64,000 bases of DNA, taken from the NCBI RefSeq assembly GCF_001192835.1, contig NZ_DF968182.1:2947113-3011112 (forward strand). The letters are read 5' to 3'. Numbering within the stretch: the first letter of the stretch is position 1; each line of letters begins with the position of its first letter. The notes beneath the pieces were generated by a model. It saw only the letters and a list, made by a program, of their open reading frames with translations. It was not told the DNA's origin and searched no databases. The position numbers were made by a program, and so were the translations under genes. Shown here one piece after another: positions 1-64,000 of this stretch. The DNA is from Lentimicrobium saccharophilum (GTDB lineage: Bacteria > Bacteroidota > Bacteroidia > Bacteroidales > Lentimicrobiaceae).

Positions 1-920
1 CCTGTATTGCCTTTGCAGAGAAAGGAAATAGTATACAATTTCTGATCCTCAAAGGATGTGATAAACTCCACTCCTGCCCTGCCTCCCGGATGACCGGTGA
101 TAGAGAGCAGTCCGTCCTTCCACTGCACTGTTGCGTTGCCTTCTTTCCGATATTTGTCTGTTACCGGCAGCATAGTTTCCGTCCCGGCATCCAGGTTGAG
201 CATTTCACCGAATGTTTGCCGGATGTAATGGTTGTTTCCCGCCTGTTCCGCCGGAGTAGCAACGGCAAACAGATTGACATCCGGTAAACGCCGCATGCCG
301 ACAAATCCCCCGCCTCTTCCGCTGAAACGGCGACGGGTGTTGCGGGTAAACTGATTTTTATAACCGGCATCGGTCAGAAATCCGACAACATCGTTTCCCG
401 GGGTTATAAAACCGGCGGCGGGATAGATTTCATGCACAAACCCTCCCGGATAATTCCCGTATTCGAAACTGACATAACGTTGCGGTTTTTCGGCAGGTCT
501 GGATGTTTGCTGCAAAATATAATACATGCCCGGCATGGAAGGCTGAAACAGCTCCACGGTCTTTTTCACGATGCCGGGATTAACTACCTCATAGGTAACC
601 TTCACCGAAAGGTTGGCATCAAATTCAGGAATATATGAATCTCTTTTCAGGATAATGCGCTTTTCGTCACCTTCCCAATACCTTCCAGTCCAGCCATCTA
701 AATCTGTGATGGTGCTCAGGTCAAGGTTGAACAAACGGAGTGAAAATTCTTCGGTGTTGGTTAACAGCAGATTCGTGTCCTTGTATATTTCAACCCGAAA
801 ACCTGACATTTCATCGCCTGCAGTTTTTAATAAAAGGTTCTGGCTTAACGTGTACTTACTGAATAATATATTTGCGGAAAAGAGAAAAACAGTCAATAAA
901 TTGTATTTGAAATGTGCCAT
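1..920 (-). CDS. Secreted protein of unrecognised family, 3' end cut by window edge
   Basis: An open frame of 306 codons runs from an ATG at 920 to the left edge without a stop, so the C-terminus is missing. The first ~27 residues look like a signal peptide: a short basic stretch (MAHFKYN), a hydrophobic core (LLTVFLFSANILF), then a polar region ending near SQ. The rest is rich in aromatic and beta-prone residues, with a Gly/Arg-rich stretch (FSGRGGGFVGMRR, around residue 220). I do not recognise the family. It is the last gene of a co-oriented PUL, 64 bp after the type IX-secreted protein, so a role in binding or cleaving the same glycan is an inference. It could be the N-terminal part of a large glycoside hydrolase or lyase. 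The gap before it contains an AACCTC/AACCTT repeat. Confidence 0.75.
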   Translation of the reverse strand, partial: MAHFKYNLLTVFLFSANILFSKYTLSQNLLLKTAGDEMSGFRVEIYKDTNLLLTNTEEFSLRLFNLDLSTITDLDGWTGRYWEGDEKRIILKRDSYIPEFDANLSVKVTYEVVNPGIVKKTVELFQPSMPGMYYILQQTSRPAEKPQRYVSFEYGNYPGGFVHEIYPAAGFITPGNDVVGFLTDAGYKNQFTRNTRRRFSGRGGGFVGMRRLPDVNLFAVATPAEQAGNNHYIRQTFGEMLNLDAGTETMLPVTDKYRKEGNATVQWKDGLLSITGHPGGRAGVEFITSFEDQKLYTISFLCKGNT

Positions 921-950
921 AATCTTCGAAATTAACAGGGAAAGTATTTC

Positions 951-983
951 TTAACCTCAACCTTAGCCTTAACCTCAACCTTT
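951..983. repeat. AACCTC/AACCTT hexamer repeat, PUL-side copy
   Basis: A run of alternating TTAACC, TCAACC and TTAGCC units lies between the type IX-secreted protein gene and the next PUL gene, and just touches the stop-codon side of the former. The same word pattern, preceded by the same AATTTCTTAA or ATTTCTTAA context, recurs at 14547-14579 and 14807-14857 beyond the other end of the PUL. Function unknown. Confidence 0.7.
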
Positions 984-984
984 C

Positions 985-3900
985 TTACTTTACGATAACC
1001 TTCCTGCTCACCGTTCTGCCATCATTCACTATAATTTTAAGCAAATAGGTCCCTGCCGGGAGCTCAGCAACCGAGACTTGAATCCGGTCAATGCTTTTAA
1101 CTGTTTTAAAATTTTTCAATTCTTTCCCTTCCGGAGAAATCAGTGAAATACTCCGAGCATTTTCATGCCCTTTAAACTCCACGAAAACCACATCCGTTGC
1201 CGGATTGGGATATACTGCCGCAATCGGTTCATTCTCCTCAATTCCAAATGGCGTTGCCCACTGATTTTTCAACTTTTCAATCTGAGGAATGGAAATTTCC
1301 TTGTCCCACAACCTGAATTCATCCACGCTTCCGCGAAGCGAATAGAGCGTTTCCGTGTTGTCCATGCGTCCGATGGTCAATGGCTTTGTTGAAGGCTGAA
1401 TCGTGCCCGAAAAGGGCTTAAATACATCCAAAACGCCATCCACATACAGTTCAAGAGAATAGCCGGTATAAAGCGCCGTAACATGATAGTAGCGGTTCAG
1501 CTCAATGGGCGCCGATCCGTCGAGATCCGATGTCCCGGTACTGGTTTTTACCGTCCAGCGTAAAAAGCCTTCCGGGGTAACCGACAGTTTCCAGCGCTGC
1601 TGCCAGGAGCCGTGTGAAACGATAAACCGTTCCGAACCAAACTGTTCCAGTTTTACCCAGCAGCTAAGGCTTACAGCGTCCTCAAAATTAAGGTCGGCAT
1701 GGTTGTCGGTATAAATAATGTTTGAACCTGCGGTAAACCGGTAGGCAGCAGATGCCATTCCGCGCGGATCTTCCGTTTTCACTGCCCCGCTTACGGTTGC
1801 ATGAAAGCGGTCGGATATCATGTTCCTGTTATCCGAATCAAAAGGATACCAGATCAGCGGCGTTTGCGTACCAAGGGTGGTGTCTTTTACCAGCAATCCC
1901 GCGGAAATGGTTGTGGATAGCTGATCCTGATTGGTTACGGTGACCGAAATGGTACCGGCTCCCGGAGTTCCCGGTGCCAGCCAGTTGACGGGATTCGCGT
2001 CCGTCTGATTCAGCGAGCCGGAAGAAACGCTCCATTCGTATTCCAGCACTTCACCGGGCGCCGGATCGACGAGCGCGGTAAATGAATTCATTTCCCCGAC
2101 GGCCGTATAAGGCGTTGCAGCCTGAATGCCATTTACCACCGGAGGAGCCGGAATTCTGTCAACAACCTGAATATGAAGGGTATCTTCGGCGGTTTGTCCG
2201 TTGGCAGTAATCCTGCACTTAAGCACAATCACACCCTCAACGGCAGGTGCAGTCAACACGGCCTGCGACTGGTTCTGACCTTCAATCAGGACATCATCCA
2301 GAAACCACTCAAAATGAACCGGATGGCCCTGTACGGTATTTCCCGGCTCGCAATAAGCGGTGAATTCAGCATTGGTAATCACAGGATTCTGATCCGTTGA
2401 AAGTGCTTTTACGCGCAGGTTTTCGGAATAATCATACTGGTAGTGATAATCGAGAATATCATCCCCGACGTAAAGTTTTCCTTCACTGTCTTCCGGAACC
2501 AGACCTGATTCATAAAAGCGCACAAGCCTGACTTCTCCTGCCGGAATGGTCAATTGCACCGAGCCGGTATATGAAGATTGAGAAACGATTTCGGTAATGG
2601 CTTCATACAGGCCGAATGTGCCCGAAGGCAGGTTAACCTGAACCTGTTTGCTGCTTGCCGTTGGGTTAAAGTACAAGTAAGAAATAAGGTTATTATGACC
2701 ATAAAAATCGGTCTTGTTCAGATCAATCTGAAGTATTTCAGGCACATTGGTTGTTTTGACCACGGCTGCCAGGTATCCCACGCTCGATCCGCTATACAGC
2801 GAGAGATTGGTGGCTGCCCAACCGCCCCGGATGGCGTCGCCGGTGGCGAAGGGGGTTTTGCCGCCCCAGACTTCTTTCATCGATTCATACGGAATACAGG
2901 CTTCCGGATCGTTGGCCGACGCCCATGTGTAAGAATCCTGTTTGTCCTGTGGCAGGGCATTCCAATACATCAGCCGGCTGGCATTGGTAACATTCAGTAT
3001 CCATTTGGCGATGGCTTTTGCGTAACGCTTATCGTATTTGGGCAAAGGCGCGAGTGCCGCGGCCAGCTGAAATCCGTTCATGATAAATGCATAATCGTTG
3101 CCGCCATCGTTGGCTTCGCCGATTAATCCCGAAACATCGTAACCGCCCCAGTTACCGAAAATAGAGCCCCATCCGCGCAAAGCGCCGCGGTCGAAACACC
3201 AGTCAAGGAATTTTTGCAGCGGATAAGCGGTTCCTTCCACCGCATTCATTCTGGCAGCGGCGAGTGTTCCATAAGGGAGCTGCAATTCATAGGAAGGATT
3301 TGTCTCCCACCCGGCCAGAAAGTCCATGGCTAGCTGAGCACCTTCCATGTATTTTCTATCACCCGTTTCTGTGTAAGCGTTGTAAAGCAGCCAGGCGATG
3401 CTTCCGGCCGACTCAGGTTCGGGTACACCGGTGGTCAGGGGTAATCCGGTTGCCAGGTTAAAGGCCCTGTAATTCATATACGGAACCGTCCACGGCGTGG
3501 TACTTCCGCCAAGCTGCTGAACCGCCCATAACCAGCGGTCGGCAACGGTGGTAAACTGGCTGCCGTATTCGGGCGCGGCATCGGGATACAATGATTTCAG
3601 CTGATAAAAGTAAACGTTGGGCATCATATCGTACCACCAATCGCCGCCCGAGGTGGTGGAATAGTTATTCAGATAAACGTTCTGCCCGTTTTTGGAATTG
3701 AAAAAATCCTTTGTCTTCGCCACCCAGTTTATGCCGTTCTGATTGCTTTTATCTACACCCGCCAGCGAAGCCCCGATAATGGCTGGCATGATGTTAATGG
3801 CTTCTGCCTGGTTGAGGTGGCCATTGGCACCAACGTAAGAATCGAGGAAGACCGGAATATTGTCGGGATAATTGAACTGACCCTGCGTTCCCAATCGTGA

Positions 3901-4101
3901 CAGCGGCAGATATTGTCCGGTTTTTTGCATATCAAAAACGAAATTATCGTAATTGATGGTAACTTCATTCCAATCCCGGATCAACAACGGAGATGGCAGA
4001 TCGGGCATCTGGGTTATGCGGCTGATGTTCAGTTGTCCGGTCTGGGAGAACCCCGGAAAAGCCAGGAGGGCTAAAATGGGAATGAGATATCTGTTTTTCA
4101 T
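985..4101 (-). CDS. Type IX-secreted PUL protein: unrecognised N-terminal domain, Ig-like and LamG domains, sorting domain
   Basis: 1038 residues with a signal peptide (MKNRYLIPILALLAFPGFSQ). Residues ~25-530 are a paralog of the 577-residue lipoprotein at 10017-11750 and share GDWWYD/RDWWYD, a GxDVSGxxGxxxDGGxxYxFxMN-type block and NASRLxY. Aromatic- and helix-rich composition would suit an alpha/alpha-toroid enzyme, but I do not recognise the family. Residues ~560-740 look like one or two Ig-like/PKD-like modules. Residues ~745-945 are a LamG/concanavalin-like domain (FSLSCWVKL-like and VDEFRLWDKE motifs). The last ~75 residues are a type IX sorting domain (YPNPATD, LPAGTYLLKI, RKVIVK), so export to the cell surface or medium is expected. 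An intrinsic terminator lies just upstream, so this gene may be expressed less than susCD. Enzyme activity is inferred only from context. Confidence 0.85.
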   Translation of the reverse strand: MKNRYLIPILALLAFPGFSQTGQLNISRITQMPDLPSPLLIRDWNEVTINYDNFVFDMQKTGQYLPLSRLGTQGQFNYPDNIPVFLDSYVGANGHLNQAEAINIMPAIIGASLAGVDKSNQNGINWVAKTKDFFNSKNGQNVYLNNYSTTSGGDWWYDMMPNVYFYQLKSLYPDAAPEYGSQFTTVADRWLWAVQQLGGSTTPWTVPYMNYRAFNLATGLPLTTGVPEPESAGSIAWLLYNAYTETGDRKYMEGAQLAMDFLAGWETNPSYELQLPYGTLAAARMNAVEGTAYPLQKFLDWCFDRGALRGWGSIFGNWGGYDVSGLIGEANDGGNDYAFIMNGFQLAAALAPLPKYDKRYAKAIAKWILNVTNASRLMYWNALPQDKQDSYTWASANDPEACIPYESMKEVWGGKTPFATGDAIRGGWAATNLSLYSGSSVGYLAAVVKTTNVPEILQIDLNKTDFYGHNNLISYLYFNPTASSKQVQVNLPSGTFGLYEAITEIVSQSSYTGSVQLTIPAGEVRLVRFYESGLVPEDSEGKLYVGDDILDYHYQYDYSENLRVKALSTDQNPVITNAEFTAYCEPGNTVQGHPVHFEWFLDDVLIEGQNQSQAVLTAPAVEGVIVLKCRITANGQTAEDTLHIQVVDRIPAPPVVNGIQAATPYTAVGEMNSFTALVDPAPGEVLEYEWSVSSGSLNQTDANPVNWLAPGTPGAGTISVTVTNQDQLSTTISAGLLVKDTTLGTQTPLIWYPFDSDNRNMISDRFHATVSGAVKTEDPRGMASAAYRFTAGSNIIYTDNHADLNFEDAVSLSCWVKLEQFGSERFIVSHGSWQQRWKLSVTPEGFLRWTVKTSTGTSDLDGSAPIELNRYYHVTALYTGYSLELYVDGVLDVFKPFSGTIQPSTKPLTIGRMDNTETLYSLRGSVDEFRLWDKEISIPQIEKLKNQWATPFGIEENEPIAAVYPNPATDVVFVEFKGHENARSISLISPEGKELKNFKTVKSIDRIQVSVAELPAGTYLLKIIVNDGRTVSRKVIVK

Positions 4102-4121
4102 CGTAAAATCATCAATGGATT

Positions 4122-4176
4122 AAAAAAGGAAGGCCCAACCTGCCTCCGGCAAACCGGTTCGGTTGGGCCCATCCTT
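4122..4176 (-). terminator. Intrinsic terminator inside the PUL
   Basis: On the minus strand, downstream of the LamG lipoprotein gene, a stem forms between 4161-4169 and 4132-4140 (9 perfect pairs, GGCCCAACC/GGTTGGGCC). After a small internal loop it continues with 5 pairs (4126-4130 with 4172-4176), followed by a run of six T (complement of 4122-4127). The loop contains a further CCGG/CCGG pairing. This is a textbook rho-independent terminator between the SusCD-LamG genes and the next PUL gene. Confidence 0.85.
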
Positions 4177-4205
4177 CAAACACACTATATTAACCAACCA
4201 ACCAA

Positions 4206-5264
4206 TTACGGTTTTTCGTCGTTATAGAGTTTGGATACCTGTCCGTCGGTGAGCGCGATGTTGTAGATCTTCAGTTCATCGATCGCACCTTTGAAGTAAC
4301 CGAGGTTTTCGGCGGTAGTCCACTCCATAAAGTTTGCAGCAAGTTCAGCATCGGTAGCAACGCCGCCGATAATGAAAGGCTGTGCATTCTCAAGTGTCTG
4401 GAGCAGGGGCCCGATGTTTTTGTCGGTTTCCGTCCAGGTCTTGGTGAGGGTTCCATCAACATAGAATTTCAATTCTTTGGTGGTTGCATTTACCGAAACC
4501 ACGATGTGGTTCCACTGTGCAACCTTGATGGAGTTGTCGGTTTCGTTGTCGGCATCAATGATACCTCCGTCGATTTTCTTATAGGTAAAGAAAGGTTTTC
4601 CGCCGCCCTGGGTCTGCAGTTTGTAACCATTCCAGTAATTCTGTGAAACAATGTAATTGTGCTCATAGAGTTCGTCGGGTTTCACCCATACCGAAATGGT
4701 GAGGTTTGCAGGCAGGAATGAGTTGGTGTAGGGAACTTCAAGGTGAGCGCCCTTATTGAAATAAACGGCTTTGCCTTTTACTCCGTCGGTCCAGCTGGGC
4801 ATCATGGCATCGTTGCCAAGAATTACGGTATTGCCGCGGAAGAAGGTGGCTACATGCTGGGTGGCAGAATAAGCGGTTGCGGTAGATCCCGAACCTTCAT
4901 CAAAATGCCAGCCGGCGTTCAGGTAGAGTGATTCGTCAATATACCCGTAGGCCTGAGAATCAAAGGTTTCCATTGCAGCATTAAGCTGAACAATCAGGTT
5001 GTTGATCTGCTCCTGGGTAAGCGGAGTGGCAACGGCGTCTTTTACTGTCTGAAGCGTTGTCTTGAATGCATCAATGGCTGACTGCGGATAGTCGGCAGAA
5101 GTGGCAGCGGCAGCAATAGCGTCAGCCTGTGCAATCAAAGCATTCAATTCAGTCTTGTCGCCTTCTACGATGTCATCGTCGTCGTCCTTGCACGATCCGA
5201 GGATCAGGGCGGTACTTACGAAGAGCATAAGCAGCAGGGTGTGCAGTTTCATCAGGTTTTTCAT
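4206..5264 (-). CDS. Surface glycan-binding lipoprotein with helical and LamG domains
   Basis: 352 residues. The signal peptide ends in a lipobox LGSC with Cys25, followed by KDDDDD, an acidic tract like the surface-export signal described for Bacteroidota lipoproteins. Residues ~37-100 are an Ala-rich helical FIVAR-like repeat (AIAAAATSADYP... and LTQEQINNLIVQLNAAM). Residues ~110-350 are a LamG/concanavalin-like fold (LTISVWVKPDE, WNHIVVSVNAT, IDELKIYN). Its place directly after susD is where surface glycan-binding proteins usually sit, so it probably holds the substrate near SusCD. It has no sign of catalytic residues. It shares the LamG type with the 1038-residue protein downstream. Confidence 0.85.
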   Translation of the reverse strand: MKNLMKLHTLLLMLFVSTALILGSCKDDDDDIVEGDKTELNALIAQADAIAAAATSADYPQSAIDAFKTTLQTVKDAVATPLTQEQINNLIVQLNAAMETFDSQAYGYIDESLYLNAGWHFDEGSGSTATAYSATQHVATFFRGNTVILGNDAMMPSWTDGVKGKAVYFNKGAHLEVPYTNSFLPANLTISVWVKPDELYEHNYIVSQNYWNGYKLQTQGGGKPFFTYKKIDGGIIDADNETDNSIKVAQWNHIVVSVNATTKELKFYVDGTLTKTWTETDKNIGPLLQTLENAQPFIIGGVATDAELAANFMEWTTAENLGYFKGAIDELKIYNIALTDGQVSKLYNDEKP

Positions 5265-5349
5265 TTTACTTTGGTTTTAGGGTTATTGATTAGGTTGATT
5301 GATTGAGATTCCAGTTAAAATGTTTGTAGTGTTTTTCTCAGCAATATCC

Positions 5350-6870
5350 TTAAGGGATCGCCTGATTGGCATCAATTTCTGCCTGTGGTAACGGCTGATA
5401 CCTGTTGGCTTCAAAGTTAAAATCGGCACCCAGTGCAGCCTCGGCAACAGCTTTGCCCCAGCGCATCAGGTCGAAATAGCGGTGGAATTCCTGGGCAAGT
5501 TCGGTTCTGCGTTCCTTCTGAATGGCTGTACGCAATTGATCCTTGTTCGAAGTAGTAACATCCGCAAGCAGATCGGCCGGAGCGTTTCCATCAAAGCTGT
5601 TACGGGCGCGCTGCCTTACCTTATTCAGGTTTGCCAGGGCCGAGTCGGCATTATTCAGCTCGTTGAACGCCTCGGCTTTCATCAGCAACACATCGGCATA
5701 ACGCAGGTAAGTGTAATTCAGGTCCCCGTCGCCTTTCAGGGAGGAAGGAACCTCCGACAAGGGCTGCTGGTGCTTTTTGGTCAGGAAGCCTGTCGGCGAC
5801 CATGCAGCGCTGAAAATTTCTCCGTTCAGCCATGGCTGTCCGTCGCGTCCAATACTGGCATCCAGCCGGGGGTCTGCTTCTCCGGTGGTGCTTATCTCAA
5901 ACGCATTCACCAGGCTTTGGGTAGGGGCATTGAAGTAATACCCTCCTTCGGCTGCAGGTGCAAACCACTGGTTCAGGGCATTCCCCATAAAGGGATTCTG
6001 ACCCGTAAGATGCTGGATTTCAAAAATGGCTTCTTTGTTGTTTTTAAAGGCCACCTTAAAATTGTCGGAATAGTTGTCAAGCAGTCCGTAAACGCCCAGG
6101 TTTTCAAGCTGGTGGAAATAGTTAACAGCTTCCTGCCACTTGTTCTGGTACAGGCTGACTTTGCCCAGCAAACCAAGCGCCGCTCCTCGGGTAACGCGCC
6201 CGGCATCGGTTGAACCATAAGAATCCGGCAACACCGCAGCGGCGTCGTTCAGGTCTTTTTCTATCTGCTGATAGATGGCCGGAACCTCACTCAGGGGAAC
6301 ATGAATGGTTTCCTGTGTAAGTTGGGGCATGAGCTTCAAGGGAACTTTCCCGAAAACGTTGACCAGGTGAAAATACGTATATGCCCGGATGAACCTGGCC
6401 TCCCCGATGATCCGGTTCCTGAGGATTTCATCCATCTCCACAGCCGGAACATTGGCGATTACATTATTTGCCCGGGCAATGGCCTCATAAGCAAACTTCC
6501 AGTAATTGTTGATGATACCGTTATTGGCGTCGGCGAAAAACTCGTCGATGTAGGTGATTTCTGCCTGGTCGCCCGGATTTCCGCCTTTTACCGCATCATC
6601 GGAAGCCACATCACCAAAAACCCAGATTGCATTGTTGAAACTGTTGAATGCAATGGCATTGTATACACCGTTAATGGCTTGAATGGCCTGCTTGTCGTTC
6701 TGGAAAAAGGTATCCGAAGCAAAATCGCCTTTCAGGTCTTCCGTAAGGAAATCGGTACAAGCTGCAACCGGAAGCAGTAGTAGCAATGCTGCCACCATCC
6801 GCATAAACCGGGATGCCGGATTACGCATTTTACCGTTATCAGTTTCTGAAGTAATATATCTTTTTTTCAT
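5350..6870 (-). CDS. SusD/RagB-family outer-membrane lipoprotein
   Basis: 506 residues, the glycan-capturing partner that caps the SusC barrel. It has a lipobox (LPVAAC, Cys38) and classic SusD features: GVYNAI near residue 70, the EARFIRAYTYFHLVNVFGKVPL block near residue 160, YLRYADVLLMKAEAFNEL near residue 390, and a C-terminal QKERRTELAQEFHRYFDLMRWGK block. The signal peptide is preceded by an unusually long polar stretch (first ~22 residues). Starts at Met15, Met23 or Met25 would give a more typical leader, but Met1 keeps a 12-nt gap to susC. Transcribed directly after susC. Confidence 0.95.
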   Translation of the reverse strand: MKKRYITSETDNGKMRNPASRFMRMVAALLLLLPVAACTDFLTEDLKGDFASDTFFQNDKQAIQAINGVYNAIAFNSFNNAIWVFGDVASDDAVKGGNPGDQAEITYIDEFFADANNGIINNYWKFAYEAIARANNVIANVPAVEMDEILRNRIIGEARFIRAYTYFHLVNVFGKVPLKLMPQLTQETIHVPLSEVPAIYQQIEKDLNDAAAVLPDSYGSTDAGRVTRGAALGLLGKVSLYQNKWQEAVNYFHQLENLGVYGLLDNYSDNFKVAFKNNKEAIFEIQHLTGQNPFMGNALNQWFAPAAEGGYYFNAPTQSLVNAFEISTTGEADPRLDASIGRDGQPWLNGEIFSAAWSPTGFLTKKHQQPLSEVPSSLKGDGDLNYTYLRYADVLLMKAEAFNELNNADSALANLNKVRQRARNSFDGNAPADLLADVTTSNKDQLRTAIQKERRTELAQEFHRYFDLMRWGKAVAEAALGADFNFEANRYQPLPQAEIDANQAIP

Positions 6871-6882
6871 GGCCTTCGCGGA

Positions 6883-9800
6883 TTAAAAGGTTATATCGAT
6901 TCCCAGCATGATTGTCATTGCCGAAGGATAGGTTCCCCAGTCGATACCACCGGCCCGGTCACCTTCATCCTTTGAGTTGTCGCTGACGGTCATTTCCGGA
7001 TCAAGACCGGGATAGGCCGTAAAGGTGAGCAGGTTGGTACCCGACAGGTAAACCCTGGCTTTCTCCATTTTCAACCTTTCCAGCAGGTTATTGCTGAAGG
7101 TATACCCTACCTGAAGATTCTTAAGCCGCATGTACGATCCGTCTTCGAGGAAGCGGCTGGAAGGTCTGGCGTTGTTCGATTTGGCGGTCCATGCCGGCCT
7201 GGGCTGGGTGTCGGATGTCCCTTCTCCGGTCCAGCGCTCATCAAAATAACGCTGCGTAACGGTAAATCCGCGGTAGAATCCTTCAATATCCTGATTTACC
7301 TGCATGTAGATCTTATGACCAAATGCACCCTGGAAGAAGAGGTTGATATCAAACGCCTTGTAATAAGCGTTCAGGTTAATGCCCGTGGTGAACTTCGGAA
7401 TGGCGCTGCCCAGAAATACCCGGTCATTGTTATCAATCACCCCGTCGCCATTCTGATCTTTAAATTTAACATCGCCGGGTCGGATATTATTACCCTGATA
7501 GGCCGATAACAGCACATCCGTTTCATTCTGGAAAATGCCTTCCATCTCCAGCAGGTAGAACGCGCCGATGGGCTGACCTACTTCGGTGCGGGTGGCAAAA
7601 ATTCCCGACTCCACCCTTCCGCCGAATAAAGGCGCATCCAGTTCAAGCACTTCGTTGTGCAGGAAGGCGACGTTTCCGCCAACTGAATAACCCCAATCCC
7701 TCATGTTTTTGCGGTAGATGGCTTCCAACTCCACCCCGGTATTCAGCACCGATCCGCTGTTGATCCAGGCAGCATCGGCATTTCCGGTAGAAGGAGGATT
7801 GGGGGCTTTCACCAGCATATCAGCGGTAACTTTATAGAAGTAGTCGATGGAGAACGCCAGGGCACCCTTCCATATCTCCGCATCAATGCCTGCATTATAC
7901 TGGTAACTGGTTTCCCATTTCAGTTTTTCGTTGCCAAGGGCTGTTTGTGCATAGCCCGAAGCCGGCACTCCTCCGAAAGGATAGTTGAAATAGGGCGAAA
8001 TCCGGTCGCTGTATGCGTACAGCCCTATCTCCTGATTTCCGATGGCACCATATCCGGCCCTCAGTTTGAGGTTCTGCAGCCAGTCAACATCCTTCAGGAA
8101 ATCTTCTTCCTTCAGAATCCATCCGGCGGAAGCCGAGAAAAACGTTCCCCATTTGTTGTCGCCGGTAAATCTCGAGGATCCATCCCTCCTGATGGTCCCC
8201 GAGAAGTAATACCGGCCGTTGTATTCGTAATTGACACGGCCGAAAAATGAAGCCAGGGCAGAGCTATACTCGTTCTGACTGGTGATTTTTTCACCCAGTC
8301 CGTTGCCGATAAAGATCAGTTCTTCCTGCTGTACGGGGAAATCCATATCGCTGGAATAAAGGCCCCTTCCCTGATTACGGATGGCCTCAAAACCGGCCAT
8401 AGCAGAAAAATTGTGCTTTTCGCCGAACGCAGTTTCGTAATTCAATAAGTTATTCACCGTCCAGTTTGCCATGCGCTCATTGCCGACACTCAGGCTGTTC
8501 TTTGCGTTAATGCGGTTCAGTGTTCCCCAGGAGGGATTAAAACGGCGATTTGTGGTATTCCGGTAATCCATACCCAGATTGGTCGTAAATTTGAGTTTAT
8601 CGGTGATGGCTGCCGTAAAAAATGCCTTGCCCAGATAGCTGTCGTCTTTGCGGTTATTGTCGTTATATTCTGCCATCCCGATGGGATTGTACCCGTCACC
8701 GAGGTAAGAATCAAAGACCTGTGCCCCGAAATATTCCGCCGGCCGGTCAACATAGGTTCCGTCTTCAAACTGAATTGGGATGGCCGGATTCCTGAAGAAG
8801 GCATACCTGACCACACTTCCCCCGTTACCGCCGTAACCGTCGCCCGAACTGCCGATGATATCGTTGTCGGAAAGTCCGGCCAGCATGCTGATGCCCACCG
8901 TAAGCCAGGGACTTGCTTCCGTTGTAACATCCAGACGCGCGGTACCGCGGGTATAACCGGTATTTTTAATGATTCCACGCTGATCGTAAAACGACGCCGA
9001 TAAAAGGTAGTTTGTTTTTTCACTTCCGCCTGAAACCGAAAACTCGTGCGAATTTACCGGAGCGGTCCGGAGCAACTCATCCACATAGTTGATGTCCGAA
9101 AAACGGGCGGCATCCTCCGCGCTGATCAGGCTGCGCTGCAAACCGGCAGGCAGATATTTGTTATCGTTGACCGCCGCTTCGTTGTATATGGTAACATAAT
9201 CCTGTGTATTGACCATGGGCGTAAGCCTGACCGCCTGCTGAATCCCGGTTTGTCCGCGATAGGTTACGGTCGTTTTACCGGCTTTTCCCTTTTTGGTGGT
9301 AATCAGCACCACTCCGTTGTTGGCGCGCGATCCGTAGATGGCAGCAGCAGAAGCATCCTTAAGCACCGTAATGTTTTCTATATCACCAGGAGCCAGTATT
9401 CTGAGCGCATCGGCGGTAGCAATACCATCCACGATGTAAAGCGGGGCATTGCTTGAATTAATGGAACCCGTTCCCCTGATTCTAACCGCGACGCCTTCTC
9501 CGGGAGCTCCGGTATTCTGGGTCACCTGAACCCCGGCGGCCCTTCCCTGAAGCGCCTGGTCAACGCCGGCAACCGGCATGCGGGTAAGCTCGGTATTGTC
9601 AACGCGGGTTACGGCGCCCAGCACGTTACGTTTTTTGGCGGTACCATAACCGATCACCACCACCTCATCGAGCATGGTTTGCTCCACCTGCATGCGTACG
9701 TTGACCAATGCACGGCTACCAAGGGTTTCTTCCACGGATTTGTACCCGATATAGGAGTACACAATCACCGAAGAGGCATTCAGCCTGTCGGATTCCAGGC

Positions 9801-9975
9801 GATAGCGACCCTCAATATCCGTGATGGTTCCCGAGGTGGTTCCCTTAATCTGTACCGTCACCCCGATCAGGGTTTCCCCCGTTTTCGCATCGGTAACGGT
9901 TCCCTGCACAACCTGCTGGGCCAGCATGGTGCCCGCCGACAGGATGATGGTCAATAGTAGAATCAGTTTTTTCAT
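6883..9975 (-). CDS. SusC/RagA-family TonB-linked outer-membrane transporter
   Basis: 1030 residues; imports the oligosaccharide across the outer membrane using TonB energy, paired with SusD. Signal peptide, then a carboxypeptidase-regulatory-like domain (VVQGTVTDAKTGETLIGVTVQIKG, residues ~22-105), a plug domain with the family signature (VVIGYGTAKK; RIRGTGSINSSNAPLYIVDG, ~105-230), and a large beta-barrel ending in MLGIDITF, with a terminal aromatic. Length is typical. 12 nt before susD, and 41 bp after the 577-residue lipoprotein gene, with no obvious promoter in that gap, so it probably belongs to the GH130-led transcript. Confidence 0.96.
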   Translation of the reverse strand: MKKLILLLTIILSAGTMLAQQVVQGTVTDAKTGETLIGVTVQIKGTTSGTITDIEGRYRLESDRLNASSVIVYSYIGYKSVEETLGSRALVNVRMQVEQTMLDEVVVIGYGTAKKRNVLGAVTRVDNTELTRMPVAGVDQALQGRAAGVQVTQNTGAPGEGVAVRIRGTGSINSSNAPLYIVDGIATADALRILAPGDIENITVLKDASAAAIYGSRANNGVVLITTKKGKAGKTTVTYRGQTGIQQAVRLTPMVNTQDYVTIYNEAAVNDNKYLPAGLQRSLISAEDAARFSDINYVDELLRTAPVNSHEFSVSGGSEKTNYLLSASFYDQRGIIKNTGYTRGTARLDVTTEASPWLTVGISMLAGLSDNDIIGSSGDGYGGNGGSVVRYAFFRNPAIPIQFEDGTYVDRPAEYFGAQVFDSYLGDGYNPIGMAEYNDNNRKDDSYLGKAFFTAAITDKLKFTTNLGMDYRNTTNRRFNPSWGTLNRINAKNSLSVGNERMANWTVNNLLNYETAFGEKHNFSAMAGFEAIRNQGRGLYSSDMDFPVQQEELIFIGNGLGEKITSQNEYSSALASFFGRVNYEYNGRYYFSGTIRRDGSSRFTGDNKWGTFFSASAGWILKEEDFLKDVDWLQNLKLRAGYGAIGNQEIGLYAYSDRISPYFNYPFGGVPASGYAQTALGNEKLKWETSYQYNAGIDAEIWKGALAFSIDYFYKVTADMLVKAPNPPSTGNADAAWINSGSVLNTGVELEAIYRKNMRDWGYSVGGNVAFLHNEVLELDAPLFGGRVESGIFATRTEVGQPIGAFYLLEMEGIFQNETDVLLSAYQGNNIRPGDVKFKDQNGDGVIDNNDRVFLGSAIPKFTTGINLNAYYKAFDINLFFQGAFGHKIYMQVNQDIEGFYRGFTVTQRYFDERWTGEGTSDTQPRPAWTAKSNNARPSSRFLEDGSYMRLKNLQVGYTFSNNLLERLKMEKARVYLSGTNLLTFTAYPGLDPEMTVSDNSKDEGDRAGGIDWGTYPSAMTIMLGIDITF

Positions 9976-10016
9976 GTGTGCTTATTTTTTGAATAACACG
10001 ATGTGGCAATCACAGT

Positions 10017-11750
10017 TTACCGGTAGGCAATTACTGAATCTCCGGCTTTTATTTTACGGCCTTCGGCCTTCAGACGGGTTCCGGAAGGAAGCTGCACCAT
10101 AACCACCGCCTCACCGGCAGGAATTTCGATGGTTCCGGTATCCTGAAGATTCCTGGCTAAATAGGTGCGAGAAACGATGTCGAAGAGGTCGGACGAACCA
10201 TCTGTGTTAATGCTGATGGTTCTGGCTTCGCCGTAAGGATTGTAGATCAGGAAAACCGGATAATTATAAGATGCATAAAAATCGGTAGCGTTGCAGTCAA
10301 GCATCAGTATTCCTTCAACATCCGTGGTATTAACAATCGCACCGAATACCCCTGCAATGGAAGTGCTGTAGAGGCTGAACATGGATTCTTCGGGCTGGCC
10401 TTCAACCCACTTGGGACCATCGCCGATGGCGACCGGACTTACACCTGCCAGGGCGGGATTGTTCAGGTCATCCGTTTTCCGCACGCCTTCGTATCCTATA
10501 ATTCCGTTGGTGATGTTTTTCTTTTCCGGCAACCACTGGTATTTATCTTCAATCTGGTCGGGATAGAAAAGCCGTGAGGCATTTACAACATTCAGCATGT
10601 AGCGGCCTATAGCCCTGGCATACTGAGGCTCATACTTAACCAGCGGCACCAGCGGCCAGGCCATGGCTACCGAATTCATAAAGAATCCGTATCCGCCGCC
10701 GTCGGTAATGCTGCCCTGCATCCCCGATACATCAAAATCGCCCCATTTGTCGGCAATCACCCCCCATCCGTAACGGCCTTCCTTTGACTGGCAGCCGTCA
10801 AAAGCATGGTTAAGCAGGCGCGTAATATCATAATTTGTTCCCTTCTCGGCATTCAGCCTTGCGGCCGTATAGGCGCCAAACGGCTGAAGTATCTCATAAA
10901 ATCGACTTTCCTTTTGATTTACCAATGCTTCAGTGGCACGTTTTGCAGCTTCAAGGTAACGTTCGTCGCCGAATTTCTGATAAGCCGAGTAAAGGACATA
11001 CGCATGACCTCCGGCCGCATCCTGCTGCCAGGGTATGTGGTTGCGCATCCCTTTCATCCGGGCATAATCGAAATAGGAATAATCGTAATTGCCTCCCAGA
11101 ACCGAATCGGCTTTATAAAACTGCTCAGCCACCGTGCGCTGAATGTTTTCGGTATTCTCAACACCGGGAAACAATGCCGCCACGCCGTAATAAAGTACAT
11201 TGGGGTACACATCGTACCACCAGTCGCGTCCGTAACCGCCCCCTAACAAAGCAACCTCCGGATTGGTGTTGTTCATAACAATGTTCCAGCCGTTGTCGCT
11301 GTTGAAATAGTTCTGCGACATCTTCACGAAATTATAACCGTGCTGATTTGTTTTGTCTATCCCGATCAAACCGGCGCTTACCAATGCATTCAATGAGGTG
11401 AGTGCTTCGTGGAATTCCCCTTTGTTCTTCCCCGGTTGCTGACGCACATCCCCGATAACGGTATAAAGCCCGTAGGTTACCTGGTCGATGTTGCGCCGTG
11501 AGCTGTCGAGCCAGATATAGGGTGCATAGGGGGTCGTGGCGTTAAAGTCAAATGCGAGGCTGTCGAACTGCAGGGCTTTCTGCTTCCAGTCGATGATTTT
11601 CAAAGGCGCAGGGAGCTGTGGCATCTGCTCAATGCGGGGGATGGATGTTTGTGCAACAGGCTCTCCCAGATCAGTGGTACAGGAATAAAACCCGACGGCA
11701 ATTGCCAATGCCGCAACGAAAAATATTTTATCTTTCATGATTTTCAGCAT
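10017..11750 (-). CDS. PUL lipoprotein of unrecognised, possibly catalytic family
   Basis: 577 residues. Signal peptide with Cys24 after GFYS, so probably a lipoprotein. The whole mature region resembles residues ~25-530 of the type IX-secreted protein at 985-4101: IEQMPQLPAPLKIIDW near the N-terminus, GRDWWYDVYPN, AAGGHAYVLYSAY, YTAARLNAEKG, DVSGMQGSITDGGGYGFFMN, VNASRLFYP. Invariant Asp, Trp and Tyr in these blocks and regularly spaced helices would fit an alpha/alpha-toroid glycosidase or lyase; this is inference and I cannot name a family. The start overlaps the end of the MFS gene by 23 nt; Met5 (11738) would reduce this to 11 nt, and either implies translational coupling. Confidence 0.85.
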   Translation of the reverse strand: MLKIMKDKIFFVAALAIAVGFYSCTTDLGEPVAQTSIPRIEQMPQLPAPLKIIDWKQKALQFDSLAFDFNATTPYAPYIWLDSSRRNIDQVTYGLYTVIGDVRQQPGKNKGEFHEALTSLNALVSAGLIGIDKTNQHGYNFVKMSQNYFNSDNGWNIVMNNTNPEVALLGGGYGRDWWYDVYPNVLYYGVAALFPGVENTENIQRTVAEQFYKADSVLGGNYDYSYFDYARMKGMRNHIPWQQDAAGGHAYVLYSAYQKFGDERYLEAAKRATEALVNQKESRFYEILQPFGAYTAARLNAEKGTNYDITRLLNHAFDGCQSKEGRYGWGVIADKWGDFDVSGMQGSITDGGGYGFFMNSVAMAWPLVPLVKYEPQYARAIGRYMLNVVNASRLFYPDQIEDKYQWLPEKKNITNGIIGYEGVRKTDDLNNPALAGVSPVAIGDGPKWVEGQPEESMFSLYSTSIAGVFGAIVNTTDVEGILMLDCNATDFYASYNYPVFLIYNPYGEARTISINTDGSSDLFDIVSRTYLARNLQDTGTIEIPAGEAVVMVQLPSGTRLKAEGRKIKAGDSVIAYR

Positions 11751-12987
11751 AAGATTCTTTCATTATGTTTTTAGCCAGCGGAATGCTCAGCATCTGGAGT
11801 ACCGCAACAATGATCAAGGCATAACGCAGCGCGAAGGTCTCCGAAACGGCATAGGCAAGAAAAATAAACATTCCAAGTCCGATTACCCTTCCGGCATAAA
11901 GTCCGAATTCATGGTTCAGGATGTAAGCGTAATTGTTTCTGTTTTCCTTTTTCGATACCACGTCGATCACCTTCATCATGATCGGGTAATAGGCCAGATC
12001 GTGCAGGGGCTGGAAAAACACCTTGCACAGCACAAATACCATCACTCCGAACATCGAAAGCTCAATTCCGTTCACTATGGTTCCAATGAGGAAAAGGGTG
12101 ATACCAAAACCGAATACTGCAATCCTGTGTTTGGGTTTGGTGAAACGTCCCAGCAGGTATATCAGGATGGCCGTGAGTCCGCCGCTGATACCCTGTATCA
12201 GCCCGAGCGAGCCTTCCTGTCCTACGTATTTCATAATCAGCATGGCCGGGGCGGTCACCAGGAAGCCCTGAACCAATCCTTTCAGCGCGGCAAGCAGTAT
12301 CTGCTTGTTCCACAAACGGTCGAAACGGAAGTACAGAAAATCTTTCTGTACGGGATTTTCAAACCTGCCCCGCGACAGTGAATAGGTTGCCAGGATGGTG
12401 ATCAGGAAAACGACCAGGGTAACAATACGGTAGCCCTTATACACATCAAAGGTAATGCCCAGAAACTGCATGCCGTCGATGTATGCGAGCAGGGCTCCGA
12501 TCACCAGCGGAACGGCAATGTTGGATACGGTAAAGAAAAAGGATTCCAGTCCGAAGAAGTAGTTTCGGTTTTCATCCGCGGTGGAGGTCAGCGCCATCAG
12601 GTAACGGTTGGTCCAGAAGAAGCCGGATGCCGCTCCGATGAGCGTTCCGGAAACAATCAGTCCAGGAAGGGCGATGTCTTTTACAAACATCATCCCGACC
12701 ATGGCAATACCGCTCAGCAGTATTCCGAAACTGTAAAGATGTGCCACCTTAAAATGTTTCAGCAGAAATCCGTTGGTAAGGGAGGTAATGATGATGCCGG
12801 TATACATGGCTACCTGAAAAATGGCCACAAAACCGGTATCGTCGAAGGAGCGCATGATGTAGGCCGCCATAAATATCTCAACCACGGGCAGCACCAGCGC
12901 GTAAAGCATATTGGTGATCAACAGCACCCGCATATTGTGGGGCATCGACAGGAAGAAGCGATATTCGGCTGTCAGCTTGTTTTTCAT
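11728..12987 (-). CDS. MFS transporter, probably sugar or oligosaccharide importer
   Basis: 419 residues, with about 12 hydrophobic helices spread over the full length and a short N-terminal cytosolic segment. The repeat of two six-helix halves around a loop near residues 205-225 (SRGRFENPVQKD) is typical of the major facilitator superfamily. It lies 13 nt after the GH130 gene and overlaps the next PUL lipoprotein. Inner-membrane uptake of the mannoside released in the periplasm, feeding the GH130 enzyme, is the likely role; the substrate is inferred from context only. Confidence 0.88.
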   Translation of the reverse strand: MKNKLTAEYRFFLSMPHNMRVLLITNMLYALVLPVVEIFMAAYIMRSFDDTGFVAIFQVAMYTGIIITSLTNGFLLKHFKVAHLYSFGILLSGIAMVGMMFVKDIALPGLIVSGTLIGAASGFFWTNRYLMALTSTADENRNYFFGLESFFFTVSNIAVPLVIGALLAYIDGMQFLGITFDVYKGYRIVTLVVFLITILATYSLSRGRFENPVQKDFLYFRFDRLWNKQILLAALKGLVQGFLVTAPAMLIMKYVGQEGSLGLIQGISGGLTAILIYLLGRFTKPKHRIAVFGFGITLFLIGTIVNGIELSMFGVMVFVLCKVFFQPLHDLAYYPIMMKVIDVVSKKENRNNYAYILNHEFGLYAGRVIGLGMFIFLAYAVSETFALRYALIIVAVLQMLSIPLAKNIMKESYAENHER

Positions 12988-13000
12988 AGTGTACCGTTTG

Positions 13001-14044
13001 TCAGATCAGGGTGGAAAGTATTTCGGAAACCGACAGGGAGGCGCCACAGATCACTTCATCGCTGGCGCCGTAATACATATAAATGGTGTCGCCGTCAATA
13101 TAATGCCCGTTGGTGAATACCACATTCCCGAAGAAACCGGTCTGTTCGTAAGGCTGTAAGGGCTCCATGATGGGTTCGGTGCTGCGCGCCAGTACTTTAG
13201 TGGGGTCGTTGATGTCGAGCAGCAGCGCGCCCAGGCAATAACGATGGTCTTTGTTGGCACCGTGATAAATCTCAAGCCATCCTTTTTCGGTACGGATGGG
13301 GGCTGCTCCGGCGCCTACACGGGCCGAATCCCACATGTCAGGACGGGAGGTAGCGATGCACTTGTGCCTGCCCCAGTGAATCATATCGGGCGACTCAGCC
13401 ACCCATATGTAGTTGCCGCCGAGTTCGGGACTGCTGGGACGGTGCAGGGCATAGTATTTCCCGTTGATTTTCTCTTCAAAGATAGCACAGTCCTTATTGT
13501 GGGGCGGGAAAATCATCCCCTCACGGGTGAAATTCTTCCAGTCTCCGGTGCGGATAAGTCCGACACCCACGCCAAATTCGGAAACTTCGGTGAAGGTGAG
13601 GCTGAAGCCGTCATCCATCGTGGCCACACGGCAGTCTTCAATGCCGAAGGTCTCCAGCTCCCCTTTACCGAAAATGGGAGGATATCCTTCCGGTTCGTAA
13701 AAACGGATGCCGTCGTCGCTGCATACAAGTCGCAAATAGCTCAGTGTAGTAAGGTAATCCTTCTTCTTATAGTTGATTACCCGTGGATCGGAAGCGTCGA
13801 GGTCGGGATCGTCTTTACCGAAACTCAGGATTTCAATCTCTCCTTTACTGTTATACACCGGAAAACTGATTTTCCCTTCAACCTGTGCCGGCCGCTCGGC
13901 TACGCGCAGCAACAGCCACACTTTTCCGTTGTACCGGAAAACCCCGGGGTTCAGCAGACAGGTGATTTCCATTCCTTTGATGCCCGGTTTCAGATCGGCA
14001 GGGCGAAGCAGGGGGTTCTGAGGAAAACGTTTTGCAATGTCCAT
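13001..14044 (-). CDS. Glycoside hydrolase family 130 beta-mannoside phosphorylase or hydrolase
   Basis: 347 residues without a signal peptide, so cytosolic. Five-bladed propeller-type sequence with family marks: DPRV (residues 86-89), GIEDCRV (134-140, Asp137 aligning with the proposed catalytic acid of the GH130 EDPR motif), HRPSSPELGG (201-210), WDSARVGAGAAPIRTEKGWLEIYHGA (238-263) and TGFFGNVVF. Known GH130 members phosphorolyse or hydrolyse beta-1,4- or beta-1,2-mannosides; I cannot decide which from the sequence. The EDCRV variant (Cys where many have Pro) is worth noting. It is the first gene of the PUL transcript, with a candidate promoter and phased GTCCG repeats upstream. Confidence 0.9.
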   Translation of the reverse strand: MDIAKRFPQNPLLRPADLKPGIKGMEITCLLNPGVFRYNGKVWLLLRVAERPAQVEGKISFPVYNSKGEIEILSFGKDDPDLDASDPRVINYKKKDYLTTLSYLRLVCSDDGIRFYEPEGYPPIFGKGELETFGIEDCRVATMDDGFSLTFTEVSEFGVGVGLIRTGDWKNFTREGMIFPPHNKDCAIFEEKINGKYYALHRPSSPELGGNYIWVAESPDMIHWGRHKCIATSRPDMWDSARVGAGAAPIRTEKGWLEIYHGANKDHRYCLGALLLDINDPTKVLARSTEPIMEPLQPYEQTGFFGNVVFTNGHYIDGDTIYMYYGASDEVICGASLSVSEILSTLI

Positions 14045-14147
14045 ATTATAAGGTATATTAATTTCTGAATATTGGATTTTAAATCTCCTTATGAACTAAA
14101 ACTCTGTTCTTGTCCGACTGGGAGAAGTTCCGTTTTTTTGTCATTTC

Positions 14148-14212
14148 CAAAATTACAATCGATTGCGGAAAATGGCGTCCGGAAGAGTCCGTATCTTGTC
14201 CGGCGGAGTCCG
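14148..14212 (-). promoter_or_regulatory. Candidate PUL promoter with phased GTCCG repeats
   Basis: On the minus strand a -7-like TAATTTTG (complement of 14148-14155) lies ~105 bp before the GH130 start. Just upstream of it, four GTCCG pentamers (CGGAC on the transcribed strand) start at 14177, 14187, 14198 and 14208, spaced 10, 11 and 10 bp, so all fall on one face of the helix. A fifth copy is at 14112. This is the arrangement expected for an AraC-type regulator bound beside RNA polymerase; the HTCS is encoded just upstream. No clear -33 TTTG was found. Confidence 0.45.
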
Positions 14213-14237
14213 GAATGTGAAGAATATCAGTGAAGAA

Positions 14238-14290
14238 GGGACGAGGGACGCAAAAAAGGGACGAGGGACGCAAAAAAGGGACGAGGGACG
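14238..14290. repeat. 20-bp tandem repeat, about 2.7 copies
   Basis: The unit GGGACGAGGGACGCAAAAAA starts at 14238, 14258 and 14278; the last copy is cut after 13 bases. GGGACGAGGGACG words recur at 14340, 14604, 14883 and 14904. It is followed by a segment with ATCGACTCCGCTCAGGGTGC and a second GCTCAGGGTCC. No gene is apparent. Confidence 0.85.
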
Positions 14291-14342
14291 GCCCTTCGGC
14301 TCCCCATCGACTCCGCTCAGGGTGCACGCTCAGGGTCCGGGA

Positions 14343-15030
14343 CGAGGGACGAACTTCTCACTGAAAAGAAATGCTCTTCAGACAGTGACAAGGAGACAAG
14401 GAGACGGGGTGACAAGGGGAAGGCGGATTATGGATTTTGCTTGTCTCGGGAGACGGCGATAGCCGGATAACGAGAGATTGCGGATTAAAAATCCTTCCCT
14501 GGCAAGGAAATTGGGGGTTGAAAGAATTTCTGATTTCTATAATTTCTTAACCTCAGTCTCGACCTTAACCTCAACCTTTCATTAAGAAACGAGGGACGCA
14601 AAAAAGGGACGAGGGACGAACTTCTCACTGAAAAGAAATGCTCTTCAGACAGTGACAAGGAGACGGGGTGATAAGGGGATTGCGGATTTTGGATTGCGCT
14701 TGTCTCGGGAGACGGCTATCGCCGGATAACGAGAGATTGCGGATTTAAAAATCCTTCCCTGGCAAGGAAATTGGGGGTTGAAAGAATTTCTGATTTCTAT
14801 AATTTCTTAACCTCAGCCTCAACCTTAACCTCAACCTTAGCCTTAACCTCAACCTTTCATTAAGAAACGAGGGACGCATAAAAGGGACGAGGGACGTTGA
14901 AGAAGGGACGAGGGACGAGGGATAGGCTTCTCATGGAAAAAGAATACTCTTCAGACAGTGACAAGGAGACAAGGAGACGGGGTGACAAGGGGAAGGCGGA
15001 TTTTGGATTTTGGGACATTATTCTTTAGTT
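14343..15030. repeat. Three degenerate tandem copies of a ~270-300-bp non-coding element
   Basis: Three copies can be aligned on CTTCTCA at 14354, 14621 and 14927, giving periods of 267 and 306 bp. Each begins with GGGACGAGGGACG, then CTTCTCA...GAAAA, ACTCTTCAGACAGTGACAAGGAGAC-type words and GGGGTGACAAGGGG. The first two continue through TGTCTCGGGAGACGG, CCTTCCCTGGCAAGGAAATT and an AACCTC/AACCTT run (14547-14579; 14807-14857). The third copy diverges after ~15020. Several internal inverted repeats (TGTCTCGGGAGACGG; CCTTCCCTGGCAAGG) suggest structured RNA or DNA. No coding frame or transposase. Confidence 0.8.
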
Positions 15031-15408
15031 TCCAAAAAAACGGACAAGAAGACAAAGGACGGGGTGACAAGGGGAGGCGGGATTTGCAGTCTTACTTCCT
15101 ACTTCTTACTTCCTACCTCATCCTTTCCGCAAGAGACAAGGGATTTCAGATTTCATCCTGACAAGGAAGGTGGTGGATTATAGAATTTCCGATTTATAAA
15201 ACTGATTCGACGTAGTCACAGATCGCACTTGAGTGTGAAAAATGGAGAAAAAACAATCTTTGCGCCTTAGCAGCTTGCCCCGCTATGGCGGGATATTCGC
15301 GCGTAAAAAAATCAAAAATCACTTTTTATCCTGCGAAGGGTGATCTCCAGGATTGGTACATTCCAAAATCCGCTCCCGATTGCCATCGGGACCAAAATCA
15401 AAAATCAC
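15031..15408. other. Non-coding spacer downstream of the HTCS gene
   Basis: No coding frame is credible here. The word AAAATCAAAAATCACT occurs twice (around 15307 and 15394), and a hairpin CCCGAT-TGCC-ATCGGG lies at 15375-15390, 19 bp beyond the HTCS stop codon. On the minus strand the hairpin is followed by only a short T-rich stretch (GGATTTTGG), so it is at best a weak terminator for the regulator gene. Confidence 0.5.
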
Positions 15409-18400
15409 TCAGACCCGCTGACGATACTCTGATGGAGAACAGTTGTAAGCTTTGCCAAACAGATCGTAAAAATGGGTACGGCTGGAAAATCCCGTCTGAT
15501 CAATGATCTCGCTTACCGTTAACTGGGTCGAAAGCAGAAGAGTTGCCGCTTTGCTTAGTCTGCGCTGGTTGATCATACCGTGCGGGGTGGTACCCAGTAC
15601 CGATTTTGTCTTTTCGTACAGGGATGACCTGCTGATGGCCATGCGGTCGCACAATTTTTCAGCGGTAAGCGTTTCATCGTCAATGTTCTCATCGATATAT
15701 GAAAGCATCTTCTGGAAAAACGGGTCGGGCAGCTCCTTGATCATCGCCAGGCTGTCGTCGCTGCCGGCGAAACGATTGCGGATATTCCGCCGCACTTCAA
15801 GCAGTTTTTCTATCCTCACCCTCAGATGCTCGGGATGGAAGGGCTTGGGTATGTATGAATCGGCTCCCGCTTTCAGGCCGGCAATGCGGTCCTCAATCTC
15901 GGCTTTGGCCGTAAGCAGTATCAGGGGCAGGTGACTGGTATCAAAATTATCGCGTAAACTGCGGCACAATTCAATCCCGTCCATTTCAGGCATCATCACA
16001 TCAGATACGATCAGGTCGGGCTTGTGCGCAAGCACTTTCTGCCAGGCTTCCGCCCCGTTTTCCGCAAATATCAGGTTATACGATTCCTGAAGAAAGTCCT
16101 TCAGCAACGACAGAATTTCCGGATCATCGTCCACCAGCAGCAGCAGCGAACGGTTCTCCGCAATTGAACGGTGGTCGGAAGGAGCAGGAGCACTCTCCGG
16201 TTCTTCAATAAACCAGGCATCCGGTTCCGTAACGTCAGTGCCGGGCTGAGGGACATCGGTATTTACCTGAAATACTTCCGGAAAGGTACAGATAAACGTA
16301 CTTCCTGTTCCGGGCTGACTCTCAATGCGGATGCTTCCCTTCAGCAATTCGGTGAGTCCTTTGGTAACAGCCAGGCCGATACCGGTGGAGCGATAGCCCG
16401 GGAAACTGCCCCGCTTTTTGGCCGATGAGATGCCGAAAGGCTCAAAAACCCTGGGCAGGAGCTCCGGCTTTATTCCGATTCCCGTATCCTGTACCTCTAC
16501 CGTAAGCCGGTCAGGCTGCCGTGATATCCGGATATTTACCCTGCCTCCCTCCACATTGTACTTGATGGCGTTGGAAACCAGGTTGGTAATGATCCTTTGG
16601 AATTTGTCAGCATCCGTCCTGAAGGATAAGGGACTTTCACAACCGTCAACGGTACAGCGGATGTTGCGTTGTGCTGCCAGCAACTCAAGGTCGGATACCA
16701 CCTCCCGGATCAGGCTGCAGGGATCCGTCTCCTGAATATTCAAAGGCTCCTTGCCCTTCTCCAGTTTGCGGAACTGCATGATCTCGAGTACCAGCTTCTG
16801 CAGTTTGAGGCTGTTGTTGTAAACCTTGAGCAGGCGGGGGTTTTCGGAAGTAAGCTTTTTTTCCTCGATCAATGCATGAATGTGTGAGCTGATCAGCGTA
16901 AGCGGGGTTCGGAACTCATGCGCCACATTGGTAAAAAATTCGATTTTATACGCCTGTAGCTCCTTTTCCTGACTGATCTTCATCTCCTGAAGGGCAGCCT
17001 CCTTGCGGCGGGCTTCGCGTCGGCGGTATGCATTGAAAATCAGAAACTGTACCAGAAAAAACAGCGCAATATATCCGGCAATGGCCCAGCCGGTCCGCCA
17101 GAACGGGGGATGTACCGTAATCCGGATCTCCCTGACCACTTCCGACCATATCCCGTTCTCATCGCTCACACGCAGCTGAAGGGTATAATTGCCCGCTTCC
17201 AGGTTCGAAAATGCCAGCGGCTGTTCGGGTGGAATTACCTCCCATGCGTCGGCATAATTCAGCAGGCGGTACGAAATCCGGTGACGCTCACGGCCCCAGT
17301 AAGCCAGGGGAGATACAAAAAACGTCAGCGAGTTCTGGTTGTGCTTCAACTCCAGCTCATGCTGAAGGTTCATCCTTTTTAACAGCACGCTTCCTTCGTC
17401 CGGACTTACCGGCACATTGCGTATCAGTAGCTGATTTACCGCTACCGGCGGGAAGTAGGACGAGAACCGTATGGCATCCGTCTGCACAATGTCAACCCCC
17501 ATAGTCCCCCCTGCCAGCAAACGGCCGCTGTTTTTGTCGAAAAACGAAGCCCCGTCGCTGTATTCAAAATTGATCAGTCCGTCGTTTATATTAAAACTCT
17601 GCACATTGCGGCGGGTACTGTCGATCATCGATAAGCCCTGGTTGGTGGTAATCCACAGGCTACCCGATAAATCCTGCCTGATGGTATGTATGCTGGTATT
17701 CGGAAGCCCGCCCTGAACGTCGGTGCCCGCCGGTTTTACCGAATCGGCCGACACCGGTTCGAAGCTGAACAGCCCGCTGCTGCTGCCCGCCCACACGATG
17801 CCTTTGCGATCGGTGAACAGGGACAGGATATCGTCATTACGGATAAATCCGGGGCGTGTCTGTGCGTTGTATTGGGCTATCACCCGCTGCGCAATGGTAT
17901 TGTAACGGTAAACGCCGAACCCTCGGGTGCCTATCCAGATAATGCCCGGCCGCTCTTCGGTGAGGGCATATACTATCTGTTTCTGCAGCCCGGGCGCCTG
18001 GTCGGGATCCAGCACAAGCTGCCTGCAGCTCTCCGGATCGCCGTTTTTCCCCATTCTTACCTGAATAACGCCATATCCACTGGTTCCCAAATAAATACTG
18101 CCGTCGCTGTCTTCCATAATGCGGTAAACCGAAGCAAACACCAGGGGCGTTTCTTTGCCGAAGTCGCGCGGGAAGTTGCGGATGGTCCGGTAATCGGACG
18201 AGAGCAGGTCGATTCCGTTTCCGTCCGTGCCCACCCAAACGGAACCATCCGGACGTTCATGAAACGACAGCACAGAATTGTTGCTCAACCCGTCTTTCGC
18301 CGAAATCTGCCGGATGCGCCTGCCCCCGGCGTCAAAAACATCGATTCCTCCGCCTTTGGTGCCGACCAGGATGTCGTTTTTCCGGGTTACCAGTATGCTG

Positions 18401-19440
18401 CGCACAATGGGATAGGAAAGCTGTTCCGATGCCAGTCGTGTAACCGGGAATTCGGTGAGTTTCATGGTAAATGCGCCGTTCCCGTCGGTACCTGTCCAGA
18501 GGATATCCGGCTCGGTTTCGTAAATACACAGAATACGCGTGGAAATGGGGATGCCGGCATCCTGCCCGCCAACCTTTCCGGGTTCGGCAAAGGTGCGGGT
18601 TTTGATGGTATACCTGAAAATCCTTCCTTTTTCGGTTCCGGCCCATAAAACGCCCGCCTGCCGCGAGGCTGAAAGGCTGGTAATGACATCGTCGGGAAGA
18701 CTCAGTCGTTGTATTTCAAGGGTTTTCAGATCTGTAACAAGGGCAGGGCCTGAACGCTGGGTAACGAAAAGCAGCTGCCTGCCTCCTGCCTCCTGCAAGG
18801 ACGAAGCGGTAAGTGCGCTGCCGAGGGGCAGGTTCAGAACCTTTAGCAGGCGGTTGCCTTCAAGCCGGAGCAATTCTCCATCCGCGGTAATGCAGTATAA
18901 GGTGCTGCCTGCCATATGAACACGCTTTACCCTTATCGCCGCTGCATCCAAAGGCACGGGAACAAACTGCTTCACGGCTTCGCTGAAACGGAACAGGCCC
19001 CGTCCGTAAACCGATGCCACGGCCCCATGGCCGTCAGCGAAAGCAAGAGAAATATCGTTTTCATAATTGATCTGCTCCGGTTCGTCGGTGAAATAAGCCG
19101 AAAAACTGCCGGTTTCATTGTTATATAAGGCAATCCCCTTGTTTGTCATCAGCCACAGCGGGCCTGAGGCTGAGGGAAAGATCTCCCGGATTACATGGTT
19201 GTGAATACTGCCTGGTCCGCTTCCGGGAAGAAAGGTTTCTATTCCGTGGCCGTCGTAACGGTTCAGCCCGTTCCAGGTGCCAAGCCATATATATCCTTCG
19301 GCATCCCGCGCGATGGCATTGACCGCCCCGTTGCTCAACCCTTCGCGCCGCGATATGGTATGCACCGGGGTGCCGGTTCCGGCATAGAGATCCGGAATCA
19401 GTAAAACTATAAATACCAGCTGGACAATCCGGTTGCGCAT
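15409..19440 (-). CDS. Hybrid two-component system regulator of the PUL (HTCS)
   Basis: 1343 residues from the ATG at 19440; a frame extension to 19602 exists, but MRNRIVQLVFIVLLIPDLYAG is a proper signal peptide and sets the start. Order: periplasmic beta-propeller of two-component-regulator repeats (e.g. GYIWLGTWNGLNRYDG, IWIGTRGFGVYRY; ~25-690), a Y_Y_Y domain (~700-770), one membrane helix (~782-805), histidine kinase with phosphoacceptor His ~841 in NVAHEFRTPLT and an ATPase domain (NLVSNAIKYN, DTGIGI), a receiver domain (VDDDPE; phospho-Asp ~1148 in SDVMMPEMDG) and a C-terminal AraC-type HTH (~1240-1343). Known HTCSs bind a breakdown oligosaccharide in the periplasm and switch on the adjacent PUL. 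Transcribed in the same direction as the PUL. Confidence 0.95.
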   Translation of the reverse strand: MRNRIVQLVFIVLLIPDLYAGTGTPVHTISRREGLSNGAVNAIARDAEGYIWLGTWNGLNRYDGHGIETFLPGSGPGSIHNHVIREIFPSASGPLWLMTNKGIALYNNETGSFSAYFTDEPEQINYENDISLAFADGHGAVASVYGRGLFRFSEAVKQFVPVPLDAAAIRVKRVHMAGSTLYCITADGELLRLEGNRLLKVLNLPLGSALTASSLQEAGGRQLLFVTQRSGPALVTDLKTLEIQRLSLPDDVITSLSASRQAGVLWAGTEKGRIFRYTIKTRTFAEPGKVGGQDAGIPISTRILCIYETEPDILWTGTDGNGAFTMKLTEFPVTRLASEQLSYPIVRSILVTRKNDILVGTKGGGIDVFDAGGRRIRQISAKDGLSNNSVLSFHERPDGSVWVGTDGNGIDLLSSDYRTIRNFPRDFGKETPLVFASVYRIMEDSDGSIYLGTSGYGVIQVRMGKNGDPESCRQLVLDPDQAPGLQKQIVYALTEERPGIIWIGTRGFGVYRYNTIAQRVIAQYNAQTRPGFIRNDDILSLFTDRKGIVWAGSSSGLFSFEPVSADSVKPAGTDVQGGLPNTSIHTIRQDLSGSLWITTNQGLSMIDSTRRNVQSFNINDGLINFEYSDGASFFDKNSGRLLAGGTMGVDIVQTDAIRFSSYFPPVAVNQLLIRNVPVSPDEGSVLLKRMNLQHELELKHNQNSLTFFVSPLAYWGRERHRISYRLLNYADAWEVIPPEQPLAFSNLEAGNYTLQLRVSDENGIWSEVVREIRITVHPPFWRTGWAIAGYIALFFLVQFLIFNAYRRREARRKEAALQEMKISQEKELQAYKIEFFTNVAHEFRTPLTLISSHIHALIEEKKLTSENPRLLKVYNNSLKLQKLVLEIMQFRKLEKGKEPLNIQETDPCSLIREVVSDLELLAAQRNIRCTVDGCESPLSFRTDADKFQRIITNLVSNAIKYNVEGGRVNIRISRQPDRLTVEVQDTGIGIKPELLPRVFEPFGISSAKKRGSFPGYRSTGIGLAVTKGLTELLKGSIRIESQPGTGSTFICTFPEVFQVNTDVPQPGTDVTEPDAWFIEEPESAPAPSDHRSIAENRSLLLLVDDDPEILSLLKDFLQESYNLIFAENGAEAWQKVLAHKPDLIVSDVMMPEMDGIELCRSLRDNFDTSHLPLILLTAKAEIEDRIAGLKAGADSYIPKPFHPEHLRVRIEKLLEVRRNIRNRFAGSDDSLAMIKELPDPFFQKMLSYIDENIDDETLTAEKLCDRMAISRSSLYEKTKSVLGTTPHGMINQRRLSKAATLLLSTQLTVSEIIDQTGFSSRTHFYDLFGKAYNCSPSEYRQRV

Positions 19441-19758
19441 AAGAAAGAGGTTACAATTGCCGGGCGGAAGTAAAATTAGCACAAAATAGCAAACAACGCA
19501 CACAGTAATGCAGGCATAACTTTCTGTAAAAGGATTCAGGGCACTGCAATGCACTGGAAAAATTATCACGGCAATAGATTGCCCTTGCGGGATGAACTTC
19601 AATTTTTTAAGGATATCCCGGAATAATCAATGACCAATGTCTGATCCGGATTCAAATGTAACTGTAATTTTCCGGTGATCGCTGTAATATGCACAAAACT
19701 GCATATCCCGGTGAACAAGCCTGTGGTTAAGGTGTTTAACAGTGGAAAAGTAAAAAGC
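19441..19758. other. Divergent intergenic region
   Basis: 318 bp between the HTCS gene (minus) and the HMGL-like gene (plus). It should hold both promoters, but I see no clear TAnnTTTG on either strand: a TATTTTG-like word (complement of 19482-19488) is the best candidate for the HTCS. No other feature identified. Confidence 0.4.
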
Positions 19759-20769
19759 ATGAACTACCCTGAAAAAGTAACCATTGGCGATATCACTGTC
19801 CGCGACGGATTTCAGCACGAAGAAAAATTTATCCCCACCGAAGCCAAGCTGTGGGTGGCTGAACAGCTTATACTCAGCGGTTTTAAGCACATTGAACTCA
19901 CCAACCTGGGCAATCCCAAAGGGATGCCGCAGTTCAGGGATGCCGATGCCCTGCTCAAAGGCATCCGCAAAAGCAAAGCGGTCGCCCATCTGATCGGCGG
20001 GGTAAGCATCACCGCGGTGACCATCCGCGAAAAAGCCATAGAGCGCGCCATTGAAGCCCGCAAAGAGGGCTGGGGACCCGACCGCATCCTGCTGATGGTT
20101 TCAACCAGCGAATCGCACCACAAAAAAAATTCGGGCCTTTCGCTGGATGAATACTGGAAAATGGCTGAGAAGTACATTCCCCTGGCACACGATGCGGGCA
20201 TCAAGGTAAACGGAACCGTCAGCACCATATGGGGCTGCCCCATCGAAGGACCAACGAAGATGGAAAAAGCGATCGATTTCACCAAACGCTGGCTCGATAT
20301 AGGCGCAAATGATGTGGAGCACGCTGATCACGACGGCTCCGCTTCGCCCGACCGGGTGTACCGTTATTTTTCGATGCTGCTCGACAGCATTCCGAATCCT
20401 GAAAAACACATTGTGCACCTCCACACCACCCGGGGCTGGGGCCTGGCCAATGTGCTGGCCGCTTTGCAGGCGGGCATGACCAATTATGAATCTACCCTCG
20501 GGGGGATAGGCGGGCAGCCGGCCAACTTTGTGGACGGAGTGCCTGTGGCCGGAACCGGCTCATACTATTATAAAGATCCCGGCATTACCGGACTTGTTAC
20601 AACGGAGGATATGGTGGTAATGATGGATGAGATGGGCATTCAAACCAACCTCGACATCGACCGCATCCTGGAAACGGGAGCCATGACGGAACGCATCGTT
20701 GGCCGTCGCCTGCGTTCAGAGTCCATTAAAAACGGCAGAATCCCCAAATCGCTGAGCGGAAAGGCCTGA
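19759..20769 (+). CDS. HMG-CoA lyase-like (HMGL/pyruvate carboxyltransferase fold) protein with substituted active-site Cys
   Basis: 336 residues from the ATG at 19759 (an upstream in-frame ATG at 19675 adds 28 residues that do not fit the family). TIM-barrel HMGL family: TVRDGFQHEEKF at residues 13-24 matches the RDGxQxE metal/substrate motif, and His220 and His222 in HLHTTRG match the second metal motif. The lyase signature around the catalytic cysteine (GLGGCPYA in HMG-CoA lyases) reads GIGGQPAN here, with Gln253 in place of Cys, followed by an ~18-residue insertion (VDGVPVAGTGSYYYKDP) before the conserved TTEDMV. So the fold and metal site are intact but HMG-CoA lyase activity is doubtful; a related aldolase or acyltransferase activity is possible. 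It stands alone. Confidence 0.8.
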   Translation: MNYPEKVTIGDITVRDGFQHEEKFIPTEAKLWVAEQLILSGFKHIELTNLGNPKGMPQFRDADALLKGIRKSKAVAHLIGGVSITAVTIREKAIERAIEARKEGWGPDRILLMVSTSESHHKKNSGLSLDEYWKMAEKYIPLAHDAGIKVNGTVSTIWGCPIEGPTKMEKAIDFTKRWLDIGANDVEHADHDGSASPDRVYRYFSMLLDSIPNPEKHIVHLHTTRGWGLANVLAALQAGMTNYESTLGGIGGQPANFVDGVPVAGTGSYYYKDPGITGLVTTEDMVVMMDEMGIQTNLDIDRILETGAMTERIVGRRLRSESIKNGRIPKSLSGKA

Positions 20770-20835
20770 GCAAAACACCATGCCCTGCCACACAGGGTGA
20801 CAGGGTGAAAATTTATTAAATCTGTTTATTCCGGA

Positions 20836-21261
20836 TCAGAATGGCAGGTCATCTTCCGGCTCCTGCACAGGCGGGGGTGCCGGTTGTGCAGATGGCTGAT
20901 TTTCCTGGTAAGAGGAAGAATCGTTCGACTGCCTTGATCCCAGCAGGTTCAGCGTATCCCCTTCTATTTCGGTTATGTAGCGCTTTTGTCCGTCTTTTTC
21001 GTAGGAGCGGTTCCGGATACGGCCCTCGATATATACCTGGGAACCTTTCCTCAGGAATTTCTCGGCGATCTCGGCCAGTCCGCGCCAGAGGATAATGTTA
21101 TGCCATTCCGTTTGCTCCATCTCCTGCCCTTCGCGGTTGCGGTAAGTTTCAGTGGTGGCCAGCGAAAATGATGCCTTCTTCACACCCTTGTCAAAATTCT
21201 GAATTTCAGGATCCCTGCCCAGATTACCAATCAGGATCGCCTTGTTGACACCTCTTGCCAT
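20836..21261 (-). CDS. ssb: Single-stranded DNA-binding protein
   Basis: 141 residues. OB-fold domain (NKAILIGNLGRDPEI, FSLATTETYRN, TEWHNIILWRGLAEIAEKFLRKGSQVYIEGRI, ~5-105), a disordered Gln/Pro-rich linker, and the acidic C-terminal tip EDDLPF that recruits replication and repair partners. Coats single-stranded DNA during replication, recombination and repair. It has its own strong promoter upstream. Confidence 0.97.
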   Translation of the reverse strand: MARGVNKAILIGNLGRDPEIQNFDKGVKKASFSLATTETYRNREGQEMEQTEWHNIILWRGLAEIAEKFLRKGSQVYIEGRIRNRSYEKDGQKRYITEIEGDTLNLLGSRQSNDSSSYQENQPSAQPAPPPVQEPEDDLPF

Positions 21262-21290
21262 ATTGCTTTTTGTTTAGCCTGTTATAGTGA

Positions 21291-21322
21291 CAAATATACT
21301 GCATAACACCACGAAAAACAAA
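21291..21322 (-). promoter_or_regulatory. ssb promoter
   Basis: On the minus strand TTTG (complement of 21319-21322), 20 bp, then TATATTTG (complement of 21291-21298), matching the Bacteroidota -33/-7 consensus. It lies ~30 bp before the ssb start codon. Confidence 0.8.
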
Positions 21323-21356
21323 CGGAATTTCTCCCCTGTCCCCCGCTCACTCCACA

Positions 21357-21600
21357 TGTGCAGCGCACCGCGACATCATCAGGTGCAGCCTGCCCCGCCA
21401 ACGGCGGTGGCGCACCGAAACATTATCAGGTGCAACGCACCGTAACATTAATAGGTGCAGCGCACCGTAATATCAATAGGTGCAGAGCACCGTGACATCA
21501 ATAGGTGCAGCGCACCGAAACATTAATAGGTGCAGCGCACCGCGACATCATAGGTGCAGCGCACCGCGACATCATAGGTGCAGCGCACCGTAACATTAAT
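21357..21600. repeat. 25-bp tandem repeat with palindromic core, nine copies
   Basis: GCACCG recurs at 21365, 21412, 21437, 21462, 21487, 21512, 21537, 21561 and 21585, i.e. a 24-25-bp period, with one interrupted longer unit (21366-21411). The unit is roughly AGGTGCAGCGCACCG followed by [TC][AG]ACATnA; GGTGC-AGC-GCACC is an inverted repeat. It lies in the 371-bp gap between ssb and mutY, on the downstream side of mutY and upstream side of ssb. Confidence 0.9.
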
Positions 21601-21632
21601 TACCCTGCCGTCCGGAGATAATTATTTGAATT

Positions 21633-22706
21633 TCAAAGACCCTGCATATTCCCTGCCCGCCAATGCAGGTATCTATCCGTCAGCCGGGACACGGGCAGTC
21701 CGGTAACCAGCGGATCTTCCATCACCCGGTAATCTCCGGCTTCAAAGGCTTCTCCGGTCTGATAACCGGAAATCTCGTAAAAACGCGCATGGATGATCTG
21801 ATGGGTCAGGATATGCCGGTAATCTTTCGGATTTACCGCTATTATTTCCTCCAGCTCCCCGCCTTGATTTACGACCGGATGGGCACTCACTTCCGCCGGG
21901 CCAAGCAGGTGATCGGCTTCAATCAGCGGCAGTTCCCAGAGATTCTGCCAGATATCGCCCTGCGGGCGTTGCTGCATCAGCACCTTACCGCCGCCAACGC
22001 GAACATAAAGATAGGTGAACCAGCGCTCCCGCCTGGAGATTTCCTTCTTCTTCACAGGCAGCCTATCAACCATCTGATTGCCAAAGGCAAAGCAGTCGTT
22101 CCGGAAGATACACTGTCCGCAACCGGGATTGGCGGGTTTGCAGCAGAGCGCCCCGAATTCCATCACGGCCTGATTGTAGGTACCGGGATCATCCCTGTCG
22201 ATCAGCGCCGAGGAACGCTCCCACACCTTGTTAAATGAGGCTGTTGTGCCCGCCATCGCTTCAATGCCAAATATCCGTGAAAAAACCCTGACCACATTCC
22301 CGTCCACCACGGGGACCGGCTCGTGGCTGCAAATGGAGGCGATGGCAGCGGCGGTGTACTTCCCGATGCCTTTCAGCCTGAGCAGCTGATGACAGGTTTC
22401 CGGAAATACCCCCGCGTATTCCTGAACAATCCTGCGGGCGGTATGGTGCATATTGCGGGCGCGGCTGTAATAGCCCAGACCTTTCCAAACCGAAAGCACC
22501 TCCTGTTCATCGGCTTCAGCAAGTTGTCTCACATCATGGAAACGGGCAATAAAGCGCTCATAATAGGCAAGCCCCTGATCGACACGGGTTTGCTGAAGAA
22601 TAATTTCCGAAACCCATATCCGGTAAGGGTCAAGCGTTTGCCGCCAGGGCAAATCCCTTTTATTCAAATTGTACCATTGGATTATCTTCCGCTGAAAATC
22701 GTTCAT
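21633..22706 (-). CDS. mutY: A/G-specific adenine glycosylase
   Basis: 357 residues; removes adenine mispaired with 8-oxoguanine. HhH-GPD domain (SEIILQQTRVDQ with catalytic Glu near residue 34; LKGIGKYTAAAIAS hairpin; catalytic Asp in PVVDGNVVRV). It also has an iron-sulfur loop C-x6-C-x2-C-x5-C (CKPANPGCGQCIFRNDC, ~195-211) and a C-terminal NUDIX-like 8-oxoG-recognition domain (WFTYLYVRVGGGKVLMQQRP onward). Diverges from the HU gene across a 132-bp shared upstream region. Confidence 0.96.
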   Translation of the reverse strand: MNDFQRKIIQWYNLNKRDLPWRQTLDPYRIWVSEIILQQTRVDQGLAYYERFIARFHDVRQLAEADEQEVLSVWKGLGYYSRARNMHHTARRIVQEYAGVFPETCHQLLRLKGIGKYTAAAIASICSHEPVPVVDGNVVRVFSRIFGIEAMAGTTASFNKVWERSSALIDRDDPGTYNQAVMEFGALCCKPANPGCGQCIFRNDCFAFGNQMVDRLPVKKKEISRRERWFTYLYVRVGGGKVLMQQRPQGDIWQNLWELPLIEADHLLGPAEVSAHPVVNQGGELEEIIAVNPKDYRHILTHQIIHARFYEISGYQTGEAFEAGDYRVMEDPLVTGLPVSRLTDRYLHWRAGNMQGL

Positions 22707-22782
22707 TTTGCTGAAAATATCTTAAATTGAGGCAATTGCCCCTAAAAAAACTGCATTTTTTTCGTTTTGTTTTAAAAACCTT

Positions 22783-22790
22783 TATATTTG
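22783..22790 (+). promoter_or_regulatory. -7 element of the HU gene
   Basis: TATATTTG, followed by CAGCCCG, ~50 bp before the HU start codon. It lies downstream of an in-frame alternative ATG region beginning at 22788, so it supports the start at 22839. The -33 region is T-rich but has no exact TTTG at the usual distance. Confidence 0.65.
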
Positions 22791-22838
22791 CAGCCCGTTA
22801 AAAAATTTATTCTCAAATCTTTAAAAAACTCAATCAAC

Positions 22839-23123
22839 ATGACAAAAGCAGAAATTGTAGCTGAAATTGCTAGTAAGACCAATATTGAAAAGGTTGCTGT
22901 ACAGCAGACTGTTGAGGCTTTCATGGATGCAGTGAAAAATTCACTGGCCAATGGTGAAAACGTTTACCTCAGGGGCTTTGGCAGCTTCACTACAAAGAGA
23001 AGGGCTGAAAAAACCGGTCGTAACATTTCAAAGAATACCACGATCATCATCCCGGCTCACAATATTCCCGCTTTTAAACCTGCCAAGACCTTCGTCAACG
23101 AAGTTAAGAACAAGGTAAAATAA
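22839..23123 (+). CDS. HU-family DNA-binding protein
   Basis: 94 residues, the usual HU length. MTKAEIVAEIASKTNI start, GFGSFTTKRR and the arm region NISKNTTIIIPAHNIPAFKPAKTF, C-terminal EVKNKVK. It is a nucleoid-associated protein that bends DNA. Start chosen at the second Met (22839) because the first would lie on the -7 element. It is followed at 31 bp by the 29-residue ribosomal-protein-like gene and then RNase G. Confidence 0.95.
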   Translation: MTKAEIVAEIASKTNIEKVAVQQTVEAFMDAVKNSLANGENVYLRGFGSFTTKRRAEKTGRNISKNTTIIIPAHNIPAFKPAKTFVNEVKNKVK

Positions 23124-23154
23124 GCTGTTGTTCATCTTTTAAAATCAATTTATC

Positions 23155-23244
23155 ATGCCCAGCGGAAAAAAAAGAAAAAGACATAAAATGGCAACGCACA
23201 AGCGGAAAAAACGCTTGCGCAAGAACAGACATAAAAAGAAATAA
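23155..23244 (+). CDS. 29-residue basic ribosomal-protein-like peptide (AURKAIP1/COX24, bS22/mS38 type)
   Basis: ATG at 23155, TAA at 23242-23244. MPSGKKRKRHKMATHKRKKR followed by LRKNRHKKK: more than half Lys/Arg, with the KKRKRHKM...HKRKKRLRK pattern of the small-subunit protein family that includes mycobacterial bS22 and mitochondrial mS38. It presumably binds 16S rRNA near the decoding site. Too short for default gene callers, so easily missed. Lies between HU and RNase G, before a hairpin. Confidence 0.8.
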   Translation: MPSGKKRKRHKMATHKRKKRLRKNRHKKK

Positions 23245-23264
23245 GTTTTCTTGATTTGGGAAAA

Positions 23265-23309
23265 CCACTGCATGCCCCCATGTATATTACCATCGGGGGC
23301 ATGTAGTGG
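23265..23309 (+). terminator. Long hairpin after the HU / bS22-like genes
   Basis: CCACTGCATGCCCCC (23265-23279) pairs with GGGGGCATGTAGTGG (23295-23309): 15 pairs with one G-T, loop of 15 nt. It is followed on the plus strand by AAAAATTCC rather than T-rich sequence, so it may act as a 3' end stabiliser or a bidirectional terminator separating the HU transcript from rng. Confidence 0.6.
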
Positions 23310-23403
23310 AAAAATTCCTGCTACTGTCAGGTTTACTGTTAAACCCGGGGGTTAAACAGCTATAACCATTTGCAGCCCTTACTACATCTTAAAAATCAGG
23401 ATT

Positions 23404-24954
23404 TTGAATAAGGAACTGATTATCGATGCCGGTCTTTCGGAAGTGAACATTGCTTTACTTGAAGACAAAGACCTCGTCGAACTCAACAAAGAAAAAAGCA
23501 ATAATAATTTTTCGGTAGGTGACATTTATCTCGGTCGGGTAAAAAAGATTATGCCCGGGCTGAATGCTGCTTTTGTTGATGTCGGTTACGAAAAAGACGC
23601 TTTTCTCCATTATCTTGACCTCGGCCCCCAGGTCAACTCGCTCAACAAGCTGCTGAAGCTCAGCCTTACCGGAAAACCGGATGTCCCTACCATAGGGGAT
23701 ATGGAACCTGAGCCGGACATTGAAAAAACCGGCAAGATCACCTCGGTGCTTACCCAGAACCAGCAGGTACTGATACAGATTGCCAAGGAACCCATCTCCA
23801 CCAAGGGGCCCAGGGTTTCGTCGGAAATTTCATTTGCCGGCCGTTACCTGGTGCTGGTGCCTTTCTCCACAAGGGTTTCCGTTTCGCAGAAGATCAAGAG
23901 CGTGGAAGAACGCAACAGGCTCAAGCGACTCATTACCAGCATTAAGCCCAGGAATTTCGGGGTAATTATCCGTACGGTAGCCGAAAACAAAAAGGTGGCT
24001 GACCTCGATGCCGATCTGCGCAACCTCACCGCGAAATGGGATGCCTTGATTGCCAAACTGCCGGGCGCCAAAGCGCCCCAGCGCATCCTGAGCGAGATAG
24101 ACCGCACCACTGCCATCCTCCGCGACCTGCTTAACGAGTCGTTTAACAATATCCATGTTAACGATGCAGGCATCTATGAAGAAATTAAGGCGTACATAAA
24201 GACTATTGCGCCCGATAAGGTCGAAATCGTAAAGCTCTTCAAAGGCAAAGTGCCCATTTTCGAGCACTTTGGCATCGACAAGCAGATCAAGAATTCTTTC
24301 GGGAAAATCATCACCATCAAAAGCGGGGTTTACCTCATTATTGAGCATACCGAAGCCCTGCATGTAATCGACGTAAACAGCGGCCACCGGGTAAATTCGG
24401 AGATCTCTCAGGAGATGAACGCCCTGGCTGTTAACCTCGAAGCAGCTGCCGAAATTGCCCGACAGCTCCGCCTGCGCGATATGGGCGGAATCATTGTGGT
24501 GGACTTTATTGATATGCACGAAGGAGGCAACCGCCGCAAGCTTTACCAGAAGCTGAAAGAGGAAATGGCAAAAGACCATGCCAAGCATACCATTCTGCCA
24601 CCCAGCAAATTCGGCCTGGTGCAGATCACCCGTCAGCGCGTAAGGCCCGAAATGAATGTGCAGATCCTCGAGAAATGCCCGGCCTGCGGCGGAACCGGCG
24701 AAATAAAACCCAGCATCATTCACATCGATCAGATAGAAAATAACATCCGCTACCTGATCCACGACCAGAATGAACCTTACATTAAAATAAACCTCCACCC
24801 CTTTGTCTATTCCTACCTTGTGCATGGATTCCCGTCCATCCGCATGAAATGGTATTTTAAATTCAAACGCTGGATCAGGCTCACCCCTATGCCATCCTAC
24901 CATTTCCTGGAATATCATTTCTTCAACAAGGTGGATGACGAGATAAAAATGTAA
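23404..24954 (+). CDS. rng: Ribonuclease G/E family endoribonuclease
   Basis: 516 residues; matures 16S rRNA and degrades mRNA. TTG start at 23404 (NKELIIDAG...LLEDKDLVELNKE is the family N-terminus and no ATG fits). S1 domain ~37-130 with a small insertion (KLLKLSLTGKPDVPTIGDMEP), catalytic Asp in HVIDVNSGH (~325) and VVDFIDMHEGGNRRKL (~368), zinc-link CPACGGTG (~427). It lacks the long disordered C-terminal degradosome scaffold of RNase E. Just upstream is a GTTAAAC direct repeat (23338-23357). Confidence 0.95.
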   Translation: MNKELIIDAGLSEVNIALLEDKDLVELNKEKSNNNFSVGDIYLGRVKKIMPGLNAAFVDVGYEKDAFLHYLDLGPQVNSLNKLLKLSLTGKPDVPTIGDMEPEPDIEKTGKITSVLTQNQQVLIQIAKEPISTKGPRVSSEISFAGRYLVLVPFSTRVSVSQKIKSVEERNRLKRLITSIKPRNFGVIIRTVAENKKVADLDADLRNLTAKWDALIAKLPGAKAPQRILSEIDRTTAILRDLLNESFNNIHVNDAGIYEEIKAYIKTIAPDKVEIVKLFKGKVPIFEHFGIDKQIKNSFGKIITIKSGVYLIIEHTEALHVIDVNSGHRVNSEISQEMNALAVNLEAAAEIARQLRLRDMGGIIVVDFIDMHEGGNRRKLYQKLKEEMAKDHAKHTILPPSKFGLVQITRQRVRPEMNVQILEKCPACGGTGEIKPSIIHIDQIENNIRYLIHDQNEPYIKINLHPFVYSYLVHGFPSIRMKWYFKFKRWIRLTPMPSYHFLEYHFFNKVDDEIKM

Positions 24955-25001
24955 GGAACCGCCCGTTCTGTATAAAAGCAGTTTCCTAAAGATTTTCGCA
25001 G

Positions 25002-25009
25002 TATTTTTG
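25002..25009 (+). promoter_or_regulatory. -7 element of trpS
   Basis: TATTTTTG, ~50 bp before the trpS ATG, fits TAnnTTTG. No -33 TTTG at the expected distance. Confidence 0.5.
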
Positions 25010-25059
25010 TACCGGGCTTTCAGCGATAAGAGTCCGGTTTTTTTTACCCAAACATTGTT

Positions 25060-26055
25060 ATGGATACAGTTGTCAGCGGCATCAGGCCCACAGGAAACCT
25101 TCACCTCGGTAATTATTTCGGAGCACTGAAGAATTTTATCAAAATGCAGAATGAAAATAACTGCTATTTCTTTATTGCTGATTACCACTCTCTTACCACC
25201 CACCCTACCCCTGCCGACCTGCATGGCAATGTAAAAAGTGTGCTGATTGACTACCTGGCTGCCGGGCTCGATCCCGAAAAGGCGACCCTTTACCTGCAAA
25301 GCGACCTGCCCGAAACCGCCGAACTCTATCTGTTCCTCAATATGAACGCCTACCTGGGCGAGCTGGAGCGTGTGACCTCCTTCAAGGACAAAGCCCGCTC
25401 ACAACCCGACAACATCAACGCCGGTTTGCTGACCTACCCGACGCTGATGGCCGCCGACATCATCATCCACAAGGCGCACAAGGTACCCGTAGGCAAAGAC
25501 CAGGAACAGCACCTAGAGATGACCCGCACCTTTGCCAACCGCTTTAACCGCCTGTATAAGGTGGATTATTTCCCCGAGCCGGTGGCCTATAACTTCGGCG
25601 AGCAGCTGATAAAAATCCCCGGCCTCGACGGCAGCACCAAAATGGGCAAGTCGGAAGGCGAAGGCAATGCCATCTTCCTGAACGACGAGCCGGCCGTTAT
25701 CCGCAAAAAGATTATGAAAGCCGTTACCGACAGCGGCCCCACCGAGCCCAACCAGCCCAAACCTCAGGCCATCGAAAATATCTTCGCCCTGATGAAAGCG
25801 CTCTCAGCGCCCGACACCCTCGCGCATTTCGAGGAGGCATACAACGAATGCCGCATCCGTTACGGTGATATGAAAAAACAACTGGCCGAAGATGCCATCG
25901 CCTTTACAGAGCCTTTCCGTGAAAAGATGCGCGAACTCGCCGCTGACGACAACTACCTGCGCAGGGTGGTAAATATGGGTAAAGAAAAAGCCCATGCCAG
26001 TGCCGGACAAACCATCCGGGAGGTAAGGGAAATTATCGGGTTTAAGAGTTTCTGA
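25060..26055 (+). CDS. trpS: Tryptophanyl-tRNA synthetase
   Basis: 331 residues, normal length. Class I synthetase: TGNLHLGNYFG (HIGH-type, residues 11-21), PVGKDQEQHLEMTRTFANRFN, and KMGKSEGEGN (KMSKS-type, near residue 195). It charges tRNA-Trp. Stands on its own between rng and the truB operon, which runs the other way. Confidence 0.97.
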   Translation: MDTVVSGIRPTGNLHLGNYFGALKNFIKMQNENNCYFFIADYHSLTTHPTPADLHGNVKSVLIDYLAAGLDPEKATLYLQSDLPETAELYLFLNMNAYLGELERVTSFKDKARSQPDNINAGLLTYPTLMAADIIIHKAHKVPVGKDQEQHLEMTRTFANRFNRLYKVDYFPEPVAYNFGEQLIKIPGLDGSTKMGKSEGEGNAIFLNDEPAVIRKKIMKAVTDSGPTEPNQPKPQAIENIFALMKALSAPDTLAHFEEAYNECRIRYGDMKKQLAEDAIAFTEPFREKMRELAADDNYLRRVVNMGKEKAHASAGQTIREVREIIGFKSF

Positions 26056-26296
26056 GCAGGCATCCGGCTATGGCCCGTTTTACCAAACCCGGATTAATCA
26101 ATGCATACCAGACATTACTGAACAATTGAATTTTTGAGGGGAACCCCGGTTATCCCTTTTTTCCTTCACCTTATGCCTGTCAGGACTGCCGCCTTCGGAA
26201 AAATCCTGTAATTCATTTCCTTTTGATTTGCGATCGAAGTATCTGATTCTGATTACCTGACAAGATTATAGTTCAGGATGTATACGCCCGAAAATG
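26056..26296. other. Convergent intergenic region
   Basis: 241 bp between the ends of trpS and truB. I see no gene. GAGGGGAACCCCGG followed by TTATCCCTTTTTT around 26137-26162 is a possible weak terminator for trpS, but the pairing is poor. Confidence 0.3.
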
Positions 26297-27034
26297 TTAC
26301 ATCCCTTCCTGCTTTTCATCATCCCCGCTTCCGGATGCGGTGCCATAAGACTTTCTGATATGCGCCATCAGCTCTTCGAGTTCCCATGCATCCTTCAGCA
26401 AAAATTCACCAATTTTTGTTCGCCGGAGGGCAGTGAGGTGGGCCCCGCTATTTAGTGCCAGGCCAAAATCACGGGCAATGGAACGGATGTAGGTGCCTTT
26501 GCTGCAACTGATCCGGAAATCAACCTCCGGCATCTGAATACGGGTAATTTCAAATTCACGGATATTTACCGGGCGGGCTGACAACTCAGGATCTTTATCT
26601 TTCCGCGCGAATTTGTATGCTCTTTTCCCCCCGATCTTAATGGCTGAAAACACGGGAGGAACCTGCATGATATCGCCGGTCAGGCCTGCTGCAGCCTGCC
26701 GGATCATTTCCGGGGTAATATGGCCTGTTTCAAAGGTTTGGTCCGGTTCGTGTTCCAGGTCGAATGAAGGGGTAGTAGCGCCCAGCCTGAAGGTGCCGGT
26801 GTACTCCTTTTCCTGTCCCTGAAATTCTTCGATGCGTTTGGTAAACCTGCCCGTACAAACAATCAGCAGTCCGTCGGCCAGCGGATCGAGCGTACCTGCA
26901 TGTCCGACCTTGATCTTCTGAATGCCGCACTGTTTGCGCAGAAAATACCGGAAACGGTTGATTACATCAAACGATGACCATTTCAGCGGCTTATTGATCA
27001 GCAGGACTTCCCCTTCTTCGAAACGATAGTCCAT
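26297..27034 (-). CDS. truB: tRNA pseudouridine(55) synthase
   Basis: 245 residues; makes pseudouridine 55 in tRNA T-loops. Catalytic Asp in GHAGTLDPLADGLL (~residue 47), KPLKWSSFDVINRFR near the start, PPVFSAIKIGGKRAYKFAR and SKGTYIRSIARDFG further on. Its ATG overlaps the uppP stop codon by one base (TGATG), so translation is probably coupled. Last gene of ftsX-DUF3098-uppP-truB. Confidence 0.96.
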   Translation of the reverse strand: MDYRFEEGEVLLINKPLKWSSFDVINRFRYFLRKQCGIQKIKVGHAGTLDPLADGLLIVCTGRFTKRIEEFQGQEKEYTGTFRLGATTPSFDLEHEPDQTFETGHITPEMIRQAAAGLTGDIMQVPPVFSAIKIGGKRAYKFARKDKDPELSARPVNIREFEITRIQMPEVDFRISCSKGTYIRSIARDFGLALNSGAHLTALRRTKIGEFLLKDAWELEELMAHIRKSYGTASGSGDDEKQEGM

Positions 27035-27813
27035 CAGGCAATATTTAAATCGTAACCGAGGGCAATCATAATCAGAATTGCCAGTCCCACCAGAATGCGG
27101 TAGTATCCGAATACCCTGAAACCATACTTTGTAAGAAAACTGATAAAAGATTTGATGGCAATCATTGCCACAACAAAAGCTACGGCATTCCCGATAAGCA
27201 GGATATCGATATTTTCGGCGGTAATGGTCTGGTAATTCTGCATCAGTTTATACCCTGCCGCGGCAAACATGGTGGGCACGGCCAGGAAAAATGAAAATTC
27301 GGCGGCGGTTTTGCGGTCGAGTTTCTGGGTCATACCCCCGATAATGGTTGCCGCCGAACGCGAAACACCTGGAATCATGGCGATGCACTGAAAAAGTCCG
27401 ATTTTGAATGCCGTCGGATAGGTAACAGTCTGATCGGCAGCCGGTTTGTTGAACCACTTGTCAACGAACACCAGCACAACGCCTCCCAGCACCAGCATAA
27501 CGGCCACCACCACCACGCTTTCGAGCATGGAGTCGATGAAGTCACCGGCCAGGAAACCAATAACGGCGGCCGGAATAAAGGCAACAAAGAGTTTATAGTA
27601 AAACTGAAGGCTCTGGAAAAACCGCTTCCAGTAAAGCACGACCACCGAGAGGATGGCCCCGAACTGAATATTAACGGTAAAAGCCTTTACGAAATCATCG
27701 ATCTTCATCCCCAGCAGCTCCTGGGTAATGATCATATGGCCTGTGGAAGAGACGGGAAGGAACTCGGTAATTCCTTCGACAATCGCAATGATGATGGCCT
27801 CGATAACTGTCAT
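27034..27813 (-). CDS. uppP: Undecaprenyl-diphosphatase
   Basis: 259 residues, membrane protein with about 8 hydrophobic helices. Dephosphorylates undecaprenyl pyrophosphate to recycle the lipid carrier for cell-wall synthesis; also called BacA. Motifs [15 protein letters not shown] (residues 14-28) and [10 protein letters not shown] (~153-162) are the two conserved catalytic blocks. 3 nt after the DUF3098 gene. Confidence 0.96.
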
Positions 27814-27816
27814 TGC

Positions 27817-28101
27817 TTAGTCGCGCGGTTTTTTCATAATCGCGAAAATTTCAATCACATACCCGGCCAGTATCAGCAGCGGGGCCAGGGTAAGCCTCCG
27901 GAAATTAAACATGCCTTCGTTGAACACGTAAGGATCGTCAGATCCTCCGCCCACCATCAGGATAAAGCCCAGGGCAATCACTGCCAGCCCGATCAGCATC
28001 AGGCGGTAATTTTCACGGCCAAAGGCAAATTGCATGGCTTTATCGCCCGCGGCGGGCGCTTTTCTGGGGGCAACTTCCTTATCGGATTTCTTTATATTCA
28101 T
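27817..28101 (-). CDS. DUF3098 membrane protein
   Basis: 94 residues from the ATG at 28101; the open frame extends to 28239, but the extra 46 residues do not fit the family. Hydrophilic Lys-rich N-terminus, then two membrane helices (YRLMLIGLAVIALGFILMVG and LAPLLILAGYVIEIFAI) with the conserved GSDDPYVFNEGMFNFRRLT between them. Function unknown; it sits between ftsX and uppP, as is common in Bacteroidota, so a link to envelope growth is plausible. Confidence 0.85.
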   Translation of the reverse strand: MNIKKSDKEVAPRKAPAAGDKAMQFAFGRENYRLMLIGLAVIALGFILMVGGGSDDPYVFNEGMFNFRRLTLAPLLILAGYVIEIFAIMKKPRD

Positions 28102-28192
28102 CGTTCCTGATTTTTGAACTCTGTGATTAACATTTATAATTTTCAACAACCGCGTAAACTTCATCTGCGACGTTGTTTTCAACAGGCTCTTC

Positions 28193-29068
28193 CTAATAAA
28201 GGCGGTCCTGACTGATGCGCAGAAATTTCCGTACGGCAAAAAAGGTGGAGGCTCCCGTTATCAGTAAGCCCAACGCCGTTACAATGCCGAACAGCGAAAG
28301 AAACATATCGATATCCTGCAGGTCAACCAGTTCGGGCAGGGCCCTGCGCGAGAAGTACAGTACAACGCCCAGCAGCACAATGGCGATCAGGGCGCTCAGA
28401 AACCCGTGCAGCAGGCTCTTCAGCAGGAAGGGCTTGCGGATAAAACGCTGCGTGGCGCCCACCAGTTGCATGCTCCGGATAATAAACCGTTTGCTGTATA
28501 CGCTCAGGCGGATGGTGTTGTTGATCAGCGCGACGGAAATCAGCAGGAGCACCAGCGTGAATGCAAGAATCACGACGCTGATCCTGCGGATATTCTGATT
28601 TACCAGTTCTACCAGTGATTTATGATAAAAAACCTCCTTCACGATGGGGTTGGCAATCAGCCGGTTTTCGAGCATCTTCAGACTGTCGTTGTTGGCGTAA
28701 TCCGCCTTCAGCCTGATGTCGATCGAAGCCAGCAGCGGGTTATATCCCAGGAAATCCACAAAATCCTCGCCCAGTTCCCTGGTCAGGTCTTCGGCGGCTT
28801 TTTCGCGGGTAATATATTCGGTGGACTTCACAAAATCTTCAAGGTCCAGCTTTTTCTGGAACTCAATGATGCCGGCCTCTTTTACCTCTTCCTTGATGAT
28901 TACCGAGAAACCGATGTTCTCCCTGACATAATTGGAGAGTTTCTGTGCATGCAGCACGATAAGACCAAGCAGGCCAAGCATAAACAGCACCAGGGAGATG
29001 CTGATGATGGTAGTGGCGGTGGAGGTTTGCAACCGCCTGCGGCTGAGTTTATCTTCGTGGCGCGACAT
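28193..29068 (-). CDS. ftsX: Cell-division protein FtsX
   Basis: 291 residues. One membrane helix near residues 20-42, an extracytoplasmic domain (~43-165), then three more helices (~170-195, 220-245, 255-280) in the FtsX/MacB-like permease fold. With FtsE it activates peptidoglycan hydrolases during division. ftsE is not in this window. First gene of the operon, divergent from leuS. Confidence 0.93.
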   Translation of the reverse strand: MSRHEDKLSRRRLQTSTATTIISISLVLFMLGLLGLIVLHAQKLSNYVRENIGFSVIIKEEVKEAGIIEFQKKLDLEDFVKSTEYITREKAAEDLTRELGEDFVDFLGYNPLLASIDIRLKADYANNDSLKMLENRLIANPIVKEVFYHKSLVELVNQNIRRISVVILAFTLVLLLISVALINNTIRLSVYSKRFIIRSMQLVGATQRFIRKPFLLKSLLHGFLSALIAIVLLGVVLYFSRRALPELVDLQDIDMFLSLFGIVTALGLLITGASTFFAVRKFLRISQDRLY

Positions 29069-29327
29069 AAGCAGGTTTATGCTGCGAAGGTAGAAAAAAA
29101 ATCTGTTCTGTCCTGTTTAAATCAGGGATGACGAAATGCGGAAAAGATCCCTCCCTGGGCTATCCGGGCGCTAAATATTTTAAAAACTTTGGTACTATCA
29201 GAAGCTTTGATATCCCGAAGGCGATCGGAATGGTTAAAAACAGCAATTCATTTAATGAACAATGCAAAGTAACCGGGACTATAAACAGGGACTTTCATCC
29301 CGCAAAAATTGAATGCCATATTCTTCC

Positions 29328-29335
29328 TACCTTTG
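29328..29335 (+). promoter_or_regulatory. -7 element of leuS
   Basis: TACCTTTG followed by CACCC, 23 bp before the leuS ATG. A TTG at 29309-29311 lies 16 bp upstream, slightly short for the consensus spacing. Within the 290-bp ftsX-leuS divergent region, which otherwise shows nothing recognisable. Confidence 0.6.
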
Positions 29336-29358
29336 CACCCTTATAAAGAAAGCGACCA

Positions 29359-32142
29359 ATGGATTACAACTACCGGGAAATAGAAAAAAAGTGGCAGCAA
29401 TTCTGGGCTGAAAACAAGACTTACAAAACTGATATTGACCACAGTAAACCAAAATATTATGTACTCGACATGTTCCCTTATCCTTCGGGTGCCGGGCTGC
29501 ATGTAGGGCATCCGCTGGGTTATATTGCCTCCGATATTTATGCACGTTACAAGCGGCTGAAGGGCTATAATGTATTGCATCCCATGGGTTACGATGCATA
29601 CGGGCTTCCAGCCGAGCAATATGCCATACAAACCGGCACGCATCCTGCCGTAACAACGGAAAAAAATATAGCCCGCTACCGGGAGCAGCTGGATAAAATC
29701 GGCTTCTCTTACGACTGGGACCGCGAGGTGCGCACCAGCGATCCGGCGTATTACAAATGGACCCAATGGACCTTTGTGCAGCTTTTCCACTCATGGTATA
29801 ACAAAATCACCCATAAAGCGGAGCCTGTCAGCACCCTGATTGCGGCATTCGAAAAATCGGGCAATGCGGGGGTTGAGGCGGCATGCAGCGATACCCCGGT
29901 ATTTACTGCCGCGGAATGGCATTCGATGAATGAACCACAGCAGCAGCAGGTGCTGATGAACTTTCGCCTTGCTTATCTGGCAGACACCATGGTAAACTGG
30001 TGCCCTGCCCTGGGTACGGTGCTGGCCAACGACGAGGTAAGCGACGGATTTTCGGTGCGCGGAGGGCACCCGGTTGAACGCAAAACCATGAAACAATGGC
30101 TGCTGCGCATCACCGCCTATGCCGACCGCCTGCTCGACGGCCTCGACCACATCGACTGGCCGGAATCACTCAAAGAGATACAGCGCAACTGGATCGGTCG
30201 TTCGGAAGGCTGCTCAGCGGAGTTCGCCATTAAAGGATTCGATCAGAAACTGGAAATATTCACCACCCGGGCGGATACCATGTTCGGGGTAACGTTTATG
30301 GTACTTGCCCCGGAGCATCCGTTTGTAGAAACCATCACCACACCCGGATGCCGCGCCAGGGTGGAAGAATATGTGCAATGGGCCAAAAACCGCAGCGAAC
30401 GCGAACGCATGACCGAGGTAAAAAAAGTTACCGGTGAATTTACCGGCGCCTATGCCATCAATCCGCTGAATGGCGAAGAAATTCCCATCTGGGTGGCCGA
30501 TTACGTGCTGATGGGCTACGGAACCGGAGCCATTATGGCAGTGCCGGGCCACGACAGCCGCGACTTTGCCTTTGCACGGCATTTCGGATTGCCCGTCCGC
30601 CAGGTGGTTTCCCGTCAGGGCGAAACACCGGTCGATCCGTCGGAATGGGAAGATTCCTACGACTCCAAAGAGGGGGTGATGATCAACAGCGGCTTCATCA
30701 CCGGTCTTGAAGTAAAAGAAGCCATCACCACCACCATCCGGAAAATAGAAGAGATGGGGATTGGCTACGGAAAGGTGAACTTCCGGCTGCGCGATGCCAT
30801 TTTCAGCCGGCAGCGCTACTGGGGGGAGCCATTCCCGGTTTACTACAAAAACGGCATGCCCTACGCCCTTAGTGAAGAAGAACTACCGCTCGAATTGCCG
30901 GAAGTGGATGCCTATCTCCCTACCGAATCAGGCGAACCCCCTCTTGCCCGTGCAAAAAACTGGACAACCAAAGAAGGGTTTCCTCTCGAAACCAACACCA
31001 TGCCCGGTTTTGCCGGATCAAGCGGTTACTATCTCCGCTACATGGACCCCCGCAACGATCGGGAATACTTTTCAAAAGATGCCAACGGGTACTGGAAAAG
31101 CGTGGATCTTTACATGGGAGGGGCCGAACATGCCACCGGCCACCTGATCTACGCGCGTTTCTGGAATAAGTTCCTGTTTGACATCGGGCTTGCCATTGAA
31201 GATGAACCGTTTAAGAAACTCATCAACCAGGGAATGATTCAGGGGCGTTCCAATTTTGTGTACAGGGTAACGGGAACCAACAAGTTTGTGAGCTACAACC
31301 TGAAAAAAGACTATGACGTTCAGGCCATTCATGTAGATGTAAATATTGTACACAACGATGTTCTTGACATAGAAGCGTTTATCCGCTGGCAACCCCAGTT
31401 CGAAGGAGCTGATTTTATACTTGAAGACGGAAAATACATGTGTGGCTGGGAAGTGGAGAAGATGTCGAAATCGAAGTACAACGTACAAAATCCCGATGAC
31501 CTTATCGAGCGTTACGGTGCCGATACCCTGCGTTTGTACGAAATGTTCCTGGGCCCGCTCGAGCAGTCGAAGCCCTGGGATACCAACGGCATTGAAGGCG
31601 TTTTCAGGTTTATCCGTAAACTCTGGAAACTTTACCACGATTACGACAATAACTTTAACGTCAGCGAAGGTGCTCCATCGGCAGCGGAGCTGAAAGTACT
31701 GCATAAGACAATTAAAAAAGTGCAGGATGATATCGAACGGTTTTCGTTCAACACCGCCGTGAGTTCGTTTATGATCTGTGTGAATGAGCTTACCGACCTT
31801 AAATGCAACAACAGAAGCATCCTGAGCGAACTTACCATACTGATATCGCCCTATGCCCCGCATATTGCCGAAGAATTATGGAGTTTGCTCGGCAACTCAG
31901 AAAGTGTGACACAAGTTGCATTCCCTGAATTCAATGAAAGTTACATTGTAGAAAACACCTTCGCGTATCCTGTTTCATTCAACGGAAAAATGCGTTTCAG
32001 GCTTGAATTGCCGCTGGGCCTTCCGGTTCCCGAAATAGAGAAAGCCGTGGTATCGGCACCGGAATCGGCCAAATGGCTCGAAGGAAAGCCGCCCAGGAAG
32101 GTTATCGTGGTGCCGGGAAAGATCGTGAATGTAGTGGTGTAA
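29359..32142 (+). CDS. leuS: Leucyl-tRNA synthetase
   Basis: 927 residues. Class [17 protein letters not shown] (HIGH-type, ~43-58), an editing domain (~240-430) with the [14 protein letters not shown] block, and KMSKSKYN (KMSKS, ~705). Bacteroidota-typical insertions account for the length. Charges tRNA-Leu and hydrolyses mischarged tRNA. Confidence 0.97.
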
Positions 32143-32376
32143 CAGGATCTTTATCCTCCGCGCCCCGCAATAGTCTGTATATCCAATCATCAGCCCGTGC
32201 ATTCCCGAAACGATTGCTTCAAGGTTCCATCTGCTGACGGAACAGTTGTTTCTATGTAATACTGAATACACCCGATTCTCCTTTTTACAAGTAACATTGG
32301 TCCTGTTTATTTGTTAAACAAAAGGCAATTCCCCGTTTTGGAACACTTTTTGCAAACTTTGCAGAAAACAGGACTG

Positions 32377-33219
32377 ATGAATAAAAGGCGAAATATATCC
32401 GGGTATCTTCTTTTCACCATGTTGGTACTGATTGTTGGTACGGGCTATTCCCAGACTTACCGGATTGTTGACAATACTGCCTTTGGTCATGGCGAAAAAC
32501 TTACCTTCAGGGTGTATTACCATTCCCTGCTTACCGGAAAAGTCACCGCCGGTGAAGCAAAACTCGAAGTAAAGAATAAACCGGTAACCAAAAGCGGCCG
32601 TGAAACATACCACGTAATAGGCTCCGGGCAATCGAAAGGCGCTTTTAACTTCTTTTTTAAAGTGGACGACCGTTTCGAAACCTTTATTGACCGTGAAGCA
32701 CTGATTCCCTGGTATTTTATCCGCCGTACCCGCGAAGGAGGTTACAAAAAGGACGATGAAGTCACCTTCAGGCAGAACAACGGACTTGCCATAAGCCGGA
32801 ATGCCGTGAAGAAGATTCCCGAAAATACCCAGGATATTCTATCCGTTTTCTATTATGCACGTACCCTCGACATTACCGGGGTAAAGCCAAATGAATCCTT
32901 TCCCCTCTCCTTTTTCCTCGACGACTCCCTCTACGTATCCAAAATTGTTTTTCTGGGGCGTGAACAACTGAAAACCGAACTTGGCACCTTTAACTGCCTG
33001 AAATTTAAACCCATGGTTATTAAAGGTGAAGTATTCAGCGAGCCTTACCCTATGGAATTGTACATCACCGACGACCTCAACCGCCTTCCGGTAATGGTGA
33101 AATCGGCGGTCATCGTTGGTTCCGTCAAAATGGAACTCGTCAGTTACGAAGGCCTGAGAAATCCCCTTTCCTCAAAAGTGCCTTCAGGTAACGGAAACGG
33201 CGCAGCATCAAAGAAATAG
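32377..33219 (+). CDS. DUF3108 domain exported protein
   Basis: 280 residues from the ATG at 32377 (a TTG/ATG-in-frame extension to 32311 is less likely). Signal peptide NISGYLLFTMLVLIVGTGYSQ, then a beta-rich DUF3108 domain: AFGHGEKLTFRVYYHSLLTGKVTAGEAKL, FRQNNGLAISRN, PMELYITDDLNRLPVMVKSAV. Periplasmic or outer-membrane associated; function unknown. Followed at ~105 bp by the alpha-2-macroglobulin-like gene. Confidence 0.8.
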   Translation: MNKRRNISGYLLFTMLVLIVGTGYSQTYRIVDNTAFGHGEKLTFRVYYHSLLTGKVTAGEAKLEVKNKPVTKSGRETYHVIGSGQSKGAFNFFFKVDDRFETFIDREALIPWYFIRRTREGGYKKDDEVTFRQNNGLAISRNAVKKIPENTQDILSVFYYARTLDITGVKPNESFPLSFFLDDSLYVSKIVFLGREQLKTELGTFNCLKFKPMVIKGEVFSEPYPMELYITDDLNRLPVMVKSAVIVGSVKMELVSYEGLRNPLSSKVPSGNGNGAASKK

Positions 33220-33324
33220 CCATTTTTATGGAAATAAGCCGTAACTTGCATCTAATAATTACCCTTTCGGAGGGATACTGAAATTTCATTAATTTCTTTG
33301 AATTGAAAATAACAAATTCTTCTT

Positions 33325-36300
33325 ATGAAAAAGTATATTTTTCTGGCCATCAGCCTGCTATTTGTCATGGCAACCGCCATTGCCCTGGGTTTCTTTCATT
33401 CATTTCAATCCGCAACCGCTAAACCTGATCAGGGGATGACAACAATCAGCAACGGAAAAGGGATCTGGAAAACGGTGGACTCCCTGGTAGCGCAGGGGCT
33501 TCCGCAGTCGGCGCTGGAGCTGGTGAATGCCTACCTTCCGGAAACGGAACGGAAGGGCGATATCCCGGAATTCCTGAAGGCATCGATCTATCAATTAAGG
33601 CTGCGCAGCGATTTTGAGGAAAATTTCATTGAAAATTATATCGGTGAAACAGAAAAAAATCTGTCCCTAAAAGCGGAACCTGCAAGGCAGGTGCTGAACT
33701 CCATGCTGGCTGAGCTCTACTGGCAGTATTATCAGCAAAACCGCTACCGCATCCTCGATCAGACCGTTGTAAAGAATGACCAGTCAACGGATATGGCGAC
33801 CTGGGATGCCCGTCGCTTTGTGGAAAAGGTTTCACAGCATTACCATGCCTCTCTTTCAGATGCCGGTCTGCTGCAGTCGGTCTCACTGAAAGGGTACGAT
33901 CCCATACTTGAAACCGCGGAAGGATCGAAAAAATTCAGGCCAACGCTTTATGACTTCCTGGCGCACAGGGCCATCGATTTCTTTATGAACGACGAAGCCT
34001 CCCTTACCCGCCCTGTAAGGCCCTTTACGATGCAGGATCCCGGCCTGCTGGCTGAGCCTGATGTATTTGCAAAGCTTAACATAGAAACGTCTGACAGCCT
34101 CTCCTTTCATTATCAGGCGTTAAGGATCGCGCAGTCAGTGGAAAAATTCCACACCGGCTCCGGCGATCCGCTACCGCTGATGGATGCCGCCCTTAAACGC
34201 CTCGATTTTGTAAAGACCAACGGTAACGTAAGGTCGGCCGACAGCCTGTACCTGGCCACCCTGCTCCGGCTGGAGGAAAAATACAGGGGCAATGTGGTTG
34301 CCGCCGATGTAATTGAAAAAATTGCCCGCTTCTGGCAGGAAAAAGAAGAGGGTTTTAAGGCCCCGGGAGAGGAAACCGGCCGCAATTACGTGATTGCCCG
34401 CGATTGGTGCCTGAAAGCCATCGGACAGTATCCCGGAAGTGATGGTGCGAAAAATTGCCGGATTATCCTGAATTCCATCGAAGCGCCATCGCTGAGTATT
34501 ACCCTTGGCAGGGAAGTGATGCCGGGCAGGGAATTTCCCCTGCTGGTCAATTTCAGAAATACCCGGCAACTTTGGTTCCGCCTGATAGAATTAAACTACG
34601 ACGAAAATGTCAATGTGAAACAGGAACTCTACAGCGAACGTTCGGCTGAAAAATACCTGAAACTGAAATCCCTGAAAGAGTGGAACATCCGTCTGCCCGA
34701 AACCGGAGATTACAAAAGTCACAACATTGAGGCAATCCACCCGGCCACCGAAGCGGGATACCACCTCCTGATTGTATCTTCCAACAGCGCTTTCGACCCG
34801 AAAAGCAGTCCGGTTGCCATGCAGGACTTCTGGTCATCGGCCCTCAGCTATGTAAACCGGAGAAACACCGATGGTTCGGGTGTTTTCAGGGTGTTGAACC
34901 GGGAAACCGGCGAGCCCGTAAAAGATGTTAAAATCCAGACCTTTACCCGTGAGTATAACTACCGGACACGCAGTAATGAGCGGAAAAACGGGGATGTCTA
35001 CCGCAGCGATGCGGAAGGAATGTTCCTGGTTAAAAGCACAGGTGAACGGAACTACAGGAACCTCTCTTTCGATTTCACCCTGGATAATGACCGCCTGGTA
35101 GCTGAAAACTATTTTTCACCCTACCGCGACATCCGTCAGAACAGAGGGGAAAAAACCCGGACATTCCTGTTTACCGACCGCTCCATATACCGGCCGGGAC
35201 AAACCATTTATTTCAAGGGAATAGTTGTCGGCACGGAAGAGGACAATAACCGGATTTTGACCGGCAACCAATCGGTGGTTTCAATTTTCGATGCCAATGG
35301 CCGGGAAATTTCGTCGCTTGAGGTGACCTCAAATAAATACGGTTCATTCAGCGGTTCTTTCGTACTTCCGGTTTCAGGTCCGGGCGGTCAGTACCGCATC
35401 GACAATAAAAGCGGAAGCGCCTATTTTAATGTGGAAGAGTACAAACGACCGAAATTTGAAGTGGAATTTATGCCTGTTAAAGGCAGTTACCGGCTGAATG
35501 AACAGGTTACTGTTCCGGGCAGGGCCGAAAGTTATACCGGAGTTCCGGTAAGCGGGGCCGTGGTCAGCTACCGGGTGGTACGTTCGGTTTCATGGCCGTT
35601 TTTCAGGTTTGGATGGGGTTATTATCCGTTTCACCGGCCCGAAAGTGAAATAGCCAACGGAACCCTTAATACGGAACCGGATGGCACATTTTCGATCAGC
35701 TTCACGGCGGTGCCCGATCCGCAGGCACAGCTGAAAAACAACCCGCTATTCACCTACACCATCTATTCGGATGTAACCGATATCAACGGGGAAACCCGTT
35801 CGGCGACAACGGTGGTACAGGTAAGCAACAAAGCGCTGCTGGCGGAATTGTCGGTTCCTGAAATCATCAACCGTGAAGCGGGAAGCAGTTACAAACTGAG
35901 TACCACAAATCTGAACGGCGAAAAAACTCCGGTTGATGTAAGCGTGGAGGTATTTGCCCTGAATGAGCCTGCGCGCTATACCCGCCCGCGCTTGTGGGAT
36001 GCTCCGGATACGGCTGTCTATTCCCGTGAAGAATTTATCCGAAGGCTGCCTTCCGATGTTTTTCTGAACGAGGATAAAACACCGGGAGAAAAGGGAAAAT
36101 CCGTTTTCAGGAAGAACTATCATACCGCAAGCGACAGCATGGTTTCCTTCGCGGGACTGGATAAATGGGATCCCGGCCGTTACCTGATCAGCCTGAGCGC
36201 CGTGGATGCATTCGGTGAGCGGGTTACGGTTGATAAAGTGGTAAGGATCATTTCACCGGAATCGAAAAAAGCGCCGGCGAATGAGGCTTTGTGGGCCTAT

Positions 36301-39300
36301 TTACTTACCCCGGCTCCGAAAGCGGGGGAAACAATCCGCTTACTGACTGCCTCAGCCCTGAAAAACGCCCGGATGTACTTTGAAGTGATGATGCAGGAGC
36401 AATCGGTTCACCGTGAACGGATAAAGATTTCACAGGCTCAGGCGGTGCTTTCTTACAAAATACCGGAGACTTTTACCGGAGAAGTAAAAATCAGTCTGAC
36501 CCTGGTCTATGACAACCGCAGCTATCATTATTCAACCGCCGTGACTATCCCCGACAGCCGGAATCAGCTCAATGTGGCTTTTGAAACTTTCCGGAGTCCC
36601 CTATTGCCCGGAGGTACCGAAAAATGGAAGCTTAAGATTACAGATCCTGGTCAAAAGCCGTTGGATGCGGAATTGCTGGCCGGTATGTACGATGCATCCC
36701 TGGATGCCATTTTACCGCATAACTGGTATTTTAATCTTTCGGAAAAGCAATACAACAATCCTGAGTGGGAAACCCGGAACGCATTTGCTTCCGGCACGGG
36801 ATATACCCTTCCCGGACTGACCACTGAACCTGTTTATCCGGCAATCCGCAGCTATGACGCCTTAAACTGGTTCGGATACGGCATGTACGGAGGATTCCGG
36901 CGGTTTGCTGCGGGAAGGACTGCCAGAATGATGAAAAACATGGAAGAAAGCATGCCTGAGGCAATGGCTGTTACACCGTCCGCGGACGATACAGATGGCC
37001 TGATCAGCGATCAGACGTTGGCAGAACCCGGAGCCGTAAAACAGGCCGAACCCCCGCAAATCCGGCGAAATCTGAACGAAACGGCATTCTTTTATCCCCA
37101 CCTTACCACCAATGCGGAAGGAGAGGTCTGGGTGGAGTTTACCGTACCAGAAGCCCTTACCCGCTGGAATTTCATGGGACTTGCGCACACCACCGGTTTG
37201 CGATACGGGCAGTTCAGCAAAGAAGTGGTTACCCGCAAAGAGCTGATGGTTACTCCAAACCTGCCCCGCTTTTTCCGTGAAGGGGATAAAATGGTAATTC
37301 AGACGAAAGTCAGCAGCCTTGCTGATAATCCGGTACAGGGAACCGCCCGGCTTGAATTGTTCGATGCCCTGACCATGATGCCGGCAGATGCCGTTTTCGG
37401 AAATTCCCTTTCATCCGAACCGTTTGAACTTGAACCGGCCGGGAATACCGCTGTGGAATGGCAGATCGCCATACCCGAAGGTATGGAGGCCGTGATGGTG
37501 CGGATAACAGCCGTTGCCGGAAATCACAGCGACGGGGAAGAGGTGATGCTGCCGGTGCTGACCAACCGTATGCTGGTTACCGAAACCCTGCCCCTGCCCA
37601 TCAACGGAAACGAATCCAGATCATTTGATTTCAGCAAAATGACAGAACAGCCGGGGGGTAGCCAAACCTTACGAAACCATCGTCTGACGCTTGAATTTAC
37701 ATCCAATCCTGCCTGGTACGCGGTGCAGGCCCTCCCCTATCTTGCCGGACAAACGCATGAAAACTCCGATGCGGTATTTAACCGGCTGTATGCCAACAGT
37801 CTTGCTTCATATATTGCAAACAGCAGTCCGAAGATCCGTGCCGTTTTTGAAACCTGGAAGAACCTCAGCCCGGATGCCCTGCTTTCGAATCTGGAAAAGA
37901 ATCAGGAACTGAAAGCCCTGGTGCTGGAGGAAACGCCCTGGCTGATGGAAGGAAAGAACGAGTCGGAGCAAAAACAGCGCATTGCCCTGATGTTTGATGT
38001 AAACCGTATGGCATCCATGCAGGAGGCCGCGAAACAGAAACTTCAGCAAATGCAGTCGGCCAACGGCGGATGGCCCTGGTTTGAGGGCATGCCCGAAAGC
38101 CGGTACATTACCCAGCTCATTATGACAGGCTTCGGACGCCTGCATTATCTGAAAGTTATGGATCTGAAGCAGGACCCGGCTTCCCTCGAAATGATCAGCC
38201 GGGCCAGCAGCTACCTGAACATGCGGATGACCGAAGACTACAACCGGATTATGAAGGACCATCCCAAAGACTTCGACAAACAGCATCCGGGTCTGGAGCA
38301 TCTGCAATACCTGTTTGCATCAGGTTATCTGCAGGATGTTATCCGTAAAGATGATAAAGCTTCGGATGCGCTGGCTTATTTTGGAAAACAGGCCCGGAAA
38401 TACTGGACATCGCAGGGCTTGTACGCTCAGGGAATGATTGCGCTCTGGGCCGGCCGCAACGGGGATCTGAAAACGGCCAATGCCATTATGAAATCGCTGC
38501 TTGAACGGGCAATTACACATCCTGAACTGGGCATGTACTGGCGCGACAACCGGGGAGGGTATTTCTGGCATCAGGCTCCGGTGGAAACCCAGGCCCTGCT
38601 GATTGAACTGTTCGAAGAACTTGGCAATGATCCGAAAGCCGTTGACCAGATGAAAACCTGGCTGCTGAAGCAGAAGCAGACGCAACGCTGGGCTACCTCA
38701 CGTGCAACCGCCGATGCCGTTTACGCGCTGCTGCTTCGTGGAGGCGACTGGCTGCAAACCGGATCCGGTATAAGCGTAACCCTGGGAGGCAAACCCGTTG
38801 AGATGGCATCGCGCGACAACCAACCTGAAGCCGGCACGGGTTATGTGAAAACCATCTGGCAGGGCGATGAGATACTGCCCGCAATGGGCAAAATAGAAGT
38901 CAGTAAATCGACCGCCGGTCCGGCCTGGGGTGCCATGTACTGGCAGTATTTCGAAAACCTCGACAAGATTTCGGGACACGACAGTCCGCTGAAGATCAGC
39001 AGCAGGCTTTATATAAAATCCAATACCGATGCCGGACCTGTTCTCGAAGAAATCAGCGGGGAAAAGCCCGTCAGGGTCGGCCAGCAGGTAGTAGTCAGGG
39101 TAGAACTTCGCACCGACCGAGATCTGAAATTTGTACACCTGAAAAGCATGCGGGCGGCAGGTTTCGAGCCGGTTAACACCCTTTCGGGATACAGGTGGAA
39201 CGGCGGACTGGGTTATTACGAAAACACCCGCGATGCCGCTTCGAATTTCTTCTTCAACTACCTGCCGAAAGGCACCTGGGTGTTTGAATATACACTGACA

Positions 39301-39405
39301 GCGGCGCAGAAAGGCACATTCTCGAACGGTATAAATTCGGTACAATGCCTGTATGCACCTGAGTTCTCAGCCCATTCGGAGGGAATCATGGTTGAAATCA
39401 GGTAG
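33325..39405 (+). CDS. Alpha-2-macroglobulin-like protein without the thioester
   Basis: 2026 residues, exported (membrane-spanning or signal segment at residues 3-27). Helix-rich N-terminal third, MG2-type block (RSIYRPGQTIYFKGIVV, ~620), the A2M block TRWNFMGLAHTTGLRYGQF (~1278) and a helical toroid (~1450-1800) with GGWPWFEGMPESRYITQLI. In thioester-bearing relatives a CxEQ motif lies at the start of the toroid; here the same region reads LPYLAGQTHENSD (~1470-1482) with no Cys, so covalent protease trapping is unlikely. Protease capture or envelope support by fold alone is inferred. Length is typical of the Bacteroidota branch. Confidence 0.9.
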   Translation: MKKYIFLAISLLFVMATAIALGFFHSFQSATAKPDQGMTTISNGKGIWKTVDSLVAQGLPQSALELVNAYLPETERKGDIPEFLKASIYQLRLRSDFEENFIENYIGETEKNLSLKAEPARQVLNSMLAELYWQYYQQNRYRILDQTVVKNDQSTDMATWDARRFVEKVSQHYHASLSDAGLLQSVSLKGYDPILETAEGSKKFRPTLYDFLAHRAIDFFMNDEASLTRPVRPFTMQDPGLLAEPDVFAKLNIETSDSLSFHYQALRIAQSVEKFHTGSGDPLPLMDAALKRLDFVKTNGNVRSADSLYLATLLRLEEKYRGNVVAADVIEKIARFWQEKEEGFKAPGEETGRNYVIARDWCLKAIGQYPGSDGAKNCRIILNSIEAPSLSITLGREVMPGREFPLLVNFRNTRQLWFRLIELNYDENVNVKQELYSERSAEKYLKLKSLKEWNIRLPETGDYKSHNIEAIHPATEAGYHLLIVSSNSAFDPKSSPVAMQDFWSSALSYVNRRNTDGSGVFRVLNRETGEPVKDVKIQTFTREYNYRTRSNERKNGDVYRSDAEGMFLVKSTGERNYRNLSFDFTLDNDRLVAENYFSPYRDIRQNRGEKTRTFLFTDRSIYRPGQTIYFKGIVVGTEEDNNRILTGNQSVVSIFDANGREISSLEVTSNKYGSFSGSFVLPVSGPGGQYRIDNKSGSAYFNVEEYKRPKFEVEFMPVKGSYRLNEQVTVPGRAESYTGVPVSGAVVSYRVVRSVSWPFFRFGWGYYPFHRPESEIANGTLNTEPDGTFSISFTAVPDPQAQLKNNPLFTYTIYSDVTDINGETRSATTVVQVSNKALLAELSVPEIINREAGSSYKLSTTNLNGEKTPVDVSVEVFALNEPARYTRPRLWDAPDTAVYSREEFIRRLPSDVFLNEDKTPGEKGKSVFRKNYHTASDSMVSFAGLDKWDPGRYLISLSAVDAFGERVTVDKVVRIISPESKKAPANEALWAYLLTPAPKAGETIRLLTASALKNARMYFEVMMQEQSVHRERIKISQAQAVLSYKIPETFTGEVKISLTLVYDNRSYHYSTAVTIPDSRNQLNVAFETFRSPLLPGGTEKWKLKITDPGQKPLDAELLAGMYDASLDAILPHNWYFNLSEKQYNNPEWETRNAFASGTGYTLPGLTTEPVYPAIRSYDALNWFGYGMYGGFRRFAAGRTARMMKNMEESMPEAMAVTPSADDTDGLISDQTLAEPGAVKQAEPPQIRRNLNETAFFYPHLTTNAEGEVWVEFTVPEALTRWNFMGLAHTTGLRYGQFSKEVVTRKELMVTPNLPRFFREGDKMVIQTKVSSLADNPVQGTARLELFDALTMMPADAVFGNSLSSEPFELEPAGNTAVEWQIAIPEGMEAVMVRITAVAGNHSDGEEVMLPVLTNRMLVTETLPLPINGNESRSFDFSKMTEQPGGSQTLRNHRLTLEFTSNPAWYAVQALPYLAGQTHENSDAVFNRLYANSLASYIANSSPKIRAVFETWKNLSPDALLSNLEKNQELKALVLEETPWLMEGKNESEQKQRIALMFDVNRMASMQEAAKQKLQQMQSANGGWPWFEGMPESRYITQLIMTGFGRLHYLKVMDLKQDPASLEMISRASSYLNMRMTEDYNRIMKDHPKDFDKQHPGLEHLQYLFASGYLQDVIRKDDKASDALAYFGKQARKYWTSQGLYAQGMIALWAGRNGDLKTANAIMKSLLERAITHPELGMYWRDNRGGYFWHQAPVETQALLIELFEELGNDPKAVDQMKTWLLKQKQTQRWATSRATADAVYALLLRGGDWLQTGSGISVTLGGKPVEMASRDNQPEAGTGYVKTIWQGDEILPAMGKIEVSKSTAGPAWGAMYWQYFENLDKISGHDSPLKISSRLYIKSNTDAGPVLEEISGEKPVRVGQQVVVRVELRTDRDLKFVHLKSMRAAGFEPVNTLSGYRWNGGLGYYENTRDAASNFFFNYLPKGTWVFEYTLTAAQKGTFSNGINSVQCLYAPEFSAHSEGIMVEIR

Positions 39406-39434
39406 CGCCCGGAAAGATCAGGAAGGAAGCGGGG

Positions 39435-40007
39435 CTAATTGAGGGACACCGGAACAAGCACCAGTCTCCACCTGAAACAATTGATGCCCCAGTTGTCGGT
39501 TAGGCTTCCACCGCATACGGCTTCCGACATCAGTGCATTGTCAATCCTGAAACTCATCGGGCATGCTAGCGGATTTTCGAGTGAATAAGAAACTTCACTT
39601 AATTGAATCCACCGGTATTCATCCCATTCCCAGACATTCCTCAAGCCGTCCAGTTGACAGGTCAGGTTGACCAGTAGGTATTCCTTTCCGTCCATCTTAT
39701 CCCATTTGCCTGATAACATTGAGATGGAAATACTCCCTTCCTCCCTGATCCTGATCCTGTCATTTTCAATCATCTTCTCGGATTCCCCGTTAAAAGCGGT
39801 AACCGGAGGCTGCTTGAACACCACCGTTCCGGAACTGTTTATGTCCACTTGCATGCTGACAACAGATTGAAAAGTCGGGAAGGTCCTTGTATACTCGAGG
39901 GTGAGTAAGCCTGTGTAGTCTTTGCCGGGATTCATGTCATCCTCTTTCTTATCGCAGGCCGTCAATAAGGAAAGAAACAATGACACCAGCAGAATGATCC
40001 TTGCCAT
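39435..40007 (-). CDS. Hypothetical lipoprotein
   Basis: 190 residues. Lipobox LLTAC with Cys18, followed by DKKEDD, resembling a surface-export tract. The rest is beta-rich, with a paired Cys pattern (LACPM and EAVCGGS, INCF) near the C-terminus. No family recognised. Converges with the A2M gene at 29 bp and precedes, on the same strand, the 40099-40824 gene. Confidence 0.7.
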   Translation of the reverse strand: MARIILLVSLFLSLLTACDKKEDDMNPGKDYTGLLTLEYTRTFPTFQSVVSMQVDINSSGTVVFKQPPVTAFNGESEKMIENDRIRIREEGSISISMLSGKWDKMDGKEYLLVNLTCQLDGLRNVWEWDEYRWIQLSEVSYSLENPLACPMSFRIDNALMSEAVCGGSLTDNWGINCFRWRLVLVPVSLN

Positions 40008-40098
40008 GATGCCATATTTTTAAGGGATTATTTCGCAATTTACGAAATTTTTCCTTAAAAACCAAGCTTTTAGCTATAAATAGTTTTGCTGAACCCTG

Positions 40099-40824
40099 CT
40101 ATTCCAGGAAAGGAGCCAACGGCGGCTGATTGAATTCAATCAGTGTGATATAGCCCTGATTTTCTATGGCGTTGAAACAACTGATCCATTCATTCCAGGG
40201 ATCAATCCCTTGATTATCCTGCCTGTCAAGTCTGAAGACGCCTCCGCCTTTACCCGAAGTGGCATACATCGCCTGATCCGATCCGTCGATGCGCAGCTGG
40301 CAACTTTTTATCAAAGCGGTCATCTCATCGGTTACCACTCCGTCGGGTCCGGTAACCTGGCGATAGATTCTGCAAGCCAGGTGTTTGTAGCGGTCCAAAA
40401 TAACACTGTATTCTTCATTGGAATGAATCCGGCCTGCACACTCCTTTAAACCACTGAAAGGAAGAATGATGGCATCCGGTGTTGTCCCGGAAATATATTC
40501 CAATGCAGCATCCTTGTCAATGGTCAGGATCTGAATCCAGTCGGCTGCTTCTGCTTGAGGATCGCATTTCCCCATTGAATAAAACAAACGGTAGCCTGAA
40601 AAATAGCTCTCCCTGACCGGAATGATCTTATCAGGTACATCTTCGGCTGCAAAATACTCCATCAGCGTTCTGGCATCGGTGTTGGAAAGAAAAAGATTTC
40701 CCACACCCGATTCAGTATAACATACAGCATCCGGGTATGGAACAAGCTCAATCCGCTGGGCAGATAACTCATAACCAGCAAATATCAGGATGGCAAAAGC
40801 GAGTAGTAGCTTATTCATAATCAC
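40099..40824 (-). CDS. Hypothetical exported protein
   Basis: 241 residues with signal peptide NKLLLAFAILIFAGYELSAQ; Met3 (40818) may be the true start. Mature part has five or six Cys (e.g. AVCYTE, KCDPQ, ECAGR, HLACRIY, SCQLRI, SCFNA), possibly disulfide-bonded in the periplasm. I do not recognise it. Same strand as the lipoprotein 91 bp downstream. Confidence 0.65.
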   Translation of the reverse strand: MIMNKLLLAFAILIFAGYELSAQRIELVPYPDAVCYTESGVGNLFLSNTDARTLMEYFAAEDVPDKIIPVRESYFSGYRLFYSMGKCDPQAEAADWIQILTIDKDAALEYISGTTPDAIILPFSGLKECAGRIHSNEEYSVILDRYKHLACRIYRQVTGPDGVVTDEMTALIKSCQLRIDGSDQAMYATSGKGGGVFRLDRQDNQGIDPWNEWISCFNAIENQGYITLIEFNQPPLAPFLE

Positions 40825-41099
40825 TATCTTATAGTTTATACCAAATAATTGCTACACCCGGCTGGCATCCCGGATGGTCAGGCGAATAATCATTTTATTA
40901 ATACAATAAATCCTGAAAAGTAATCGCTGGAAATCAGGAATTTTCATCCTGAAACGTATAAAAAATCGGAAATTATTGTCTGGCCTGTATTTATGGGTAT
41001 TCCGCAGCTGAATTCCAGCTGGCTGATTGCGCTACATCACTGATGTTACAGAAATAAAATCCATAATAATGATTAATTTCGCGGCCTAAATCTATTTCT

Positions 41100-42845
41100 A
41101 TGCTTCGGACACATAACTGCGGAGAATTAAACCTCAATCATACCGGAAATACCGTTACCCTTTCAGGATGGGTTCAGCGTTCGCGCGACCTTGGCGGGAT
41201 GACATTCATCGATCTGCGCGACCGATACGGAATCACGCAGCTGGTTTTCAATATGGATAGCAATGCTTCGCTTTGTGAGTCGGCCCGTAAGCTCGGGCGG
41301 GAATTTGTGATTTCCGTCACGGGAACTGTTGCCGAACGAAGCAACAAAAACCTGAAAATACCTACCGGTGAAATTGAAATCATCGTTGATCAGTTTGAGG
41401 TGCTGAATTCTTCAAAAATTCCGCCCTTCACCATCGAGGACAATACCGACGGCGGAGATGAGCTCCGTATGAAATACCGCTACCTGGACCTCCGGCGGAA
41501 TCCTGTGCGCGACAACCTTATGCTCAGGCACCGTATGGCCATAGAAACCCGTAACTACATGAACAACATCGGGTTTATCGAAGTGGAGACGCCGGTGCTT
41601 ATCAAATCGACACCCGAAGGGGCCCGTGATTTCGTGGTGCCGTCGCGGATGAACGAAGGTCAGTTTTATGCCCTTCCCCAGTCACCGCAAACCTTCAAGC
41701 AACTGCTGATGGTCGCCGGCTTCGACAGGTATTTTCAGATCGTGAAATGCTTCCGCGATGAGGACCTGAGGGCCGACCGACAGCCTGAGTTCACACAGAT
41801 CGACTGTGAGATGTCGTTTGTAACCCAGGATGATATCCTATCCACCTTCGAGGGTCTTACCAAATATCTGTTCCGCACGGTGAAAGGCGTTGAGATAGAA
41901 GCCCTGCCCCGTATGACGTTTGCCGATGCCATGAAAAATTACGGCAACGACAAACCGGATATCCGTTTCGGGATGACCTTTGTGGAAATCACGGATCTGG
42001 TAAAGGGAAAAGATTTTAAAGTATTTGATGATGCCGCGCTGGTGGCAGGAATCAATGTCACAGGATGCGCCGGTTATACCCGCAAGCAGCTTGACACCCT
42101 CACCGATTTTGTGAAACGTCCGCAAATCGGCGCCGGAGGGTTGATTTACGTGAGGTACAATGAAGACGGCACGCTTAAGTCATCGGTAGATAAATTCTAC
42201 AGTGAAGATGAGCTGAAAAAATGGGCGGCCGCCTTTGAAGCCAGGCCCGGGGACCTGATGCTGATCCTGGCCGGTGATGCCGCCAAAACCCGTAAGGCTT
42301 TATCAGAGTTGCGCCTGGAAATGGGTAATCAGCTTGGGCTGCGCAATCCGGAAGTATTTGCCCCTCTTTGGGTGGTTGATTTCCCCCTGCTGGAATGGGA
42401 TGAAGAAACACAGCGTTACTATGCAATGCACCATCCGTTTACCTCTCCGAAGCCGGAAGATATTCCCCTGCTCGACAGCGATCCGGGGAGGGTGCGCGCC
42501 AACGCCTATGACCTGGTAATCAACGGAGTGGAAATAGGCGGAGGCTCTATCCGTATCCACAACAAAGAGTTGCAGAAGAAAATGTTCACCATCCTGGGAT
42601 TTACCGATGAGGACGCCCAGGCGCAGTTTGGCTTCCTGATGAACGCCTTTGAATACGGTGCGCCTCCTCATGGCGGCATCGCATTCGGCTTCGACCGCAT
42701 GTGCTCACTTTTCGGTGGTTCCGAAAGCATCCGTGATTATATCGCATTTCCGAAGAACAACGCCGGCCGCGATGTAATGATCGACTCACCGGCCCCGATC
42801 AAACAGGAACAACTGGATGAATTAAAACTTAAAATCAATTTATAA
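41100..42845 (+). CDS. aspS: Aspartyl-tRNA synthetase
   Basis: 581 residues. N-terminal OB-fold anticodon-binding domain ([24 protein letters not shown]), class II catalytic core with [18 protein letters not shown]-like ([15 protein letters not shown]), motif 2 [19 protein letters not shown], a bacterial insertion/GAD-like domain (~285-400), and motif 3 ([10 protein letters not shown]). Charges tRNA-Asp. TAATTTCG at 41074-41081 is a weak -7 candidate. The 275 bp before it hold nothing else recognisable. Confidence 0.97.
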
Positions 42846-42855
42846 CTTCCCTCCG

Positions 42856-43194
42856 ATGAAACCGGTAAAATCGTTGCTACAGTTATCCAAATGGCTGCTG
42901 CGTATCACATTGCTCACCTGGCTTGTGCTTCAGCACGGACAGACCATCCTGGCCCTGCAATACCAGACCCAGTCATTTTACATCGCACTTGCTTTTGTGC
43001 TGTTCGGAACACTTCTGTTTGCAGGCGGTTTTACCTCAAAACCTTCGCTAACAGTGATTTCAGCACTACTGCTGGTTTTATTGTTCGCCTATAGTCTCTA
43101 TCTGGGATTTGTTCCTGCGGTTACCACCGGGCAGGTTTTAAACCTGTTGCTGTTATCCGTCAGTATGTATTTTATGGCAGCCGGAAATAAATAA
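42856..43194 (+). CDS. Small four-helix membrane protein of unknown function
   Basis: 112 residues with about four hydrophobic segments (LLRITLLTWLVLQ, FYIALAFVLFGTLLFAGGF, LTVISALLLVLLFAYSLYL, LNLLLLSVSMYFMA). 10 nt after aspS, so probably co-transcribed. No family recognised. Confidence 0.7.
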   Translation: MKPVKSLLQLSKWLLRITLLTWLVLQHGQTILALQYQTQSFYIALAFVLFGTLLFAGGFTSKPSLTVISALLLVLLFAYSLYLGFVPAVTTGQVLNLLLLSVSMYFMAAGNK

Positions 43195-43210
43195 CATTAC
43201 ATCCTGACAT

Positions 43211-43858
43211 TTACCGGCCGGCAGGCATCATCAACAGTTCCAGACCTTCAGGAAGCGGAAGGGCGGGTGTATTCTTCTGATCGCTGATTCTGTCGGTAAA
43301 AAGCATACCCCCCAGGTGGTCATATTCATGCTGAAAGATGACGGCTGTAAAATCTTCCAGCATTTCGGTATGCCATCCGCCTGTATAATCCTGGTATTCA
43401 ACCATAATGGCATAACTCCTCAGCACTTCACCCCTGGTATCCGGAATTGAAAGGCAACCTTCCCCTCCCCTGCGTTGCAGGGAGGAATAGCTCAGGATGC
43501 GTGGATTAATCAGGAATTCAAAGGGAAATCCCGGTTTATCAAAACGCTGCAGCCAGAAAACATTCCGGTTTATCCCGACCTGCGGGGCGGCAATGCCCAC
43601 GCCGGGGTTGGCCGTGTCGCGCATGGTAAGCAGCATACGCTGCGCCAGCAGGGGAAGCAGGGGGTCATCAGGGCTGATATCGGTGCTTTCAGCTGTGAGT
43701 ACTTTAAGATCATCCGCAGAGGTACTAAGCAACACCCGCATCATCCCGGCCGTATCCCCCGTCATAATCAATGCCTGCTCTGATGGGGTAAAATCCTGAC
43801 TCAAGACAATGCCGGGAAAAAGTGCAAGCCATAAAACCAATGAATACAAACAGCGCAT
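43211..43858 (-). CDS. Exported peptide deformylase-like protein
   Basis: 215 residues from the ATG at 43858; the frame extends to 43951, but MRCLYSLVLWLALFPGIVLSQ is a signal peptide. All three deformylase motifs are intact: GIAAPQVG (88-95), EGCLS (133-137, metal ligand Cys135) and HEYDH (177-181, metal ligands His177, His181 and catalytic Glu178). A signal peptide is unexpected for an enzyme that normally acts on nascent chains at the ribosome, so it may be a periplasmic or surface amidase-type relative. N-terminal ~70 residues precede the catalytic fold. A separate cytosolic deformylase presumably exists elsewhere. Confidence 0.85.
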   Translation of the reverse strand: MRCLYSLVLWLALFPGIVLSQDFTPSEQALIMTGDTAGMMRVLLSTSADDLKVLTAESTDISPDDPLLPLLAQRMLLTMRDTANPGVGIAAPQVGINRNVFWLQRFDKPGFPFEFLINPRILSYSSLQRRGGEGCLSIPDTRGEVLRSYAIMVEYQDYTGGWHTEMLEDFTAVIFQHEYDHLGGMLFTDRISDQKNTPALPLPEGLELLMMPAGR

Positions 43859-44050
43859 AGGAAATATTTTTACAAAGATAAAGCAACGGTAATCCGCAAA
43901 CTGAATAAATCTGCCTACGAAAGCTATATATTTGATTTTGAACCTGTACAATAACTTTCAGGTGAATAATATTTAACCCCCTGATTGAAGTAATGTTCAG
44001 ATTCTGTCCTGAAATTGAACCGATGAAAACAGGTTTCTGCAGGAAAAACT

Positions 44051-44058
44051 TATCTTTG
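44051..44058 (+). promoter_or_regulatory. -7 element of the mgtE leader
   Basis: TATCTTTG followed by CACC. Predicts a transcript start near 44064 and a 5' leader of about 115 nt before mgtE. No clear -33 TTTG. Confidence 0.6.
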
Positions 44059-44081
44059 CACCTTCAAACCATTACCCGACC

Positions 44082-44123
44082 ATGAAAGACGACCCCTATT
44101 CGTGTGGCCTGATTAAACACTAA
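44082..44123 (+). CDS. Putative 13-residue leader peptide upstream of mgtE
   Basis: ATG at 44082, TAA at 44121: MKDDPYSCGLIKH. It lies between the predicted start of transcription and mgtE. The Asp-Asp-Pro stretch directly after the start resembles the acidic/proline sequences of Mg2+-sensing leader peptides of enterobacteria, where low Mg2+ destabilises the ribosome. The stop codon sits 1 nt before a hairpin that overlaps an anti-Shine-Dalgarno segment. Being so short, chance occurrence cannot be excluded. Confidence 0.4.
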   Translation: MKDDPYSCGLIKH

Positions 44124-44124
44124 C

Positions 44125-44170
44125 CTGCAGGGGGTTTTGTATCTCCTTGCAGCAAATACCCGTAAGGAGA
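44125..44170 (+). promoter_or_regulatory. Alternative hairpins with anti-Shine-Dalgarno segment in the mgtE leader
   Basis: Hairpin A: CTGCAGGGGG (44125-44134) pairs with CTCCTTGCAG (44143-44152), 10 pairs including two G-U, loop 8 nt. Hairpin B: TCTCCTT (44142-44148) pairs perfectly with AAGGAGA (44164-44170), which holds the mgtE Shine-Dalgarno AAGGAG, 8 nt before the ATG at 44178. The two are mutually exclusive because both use CTCCTT. A strong SD is unusual in Bacteroidota. Confidence 0.55.
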
Positions 44171-44177
44171 ACAATCA

Positions 44178-45521
44178 ATGGGTGAAACTGAAATCACATT
44201 TTTCGAAGATCTGATCAGGGATAAAGACTGGAGCAGCCTCAGGCATGAGCTTGAGGATATGGATCCCATCCTGATTGCAGAGATTATTGACGAGTTGCCC
44301 GAACAGGACGACATCATCCTGTTCCGGTTATTGCCAAGAGAACAGGCAAAGAATACCTTTCAGTACCTCCCGCACGAGAAGCAGGAGCAGATTATCGAGG
44401 GGCTGGCCAAAAATGTAAACAGGGTAGCGGGGCTGCTCAACGACCTGGATCCCGACGACCGTACGGCGTTTTTCGAAGAACTTCCCGGCAACATTACCCA
44501 GCGGCTGATACAGCTTTTGTCGCCGGAAGAGCGGCTCATTGCCACCCGCCTGCTCGGATATCCCGAACACAGCATCGGAAGGTTGATGACGCCCGAATTT
44601 GTTGCCGTGAAGCCCGATTTTACCGTCGAGCAGGCGTTGAAACATATCCGGATGTACGGCAGGGATTCTGAAACACTCAACCTGATTTACGTGGTTGACG
44701 ACAACTGGAAACTGATCGATGATATCCGCATCAGGGAAATCATTCTGGCCGATCCCGGGCAACATGTCCGGGACCTGATGGATGAGCATTTTGTTTCGCT
44801 CTATGCTTTCGACGATCAGGAAGTAGCCATCCGGGTTTTCCAGGATCAGGACCGCATCGCGCTGCCGGTGCTTGATTCGGAAGGACTGCTGCTGGGGATT
44901 GTAACGGTTGACGACGTGATGGACGTTGTGGAAGAGGAAACCACCGAAGACTTTCACAAATTCGGATCATTCCAGGCGGCCATTGTCAATCCGCTGAAAG
45001 CCAGAATCTTTTTTCTTTATCAGAAACGTATTCTTTGGCTGATCGTACTGGTGTTTATGAACGTCTTTTCGGGGGCGGCCCTGGCAACCTTCGAAGGTGT
45101 GATACAATCAGCTGTATCGTTGGTATTCTTCCTTCCTTTGCTGATCGGTAGCGGAGGCAATGCCGGAGCACAGTCGGCAACCCTGATGATCCGATCCCTG
45201 GCGATCGGTGATGTGGAAACCAAAGACTGGTTCAGGCTGCTGGGCAGGGAGTTCCTGGTTTCCTTCCTGCTTGGAGTCACCATGGCGGCCGGTGTTAGCC
45301 TGATTGCCAGTGTACGCGCCCCGCAATATATTGTTGTGGTAGCCGCCACTATGATTCTGGCAGTAATGTCAGGCAGCCTGATCGGCATGATCACCCCTTT
45401 TATTTTCACCAAACTGAAACTCGATCCGGCCACGGCCAGTGCTCCGCTGATTACTTCCATTGCGGATATTTCCGGAGTAGTAATCTATTTTTCAATTGCT
45501 TCCTGGTATATGGGTCTGTAA
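44178..45521 (+). CDS. mgtE: MgtE-family magnesium transporter
   Basis: 447 residues. N-terminal acidic superhelical domain (~1-125), two CBS domains (~128-250; DDNWKLIDDIRIREIIL, LLLGIVTVDDVMDVVEEE), a connecting helix and five membrane helices (~280-445) with the conserved GGNAGAQSATLMIRSLAIG near residue 328 (pore region). Mg2+ channel/transporter of the inner membrane, gated closed by Mg2+ bound at the cytosolic domains. The leader upstream suggests an additional level of control of translation. Confidence 0.96.
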   Translation: MGETEITFFEDLIRDKDWSSLRHELEDMDPILIAEIIDELPEQDDIILFRLLPREQAKNTFQYLPHEKQEQIIEGLAKNVNRVAGLLNDLDPDDRTAFFEELPGNITQRLIQLLSPEERLIATRLLGYPEHSIGRLMTPEFVAVKPDFTVEQALKHIRMYGRDSETLNLIYVVDDNWKLIDDIRIREIILADPGQHVRDLMDEHFVSLYAFDDQEVAIRVFQDQDRIALPVLDSEGLLLGIVTVDDVMDVVEEETTEDFHKFGSFQAAIVNPLKARIFFLYQKRILWLIVLVFMNVFSGAALATFEGVIQSAVSLVFFLPLLIGSGGNAGAQSATLMIRSLAIGDVETKDWFRLLGREFLVSFLLGVTMAAGVSLIASVRAPQYIVVVAATMILAVMSGSLIGMITPFIFTKLKLDPATASAPLITSIADISGVVIYFSIASWYMGL

Positions 45522-45590
45522 GGCCCCGCTCCTCCCCTGCCGGGTTTAATTGCCCTTTCGGGAAGGAATCTCTTTTCAGAGGGATTGTTG

Positions 45591-45598
45591 TACTTTTG
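45591..45598 (+). promoter_or_regulatory. -7 element of yhhQ
   Basis: TACTTTTG followed by CAGCC, 31 bp before the yhhQ ATG. Confidence 0.6.
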
Positions 45599-45629
45599 CA
45601 GCCTGATATACTGACCAATACAAAAACAA

Positions 45630-46331
45630 ATGACAGACGCAGAACAGTCCGGCAAGGTTCATTTCAGGTATTTTGATGTGATTATGGCGCTTTTTGTAGC
45701 CATCCTGCTGATTTCCAACCTAGCCTCCACAAAAATCACCTCCCTCTGGCTTTTTACGTTCGACGGCGGAACCATCCTCTTCCCCCTCAGTTACATATTC
45801 GGGGATATCCTTACGGAAGTTTACGGTTATCAGCGTTCACGCAAAGTCATCTGGACCGGTTTCGGGGCAGCCTTGCTGATGTCGCTGGTGTTGTGGATAG
45901 TGCAGGAGTTGCCTCCGGCCGCCGACTGGCCCAATCAGCAGGCCTATGAAACATTGCTGGGTTTTGTCCCGCGCATTGTACTGGCAAGCCTGGTGGCTTA
46001 CTTTGCCGGCGCCTTTTCGAATGCCTACCTGATGTCGAAACTGAAAATCAGAACAAAAGGGAAGTACCTGTGGGTGCGCACCATAGGCTCTACCCTGCTG
46101 GGTGAAGGCATTGACACCGCCATCTTCTGCCTGATCGCGTTTTACGGCACCATGCCCGACAGTTTGCTGATCTCAATTATTATTTCCAACTACATCTTTA
46201 AATCAGGGGTTGAAATTGTGTTCACCCCCCTTACCTACCGCATCGTTGCATTTTTGAAAAAGCGCGAACAGGTGGATGTATTCGACACCGGCATCAGCTA
46301 CAATCCTTTCCGTTATTTTGTAAAAGAATAA
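45630..46331 (+). CDS. yhhQ: Queuosine precursor transporter (VUT family)
   Basis: 233 residues with six membrane helices. Family marks: ISNLASTKI, FPLSYIFGDILTEVYGYQRSRK (~50-72), an APYFAGAFSNAYLMSKLKIRTKGKYLW-type stretch and STLLGEGIDTAIFCLIAFYG. Known members import preQ0 or preQ1 for queuosine synthesis in tRNA. Expressed from its own promoter. Confidence 0.92.
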   Translation: MTDAEQSGKVHFRYFDVIMALFVAILLISNLASTKITSLWLFTFDGGTILFPLSYIFGDILTEVYGYQRSRKVIWTGFGAALLMSLVLWIVQELPPAADWPNQQAYETLLGFVPRIVLASLVAYFAGAFSNAYLMSKLKIRTKGKYLWVRTIGSTLLGEGIDTAIFCLIAFYGTMPDSLLISIIISNYIFKSGVEIVFTPLTYRIVAFLKKREQVDVFDTGISYNPFRYFVKE

Positions 46332-46371
46332 CAAGTTTGCCTGCAGCAATTACCGCTGACTGCTTTTTGCA

Positions 46372-46379
46372 TATCTTTG
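46372..46379 (+). promoter_or_regulatory. -7 element of folB
   Basis: TATCTTTG, 28 bp before the folB ATG. Confidence 0.55.
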
Positions 46380-46407
46380 CTTAAACCCATTCTAAAAAGA
46401 ACTGATC

Positions 46408-46773
46408 ATGGGCATGATTTCAATAGAGGGTATGGAGTTTTTCTCATACCATGGGCATTTTAAGGAAGAGCAGGTCATCGGCACCCGGTTTATGGTTGAC
46501 CTGTTTATTCAGGTTGATACCGGCCGTGCCGAGCGCAGCGACAGCCTGCACGATACGGTTAACTATCTGTCCGTTTACCAGACCGTTAAACAGGAAATGG
46601 AACAGAAATCGCACCTGCTGGAGCATGTTGCCCACCGCATTCTGAAAGCGGTGCATGCCCGTTTCCCGGATGTGACTGACGCCGAGGTAAAGATTTCCAA
46701 GCTGAACCCTCCGCTGGGTGGCAAAATTGACCGGGTTTGCGTAACCCTGAGCAGCGATGACATTTATGAATGA
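46408..46773 (+). CDS. folB: Dihydroneopterin aldolase
   Basis: 121 residues. MISIEGMEFFSYHGHFKEEQVIGTRFMVDLFIQVD at the start carries the conserved catalytic Tyr and the pterin-binding region; DTVNYLSVYQTVKQEM and LLEHVAHRI (with the conserved Glu) follow, ending in KLNPPLGGKIDRVCVTL. Makes 6-hydroxymethyl-dihydropterin in folate synthesis. Overlaps the CWC gene, so the two are co-translated. Confidence 0.96.
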   Translation: MGMISIEGMEFFSYHGHFKEEQVIGTRFMVDLFIQVDTGRAERSDSLHDTVNYLSVYQTVKQEMEQKSHLLEHVAHRILKAVHARFPDVTDAEVKISKLNPPLGGKIDRVCVTLSSDDIYE

Positions 46774-46978
46774 AAAGTCAGCCACCCTGAAAACCTGTCC
46801 ACGTTGCGGCAAAACCTTTGAGTGCCTCCATGCCCCGGGGTGTTGGTGTTTCGATTACAGCATCAGCCCTGAAAACCTTGAAAAATTAAAACTTGAATAC
46901 AATAATTGCCTCTGTCCCGATTGCCTGCCAGCATACGGGAAAAAGAAGGACAAAGAGATAAAAGTCCCAACTGATTGA
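46757..46978 (+). CDS. Cysteine-rich CWC family protein
   Basis: 73 residues from the first ATG; Met4 (46766) is equally good, both overlapping the 3' end of folB. CPRCGKTFEC, CWCFDY and CLCPDCLPAYGKKK give the CxxC...C...CWC...CxC..C pattern of the CWC family, probably a small zinc-binding protein. Function unknown. The Bacteroidota pairing with folB suggests a shared transcript but not a shared pathway. Confidence 0.8.
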   Translation: MTFMNEKSATLKTCPRCGKTFECLHAPGCWCFDYSISPENLEKLKLEYNNCLCPDCLPAYGKKKDKEIKVPTD

Positions 46979-47031
46979 TTTACTGTAAATTTTACAGGCA
47001 ATCTTTTAGATTCGTTTTTTTGGAATTTTTG

Positions 47032-47039
47032 TATATTTG
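47032..47039 (+). promoter_or_regulatory. -7 element of the tRNA-Cys gene
   Basis: TATATTTG followed by CAACCCC, 12 bp before the tRNA 5' end. Confidence 0.65.
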
Positions 47040-47050
47040 CAACCCCAAAG

Positions 47051-47121
47051 GGTCTCGTGGCCGAGTGGCTAGGCAGAGGTCTGCAAAACCTTCTACAGCG
47101 GTTCGAATCCGCTCGAGACCT
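47051..47121 (+). tRNA. tRNA-Cys (anticodon GCA)
   Basis: Acceptor stem GGTCTCG (47051-47057) pairs with CGAGACC (47114-47120); discriminator T at 47121. Anticodon loop CTGCAAA with anticodon GCA. T-arm GCGGTTCGAATCCGC. No encoded CCA is apparent. Confidence 0.96.
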
Positions 47122-47122
47122 C

Positions 47123-47160
47123 AAAAAACACCTGCAAATCAGATTTGCAGGTGTTTTTTT
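47123..47160 (+). terminator. Intrinsic terminator after tRNA-Cys
   Basis: AAAAAACACCTGCAAATC pairs with GATTTGCAGGTGTTTTTTT around one loop base, then a T-run. It sits against the stop codon of the convergent GNAT gene and may serve both. Confidence 0.9.
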
Positions 47161-47650
47161 ATCCTGATTTCTTTTTTTCGCGTTTGTACAGCGGCAGCCC
47201 GGCCTCCGCTGCAATGGCTGCGGCGGCGGCATCCCCTTCATCGCTGAACGGCCACACAAACAACGCTTTCAGCGGGTGCTGCTGCCTGATCTTTTCAATG
47301 GATTCCAGCGCAAGCCGGCGGGTAAGTCCCTGCCGGCGGTATTCCTCAAGTACCGTTGCCGAGCAAAGGTAGAGGGCTTCCAGCGGTTCGCCTGCAGGGG
47401 TAAGGTCAACCAGCTGCTTTTCGTTGATTTCCGAACGGATAAACCGCTGCATCAGCGCAAGCGTGGTAGGGATGACCAGCACCCAGGCCATCGGTCCGTT
47501 TTCGTCGGAATGCTCCGCAAATGTGGCCGGATGCAAACGCAGGAGATGCTGCATGACCTGCTCATCAACGTCCAGCTGTTCAGGGTCGTTCTTCACGGCA
47601 AAAACCTGATCAATCAGCTGCATCATTCTCCGGTAATTCTCTGAAGCCAT
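47159..47650 (-). CDS. GNAT-family acetyltransferase
   Basis: 163 residues from the ATG at 47650; an extension to 47701 adds 17 residues with no support. Coenzyme A-binding region LYLCSATVLEEYRRQGLTRRLALESIEKIR (~95-124) has the R/Q-x-x-G-x-[GA]-like loop as RRQGLTRR. Preceded by AWVLVIPTTLALMQRFI. Substrate unknown. Ends at the tRNA-Cys terminator. Confidence 0.8.
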   Translation of the reverse strand: MASENYRRMMQLIDQVFAVKNDPEQLDVDEQVMQHLLRLHPATFAEHSDENGPMAWVLVIPTTLALMQRFIRSEINEKQLVDLTPAGEPLEALYLCSATVLEEYRRQGLTRRLALESIEKIRQQHPLKALFVWPFSDEGDAAAAAIAAEAGLPLYKREKKKSG

Positions 47651-47787
47651 ATGCTCATCCCTTTTTAATTCAACAAAGGAGAAATGCTCAATCCTGCACA
47701 TGAAGGACTAAGCGATCGGCGCATAAAAGTACAGAAAAAGGATGCAAAACTGCGGGCAGGAAAATTCAGGAATAATCTAAATTGCCC

Positions 47788-47795
47788 TACTTTTG
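47788..47795 (+). promoter_or_regulatory. -7 element of mntP
   Basis: TACTTTTG, 8 bp before the mntP ATG at 47803. It overlaps an alternative in-frame start at 47782, so 47803 is the start. Confidence 0.6.
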
Positions 47796-47802
47796 CACGC
47801 AT

Positions 47803-48387
47803 ATGGAGTTGCTGACGCTATTTCTGCTGGCCTTAAGCCTTTCGTTTGATTCGTTTGCCGTATCGGTAAGCAGCGGACTGTTGCTGCCCGGTATCCGGTT
47901 TCCGAAAGCGGTCATCATTGCCCTCAGCCTGGCTTTTTTTCAGGCTTTTATGCCGCTGCTCGGCTGGACCGCCGGCACAGGCATCCGCAACTACCTGGCC
48001 GACTACGACCATTGGATTGCCTTCGGGCTTTTATCACTCCTGGGTATTAAAATGATCACGGAAAGCCTGAAAGCGGATGAAGAAAGGAACGGGTTCAATC
48101 CATTAAAACCGGCAGTGCTGCTGACCATGTCGCTGGCAACCAGCATCGATGCCTTTGTAGTAGGAATCAGTTTTGCCCTTATCGAAACACCGGACACCCC
48201 TTTCTGGCTGGCGATACTTATTCCGGTGCTGATGATAGGAAGCGTCACCTTCATCATGTCGATGCTGGGCATTCTTTTCGGAAAAAAAGCAGGAAGCAGA
48301 CTCGGTAAACGAATGGAGATGCTTGGCGGACTGATCCTGATCGGAATTGGTGTTAAAATTCTTGTTGAGCATTTAAATTTTCTATAG
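47803..48387 (+). CDS. mntP: Manganese efflux pump MntP
   Basis: 194 residues with six membrane helices. LALSLSFDSFAVSVSSGL (~8-26) and LTMSLATSIDAFVVGISFAL (~110-130) are the two repeated halves with the conserved Asp in each. Exports Mn2+. Nearly leaderless: the -7 element lies just upstream of the ATG. Confidence 0.93.
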   Translation: MELLTLFLLALSLSFDSFAVSVSSGLLLPGIRFPKAVIIALSLAFFQAFMPLLGWTAGTGIRNYLADYDHWIAFGLLSLLGIKMITESLKADEERNGFNPLKPAVLLTMSLATSIDAFVVGISFALIETPDTPFWLAILIPVLMIGSVTFIMSMLGILFGKKAGSRLGKRMEMLGGLILIGIGVKILVEHLNFL

Positions 48388-48443
48388 ACCATAGAAAGCC
48401 TGATCCGGGTTCTATCACATAAACAGAATTTAAGCATCTGTAA

Positions 48444-48703
48444 CTTCTCTGTGAATCTCTGTGAAATAAACAGTTACACAGAGTACACGGAGGTTGTACG
48501 GAGATACACAGAGAAGAATGTAAACCTCTGTGAGCCTCTGTGAAAAAAACAGTTACACAAAGCACACCGAGGTTTCACTGAGCAACACAGAGAAATAAAT
48601 CTCTGTGAACCTCTGTGACTTCTCTGTTAATCTCTGTGAAATAAACAGTTACACAGAGCACCAGGAGGTTTCACGGAGGAACACGGAGAAGAATTTAACC
48701 CTA
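48444..48703. repeat. Inverted/tandem TCTCTGTG-ACACAGAG repeats, three units
   Basis: CAGTTACACA recurs at 48471, 48550 and 48646 (spacing 79 and 96 bp). Each unit has the order TCTCTGTGAA(T/C)CTCTGTGAA, ATAAACAGTTACACAGAG, CGGAGGTTTCACGGAG and ACACAGAGAA, so its two ends are inverted repeats able to fold into long hairpins. The third unit has an extra CTCTGTGACT insert. No gene in the 415 bp between mntP and glnS. Confidence 0.85.
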
Positions 48704-48767
48704 TGAACATTCTATTTTCAGCAATATCAACACCGGATAATGTCATTCTCCCCTTTTGCAAAATCCG

Positions 48768-48775
48768 TATCTTTG
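48768..48775 (+). promoter_or_regulatory. -7 element of glnS
   Basis: TATCTTTG followed by CACCC, 27 bp before the glnS ATG. Confidence 0.6.
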
Positions 48776-48802
48776 CACCCTTAAATTAAAAACGGCCAAG
48801 GC

Positions 48803-50506
48803 ATGAGCGAAAGCAAAACTGTAATGGAAAACACCGGTGAAAACAAGACCCCGGCAAACTTTATCCATGCGATGATTGAAGAAGATATCCGCAACGGCAA
48901 GAACGGCGGGCGTGTACACACTCGTTTCCCACCGGAGCCCAACGGATACCTGCACATCGGACATGCCAAGTCGATCTGCCTGAATTTCGGAACAGCCCTG
49001 AAATACAACGGAAAATGCAACCTCCGCTTCGACGATACCAACCCGGTAAAGGAAGATGTTGAATATGTGGATTCCATTCGTTACGATGTGCACTGGCTGG
49101 GTTTCGACTGGGAGGGACGTGAGTTTTACGCCTCCGATTATTTCCCGAAGCTGTATGAATTTGCCGAGAAGCTGATTCTGAAAGGGAAGGCTTACGTATG
49201 CGACCTGACGGCAGAGCAGATTGCCGAACAAAAAGGAACGCCTACCCGTCCGGGTCAGGAAAGTCCCTACCGCAACCGCACGGCAGATGAAAATCTGGAT
49301 CTTTTCCGGAGGATGAAAGCCGGTGAATTTCCCGACGGCAGCCGGGTACTGCGGGCCAAAATCGATATGGCTTCGCCCAATATGCACATGCGCGATCCCA
49401 TCCTCTACCGCATCATCCACACCGAGCATCACCGCACCGGAAACCAGTGGTGCATCTATCCTATGTACGACTTTGCCCATGGGCAAAGCGACAGCATCGA
49501 AGGTATCACACACAGCATCTGCACCCTTGAGTTTGAAGTTCACCGTCCGCTGTACGACTGGTGTTTACGCGAGCTGGAGATTTTCGCCCCTCAACAGATC
49601 GAGTTTGCCCGCCTCAACATGACCTACACGGTGATGAGCAAGCGCAAGCTGCTCGAGCTGGTAAAAAACAATTTTGTAAGCGGCTGGGACGACCCGCGCA
49701 TGCCGACCATTTCGGGGCTTCGCCGCAGGGGATATACACCTGAATCCATCCGCAATTTCTCCGATCTGGTGGGTGTTGCCAAGCGCGAAAATGTGATCGA
49801 CGTGGGGCTGCTGGAATTCTGTGTGAGGGAAGACCTGAACAAGAAGGCCCAGCGGGTGATGGGGGTGCTCAATCCCGTGAAGCTGATCATCGACAACTAT
49901 CCGGAAGAGCTCACCGAAGAGATGCCGGCCGTAAACAATCCGGAAAATCCGGAAGCAGGCACCCGTAAGGTACCTTTTACCAGGGAGCTGTACATCGAAC
50001 GCGAAGATTTCATGGAAGATCCGCCTTCAAAATTTTTCCGGCTGGCTCCCGGGCGCGAAGTCAGGCTGAAATATGCCTACATCATCAAATGCGAATCGGT
50101 GGTTAAGGATCCGGTAAGCGGAGAAATAACGGAGATACACTGCACCTACGATCCCGAGACCCTGAGCGGAAGGCCCGAAAGCAACCGCAAGGTAAAGGGA
50201 ACCCTGCACTGGGTTTCCGCCGCGCACGCCGTTGAAGCGGAAATCCGGCTTTACGACCGTTTGTTTATGTCGGAAGATCCGGAAGATGTACCGGAAGGGG
50301 AGGACTACAAGAAAAACCTGAATCCGGATTCCCTGAAAGTGATCAGGGGCTATGTTGAACCCTTCGCTACAGGCACGAAACCTTTGGATAAATTCCAGTT
50401 TGAACGACTGGGTTACTTCTGCACCGACAGCGATACAACGGCTGCGAAACCCGTTTTCAACCGCACCGTAGCGTTAAAAGATTCGTGGGCAAAAGCGAAA
50501 AGTTAA
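48803..50506 (+). CDS. glnS: Glutaminyl-tRNA synthetase
   Basis: 567 residues. Class [22 protein letters not shown] (HIGH-type, ~43-63), [23 protein letters not shown] (KMSKS-type, ~275), then the two beta-barrel anticodon-binding domains. Charges tRNA-Gln directly. A tRNA-Gln gene follows at 73 bp with its own promoter. Confidence 0.97.
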
Positions 50507-50533
50507 AATTTTACTGAACTTTTTGTCCGAAAA

Positions 50534-50566
50534 TTTGCACAGGCAAATAACATTTTACTACTTTTG
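50534..50566 (+). promoter_or_regulatory. Promoter of tRNA-Gln
   Basis: TTTG at 50534-50537, 21 bp, TACTTTTG at 50559-50566: an excellent Bacteroidota promoter ending 12 bp before the tRNA. Confidence 0.8.
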
Positions 50567-50578
50567 CAGCCCGATTAC

Positions 50579-50651
50579 TGACCTATGGTGTAATTGGCAA
50601 CACGTCTGACTCTGGATCAGAAGAGTCCAGGTTCGACCCCTGGTAGGTCAA
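50579..50651 (+). tRNA. tRNA-Gln (anticodon CTG)
   Basis: Acceptor TGACCTA (50579-50585) pairs with TAGGTCA (50644-50650), discriminator A. Anticodon stem TCTGA/TCAGA with loop CTCTGGA, anticodon CTG. T-arm CCAGGTTCGACCCCTGG. No encoded CCA. Confidence 0.93.
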
Positions 50652-50659
50652 CACAGTCG

Positions 50660-50695
50660 AAAAGCAGTCACAAATCAAATGTGGCTGCTTTTTTT
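50660..50695 (+). terminator. Intrinsic terminator after tRNA-Gln
   Basis: AAAAGCAGTCACA pairs with TGTGGCTGCTTTT (one G-T), loop AATCAAA, then a T-run. Confidence 0.85.
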
Positions 50696-50804
50696 ATTGG
50701 ATTCTGAAGGTGAGATCCCTCGCCTTTTCCACTCCATCGCCGGATGTCACAAAGACAGGAGATGGCCGGTGTGACAAAATACTTCTCCTTTGCATATCCT
50801 TCCT

Positions 50805-50812
50805 TACCTTTG
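50805..50812 (+). promoter_or_regulatory. -7 element of the DUF2891 gene
   Basis: TACCTTTG followed by CATG. It decides the gene start: see the DUF2891 entry. Confidence 0.55.
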
Positions 50813-50849
50813 CATGAAAACAAAGCTTCTTACAAACACCTCTTCCGCT

Positions 50850-51929
50850 ATGCGTTATCTTTTTATCCTGTATTTATTAGTCAGTACATTGTTTGTTAAT
50901 TCCCAGGATCTGTTAACGGAAGATAAAGCAGCGCGTTATGCGGGCATGGCCCTGAAATGCATTCATCAGGAATATCCGAACAAGCCCGGGGAAGTGCTGG
51001 GCAGCGACAGGGATGTGAAGCCGGTAAGGGAGTACCGGCCGGCGTTTTACGGTTGTTTCGACTGGCACTCTGCGGTGCATGGCCACTGGATGCTGGTGAA
51101 ACTGCTGAAAAAGTTTCCGGATTCCCCGGATGCCGCACAAATAAAAGAAGCCCTTTCGAAGAACCTCAGACCGGAAAACATCGCGGTGGAGGTGCAATTT
51201 TTTCTTGACTCCAACAACCGCACATTTGAGCGGCCTTACGGATGGGCCTGGCTGCTGAAACTGGCGGAAGAGCTTCACACCTGGGATCATCCGCTGGCAA
51301 GGGAATGGGAATCGGTCCTTCAGCCGCTCACAGACCTCATTGTAAGCAATTATCAGGATTTTCTGCCAAAGCTGGTTTATCCCGTCAGGGTAGGGGAGCA
51401 CTCCAACACGGCATTCGGCATGGCTTTCGCCCTGGATTATGCCCGTACAACGCAAAATAAGGCCCTCGAAGCAACGATCGTCACCCGGGCAAGGGATTTT
51501 TACCTGAGCGATGAAAACTGCCCCATATCGTGGGAACCTTCGGGATTTGACTTTTTCTCCCCCTGCTTCACCGAAGCGGAACTGATGGCAAGGGTGCTTC
51601 CGGAAACTGAATTCAGCTCGTGGATACATCAGTTTTTGCCTACCCGTCCGGACGGAGGCCTGGCATTTCTTGACGAACCGGCCAGGGTAGGCGACCGCTC
51701 CGACGGTAAACTGGTTCATCTCGACGGGCTCAATTTTTCGCGGGCCTGGGCCTATGCCATGATTGCATCAAAACTGGAACCCGGAAGCCGGGAGGCATTC
51801 CAACAAGCGGCAATGCATCACATCCGTCATTCCCTGAGCGCCATCAGCGATGGAAACTATGCCGGGGAACACTGGCTGGCCACGTTTGCCGTGTATGCGC
51901 TGTATGAAATGGAACGGTTGACCGAATGA
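50850..51929 (+). CDS. DUF2891 family exported protein
   Basis: 359 residues from the ATG at 50850. A TACCTTTG -7 element at 50805-50812 lies just before an in-frame ATG at 50814, so that start would need a leaderless message; RYLFILYLLVSTLFVNSQ is a good signal peptide at the chosen start. Family marks: CIHQEYPNKPGEVL, REYRPAFYGCFDWHSAVHGHWMLVKLL (~57-85), SWEPSGFDFFSPCFTEAELMARVL, HYAGEHWLATFA-type ending. Alpha-helical, six-hairpin-like. Known only as DUF2891; its two His/Trp/Glu-rich blocks suggest an enzyme. Confidence 0.82.
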   Translation: MRYLFILYLLVSTLFVNSQDLLTEDKAARYAGMALKCIHQEYPNKPGEVLGSDRDVKPVREYRPAFYGCFDWHSAVHGHWMLVKLLKKFPDSPDAAQIKEALSKNLRPENIAVEVQFFLDSNNRTFERPYGWAWLLKLAEELHTWDHPLAREWESVLQPLTDLIVSNYQDFLPKLVYPVRVGEHSNTAFGMAFALDYARTTQNKALEATIVTRARDFYLSDENCPISWEPSGFDFFSPCFTEAELMARVLPETEFSSWIHQFLPTRPDGGLAFLDEPARVGDRSDGKLVHLDGLNFSRAWAYAMIASKLEPGSREAFQQAAMHHIRHSLSAISDGNYAGEHWLATFAVYALYEMERLTE

Positions 51930-51975
51930 CATGCGTTCTGTTTTCAGGAGGCCTGGTTACTGACCAATCCTGCTT

Positions 51976-53634
51976 TTAGAACTGGAAATAGATAAACGGC
52001 TGAAAGCTTGCAGAGTACGCCTGATAACAAACAATACCGGTGATTACTGCAATAATGCCTTTAAGCACCAGCGGGCTTTTTGCCCAGAGGTTTTCAATGC
52101 TTTCTTTGGTTCTTACGGGCAGCCAGTGGGTGATGTATCCGAGCAGCATGATGACAAAAACAATCCGGTACTGATAAAGAACCTGCAACGCGCTGCTCCA
52201 GTCCATATTGTCTGCAACCTGACGGTACCAGGCCGAAATGTGTTCCATGCTTTCGCCCCTGAAGTACAGGCGGGTAAAGGTGATGAAGGTGAAGGTCAGC
52301 ATGATTTTCCACACTACGGCCGCACGGTTTTCCGACTTTTCCCACGGACTGATCCGCCGCCAGTACTTGTAGGTGAGGATTCCCAGTCCGTTCAGCCCGC
52401 CCCAGATCACGAATTTCCAGGAAGCCCCGTGCCATAATCCGCCGATCAGCATGGTAAGCATGATGTTGATATTCATCACAAAATGTTTTCGCATCCCCTT
52501 GAAAGCCAGTGCCAGTGAAACGAACAGCATCACGGCGGCTGAGATCGCAATTCCCGCCGTCTTATCCTTGAATGCCAGAATGGATCCGGCAAGGATCAGC
52601 ACCGAAATCACTACGGTGGCAATAGTTGCATTGCGGTTGCCGCCCAGCGGGATGTACAGATAATCCCTGAGAAAAGAGGAAAGCGAGATATGCCACCGCC
52701 TCCAGAAATCGGAGGTATTCTGCGCCTTGTAGGGAGAGTTGAAGTTAACCGGCAGGCGGAAACCCATCAGCAGCGCCAGGCCGATGGCAATATCGGTATA
52801 ACCCGAAAAGTCACCGTAAATCTGAAGGGAATATCCGAAAAGGGCCATTATGTTGGTAAAACCCGAAAACATGGCCGGAGCATCAAACACCTTGTCCATG
52901 AAATGCATGGCCAGGTAATCGGCAAAAATCATTTTTTTGAGCAGCCCTTTCAGGATCAAAAAGGTTCCTGAATTAAAATCAGCAGCCGAAATAACGGTTG
53001 GTTTGCTGATCTGCGGGATAAATTCACCGGCCCGGACAATGGGACCTGCAACCAATTGGGGAAAAAATGTCACAAAGAGCCCGAAATCAGCCACCGAGTC
53101 CAGGGGTTTGAGCTTACCACGGTATATGTCGACACAATAAGTTATCGTTTGAAAAAGGTAAAATGAGATCCCGATCGGAAGAATGATTTTATCGACCGTG
53201 AAATACCCTTCATTGCTGATGCTGTTGCCCCATTCCGCCAGCCAGTGCGATACATGGTAACTGGTTCCGAAAAGATAATTAAGGGAGTCGACGATAAAAT
53301 AGGAATATTTAAAATAGCTGAGGATAAACAGATTAAGTGCAACACTCAGCGAAAGCAGGGTTAGTTTCAGGGCTTTTACACGCAGGCCGAAGATGCCTGC
53401 ACCCAGGTAAAAGTTACTGATGGTGGTAAAGACAAGCAGCCCCACAAAGAGTCCGCTGGTCTTGTAGTAGAAGAACAAAGAAACCAGCAGGAGGTAAGTA
53501 TTGCGCAATTTTATGCGCTTGTATATCAGCGAGAAAATAAGGTATAATGCCGTGAAGAAAATCCAGAAGTCGGCCTGGGTAAAGATGAGTGGGAACTCAT
53601 CGGAAAAGGCAAATATTTCCTTCAGCCTATTCAT
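51976..53634 (-). CDS. MBOAT-family O-acyltransferase
   Basis: 552 residues, multi-pass membrane protein with about 12 helices. Family marks: PIGISFYLFQTITYCVDIYRG (~160), FFPQLVAGPIVRAGEF, SDFWRRWHISLSSFLRDYLYIPLGGNR (~320-346), and the catalytic His in GLWHGASWKFVIWGGLNG (~401). Transfers acyl, probably acetyl, groups across the membrane onto an extracytoplasmic glycan; close to AlgI/DltB/PatA-type proteins. Follows two SGNH genes with 8-nt overlap in the same operon. Confidence 0.92.
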   Translation of the reverse strand: MNRLKEIFAFSDEFPLIFTQADFWIFFTALYLIFSLIYKRIKLRNTYLLLVSLFFYYKTSGLFVGLLVFTTISNFYLGAGIFGLRVKALKLTLLSLSVALNLFILSYFKYSYFIVDSLNYLFGTSYHVSHWLAEWGNSISNEGYFTVDKIILPIGISFYLFQTITYCVDIYRGKLKPLDSVADFGLFVTFFPQLVAGPIVRAGEFIPQISKPTVISAADFNSGTFLILKGLLKKMIFADYLAMHFMDKVFDAPAMFSGFTNIMALFGYSLQIYGDFSGYTDIAIGLALLMGFRLPVNFNSPYKAQNTSDFWRRWHISLSSFLRDYLYIPLGGNRNATIATVVISVLILAGSILAFKDKTAGIAISAAVMLFVSLALAFKGMRKHFVMNINIMLTMLIGGLWHGASWKFVIWGGLNGLGILTYKYWRRISPWEKSENRAAVVWKIMLTFTFITFTRLYFRGESMEHISAWYRQVADNMDWSSALQVLYQYRIVFVIMLLGYITHWLPVRTKESIENLWAKSPLVLKGIIAVITGIVCYQAYSASFQPFIYFQF

Positions 53635-54919
53635 GGATGTTTTTGATCAGTTGAAGGAGGGATGCGGGTTCCCGTCCCGTTGTCTTTTCCCATTGCGAGA
53701 TCAGCGCTGAAATGAGCAAATCGCCTTTGACACTGTATCCGGTTTTTGTAAAATGAACCCTGTCGTACACCATCAGTTTACGTTTATACCATTGCTGTGA
53801 TGAGCCCAGTCCACCCATTATGGCATAGAAGTCCCAGACTGCCTGCCCGTGTTTCCGGGCTAGTTCATGAATGACGGATTGCTGCAGGCCCGTATTTTTG
53901 TTCGGATACTTTTTCCGGTAATAGGAATCGTTGGGAACGGTAAGCAGTATGGCACAACCGGGGCTTACCGATTTAATTGCTATAATCAGGGAATCGTAGT
54001 AATTCCTGTATTTCTCCGGATCAAAATCTTTAGCTCCCGCATCGTTTGTGCCAATGGATATAATGAACAGATCTGGCTTATACAGTTTCAGTTGTTCATA
54101 AAACAGGGTACACCGGTTAAAACTTTTAAAACTGGCTCCGTTAACACCAATTGAATTGAAGGTGACTCCGGGAAAATCGTTCAGCAATTCCACGCCCGTG
54201 ATGCTGAAAAAAGCCCTTTCGCTCGTGTCATTTTTACTGATTACCAGTCCGGCTTCTGAAATGGTATCGGGAAACGATATCTCGCAATATCCTTTTGCAG
54301 GGTCAAACGAAATTCCGGTGAATAACAGAGCCGTATCGGCGGAAGAAATGCTGTATCCCGAGGAATCCGCAACAGCAAAAAGCCTGATTTTATTGAATGT
54401 GTAAGGATGTTTCCCCCTTTCCCTGTGATTGGCCTTTATCCGGATGGTATCTTCATACGCATTCAGGGTTGCAGCAATGCCGCTCAACCCCCAGATTGCC
54501 GTATCCCGGTTGACCGATGAACGGAATCCTTTCCACAGATTGCGGTTCCCTGCTATGCTGTAATTGAGCGGATTGTTTGTCCCGGCAAGGCGGTAGGGGA
54601 AAATCAGGCCTCTCGGGCCATTGCTAAATGGGGTGATATTTCTCAGGTATTCCCTGACCCTGTTTGAATAAATATCGGCCTGAATATGCGATCCGCCTAT
54701 ATGAAAAATCTGTATGTTTTTCTCATGCCCTTCAAAAAGGCTGTCAAGCTTACTGAAGAAAACCCGGAAACTATCTGATGAGTCGGCATAGGCCAGTATA
54801 TTATACTCTTCATGAATAATCCTACTGTTGCACAGCCGGATGCTGTCGAGTATGTAATGCTGTGCCCGGGCGTGAAGGCAAACGGTAATAAACAGCAGTA
54901 GTATCAATGGTTTTTTCAT
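53627..54919 (-). CDS. SGNH-family exported esterase/acetyltransferase-like protein
   Basis: 430 residues with signal peptide KKPLILLLFITVCLHARAQ. Block I reads HIGGSHIQAD, with the nucleophilic Ser at ~77 and a Gly where most relatives have Asp; block III FIISIGTNDAG (~278); block V VHFTKTGY with the catalytic His near residue 395. Probably completes acetyl transfer to, or removes it from, the glycan handled by the MBOAT. Overlaps the gene upstream by 4 nt (ATGA). Confidence 0.82.
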   Translation of the reverse strand: MKKPLILLLFITVCLHARAQHYILDSIRLCNSRIIHEEYNILAYADSSDSFRVFFSKLDSLFEGHEKNIQIFHIGGSHIQADIYSNRVREYLRNITPFSNGPRGLIFPYRLAGTNNPLNYSIAGNRNLWKGFRSSVNRDTAIWGLSGIAATLNAYEDTIRIKANHRERGKHPYTFNKIRLFAVADSSGYSISSADTALLFTGISFDPAKGYCEISFPDTISEAGLVISKNDTSERAFFSITGVELLNDFPGVTFNSIGVNGASFKSFNRCTLFYEQLKLYKPDLFIISIGTNDAGAKDFDPEKYRNYYDSLIIAIKSVSPGCAILLTVPNDSYYRKKYPNKNTGLQQSVIHELARKHGQAVWDFYAIMGGLGSSQQWYKRKLMVYDRVHFTKTGYSVKGDLLISALISQWEKTTGREPASLLQLIKNIHE

Positions 54920-56352
54920 CGCATCAGGTCGAGGTAAAGTGAAGTAAAAAAGAGTTCGGCGATCAGCCGGGAGCCTTTGGGAGAGAAGTGGGTGTAATCC
55001 GTCGCGGCAAGTCCCTGATCAACCCAGGCCGGCATGGCATTTTCCCCGCCCATGGCCCTGAACATACTCCAGTAAGCCCATCCGTTCCTGCTGCATGCCT
55101 CCCTGAGTTTAACATCCAGATAGGGCAGGAGGGGATAGGTCACCATATTTCCGTTTACCATGGTACTCATATCACCAGGGCCGATAAAAAGAATCATTGC
55201 ATCCGGAATCTGCCTTTTCACCCAACGGATGTTTCCTGCAAGGTAGCGGGTATAATCATCGATGGCCGCTGAATCGTTCATGTAGGGGACGGTATTTCCT
55301 CCGTACTGGAAGATGAGTATCTGAGGATTCAGTCTTCCGGCCATCGCCTTGAATCCGGCAGGATTCAGCCTGCTGAAAACGGTGCCCGAGGCTCCGCGCA
55401 TGGCAATGTTATCCAGACTGATGCCCTTTGTTCCGTCGAGGGTCAGGCCATAAAAATCGGGGCTTGACCCGCCTTCAAAAACAAACACCAGCTCCTCCGG
55501 AGTGCCGCCCGTGCGGATTTCAAGGCAATGATACGACCCATCGGCGATCAGGGCAGTTTCATTAACAACGGAGTCGCCCGAACGCACTACAACTTTCACA
55601 GGAGAATTCGCATTTCCGTAATGAAGGCCAATTGTATTGAATCTCCTCAGGGCAGGGTAGGAGCTAAAGGAGGGGTTTATACGGATAAAAGTGGAATTAG
55701 CAGTTGCACCAGCATTTGCTGAAGAATCTGAAGTCATGGCTGCCCGCCCTGTAAAACGGGAAAGGGAAGCGTAAAGTCCGTAGTTTTTGTCGCTCACAGG
55801 CTCCTGTGTGGGGTCAAATGCTGCCAGGCGTTCCCAGTTATCGCTCACAGTAACGTGGGCGGCCATTTGTTCGTAAACCTGTTTTACAGGAATGAATCCC
55901 GGCCCGCTGCCACCAAAAATGGCCTGCAACCGCTGCCGGAGGTAGCCAGATATGCGGTCGCCTTCAAGCTGGGAATCGCCATAATGCAGAATCCTGCATG
56001 ATTCGCCTTCAAACAGAACGCGGAGACGAACAGGGAATCCCGGATCTCCGGCGGGATACGCAATCCGCTCAAGCCCGGCGGTATCAATGGATGAAAAATC
56101 AGGAGGAGAAGTACGCAGTTCCCCGTCGGGTTTCCCGGCAAGGGTGATTACGGAATCCACCCTGGTATTTATTGCAGGGGCACCGTTTCCAAGGAAGGTG
56201 TTAAGGGTTGGATATTTGATCAGAATTTTTCCGCCGGTCAACCCGTCTTCGCTGCGCATTCCGGGAAGGACAACCGTACGGCTGAAAAGCGTAGCCAATA
56301 GAAGTCCGCCCATCACCATCAAAATAAACAGCGCTATTTTCCAGGGTTTCAT
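54916..56352 (-). CDS. SGNH-family membrane-anchored protein, second of the pair
   Basis: 478 residues. An N-terminal membrane helix (WKIALFILMVMGGLLLATLF) without obvious cleavage site. SGNH blocks: LHYGDSQLEGDRI (Ser ~138), a GGN block (FQYGGNTVPYM, ~345), and YTHFSPKGSRL (~458). With a stretch of beta-rich sequence in between (~200-330) resembling AlgX/PatB-like carbohydrate-binding regions. First gene of the three-gene operon. Confidence 0.8.
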   Translation of the reverse strand: MKPWKIALFILMVMGGLLLATLFSRTVVLPGMRSEDGLTGGKILIKYPTLNTFLGNGAPAINTRVDSVITLAGKPDGELRTSPPDFSSIDTAGLERIAYPAGDPGFPVRLRVLFEGESCRILHYGDSQLEGDRISGYLRQRLQAIFGGSGPGFIPVKQVYEQMAAHVTVSDNWERLAAFDPTQEPVSDKNYGLYASLSRFTGRAAMTSDSSANAGATANSTFIRINPSFSSYPALRRFNTIGLHYGNANSPVKVVVRSGDSVVNETALIADGSYHCLEIRTGGTPEELVFVFEGGSSPDFYGLTLDGTKGISLDNIAMRGASGTVFSRLNPAGFKAMAGRLNPQILIFQYGGNTVPYMNDSAAIDDYTRYLAGNIRWVKRQIPDAMILFIGPGDMSTMVNGNMVTYPLLPYLDVKLREACSRNGWAYWSMFRAMGGENAMPAWVDQGLAATDYTHFSPKGSRLIAELFFTSLYLDLMR

Positions 56353-56410
56353 TTGTTCCTGTTATGTTAGACAGCTTCGGAAAAACGCACTTCCGTCCGG
56401 GCTTTGTCCC

Positions 56411-56923
56411 TTACATTGCATCCTCCGGCGGGTAAAGTTCAATAAATTCATATCCGTTGCCGCAATGATCCAGGAACCGCAGAAAATCGCTGAACCGGAT
56501 TACCAGGGAAGCGGTATTTTCATTCGGGTGAAAACTGATTTTCGGCAGATTTTTAAGGTTTTCATCCAGAAACAGATACACATGCCGCGACGGATCGTGG
56601 ATGAGCCCAAACGGAGAAACCGAGCCGGGGTTCAGCCCCAGGTAACGTTGCATGCGTTCCCCGGAGGCAAAACTCAGTTTGCCCTGTTTCAGCCGCTTTT
56701 CCAGATCGTGAATGGCCAGTGAGCGGCGGTGATCAAAAATAACCAGGTAGTGCCGGTTTCCTTTGTGATTTCTGAAAAAAATATTCTTGCAGTGGGTGGT
56801 TTCCTCTATGTCCTTCCAGTAATGTACCGCGATTTCAATGGTAGGTGCCGGGGGATGTTCGTGATATTCGAAGGGAATACCCAGTTCAACCAGTTTCTGA
56901 TAAAGCAGCGGATCTCCGTTCAC
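56411..56923 (-). CDS. Prolyl-tRNA editing protein (ProX/YbaK-like)
   Basis: 170 residues. YbaK/aminoacyl-tRNA-editing fold: LGIPFEYHEHPPAPTIE, CKNIFFRNHKGNRHYLVIFD (catalytic Lys region, ~47-66), LGLNPGSVSPFGLIHDPSRHVYLFLDE. Known relatives hydrolyse Ala- or Cys-tRNA-Pro in trans. Follows gltX at 38 nt on the same strand. Confidence 0.88.
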   Translation of the reverse strand: MNGDPLLYQKLVELGIPFEYHEHPPAPTIEIAVHYWKDIEETTHCKNIFFRNHKGNRHYLVIFDHRRSLAIHDLEKRLKQGKLSFASGERMQRYLGLNPGSVSPFGLIHDPSRHVYLFLDENLKNLPKISFHPNENTASLVIRFSDFLRFLDHCGNGYEFIELYPPEDAM

Positions 56924-56961
56924 GGCAACTTAAGTATTTTAAATCAACGGTTATTCCTGTT

Positions 56962-58479
56962 CTACTGAATAACTTCCGGGGCTCTGGAAATCCGTTTCAG
57001 GGTTTCCTCCCTGCCCAGCAGGGCGATGATGGCTGCGACTCCTGGTCCGAAGCTCCCGCCAACCAGCACCAGACGGAGGGTATTCATCACCTGCCCCATT
57101 CCGAGACCGTTATCATGAATAAAGCTTTTGATCGTTGTTTCCAGGCTTTCCGCTGAGAAATCAACGGTTTGTTTCAGAAGGTCTGCTATTTTCCCCAGCA
57201 GGGCAGGGGTTTCGGGTTTCCAGAATTTTTGAACCACTTTATCGTCATAGCTATCCGGTTCCTTAAAGAAGAACCACGACTGTTCATACAGGTCGGGGAT
57301 CAGCACGGCCCTTTCTTTGGTAAGAGCGACGACCTGCTGAATGTATTCCTCCGTGGCGCTGAGTCCTTTTTCTTTGAGTAAATCTCCGAGCAGAACTGCA
57401 ACACTGGCAATGTCAAGCATTGAAAGGTAATGATGGTTAAACCATTTTGCCTTTTCGGGGTCAAATTTGGATCCCGATTTTCCGACCCTTTCGATGGAAA
57501 AAAGTTCCACCAGCTCATCCATGCTGAACACTTCCTGCTCGGTTCCGGGATTCCATCCCAGCAGGGCAAGCATATTGATAAAGGCCTGCGGCAGGTAGCC
57601 CGATTCACGGTATCCTGACGAAACTTCTCCGCTTACGGGGTCGGTCCACCGCAACGGGAATACCGGGAAGCCGAGGCGATCGCCATCGCGTTTGCTCAGC
57701 TTACCGTTGCCATCGGGTTTGAGCAGAAGCGGAAGGTGCGCAAACTGCGGGGGTTCCCATCCAAGATACTTATATAAAAGCACATGCAGGGGAGCCGATG
57801 GCAGCCATTCTTCACCCCTGATTACATGGGAAATTTCCATCAGGTGATCATCAACGATATTGGCCAGGTGATAAGTGGGCATACCGTCCGATTTGAACAG
57901 CACCTTATCATCGAGGCGGGATGAATGCACGCTCACTTCGCCGCGGATTAGGTCATTCACAAGAATTTCTTCATTCTCCGGAATCAGAATCCGGATTACG
58001 TAAGGCTCGCCCGAAACTATGCGCGAGGTGCATTCTGCTTCACCCAGGGTAAGTGAGTTGGTCATTTCGAGGCGGGTAAACGCATCGTATTGCGGGGTAG
58101 CCACCCCCCGGGCTTTCAGCCTTTCGCGCATCTCCTCAAGGGCTTCGGGCGTATCGAAAGCGTAGTAGGCGTGACCTTCCTTTACCAGCTGATCGGCATA
58201 CTGACGATATAATTCTTTGCGTTCGCTCTGGCGATAGGGCGCATGAGGGCCGTCGATTCCCACCCCTTCATCATAGGTAATCCCACACCATTTCAGGGAT
58301 TCAATAATATAATCTTCCGCACCCGGAACATAGCGGGTCTGATCGGTATCCTCTATGCGTAGCAGGAACTTTCCATTATATTTCCTGGCAAACAGATAGT
58401 TATACAACGCTGTGCGCACGCCGCCGATGTGCAAAGGACCGGTCGGGCTGGGTGCAAACCTTACTCTTACTTCTTTCAT
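56962..58479 (-). CDS. gltX: Glutamyl-tRNA synthetase
   Basis: 505 residues from the ATG at 58479; the frame extends to 58557 but the -7 element at 58499-58506 (TATCTTTG on this strand) lies between. Class I: FAPSPTGPLHIGGVRTALYNYLF (HIGH-type, ~8-30), GNGKLSKRDGDR (KMSKS-type, ~253), helical anticodon-binding domain at the C-terminus. Charges tRNA-Glu. Confidence 0.97.
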   Translation of the reverse strand: MKEVRVRFAPSPTGPLHIGGVRTALYNYLFARKYNGKFLLRIEDTDQTRYVPGAEDYIIESLKWCGITYDEGVGIDGPHAPYRQSERKELYRQYADQLVKEGHAYYAFDTPEALEEMRERLKARGVATPQYDAFTRLEMTNSLTLGEAECTSRIVSGEPYVIRILIPENEEILVNDLIRGEVSVHSSRLDDKVLFKSDGMPTYHLANIVDDHLMEISHVIRGEEWLPSAPLHVLLYKYLGWEPPQFAHLPLLLKPDGNGKLSKRDGDRLGFPVFPLRWTDPVSGEVSSGYRESGYLPQAFINMLALLGWNPGTEQEVFSMDELVELFSIERVGKSGSKFDPEKAKWFNHHYLSMLDIASVAVLLGDLLKEKGLSATEEYIQQVVALTKERAVLIPDLYEQSWFFFKEPDSYDDKVVQKFWKPETPALLGKIADLLKQTVDFSAESLETTIKSFIHDNGLGMGQVMNTLRLVLVGGSFGPGVAAIIALLGREETLKRISRAPEVIQ

Positions 58480-58498
58480 TCCATGCTTTTTTGTCCGG

Positions 58499-58506
58499 CA
58501 AAGATA
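58499..58506 (-). promoter_or_regulatory. -7 element of gltX
   Basis: On the minus strand TATCTTTG followed by CCGGAC, 19 bp before the gltX ATG. Rules out the longer start. Confidence 0.65.
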
Positions 58507-58683
58507 TGCATTCGGTACTTTCGGTTTTACAACGAGGCTCAGGTTAATACTATTCATAAACTACAGAAGGATTGTTTAGAAAATATTAACATACTGAAGG
58601 CCATTTTTAATGTAACTTTGTATTTCCCTAAGCGTTTAACCAGTATTATCAAAAAGATATCCTGAAATTCAGGCATAAATTCA

Positions 58684-60825
58684 ATGGCAAAATCCAGGGT
58701 TCCGAAATACCGTATCGGCAGGGTCTTTTTATTCCCCATACTGCTGTACTTCATGCTGGTATTCCCGATGCTGGTATTTATGCTGCTTAAAAGCTTTCCG
58801 CAACTCACCGAAAAGGGTGTATTCAGAAATATGCAGGAAACTGATTCGCTGAATGTTTCACAGTTGACTGCAGATACTCTTGCCCTGGAGGCAGAAGCAT
58901 TTTCAGCACAGAAAAAAATCTATGACCGGGATATCCCCCCAGATGACAATATTTCCGCTGAGGCTGTCAGTCCGAACAGTGAAAAGATGTCAGGCGGAAT
59001 TAACATTCAGGTGGGTAATTCCCCCGGAAACAATACCTCATCAGCATTTTCAGATACCTTTTCCTCCCTGTTCAGAATTGTCATCCTGTTCAGCACCATT
59101 GCCGGCTTTGCCATCAACATTCCTTTCCGGCGTTACTTTAACCGGAAGCGCAAGGGCCGGAGAATCTCCCCGAAACTTTACCGCCACTGCCGGCGGTTTT
59201 TACTCTATACGCCACTCATCAATTCAGGAATCGTTTTGCTTGCATTCAGCATTGTTCACGGTCTAATGATTTACCAGCTGCAAACCCCCGAAATGCTAAA
59301 TGATCCGATCAGCCGGAGAATGTTTTCGAACTACCTGTTTATTTCATTGGTGGCCTCGTTGCTTACGGTGCTTTTTATCTATTTCTGGCAGAAACACCGT
59401 GTTCATATAAAATATATTGAGCATATATACACCCGCGAAGAGCTTCAGAAAAGAATTTTCGGGAAAAATCCCGGAAAAATCCGTAACAGGCTCTACATCG
59501 CCAGTGCAATGACCACGCTGCTGCCGCTGGCAATTGTTCTCCTTTATCTTATCCTGAGCCTGACACCCATCAGGGAGATGGGAGAAGTCAGCGCTTCGGA
59601 AATGCGCATAATGCTTGGCAGGCTGGTTGATTTTATGGGCCCTGATTTTGAACTGCAGAATAATGAGGACTTTAAAGGGTTCTATTATATCAGCGCCTTA
59701 GACAATGCCCTTATGTTTATCGGAATCTTCAGCGGCATCCTGGTTTCATTTATCTATATTCTCTTTTTCGTTAACTGGTCAACCGCCGATATTGTGCGAC
59801 CGGTGAATGAACTGGTAAACAGTATGCAAAAAACGGGGGAGGGGATGCTCGATAATTTTACCATTGTACGTACCAATGATGAGATCGGAGTGATGTCGGA
59901 GGGCTACAATCAGATGACTTCACGGCTGCGGGAGTACATTTTCAGGATATCAAGGATGAATGAGGCCTACTCACGGTTTGTTCCAAATCAGTTCCTTGAA
60001 TTTCTGGGTAAGCAGGATTTTGTGGATATTCAGCTGGGCGATCAGGTTCAGAAGGAAATGTCGGTGCTGTTTTCCGATATCCGGGGCTTTACGGAGATAT
60101 CGGAAGAAATGTCGCCTAAGGAAAATTTTGATTTTATCAATCATTACCTGGGTTACATGGAACCAGTTATCCGGCAGAACAACGGATTTATTGACAAATT
60201 CATCGGTGATTCGATTATGGCGTTGTTCCACGACAAGGTTGATGATGCCATAGATGCGGCCATCGAGATGCGGCAGACACTGGCCCGTTTCAACCTCGAC
60301 CGCATTGATCAGGGCAAACCAACCATTGATTCGGGCATTGGCATTCACACGGGCAACCTTATGCTGGGCGTGGTCGGCGGAGAGGGGAGAATGGACGGAA
60401 CCGTGATTTCGGATGCCGTTAACCTGGCTTCCCGGCTTGAAGGTCTGACCAAAATATATCATACCTCGATCATTATCAGTGAGGATACCCTGATCAAACT
60501 CGAAAATCCCGGTAAATACAACTTCCGCTTTCTTGATGTCGCCAGGGTGAAAGGCAAAAAAGAAGCTGTTTATGTATTTGAAGTACTGGATGGTGATCCC
60601 GAAGAGGTAAAAACACTGAAAATAGAGACCAAATCACTATTTGGCAAGGGCATTGACCTCTATAAAAACAAGAAGTTTGAAGAGGCACTCAAAGTATTCA
60701 GCGAAATCGTTAAAATCAACCAACAGGATTCGGTGGCTGCTTTTTATGTAAACCGTTGCCGTACCAATATTCAGAAAGGTATTTCCGACGACTGGAGCGG
60801 GATAGAGGTTTACGATGCAAAATAA
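58684..60825 (+). CDS. Membrane-bound class III adenylate/guanylate cyclase with HAMP
   Basis: 713 residues. Six or so membrane helices (~17-39, 119-145, 173-198, 213-237, 275-300, 338-362), then a HAMP linker (~363-418; IVRPVNELVNSMQ, TNDEIGVMSEGYNQM), and a cyclase domain (~445-630): metal Asp in VLFSDIRGFTEIS and in FIGDSIMALF, transition-state Asn/Arg in AVNLASRLEGLTK. Lys before FIGDS points to ATP rather than GTP as substrate. Residues ~640-700 form helix pairs resembling a TPR (LFGKGIDLYKNKKFEEALKVFSEI). No cyclic-nucleotide effector is encoded nearby. Confidence 0.92.
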   Translation: MAKSRVPKYRIGRVFLFPILLYFMLVFPMLVFMLLKSFPQLTEKGVFRNMQETDSLNVSQLTADTLALEAEAFSAQKKIYDRDIPPDDNISAEAVSPNSEKMSGGINIQVGNSPGNNTSSAFSDTFSSLFRIVILFSTIAGFAINIPFRRYFNRKRKGRRISPKLYRHCRRFLLYTPLINSGIVLLAFSIVHGLMIYQLQTPEMLNDPISRRMFSNYLFISLVASLLTVLFIYFWQKHRVHIKYIEHIYTREELQKRIFGKNPGKIRNRLYIASAMTTLLPLAIVLLYLILSLTPIREMGEVSASEMRIMLGRLVDFMGPDFELQNNEDFKGFYYISALDNALMFIGIFSGILVSFIYILFFVNWSTADIVRPVNELVNSMQKTGEGMLDNFTIVRTNDEIGVMSEGYNQMTSRLREYIFRISRMNEAYSRFVPNQFLEFLGKQDFVDIQLGDQVQKEMSVLFSDIRGFTEISEEMSPKENFDFINHYLGYMEPVIRQNNGFIDKFIGDSIMALFHDKVDDAIDAAIEMRQTLARFNLDRIDQGKPTIDSGIGIHTGNLMLGVVGGEGRMDGTVISDAVNLASRLEGLTKIYHTSIIISEDTLIKLENPGKYNFRFLDVARVKGKKEAVYVFEVLDGDPEEVKTLKIETKSLFGKGIDLYKNKKFEEALKVFSEIVKINQQDSVAAFYVNRCRTNIQKGISDDWSGIEVYDAK

Positions 60826-60969
60826 ATCCGGGCATCCCGGTTGCTGATGACCAACGGATAAGATTGATTTTCAACAGATCGAATCATTACTTTTGTAACG
60901 GAGAAAAACATCCCGTTCCGGTCAGCGTTATACATATACACCCAGCTAACCGGAATCTGCCAGAAAAAC

Positions 60970-63900
60970 ATGAACGATCACTACAACATACTCATCGATA
61001 AACTGGATGCTTTCATCAGAAAGTATTACAAAAATCAGTTAATCAGAGGATTGCTCTACAGCGTCGCGTTGCTGGGGTCCTTTTTCCTGATCATTGCCCT
61101 TCTCGAATCGTTTGCCTGGTTTTCACCCCCGGTAAGAACCGTGCTGTTTTACAGCTATCTGGCTGGGGCGGCATTTATTCTGGGCAGGTATGTTGCGGTT
61201 CCGTTGCTGAAACTCAACAAGGCAGGCAAACGCATCTCTCACGAACTTGCTGCCGAAATCATCGGGAAACACTTTTCAGAAGTGAAAGACAGCCTGCTGA
61301 ATACCCTTCAGTTGCATAAACAGGCCCGGTCCAGCCCTGCTCCCGATGAACTTATCCTGGCCGGGATAAACCAGAAGGCTGCACAACTCAGGCCGGTGCC
61401 CTTTCTCTCGGCCATCGACCTGAGCAAAAACAAAAAGTATCTGCCTTATGCCCTGCCACCGGTAATTATTCTGCTGGCGATACTAATGCTTGCCCCATCC
61501 AGCATCACTGAGCCGGGTAAACGTCTGATCAGGCACAGTGAAACCTTTGCAAAACCGCTTCCTTTCACTTTTCATATTGAAAATGAAACCTTAACCGCTA
61601 TTCAACAGGAAGATTTTGTACTCAGGGTTTCGGTGAAAGGGGAGGAGATTCCCGATCAGGTTTATCTGGTATCTGAAGGAAGCGAATTCAGGATGCAGCA
61701 GGAGTCAAAGCTGGAGTACTCATTCACCTTTAAGAAAATTCAGAAAAGCCAGTACTTCCGGCTCCTTGCCGGAGGTTATCAATCATCAGAATATGAACTG
61801 CTTGTTCTTCCAAGGCCAACCATTCTGAACTTTGAACTGGAGCTGGACTATCCGCTTTATACCGGTATTAAACCCGAATCTGTCTCCAATTCGGGGGATA
61901 TTGTCATTCCTCAGGGAACCAGTGTAACATGGAAGTTTTATACAAGGGATACCCGGCTTATCAATTTCCGGCTCGGTAAACAAACCAGGGCACTCCAAAC
62001 GGATAAGAACAATGTTTTTGTTACTTCAGCCAGATTACTGACAGCTGTTGATTATGGTGTAAGCGTTGAAAATGAATTTATGACAGGATCAGACTCTATG
62101 TCATTCTTTATCAATGTTATACCTGATGTTTTTCCTGTAATCAATGTTGAAGAATTCAGAGACACCATTTACGATAACAGATTGTATTTCAGGGGATTGA
62201 TTAAGGATGACTATGGATTCAGCAGACTTGAATTCCGGCTTTCCAGAAAAACCGGTGAAGGCACAAATTCAGCGGAAACTTCGGTAACGGTACCGATTGA
62301 CAAGCAGAATGTGCAGCAGGCGTTCTATCATTATTTTGACCTTTCTAATGCCGGACTGGTTCCCGGCGATGAGGCGGAATACTATTTTCAGGTTTGGGAT
62401 AATGACGGGGTAAACGGAAGTAAGTCTTCCAGATCCCATAAGATGAATTTCCGGATTCCTTCTTTACAGGAAATAGAGGAAATGGTAAAAAAGAATCAGG
62501 AGAATGTTAAAAGCGAACTTGAGAAGAGCCTGGATGAGGCAAGATCCATTCAGAAGGAAATTGAAAATCTCAATAAGAACCTTTTTGATAAAAAAAGCCT
62601 GAATTATCAGGAAAAAAAGCAGATTCAGGACCTGCTCGACCGTCAGAAAAACCTTCAGAAGCAGGTCGAACAGATGAAAGAGCAGCACGAAAAATCGAAT
62701 CAGAAAGAGTCGCAGTACAAGGATGTGAATGAAAACATTCTTGAGAAACAGCAGCAACTGGAGAAACTCTTTGAAGAGATTATGACAGATGAGATGAAGA
62801 AGCTGTTTGAGGAGCTTCAGCAAATGATGGATAACCTGGATAAAAACAAGCTGAATGAGGTAATGGATAAGTTAAAGTTCAGTGCGGAAGATCTTGAGAA
62901 GAATCTTGACAGGAATCTTGAGTTATTCAAACAGCTTGAGTTTGATAAGAAACTGACAGAAACCATTGACAAATTAAAGGCGTTGGCCGATGAACAGAAA
63001 AAACTGTCGGAAGAGACCGGTGCTGCAGATAAAAAGGATTCAGACCAACTGGGTGAAGAACAAAAGAAGATCAGCGAAAAATTTGATAAAATCAGGGAGG
63101 ATCTGAAAGATCTGCAGGAGAAGAATAAATCGCTTGAAGAACCGAATAACTTTTCAAATCCGGAAGATAAACAACAGGAAATTGAGAAGGATCTTGATCA
63201 GTCGGAAGAGAGCCTCGGGAAAAAGCAGATGAAGCAGGCTTCGGGAAAGCAGAAAGAGGCATCCGATAAAATGGAGCAGATGAGTGAAATGCTTTCTGAT
63301 ATGCAACAGGAGATGGAAGAGGAAGCCTTGGGAGAAGATATCGAAGCGTTGCGCATCATACTTGAAAATCTGGTCAGAACTTCCTTCGATCAGGAATCGG
63401 TGATGGATGAGTTGTCGAAATTAAAACGGAATGATCCGAAATATTCCGGTATTATTGAGAAGCAAAAATCCATCAAGGACAACCTGCTTATGATTGAGGA
63501 TTCCCTTTATGCCCTCAGCAAGCGCCAGTCCATGATAGAATCATTTGTAAACAGGGAGATTTCAGCAATCAACGACAACATAAACCAGGCCATGGAGGCC
63601 CTGCACAACCGGGTTGTTTCAACGGTGCTTAACAAACAGCAGTATGCCATGACCTCGGTGAACAATCTTGCGCTGATGCTTGCAGAATCACTTAAGCAGA
63701 TGCAGCAGAATATGGCCATGAAATCGTCGGGCAAATCAGGAAAGAGCTGCCCTATGCCGGGTCAGGGAAAACCTTCCATGAAATCGATGCGTCAGATGCA
63801 GGAAAAATTAAACCAGCAGATGGAGGCCATGAAAAAAAGCATGCAGGAGGGCAAAGGACAACAAGGAAAAACTGGTCGTAATGGTATGAGCGAACAGCTG

Positions 63901-64000
63901 GCCAGGATGGCCGCGGAGCAGGAATCATTGCGAAAGCAACTTCAGGAGTATCGCGACCAGATGCAAAAGGAGGGGAGGCTCAGTGATAAAGGCCTGAATA
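60970..64000 (+). CDS. DUF4175 family protein, 3' end cut by window edge
   Basis: ATG at 60970; open for 1010 codons to the right edge, so the C-terminus is missing. Two membrane helices (~27-50 and 55-76), a third near 160-180, beta-rich extracytoplasmic domains (~190-500), then a long, highly charged coiled-coil region (~498-end) dense in Gln, Glu, Lys and Met (SLQEIEEMVKKNQEN, MKQASGKQKEASDKMEQM). Matches the DUF4175 family of Bacteroidota; function unknown. Follows the cyclase by 144 bp. Confidence 0.85.
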   Translation, partial: MNDHYNILIDKLDAFIRKYYKNQLIRGLLYSVALLGSFFLIIALLESFAWFSPPVRTVLFYSYLAGAAFILGRYVAVPLLKLNKAGKRISHELAAEIIGKHFSEVKDSLLNTLQLHKQARSSPAPDELILAGINQKAAQLRPVPFLSAIDLSKNKKYLPYALPPVIILLAILMLAPSSITEPGKRLIRHSETFAKPLPFTFHIENETLTAIQQEDFVLRVSVKGEEIPDQVYLVSEGSEFRMQQESKLEYSFTFKKIQKSQYFRLLAGGYQSSEYELLVLPRPTILNFELELDYPLYTGIKPESVSNSGDIVIPQGTSVTWKFYTRDTRLINFRLGKQTRALQTDKNNVFVTSARLLTAVDYGVSVENEFMTGSDSMSFFINVIPDVFPVINVEEFRDTIYDNRLYFRGLIKDDYGFSRLEFRLSRKTGEGTNSAETSVTVPIDKQNVQQAFYHYFDLSNAGLVPGDEAEYYFQVWDNDGVNGSKSSRSHKMNFRIPSLQEIEEMVKKNQENVKSELEKSLDEARSIQKEIENLNKNLFDKKSLNYQEKKQIQDLLDRQKNLQKQVEQMKEQHEKSNQKESQYKDVNENILEKQQQLEKLFEEIMTDEMKKLFEELQQMMDNLDKNKLNEVMDKLKFSAEDLEKNLDRNLELFKQLEFDKKLTETIDKLKALADEQKKLSEETGAADKKDSDQLGEEQKKISEKFDKIREDLKDLQEKNKSLEEPNNFSNPEDKQQEIEKDLDQSEESLGKKQMKQASGKQKEASDKMEQMSEMLSDMQQEMEEEALGEDIEALRIILENLVRTSFDQESVMDELSKLKRNDPKYSGIIEKQKSIKDNLLMIEDSLYALSKRQSMIESFVNREISAINDNINQAMEALHNRVVSTVLNKQQYAMTSVNNLALMLAESLKQMQQNMAMKSSGKSGKSCPMPGQGKPSMKSMRQMQEKLNQQMEAMKKSMQEGKGQQGKTGRNGMSEQLARMAAEQESLRKQLQEYRDQMQKEGRLSDKGLN

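Follow-up and report, generated by a model that had tools for sequence, protein, structure and literature searches.

Salmonella encodes, upstream of the P-type transporter MgtB, the short leader open reading frame (uORF) mgtQ. Placed between mgtC and mgtB, two genes of one operon, mgtQ has 8 residues and a strong Shine-Dalgarno (SD) sequence of its own; both Asp2 and Glu5 are needed, the Pro codon exerts its effect by pairing as RNA, and two alternative sets of stems, 1:2 with 3:4 or 2:3, decide access to the mgtB site, according to the account given in PMC8092293. In E. coli, low Mg2+ is described as favoring ribosome drop-off at EPDP in MgtL, and EttA as countering pausing at early acidic repeats, the latter tested with a designed NKDEPD motif (PMC11282234). 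The leader presented here, which lies 5' of mgtE or corA in Bacteroidota, resembles mgtQ, as far as the latter is described in PMC8092293, in several respects: a Mg2+ transporter gene is preceded by a short uORF that has acidic residues near its start and a single Pro codon, stems 1:2 and 3:4 (in mgtQ numbering) compete with 2:3, the last stem masks the ribosome-binding site, the Pro codon lies in segment 1, and control is, here by prediction, at translation. Unlike mgtQ, the Bacteroidota leader stands in front of mgtE or corA, its uORF in the DNA studied here has 13 residues and no preceding SD, its stop codon abuts or lies in the first hairpin arm, and one subclass lacks the first helix. With the E. 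coli and Salmonella leaders mgtL (of mgtA) and corL (of corA), it would share repression of a Mg2+ transporter gene upon completion of the uORF and, with MgtL, acidic and Pro residues; corA is a target of both corL and the Bacteroidota leader, whereas mgtL and corL are described as acting by Rho-dependent transcription termination and the Bacteroidota leader is predicted to mask a start region (PMC11282234, PMC11552253). The M-box (ykoK) riboswitch likewise places mgtE-type genes under cis-regulation by Mg2+, and its Mycobacterium tuberculosis form is reported to control a small upstream ORF, but the M-box is a metal-binding aptamer and the Bacteroidota leader has no Rfam match (PMC12810186). 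The mgtE motif of Thioalkalivibrio also encloses the mgtE SD and start codon, and the passages of PMC11109978 that describe it present it as a riboswitch candidate of that genus only and do not list it as a uORF candidate. For Bacteroidota, an account of the Bacteroides thetaiotaomicron transcriptome speaks in general of short ORFs within long 5' UTRs (PMC7366714), and searches of open-access papers yielded no Mg2+ leader peptide from the phylum, in line with an earlier reading made from the sequence alone (hereafter the sequence-only reading), which knew of no such example. The conservation, coding pattern, covariation, geometry, and gene association of the Bacteroidota leader are computational results; we consider it quite likely that it is a translational attenuator that reads the translation of an acidic leader peptide and raises MgtE or CorA at low Mg2+.

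Within the window, that is the whole stretch of 64,000 nucleotides of Lentimicrobium saccharophilum DNA that was analyzed, the leader and its presumed target are laid out as follows.

44051 to 44058, + strand: −7 promoter box TATCTTTG, read from the sequence and taken by us to be of the Bacteroidota type (consensus TAnnTTTG).
44082 to 44123, + strand: leader uORF MKDDPYSCGLIKH, with its stop TAA at 44121 to 44123 (direct reading, conservation, codon pattern).
44091 to 44097, + strand: segment 0, the Asp-Pro codons GACCCCT, predicted partner of 44130 to 44136 (GGGGGTT) in the ribosome-free OFF state (folding, swap test).
44125 to 44134, + strand: segment 1 (arm 1) CTGCAGGGGG, partner of arm 2 in the predicted ON hairpin (direct reading, covariation, folding).
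44143 to 44152, + strand: segment 2 (arm 2) CTCCTTGCAG, with arm 1 and arm 3 as alternative partners (swap tests, covariation).
44162 to 44170, + strand: segment 3 (arm 3) GTAAGGAGA, the SD-like mgtE start region, partner of 44142 to 44150 in the predicted OFF hairpin (swap tests, covariation, folding).
44178 to 45521, + strand: mgtE, a Mg2+ transporter gene and the presumed regulated gene (TIGR00400; Pfam MgtE, MgtE_N, and CBS).

The mgtE product scores 395.5 bits against TIGR00400 (cut-off 232.75), and because the −7 box sits at 44051–44058 the leader is predicted to be ~113 nt long. The sequence-only reading had proposed a leader of ~115 nt with a 13-codon uORF beginning Met-Lys-Asp-Asp-Pro, followed after a single nucleotide by a 10-bp hairpin whose CTCCTT could instead pair with the mgtE SD, the two structures excluding each other, and this layout was borne out. 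The uORF (ATG AAA GAC GAC CCC TAT TCG TGT GGC CTG ATT AAA CAC TAA; 13 codons and the stop) is separated by C44124 from the hairpin 44125–44134:44143–44152, in which 2 of the 10 pairs are G.U; TCTCCTT (44142–44148) forms 7 perfect pairs with AAGGAGA (44164–44170), a helix that can be lengthened by G44149.U44163 and C44150-G44162; and both hairpins use 44143–44152. A short acidic uORF, whose translation is suggested by its codon pattern, lies directly upstream of a Mg2+ transporter gene. Folding of the whole leader is unremarkable (z −1.53; 17/200 shuffles equally good), whereas the hairpin of arm 2 with the start region, folded alone, reaches z −2.74 (1/200 shuffles), and the weight of evidence for a leader element comes from comparison between genomes. 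In the ON fold of the window, TACCCGT (44157–44163) also pairs over the mgtE start codon (ATGGGTG, 44178–44184), which leaves the SD-like AAGGAGA mostly in a loop; the same two words can be read by eye in L002, L003, L004, and L011, all close relatives. This pairing counts against the mechanism as drawn, and may reflect either an additional control or an error of the model. About 2.3 kb downstream of mgtE is an ORF (47782–48387) that we take to resemble the manganese exporter MntP.

Among the mgtE relatives listed (80 loci of the 210 stretches encoding a relative, L040 and L060 being left out as incomplete), the nearest is 99% identical and belongs to a metagenome-assembled genome (MAG) named Lentimicrobium sp. 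An acidic uORF was accepted in 61 of the 78 other listed loci (the detector had flagged 63, of which L058 and L071, with non-ATG starts, were excluded), and the leader was absent or not accepted in 17 of the 78. In 18 further genomes with mgtE at E <= 1e-60, a set that overlaps the listed loci (G048 is the contig of L009 and G051 that of L019), 8 showed it on inspection by eye and 10 did not. With the detector restricted to ATG, such a uORF was found before 62 of 82 mgtE-like ORFs and, as background, before 8 of 299 further genes from these loci (mgtE genes removed), and in the strict form, M[DE][DE] with the stop 35–75 nt before the gene, before 46 of 82 versus 0 of 299. The mgtE-leader peptides, of 9–20 residues, mostly read M-[DEK]-[DE]-x-[PS] and are followed as a rule by arms of the form CTGTAAGGGG, CTCCTTACAG, and TGTAAGGAG; an M[DE][DE] start is found in 47/62 mgtE and 40/41 corA leaders, that of the window being MKDD. 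Of the representatives, 32 of 39 for mgtE and 25 of 33 for corA have a −7 motif no more than 60 nt upstream of the uORF, against a shuffle mean of about 1. The uORF is identical at 42/42 nt in L002, L003, L004, and L011, the third positions of whose mgtE genes are 63–88% identical, and at 34, 38, and 40 of 42 nt in L006, L008, and L009 (for L006 the mgtE comparison was out of register). Mean entropy at positions 1, 2, and 3 of codons 2–3 is 0.48, 0.09, and 1.17 bits in the 39 mgtE representatives and 0.00, 0.10, and 0.99 bits in the 33 corA representatives, a pattern that would fit a translated stretch doubling as pairing RNA. The leader is also present in MAGs labeled Delongbacteria (two) and Lentisphaerae (one; L065, L069, and L072 in all), with G+C-rich arms and altered pairs in the Delongbacteria, through either transfer, ancestry, or misbinning.

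The pairing of the segments was assessed by swap tests, in which regions placed at constant distances from the uORF and from the start of mgtE were compared for duplex energy with their own and with swapped partners, using 39 representatives (<80% identity) out of 62 mgtE leaders including that of the window. Own partners were favored for 0:1 (−10.28 versus −8.87 kcal/mol), 1:2 (−12.38 versus −10.40 kcal/mol), and 2:3 (−11.86 versus −9.51 kcal/mol), with 0/2000 permutations in each case; among the control pairs of this set, 0:2 and 0:3 gave no signal and 1:3 a weak one (29/2000; z −2.8 and −2.3). In alignment A1, changes were two-sided in 8 of 11 pairs of helix 1:2 and in 7 of 10 pairs of helix 2:3, levels reached by 1/500 and 4/500 shuffles, respectively. 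Swap tests and covariation support the predicted helices 1:2 and 2:3, and of the sequence-only reading the comparison between genomes bears out the acidic uORF, the two helices that exclude each other, and the Mg2+-transporter context. Conservation resides mainly in the uORF codons and the arms, and the loops are variable. A column-based search for the 0:1 helix on the MAFFT alignment found nothing, probably because the pairing register slides, and duplex swap tests were therefore used instead.

The same leader precedes corA genes, which were first reached via the arm pattern and a covariance model at L086, L088, and L091. Pfam identifies the L088 protein as CorA (178.4 bits; cut-off 27), and this protein scores 117.7 bits, under the cut-off of 200.75, against the NCBIfam corA equivalog; that of L086 is 78% identical to it, and that of L091 was recognized as CorA by eye. 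The corA upstreams numbered 60, made up of 42/42 order hits and 18/41 phylum hits (a further one, G165, counted among the order hits); 43 were flagged by the detector, and after choices made by eye, with the flagged L122 and L160 excluded, an acidic uORF was accepted in 41/60, the leader being absent or not accepted in 19/60. Peptides such as MDDYHPDS, MDEGPYHSRINY, and MDDYYYSLVLN are encoded by these uORFs, which have 8–30 residues and end 35–96 nt before corA. Under the same region rules as for mgtE, with 32 representatives (L148 was excluded, its segment being too short), own partners gave −14.51 versus −7.72 for 1:2 (490/496 pairs better with their own partner) and −12.63 versus −7.80 for 2:3 (479/496), with 0/2000 permutations for both. 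The leader is thus common to two unrelated Mg2+ transporter families, MgtE and CorA. The genome G579, outside the class of the window, has two corA copies (L088 and L091), both bearing the leader; by eye, neither CorA gene of the genome to which the window belongs (L171 and L172) has such a uORF.

The swap tests also point to a helix that the sequence-only reading had not included, namely that between segment 0 (44091–44097) and 44130–44136 in arm 1. Its signal depends on Pro at codon 5: 0/5000 permutations in 37 mgtE leaders and 108/5000 in 10 corA leaders with Pro-5, versus no signal in 22 corA leaders of the other kind (3424/5000), and across the whole corA set of 32 it was not significant (111/2000). 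Codon choice tracks arm 1, GTCCCG occurring with GGGAC in L110 and GGACCG with GGTCC in L043. The mgtQ layout, in which stems 1:2 and 3:4 alternate with 2:3 and the start region is in the last stem, is found in the window and the Pro-5 leaders, whereas the non-Pro-5 corA leaders are without its first stem; the Pro-5 leaders, window included, form a four-segment switch resembling that of Salmonella mgtQ.

These Pro codons bear on the alternative that the leader is an amino-acid or EF-P attenuator sensing charged tRNA (Pro, Tyr, or His) or stalling at Pro instead of Mg2+. Pro at codon 5 in 37/39 and Tyr at codon 6 in 29/39 mgtE representatives would fit such a sensor, and the Salmonella leader mgtP is said in PMC8092293 to respond to charged tRNA-Pro. 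However, Pro-5 is absent in 22/33 corA representatives and replaced by Ser in the mgtE leaders L064, L067, L074, and L079, there is no run of a single residue, only the acidic residues 2–3 are near-constant, the Pro codons are also engaged in RNA pairing, and the target genes encode Mg2+ transporters, all of which makes this alternative improbable. Of the acidic and Pro-containing peptide that had been proposed as the sensor, the acidic residues 2–3 are the near-constant part and Pro is not essential.

A second alternative is reinitiation or translational coupling, whereby ribosomes finishing the uORF would go on to mgtE and the hairpins would only set the spacing. The short distance from the uORF stop to mgtE, 41–65 nt in the 62 leaders, is what such coupling would need; yet the stop mostly adjoins or falls inside the covarying arm 1 (as in CTG TAA GGG, where it lies within the arm), arm 2 covaries with two partners, and coupling leaves both the 2:3 helix and the acidic start unexplained, so that we regard it as very unlikely.

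The SD-like sequence itself calls for comment, as Bacteroidia ribosomes reportedly do not recognize SD sequences, their anti-SD being normally sequestered, although ribosomes lacking bS21 use the extended SD of rpsU, a type of control that appears confined to rpsU in F. johnsoniae, according to the account in PMC9976891. An SD motif precedes 69/82 mgtE-like ORFs versus 23/299 other genes, and one might suppose that it is read by special ribosomes with an exposed anti-SD, such as those lacking bS21, the arms tuning that interaction. This too has very little probability, since the motif precedes only 27/41 corA genes bearing the leader, complementarity to arm 2 reaches past the SD (TGTAAGGAG), the rpsU-type control appears to be so restricted in F. 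johnsoniae, and a group of corA leaders (L152–L158 and L161, called Flavobacterium-type as a guess from kinship and pattern) has the same architecture with no SD, its arm 3 being TTTTGAA, immediately before the ATG and complementary to arm 2. On the simplest reading, the SD-like sequence before mgtE is kept as arm 3 of the switch. The SD as masked element, as first proposed, therefore survives in that AAGGAGA pairs with arm 2, but what is masked is better termed the start region in general, because Bacteroidia ribosomes reportedly ignore SD sequences and Flavobacterium-type corA leaders have none. In L123, another corA leader without an SD motif, arm 3, adjacent to the start codon, is nonetheless a match for arm 2 (GCGGATGC with GCATCCGT).

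Database and genome scans gave few matches. Rfam includes an M-box model, and no riboswitch family matched the leader at gathering thresholds, no family did so up to E 10 over 43950–44300, and on the loci of 20 relatives none matched it, the only hit being an unrelated cobalamin riboswitch (89.8 bits, downstream of mgtE at L026:5173–5396). A direct metal or ligand riboswitch with an incidental uORF, suggested by the structured leaders of Mg2+ transporters such as M-box RNAs, is highly improbable given the lack of an Rfam match in the window and these 20 loci, the variable loops, the concentration of conservation in uORF codons and arms, and the coding pattern. The exact arm pattern matched in 6 of 198 genomes of the order, before mgtE in G193 and G115 and before corA in G097; the 3 others look like chance. 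The covariance model gave 4 matches in 3 of 395 phylum genomes, its sensitivity being low since it scored 10 candidates in each genome, and one match (L090) is regarded as false; when 150 of 1057 candidates from the genome of the window were scored, it returned only the mgtE leader and a chance-level match at E 9.9. No intrinsic terminator-like site was found in the leader.

The attenuator that we favor would work as follows. Arms 1 and 2 would pair once transcribed, forming an ON hairpin that exposes the mgtE start region, whereas pairing of arms 2 and 3 would mask it (OFF). In the window, the Asp-Asp-Pro codons would pair with arm 1 and free arm 2 for arm 3, so that an untranslated leader would be OFF; a ribosome that is held at the acidic codons, or falls off there again and again, would cover those codons and not arm 1 (ON), and one reaching the stop would cover arm 1 (OFF). 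The leader would in this way read the ease of ribosome passage through an acidic peptide and set translation of the Mg2+ transporter. Low Mg2+ would destabilize ribosomes at the early acidic or Asp-Pro codons, as described for MgtL and proposed for mgtQ, and more MgtE or CorA would presumably result. We infer Mg2+ as the signal from the parallels with MgtL and mgtQ and from the two unrelated Mg2+ transporters that are the targets. The window's genome also encodes an EttA equivalog (940.2 bits; cut-off 806.75).

Partition functions computed for the window agree with these states: the complete leader free of ribosomes is predicted to adopt 0:1 with 2:3, the nascent leader that still lacks arm 3 to adopt 1:2, the leader whose uORF start is masked by a ribosome likewise 1:2, and the leader with a ribosome at the stop 2:3. 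Of the switch logic first proposed, ON with a ribosome at the start and OFF with one at the stop are thus retained in the model, but mere absence of ribosomes is predicted to give OFF instead of ON; the 0:1 helix would make the ribosome-free leader OFF, and ON would then call for a ribosome that stays or cycles at the start, or for a first hairpin that persists kinetically. Across the 39 mgtE representatives, with a state called at >=5 expected pairs, the ensembles predict 2:3 in 37 free leaders and in 38 with a ribosome at the stop, and, before arm 3, 1:2 in 35 (in 38 if a ribosome occupies the start); for the 32 corA representatives the predicted counts are 20 (free, 2:3), 28 or 29 (nascent, 1:2), and 29 (stop, 2:3). 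For the complete leader with an early ribosome at equilibrium, however, 1:2 is predicted to exceed 2:3 in only 12/39 mgtE and 14/32 corA representatives, so that the check by partition function bears out the states in the window and yields no equilibrium ON state for most leaders, in which the ON state would therefore have to be kinetic. In these, the ON hairpin would form first and then be erased by the ribosome completing the uORF. Modeled mean accessibility of the start region shifts little, from 0.27 (early) to 0.22 (stop) for mgtE, with 0.21 for shuffled arm 1, and from 0.39 to 0.33 for corA, with 0.31 for shuffled arm 1; equilibrium accessibility alone predicts no strong switch for most leaders, which counts against the mechanism.

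On balance, the evidence leans toward one SD-independent leader design shared by MgtE and CorA, a widespread Bacteroidota gauge of Mg2+ that acts through an acidic nascent peptide and that evolved separately from the enterobacterial leaders, with the same four-segment layout as Salmonella mgtQ. If so, Mg2+ sensing through destabilized translation of acidic peptides would be a solution that recurs among bacteria rather than one peculiar to enterobacteria, and Bacteroidota would gain a widespread, defined Mg2+ control element with no matching Rfam family. The SD-like sequence of mgtE would then be explained as the third arm of the switch, despite ribosomes that reportedly ignore SD sequences, and the idea is directly testable in laboratory Bacteroides and Flavobacterium.
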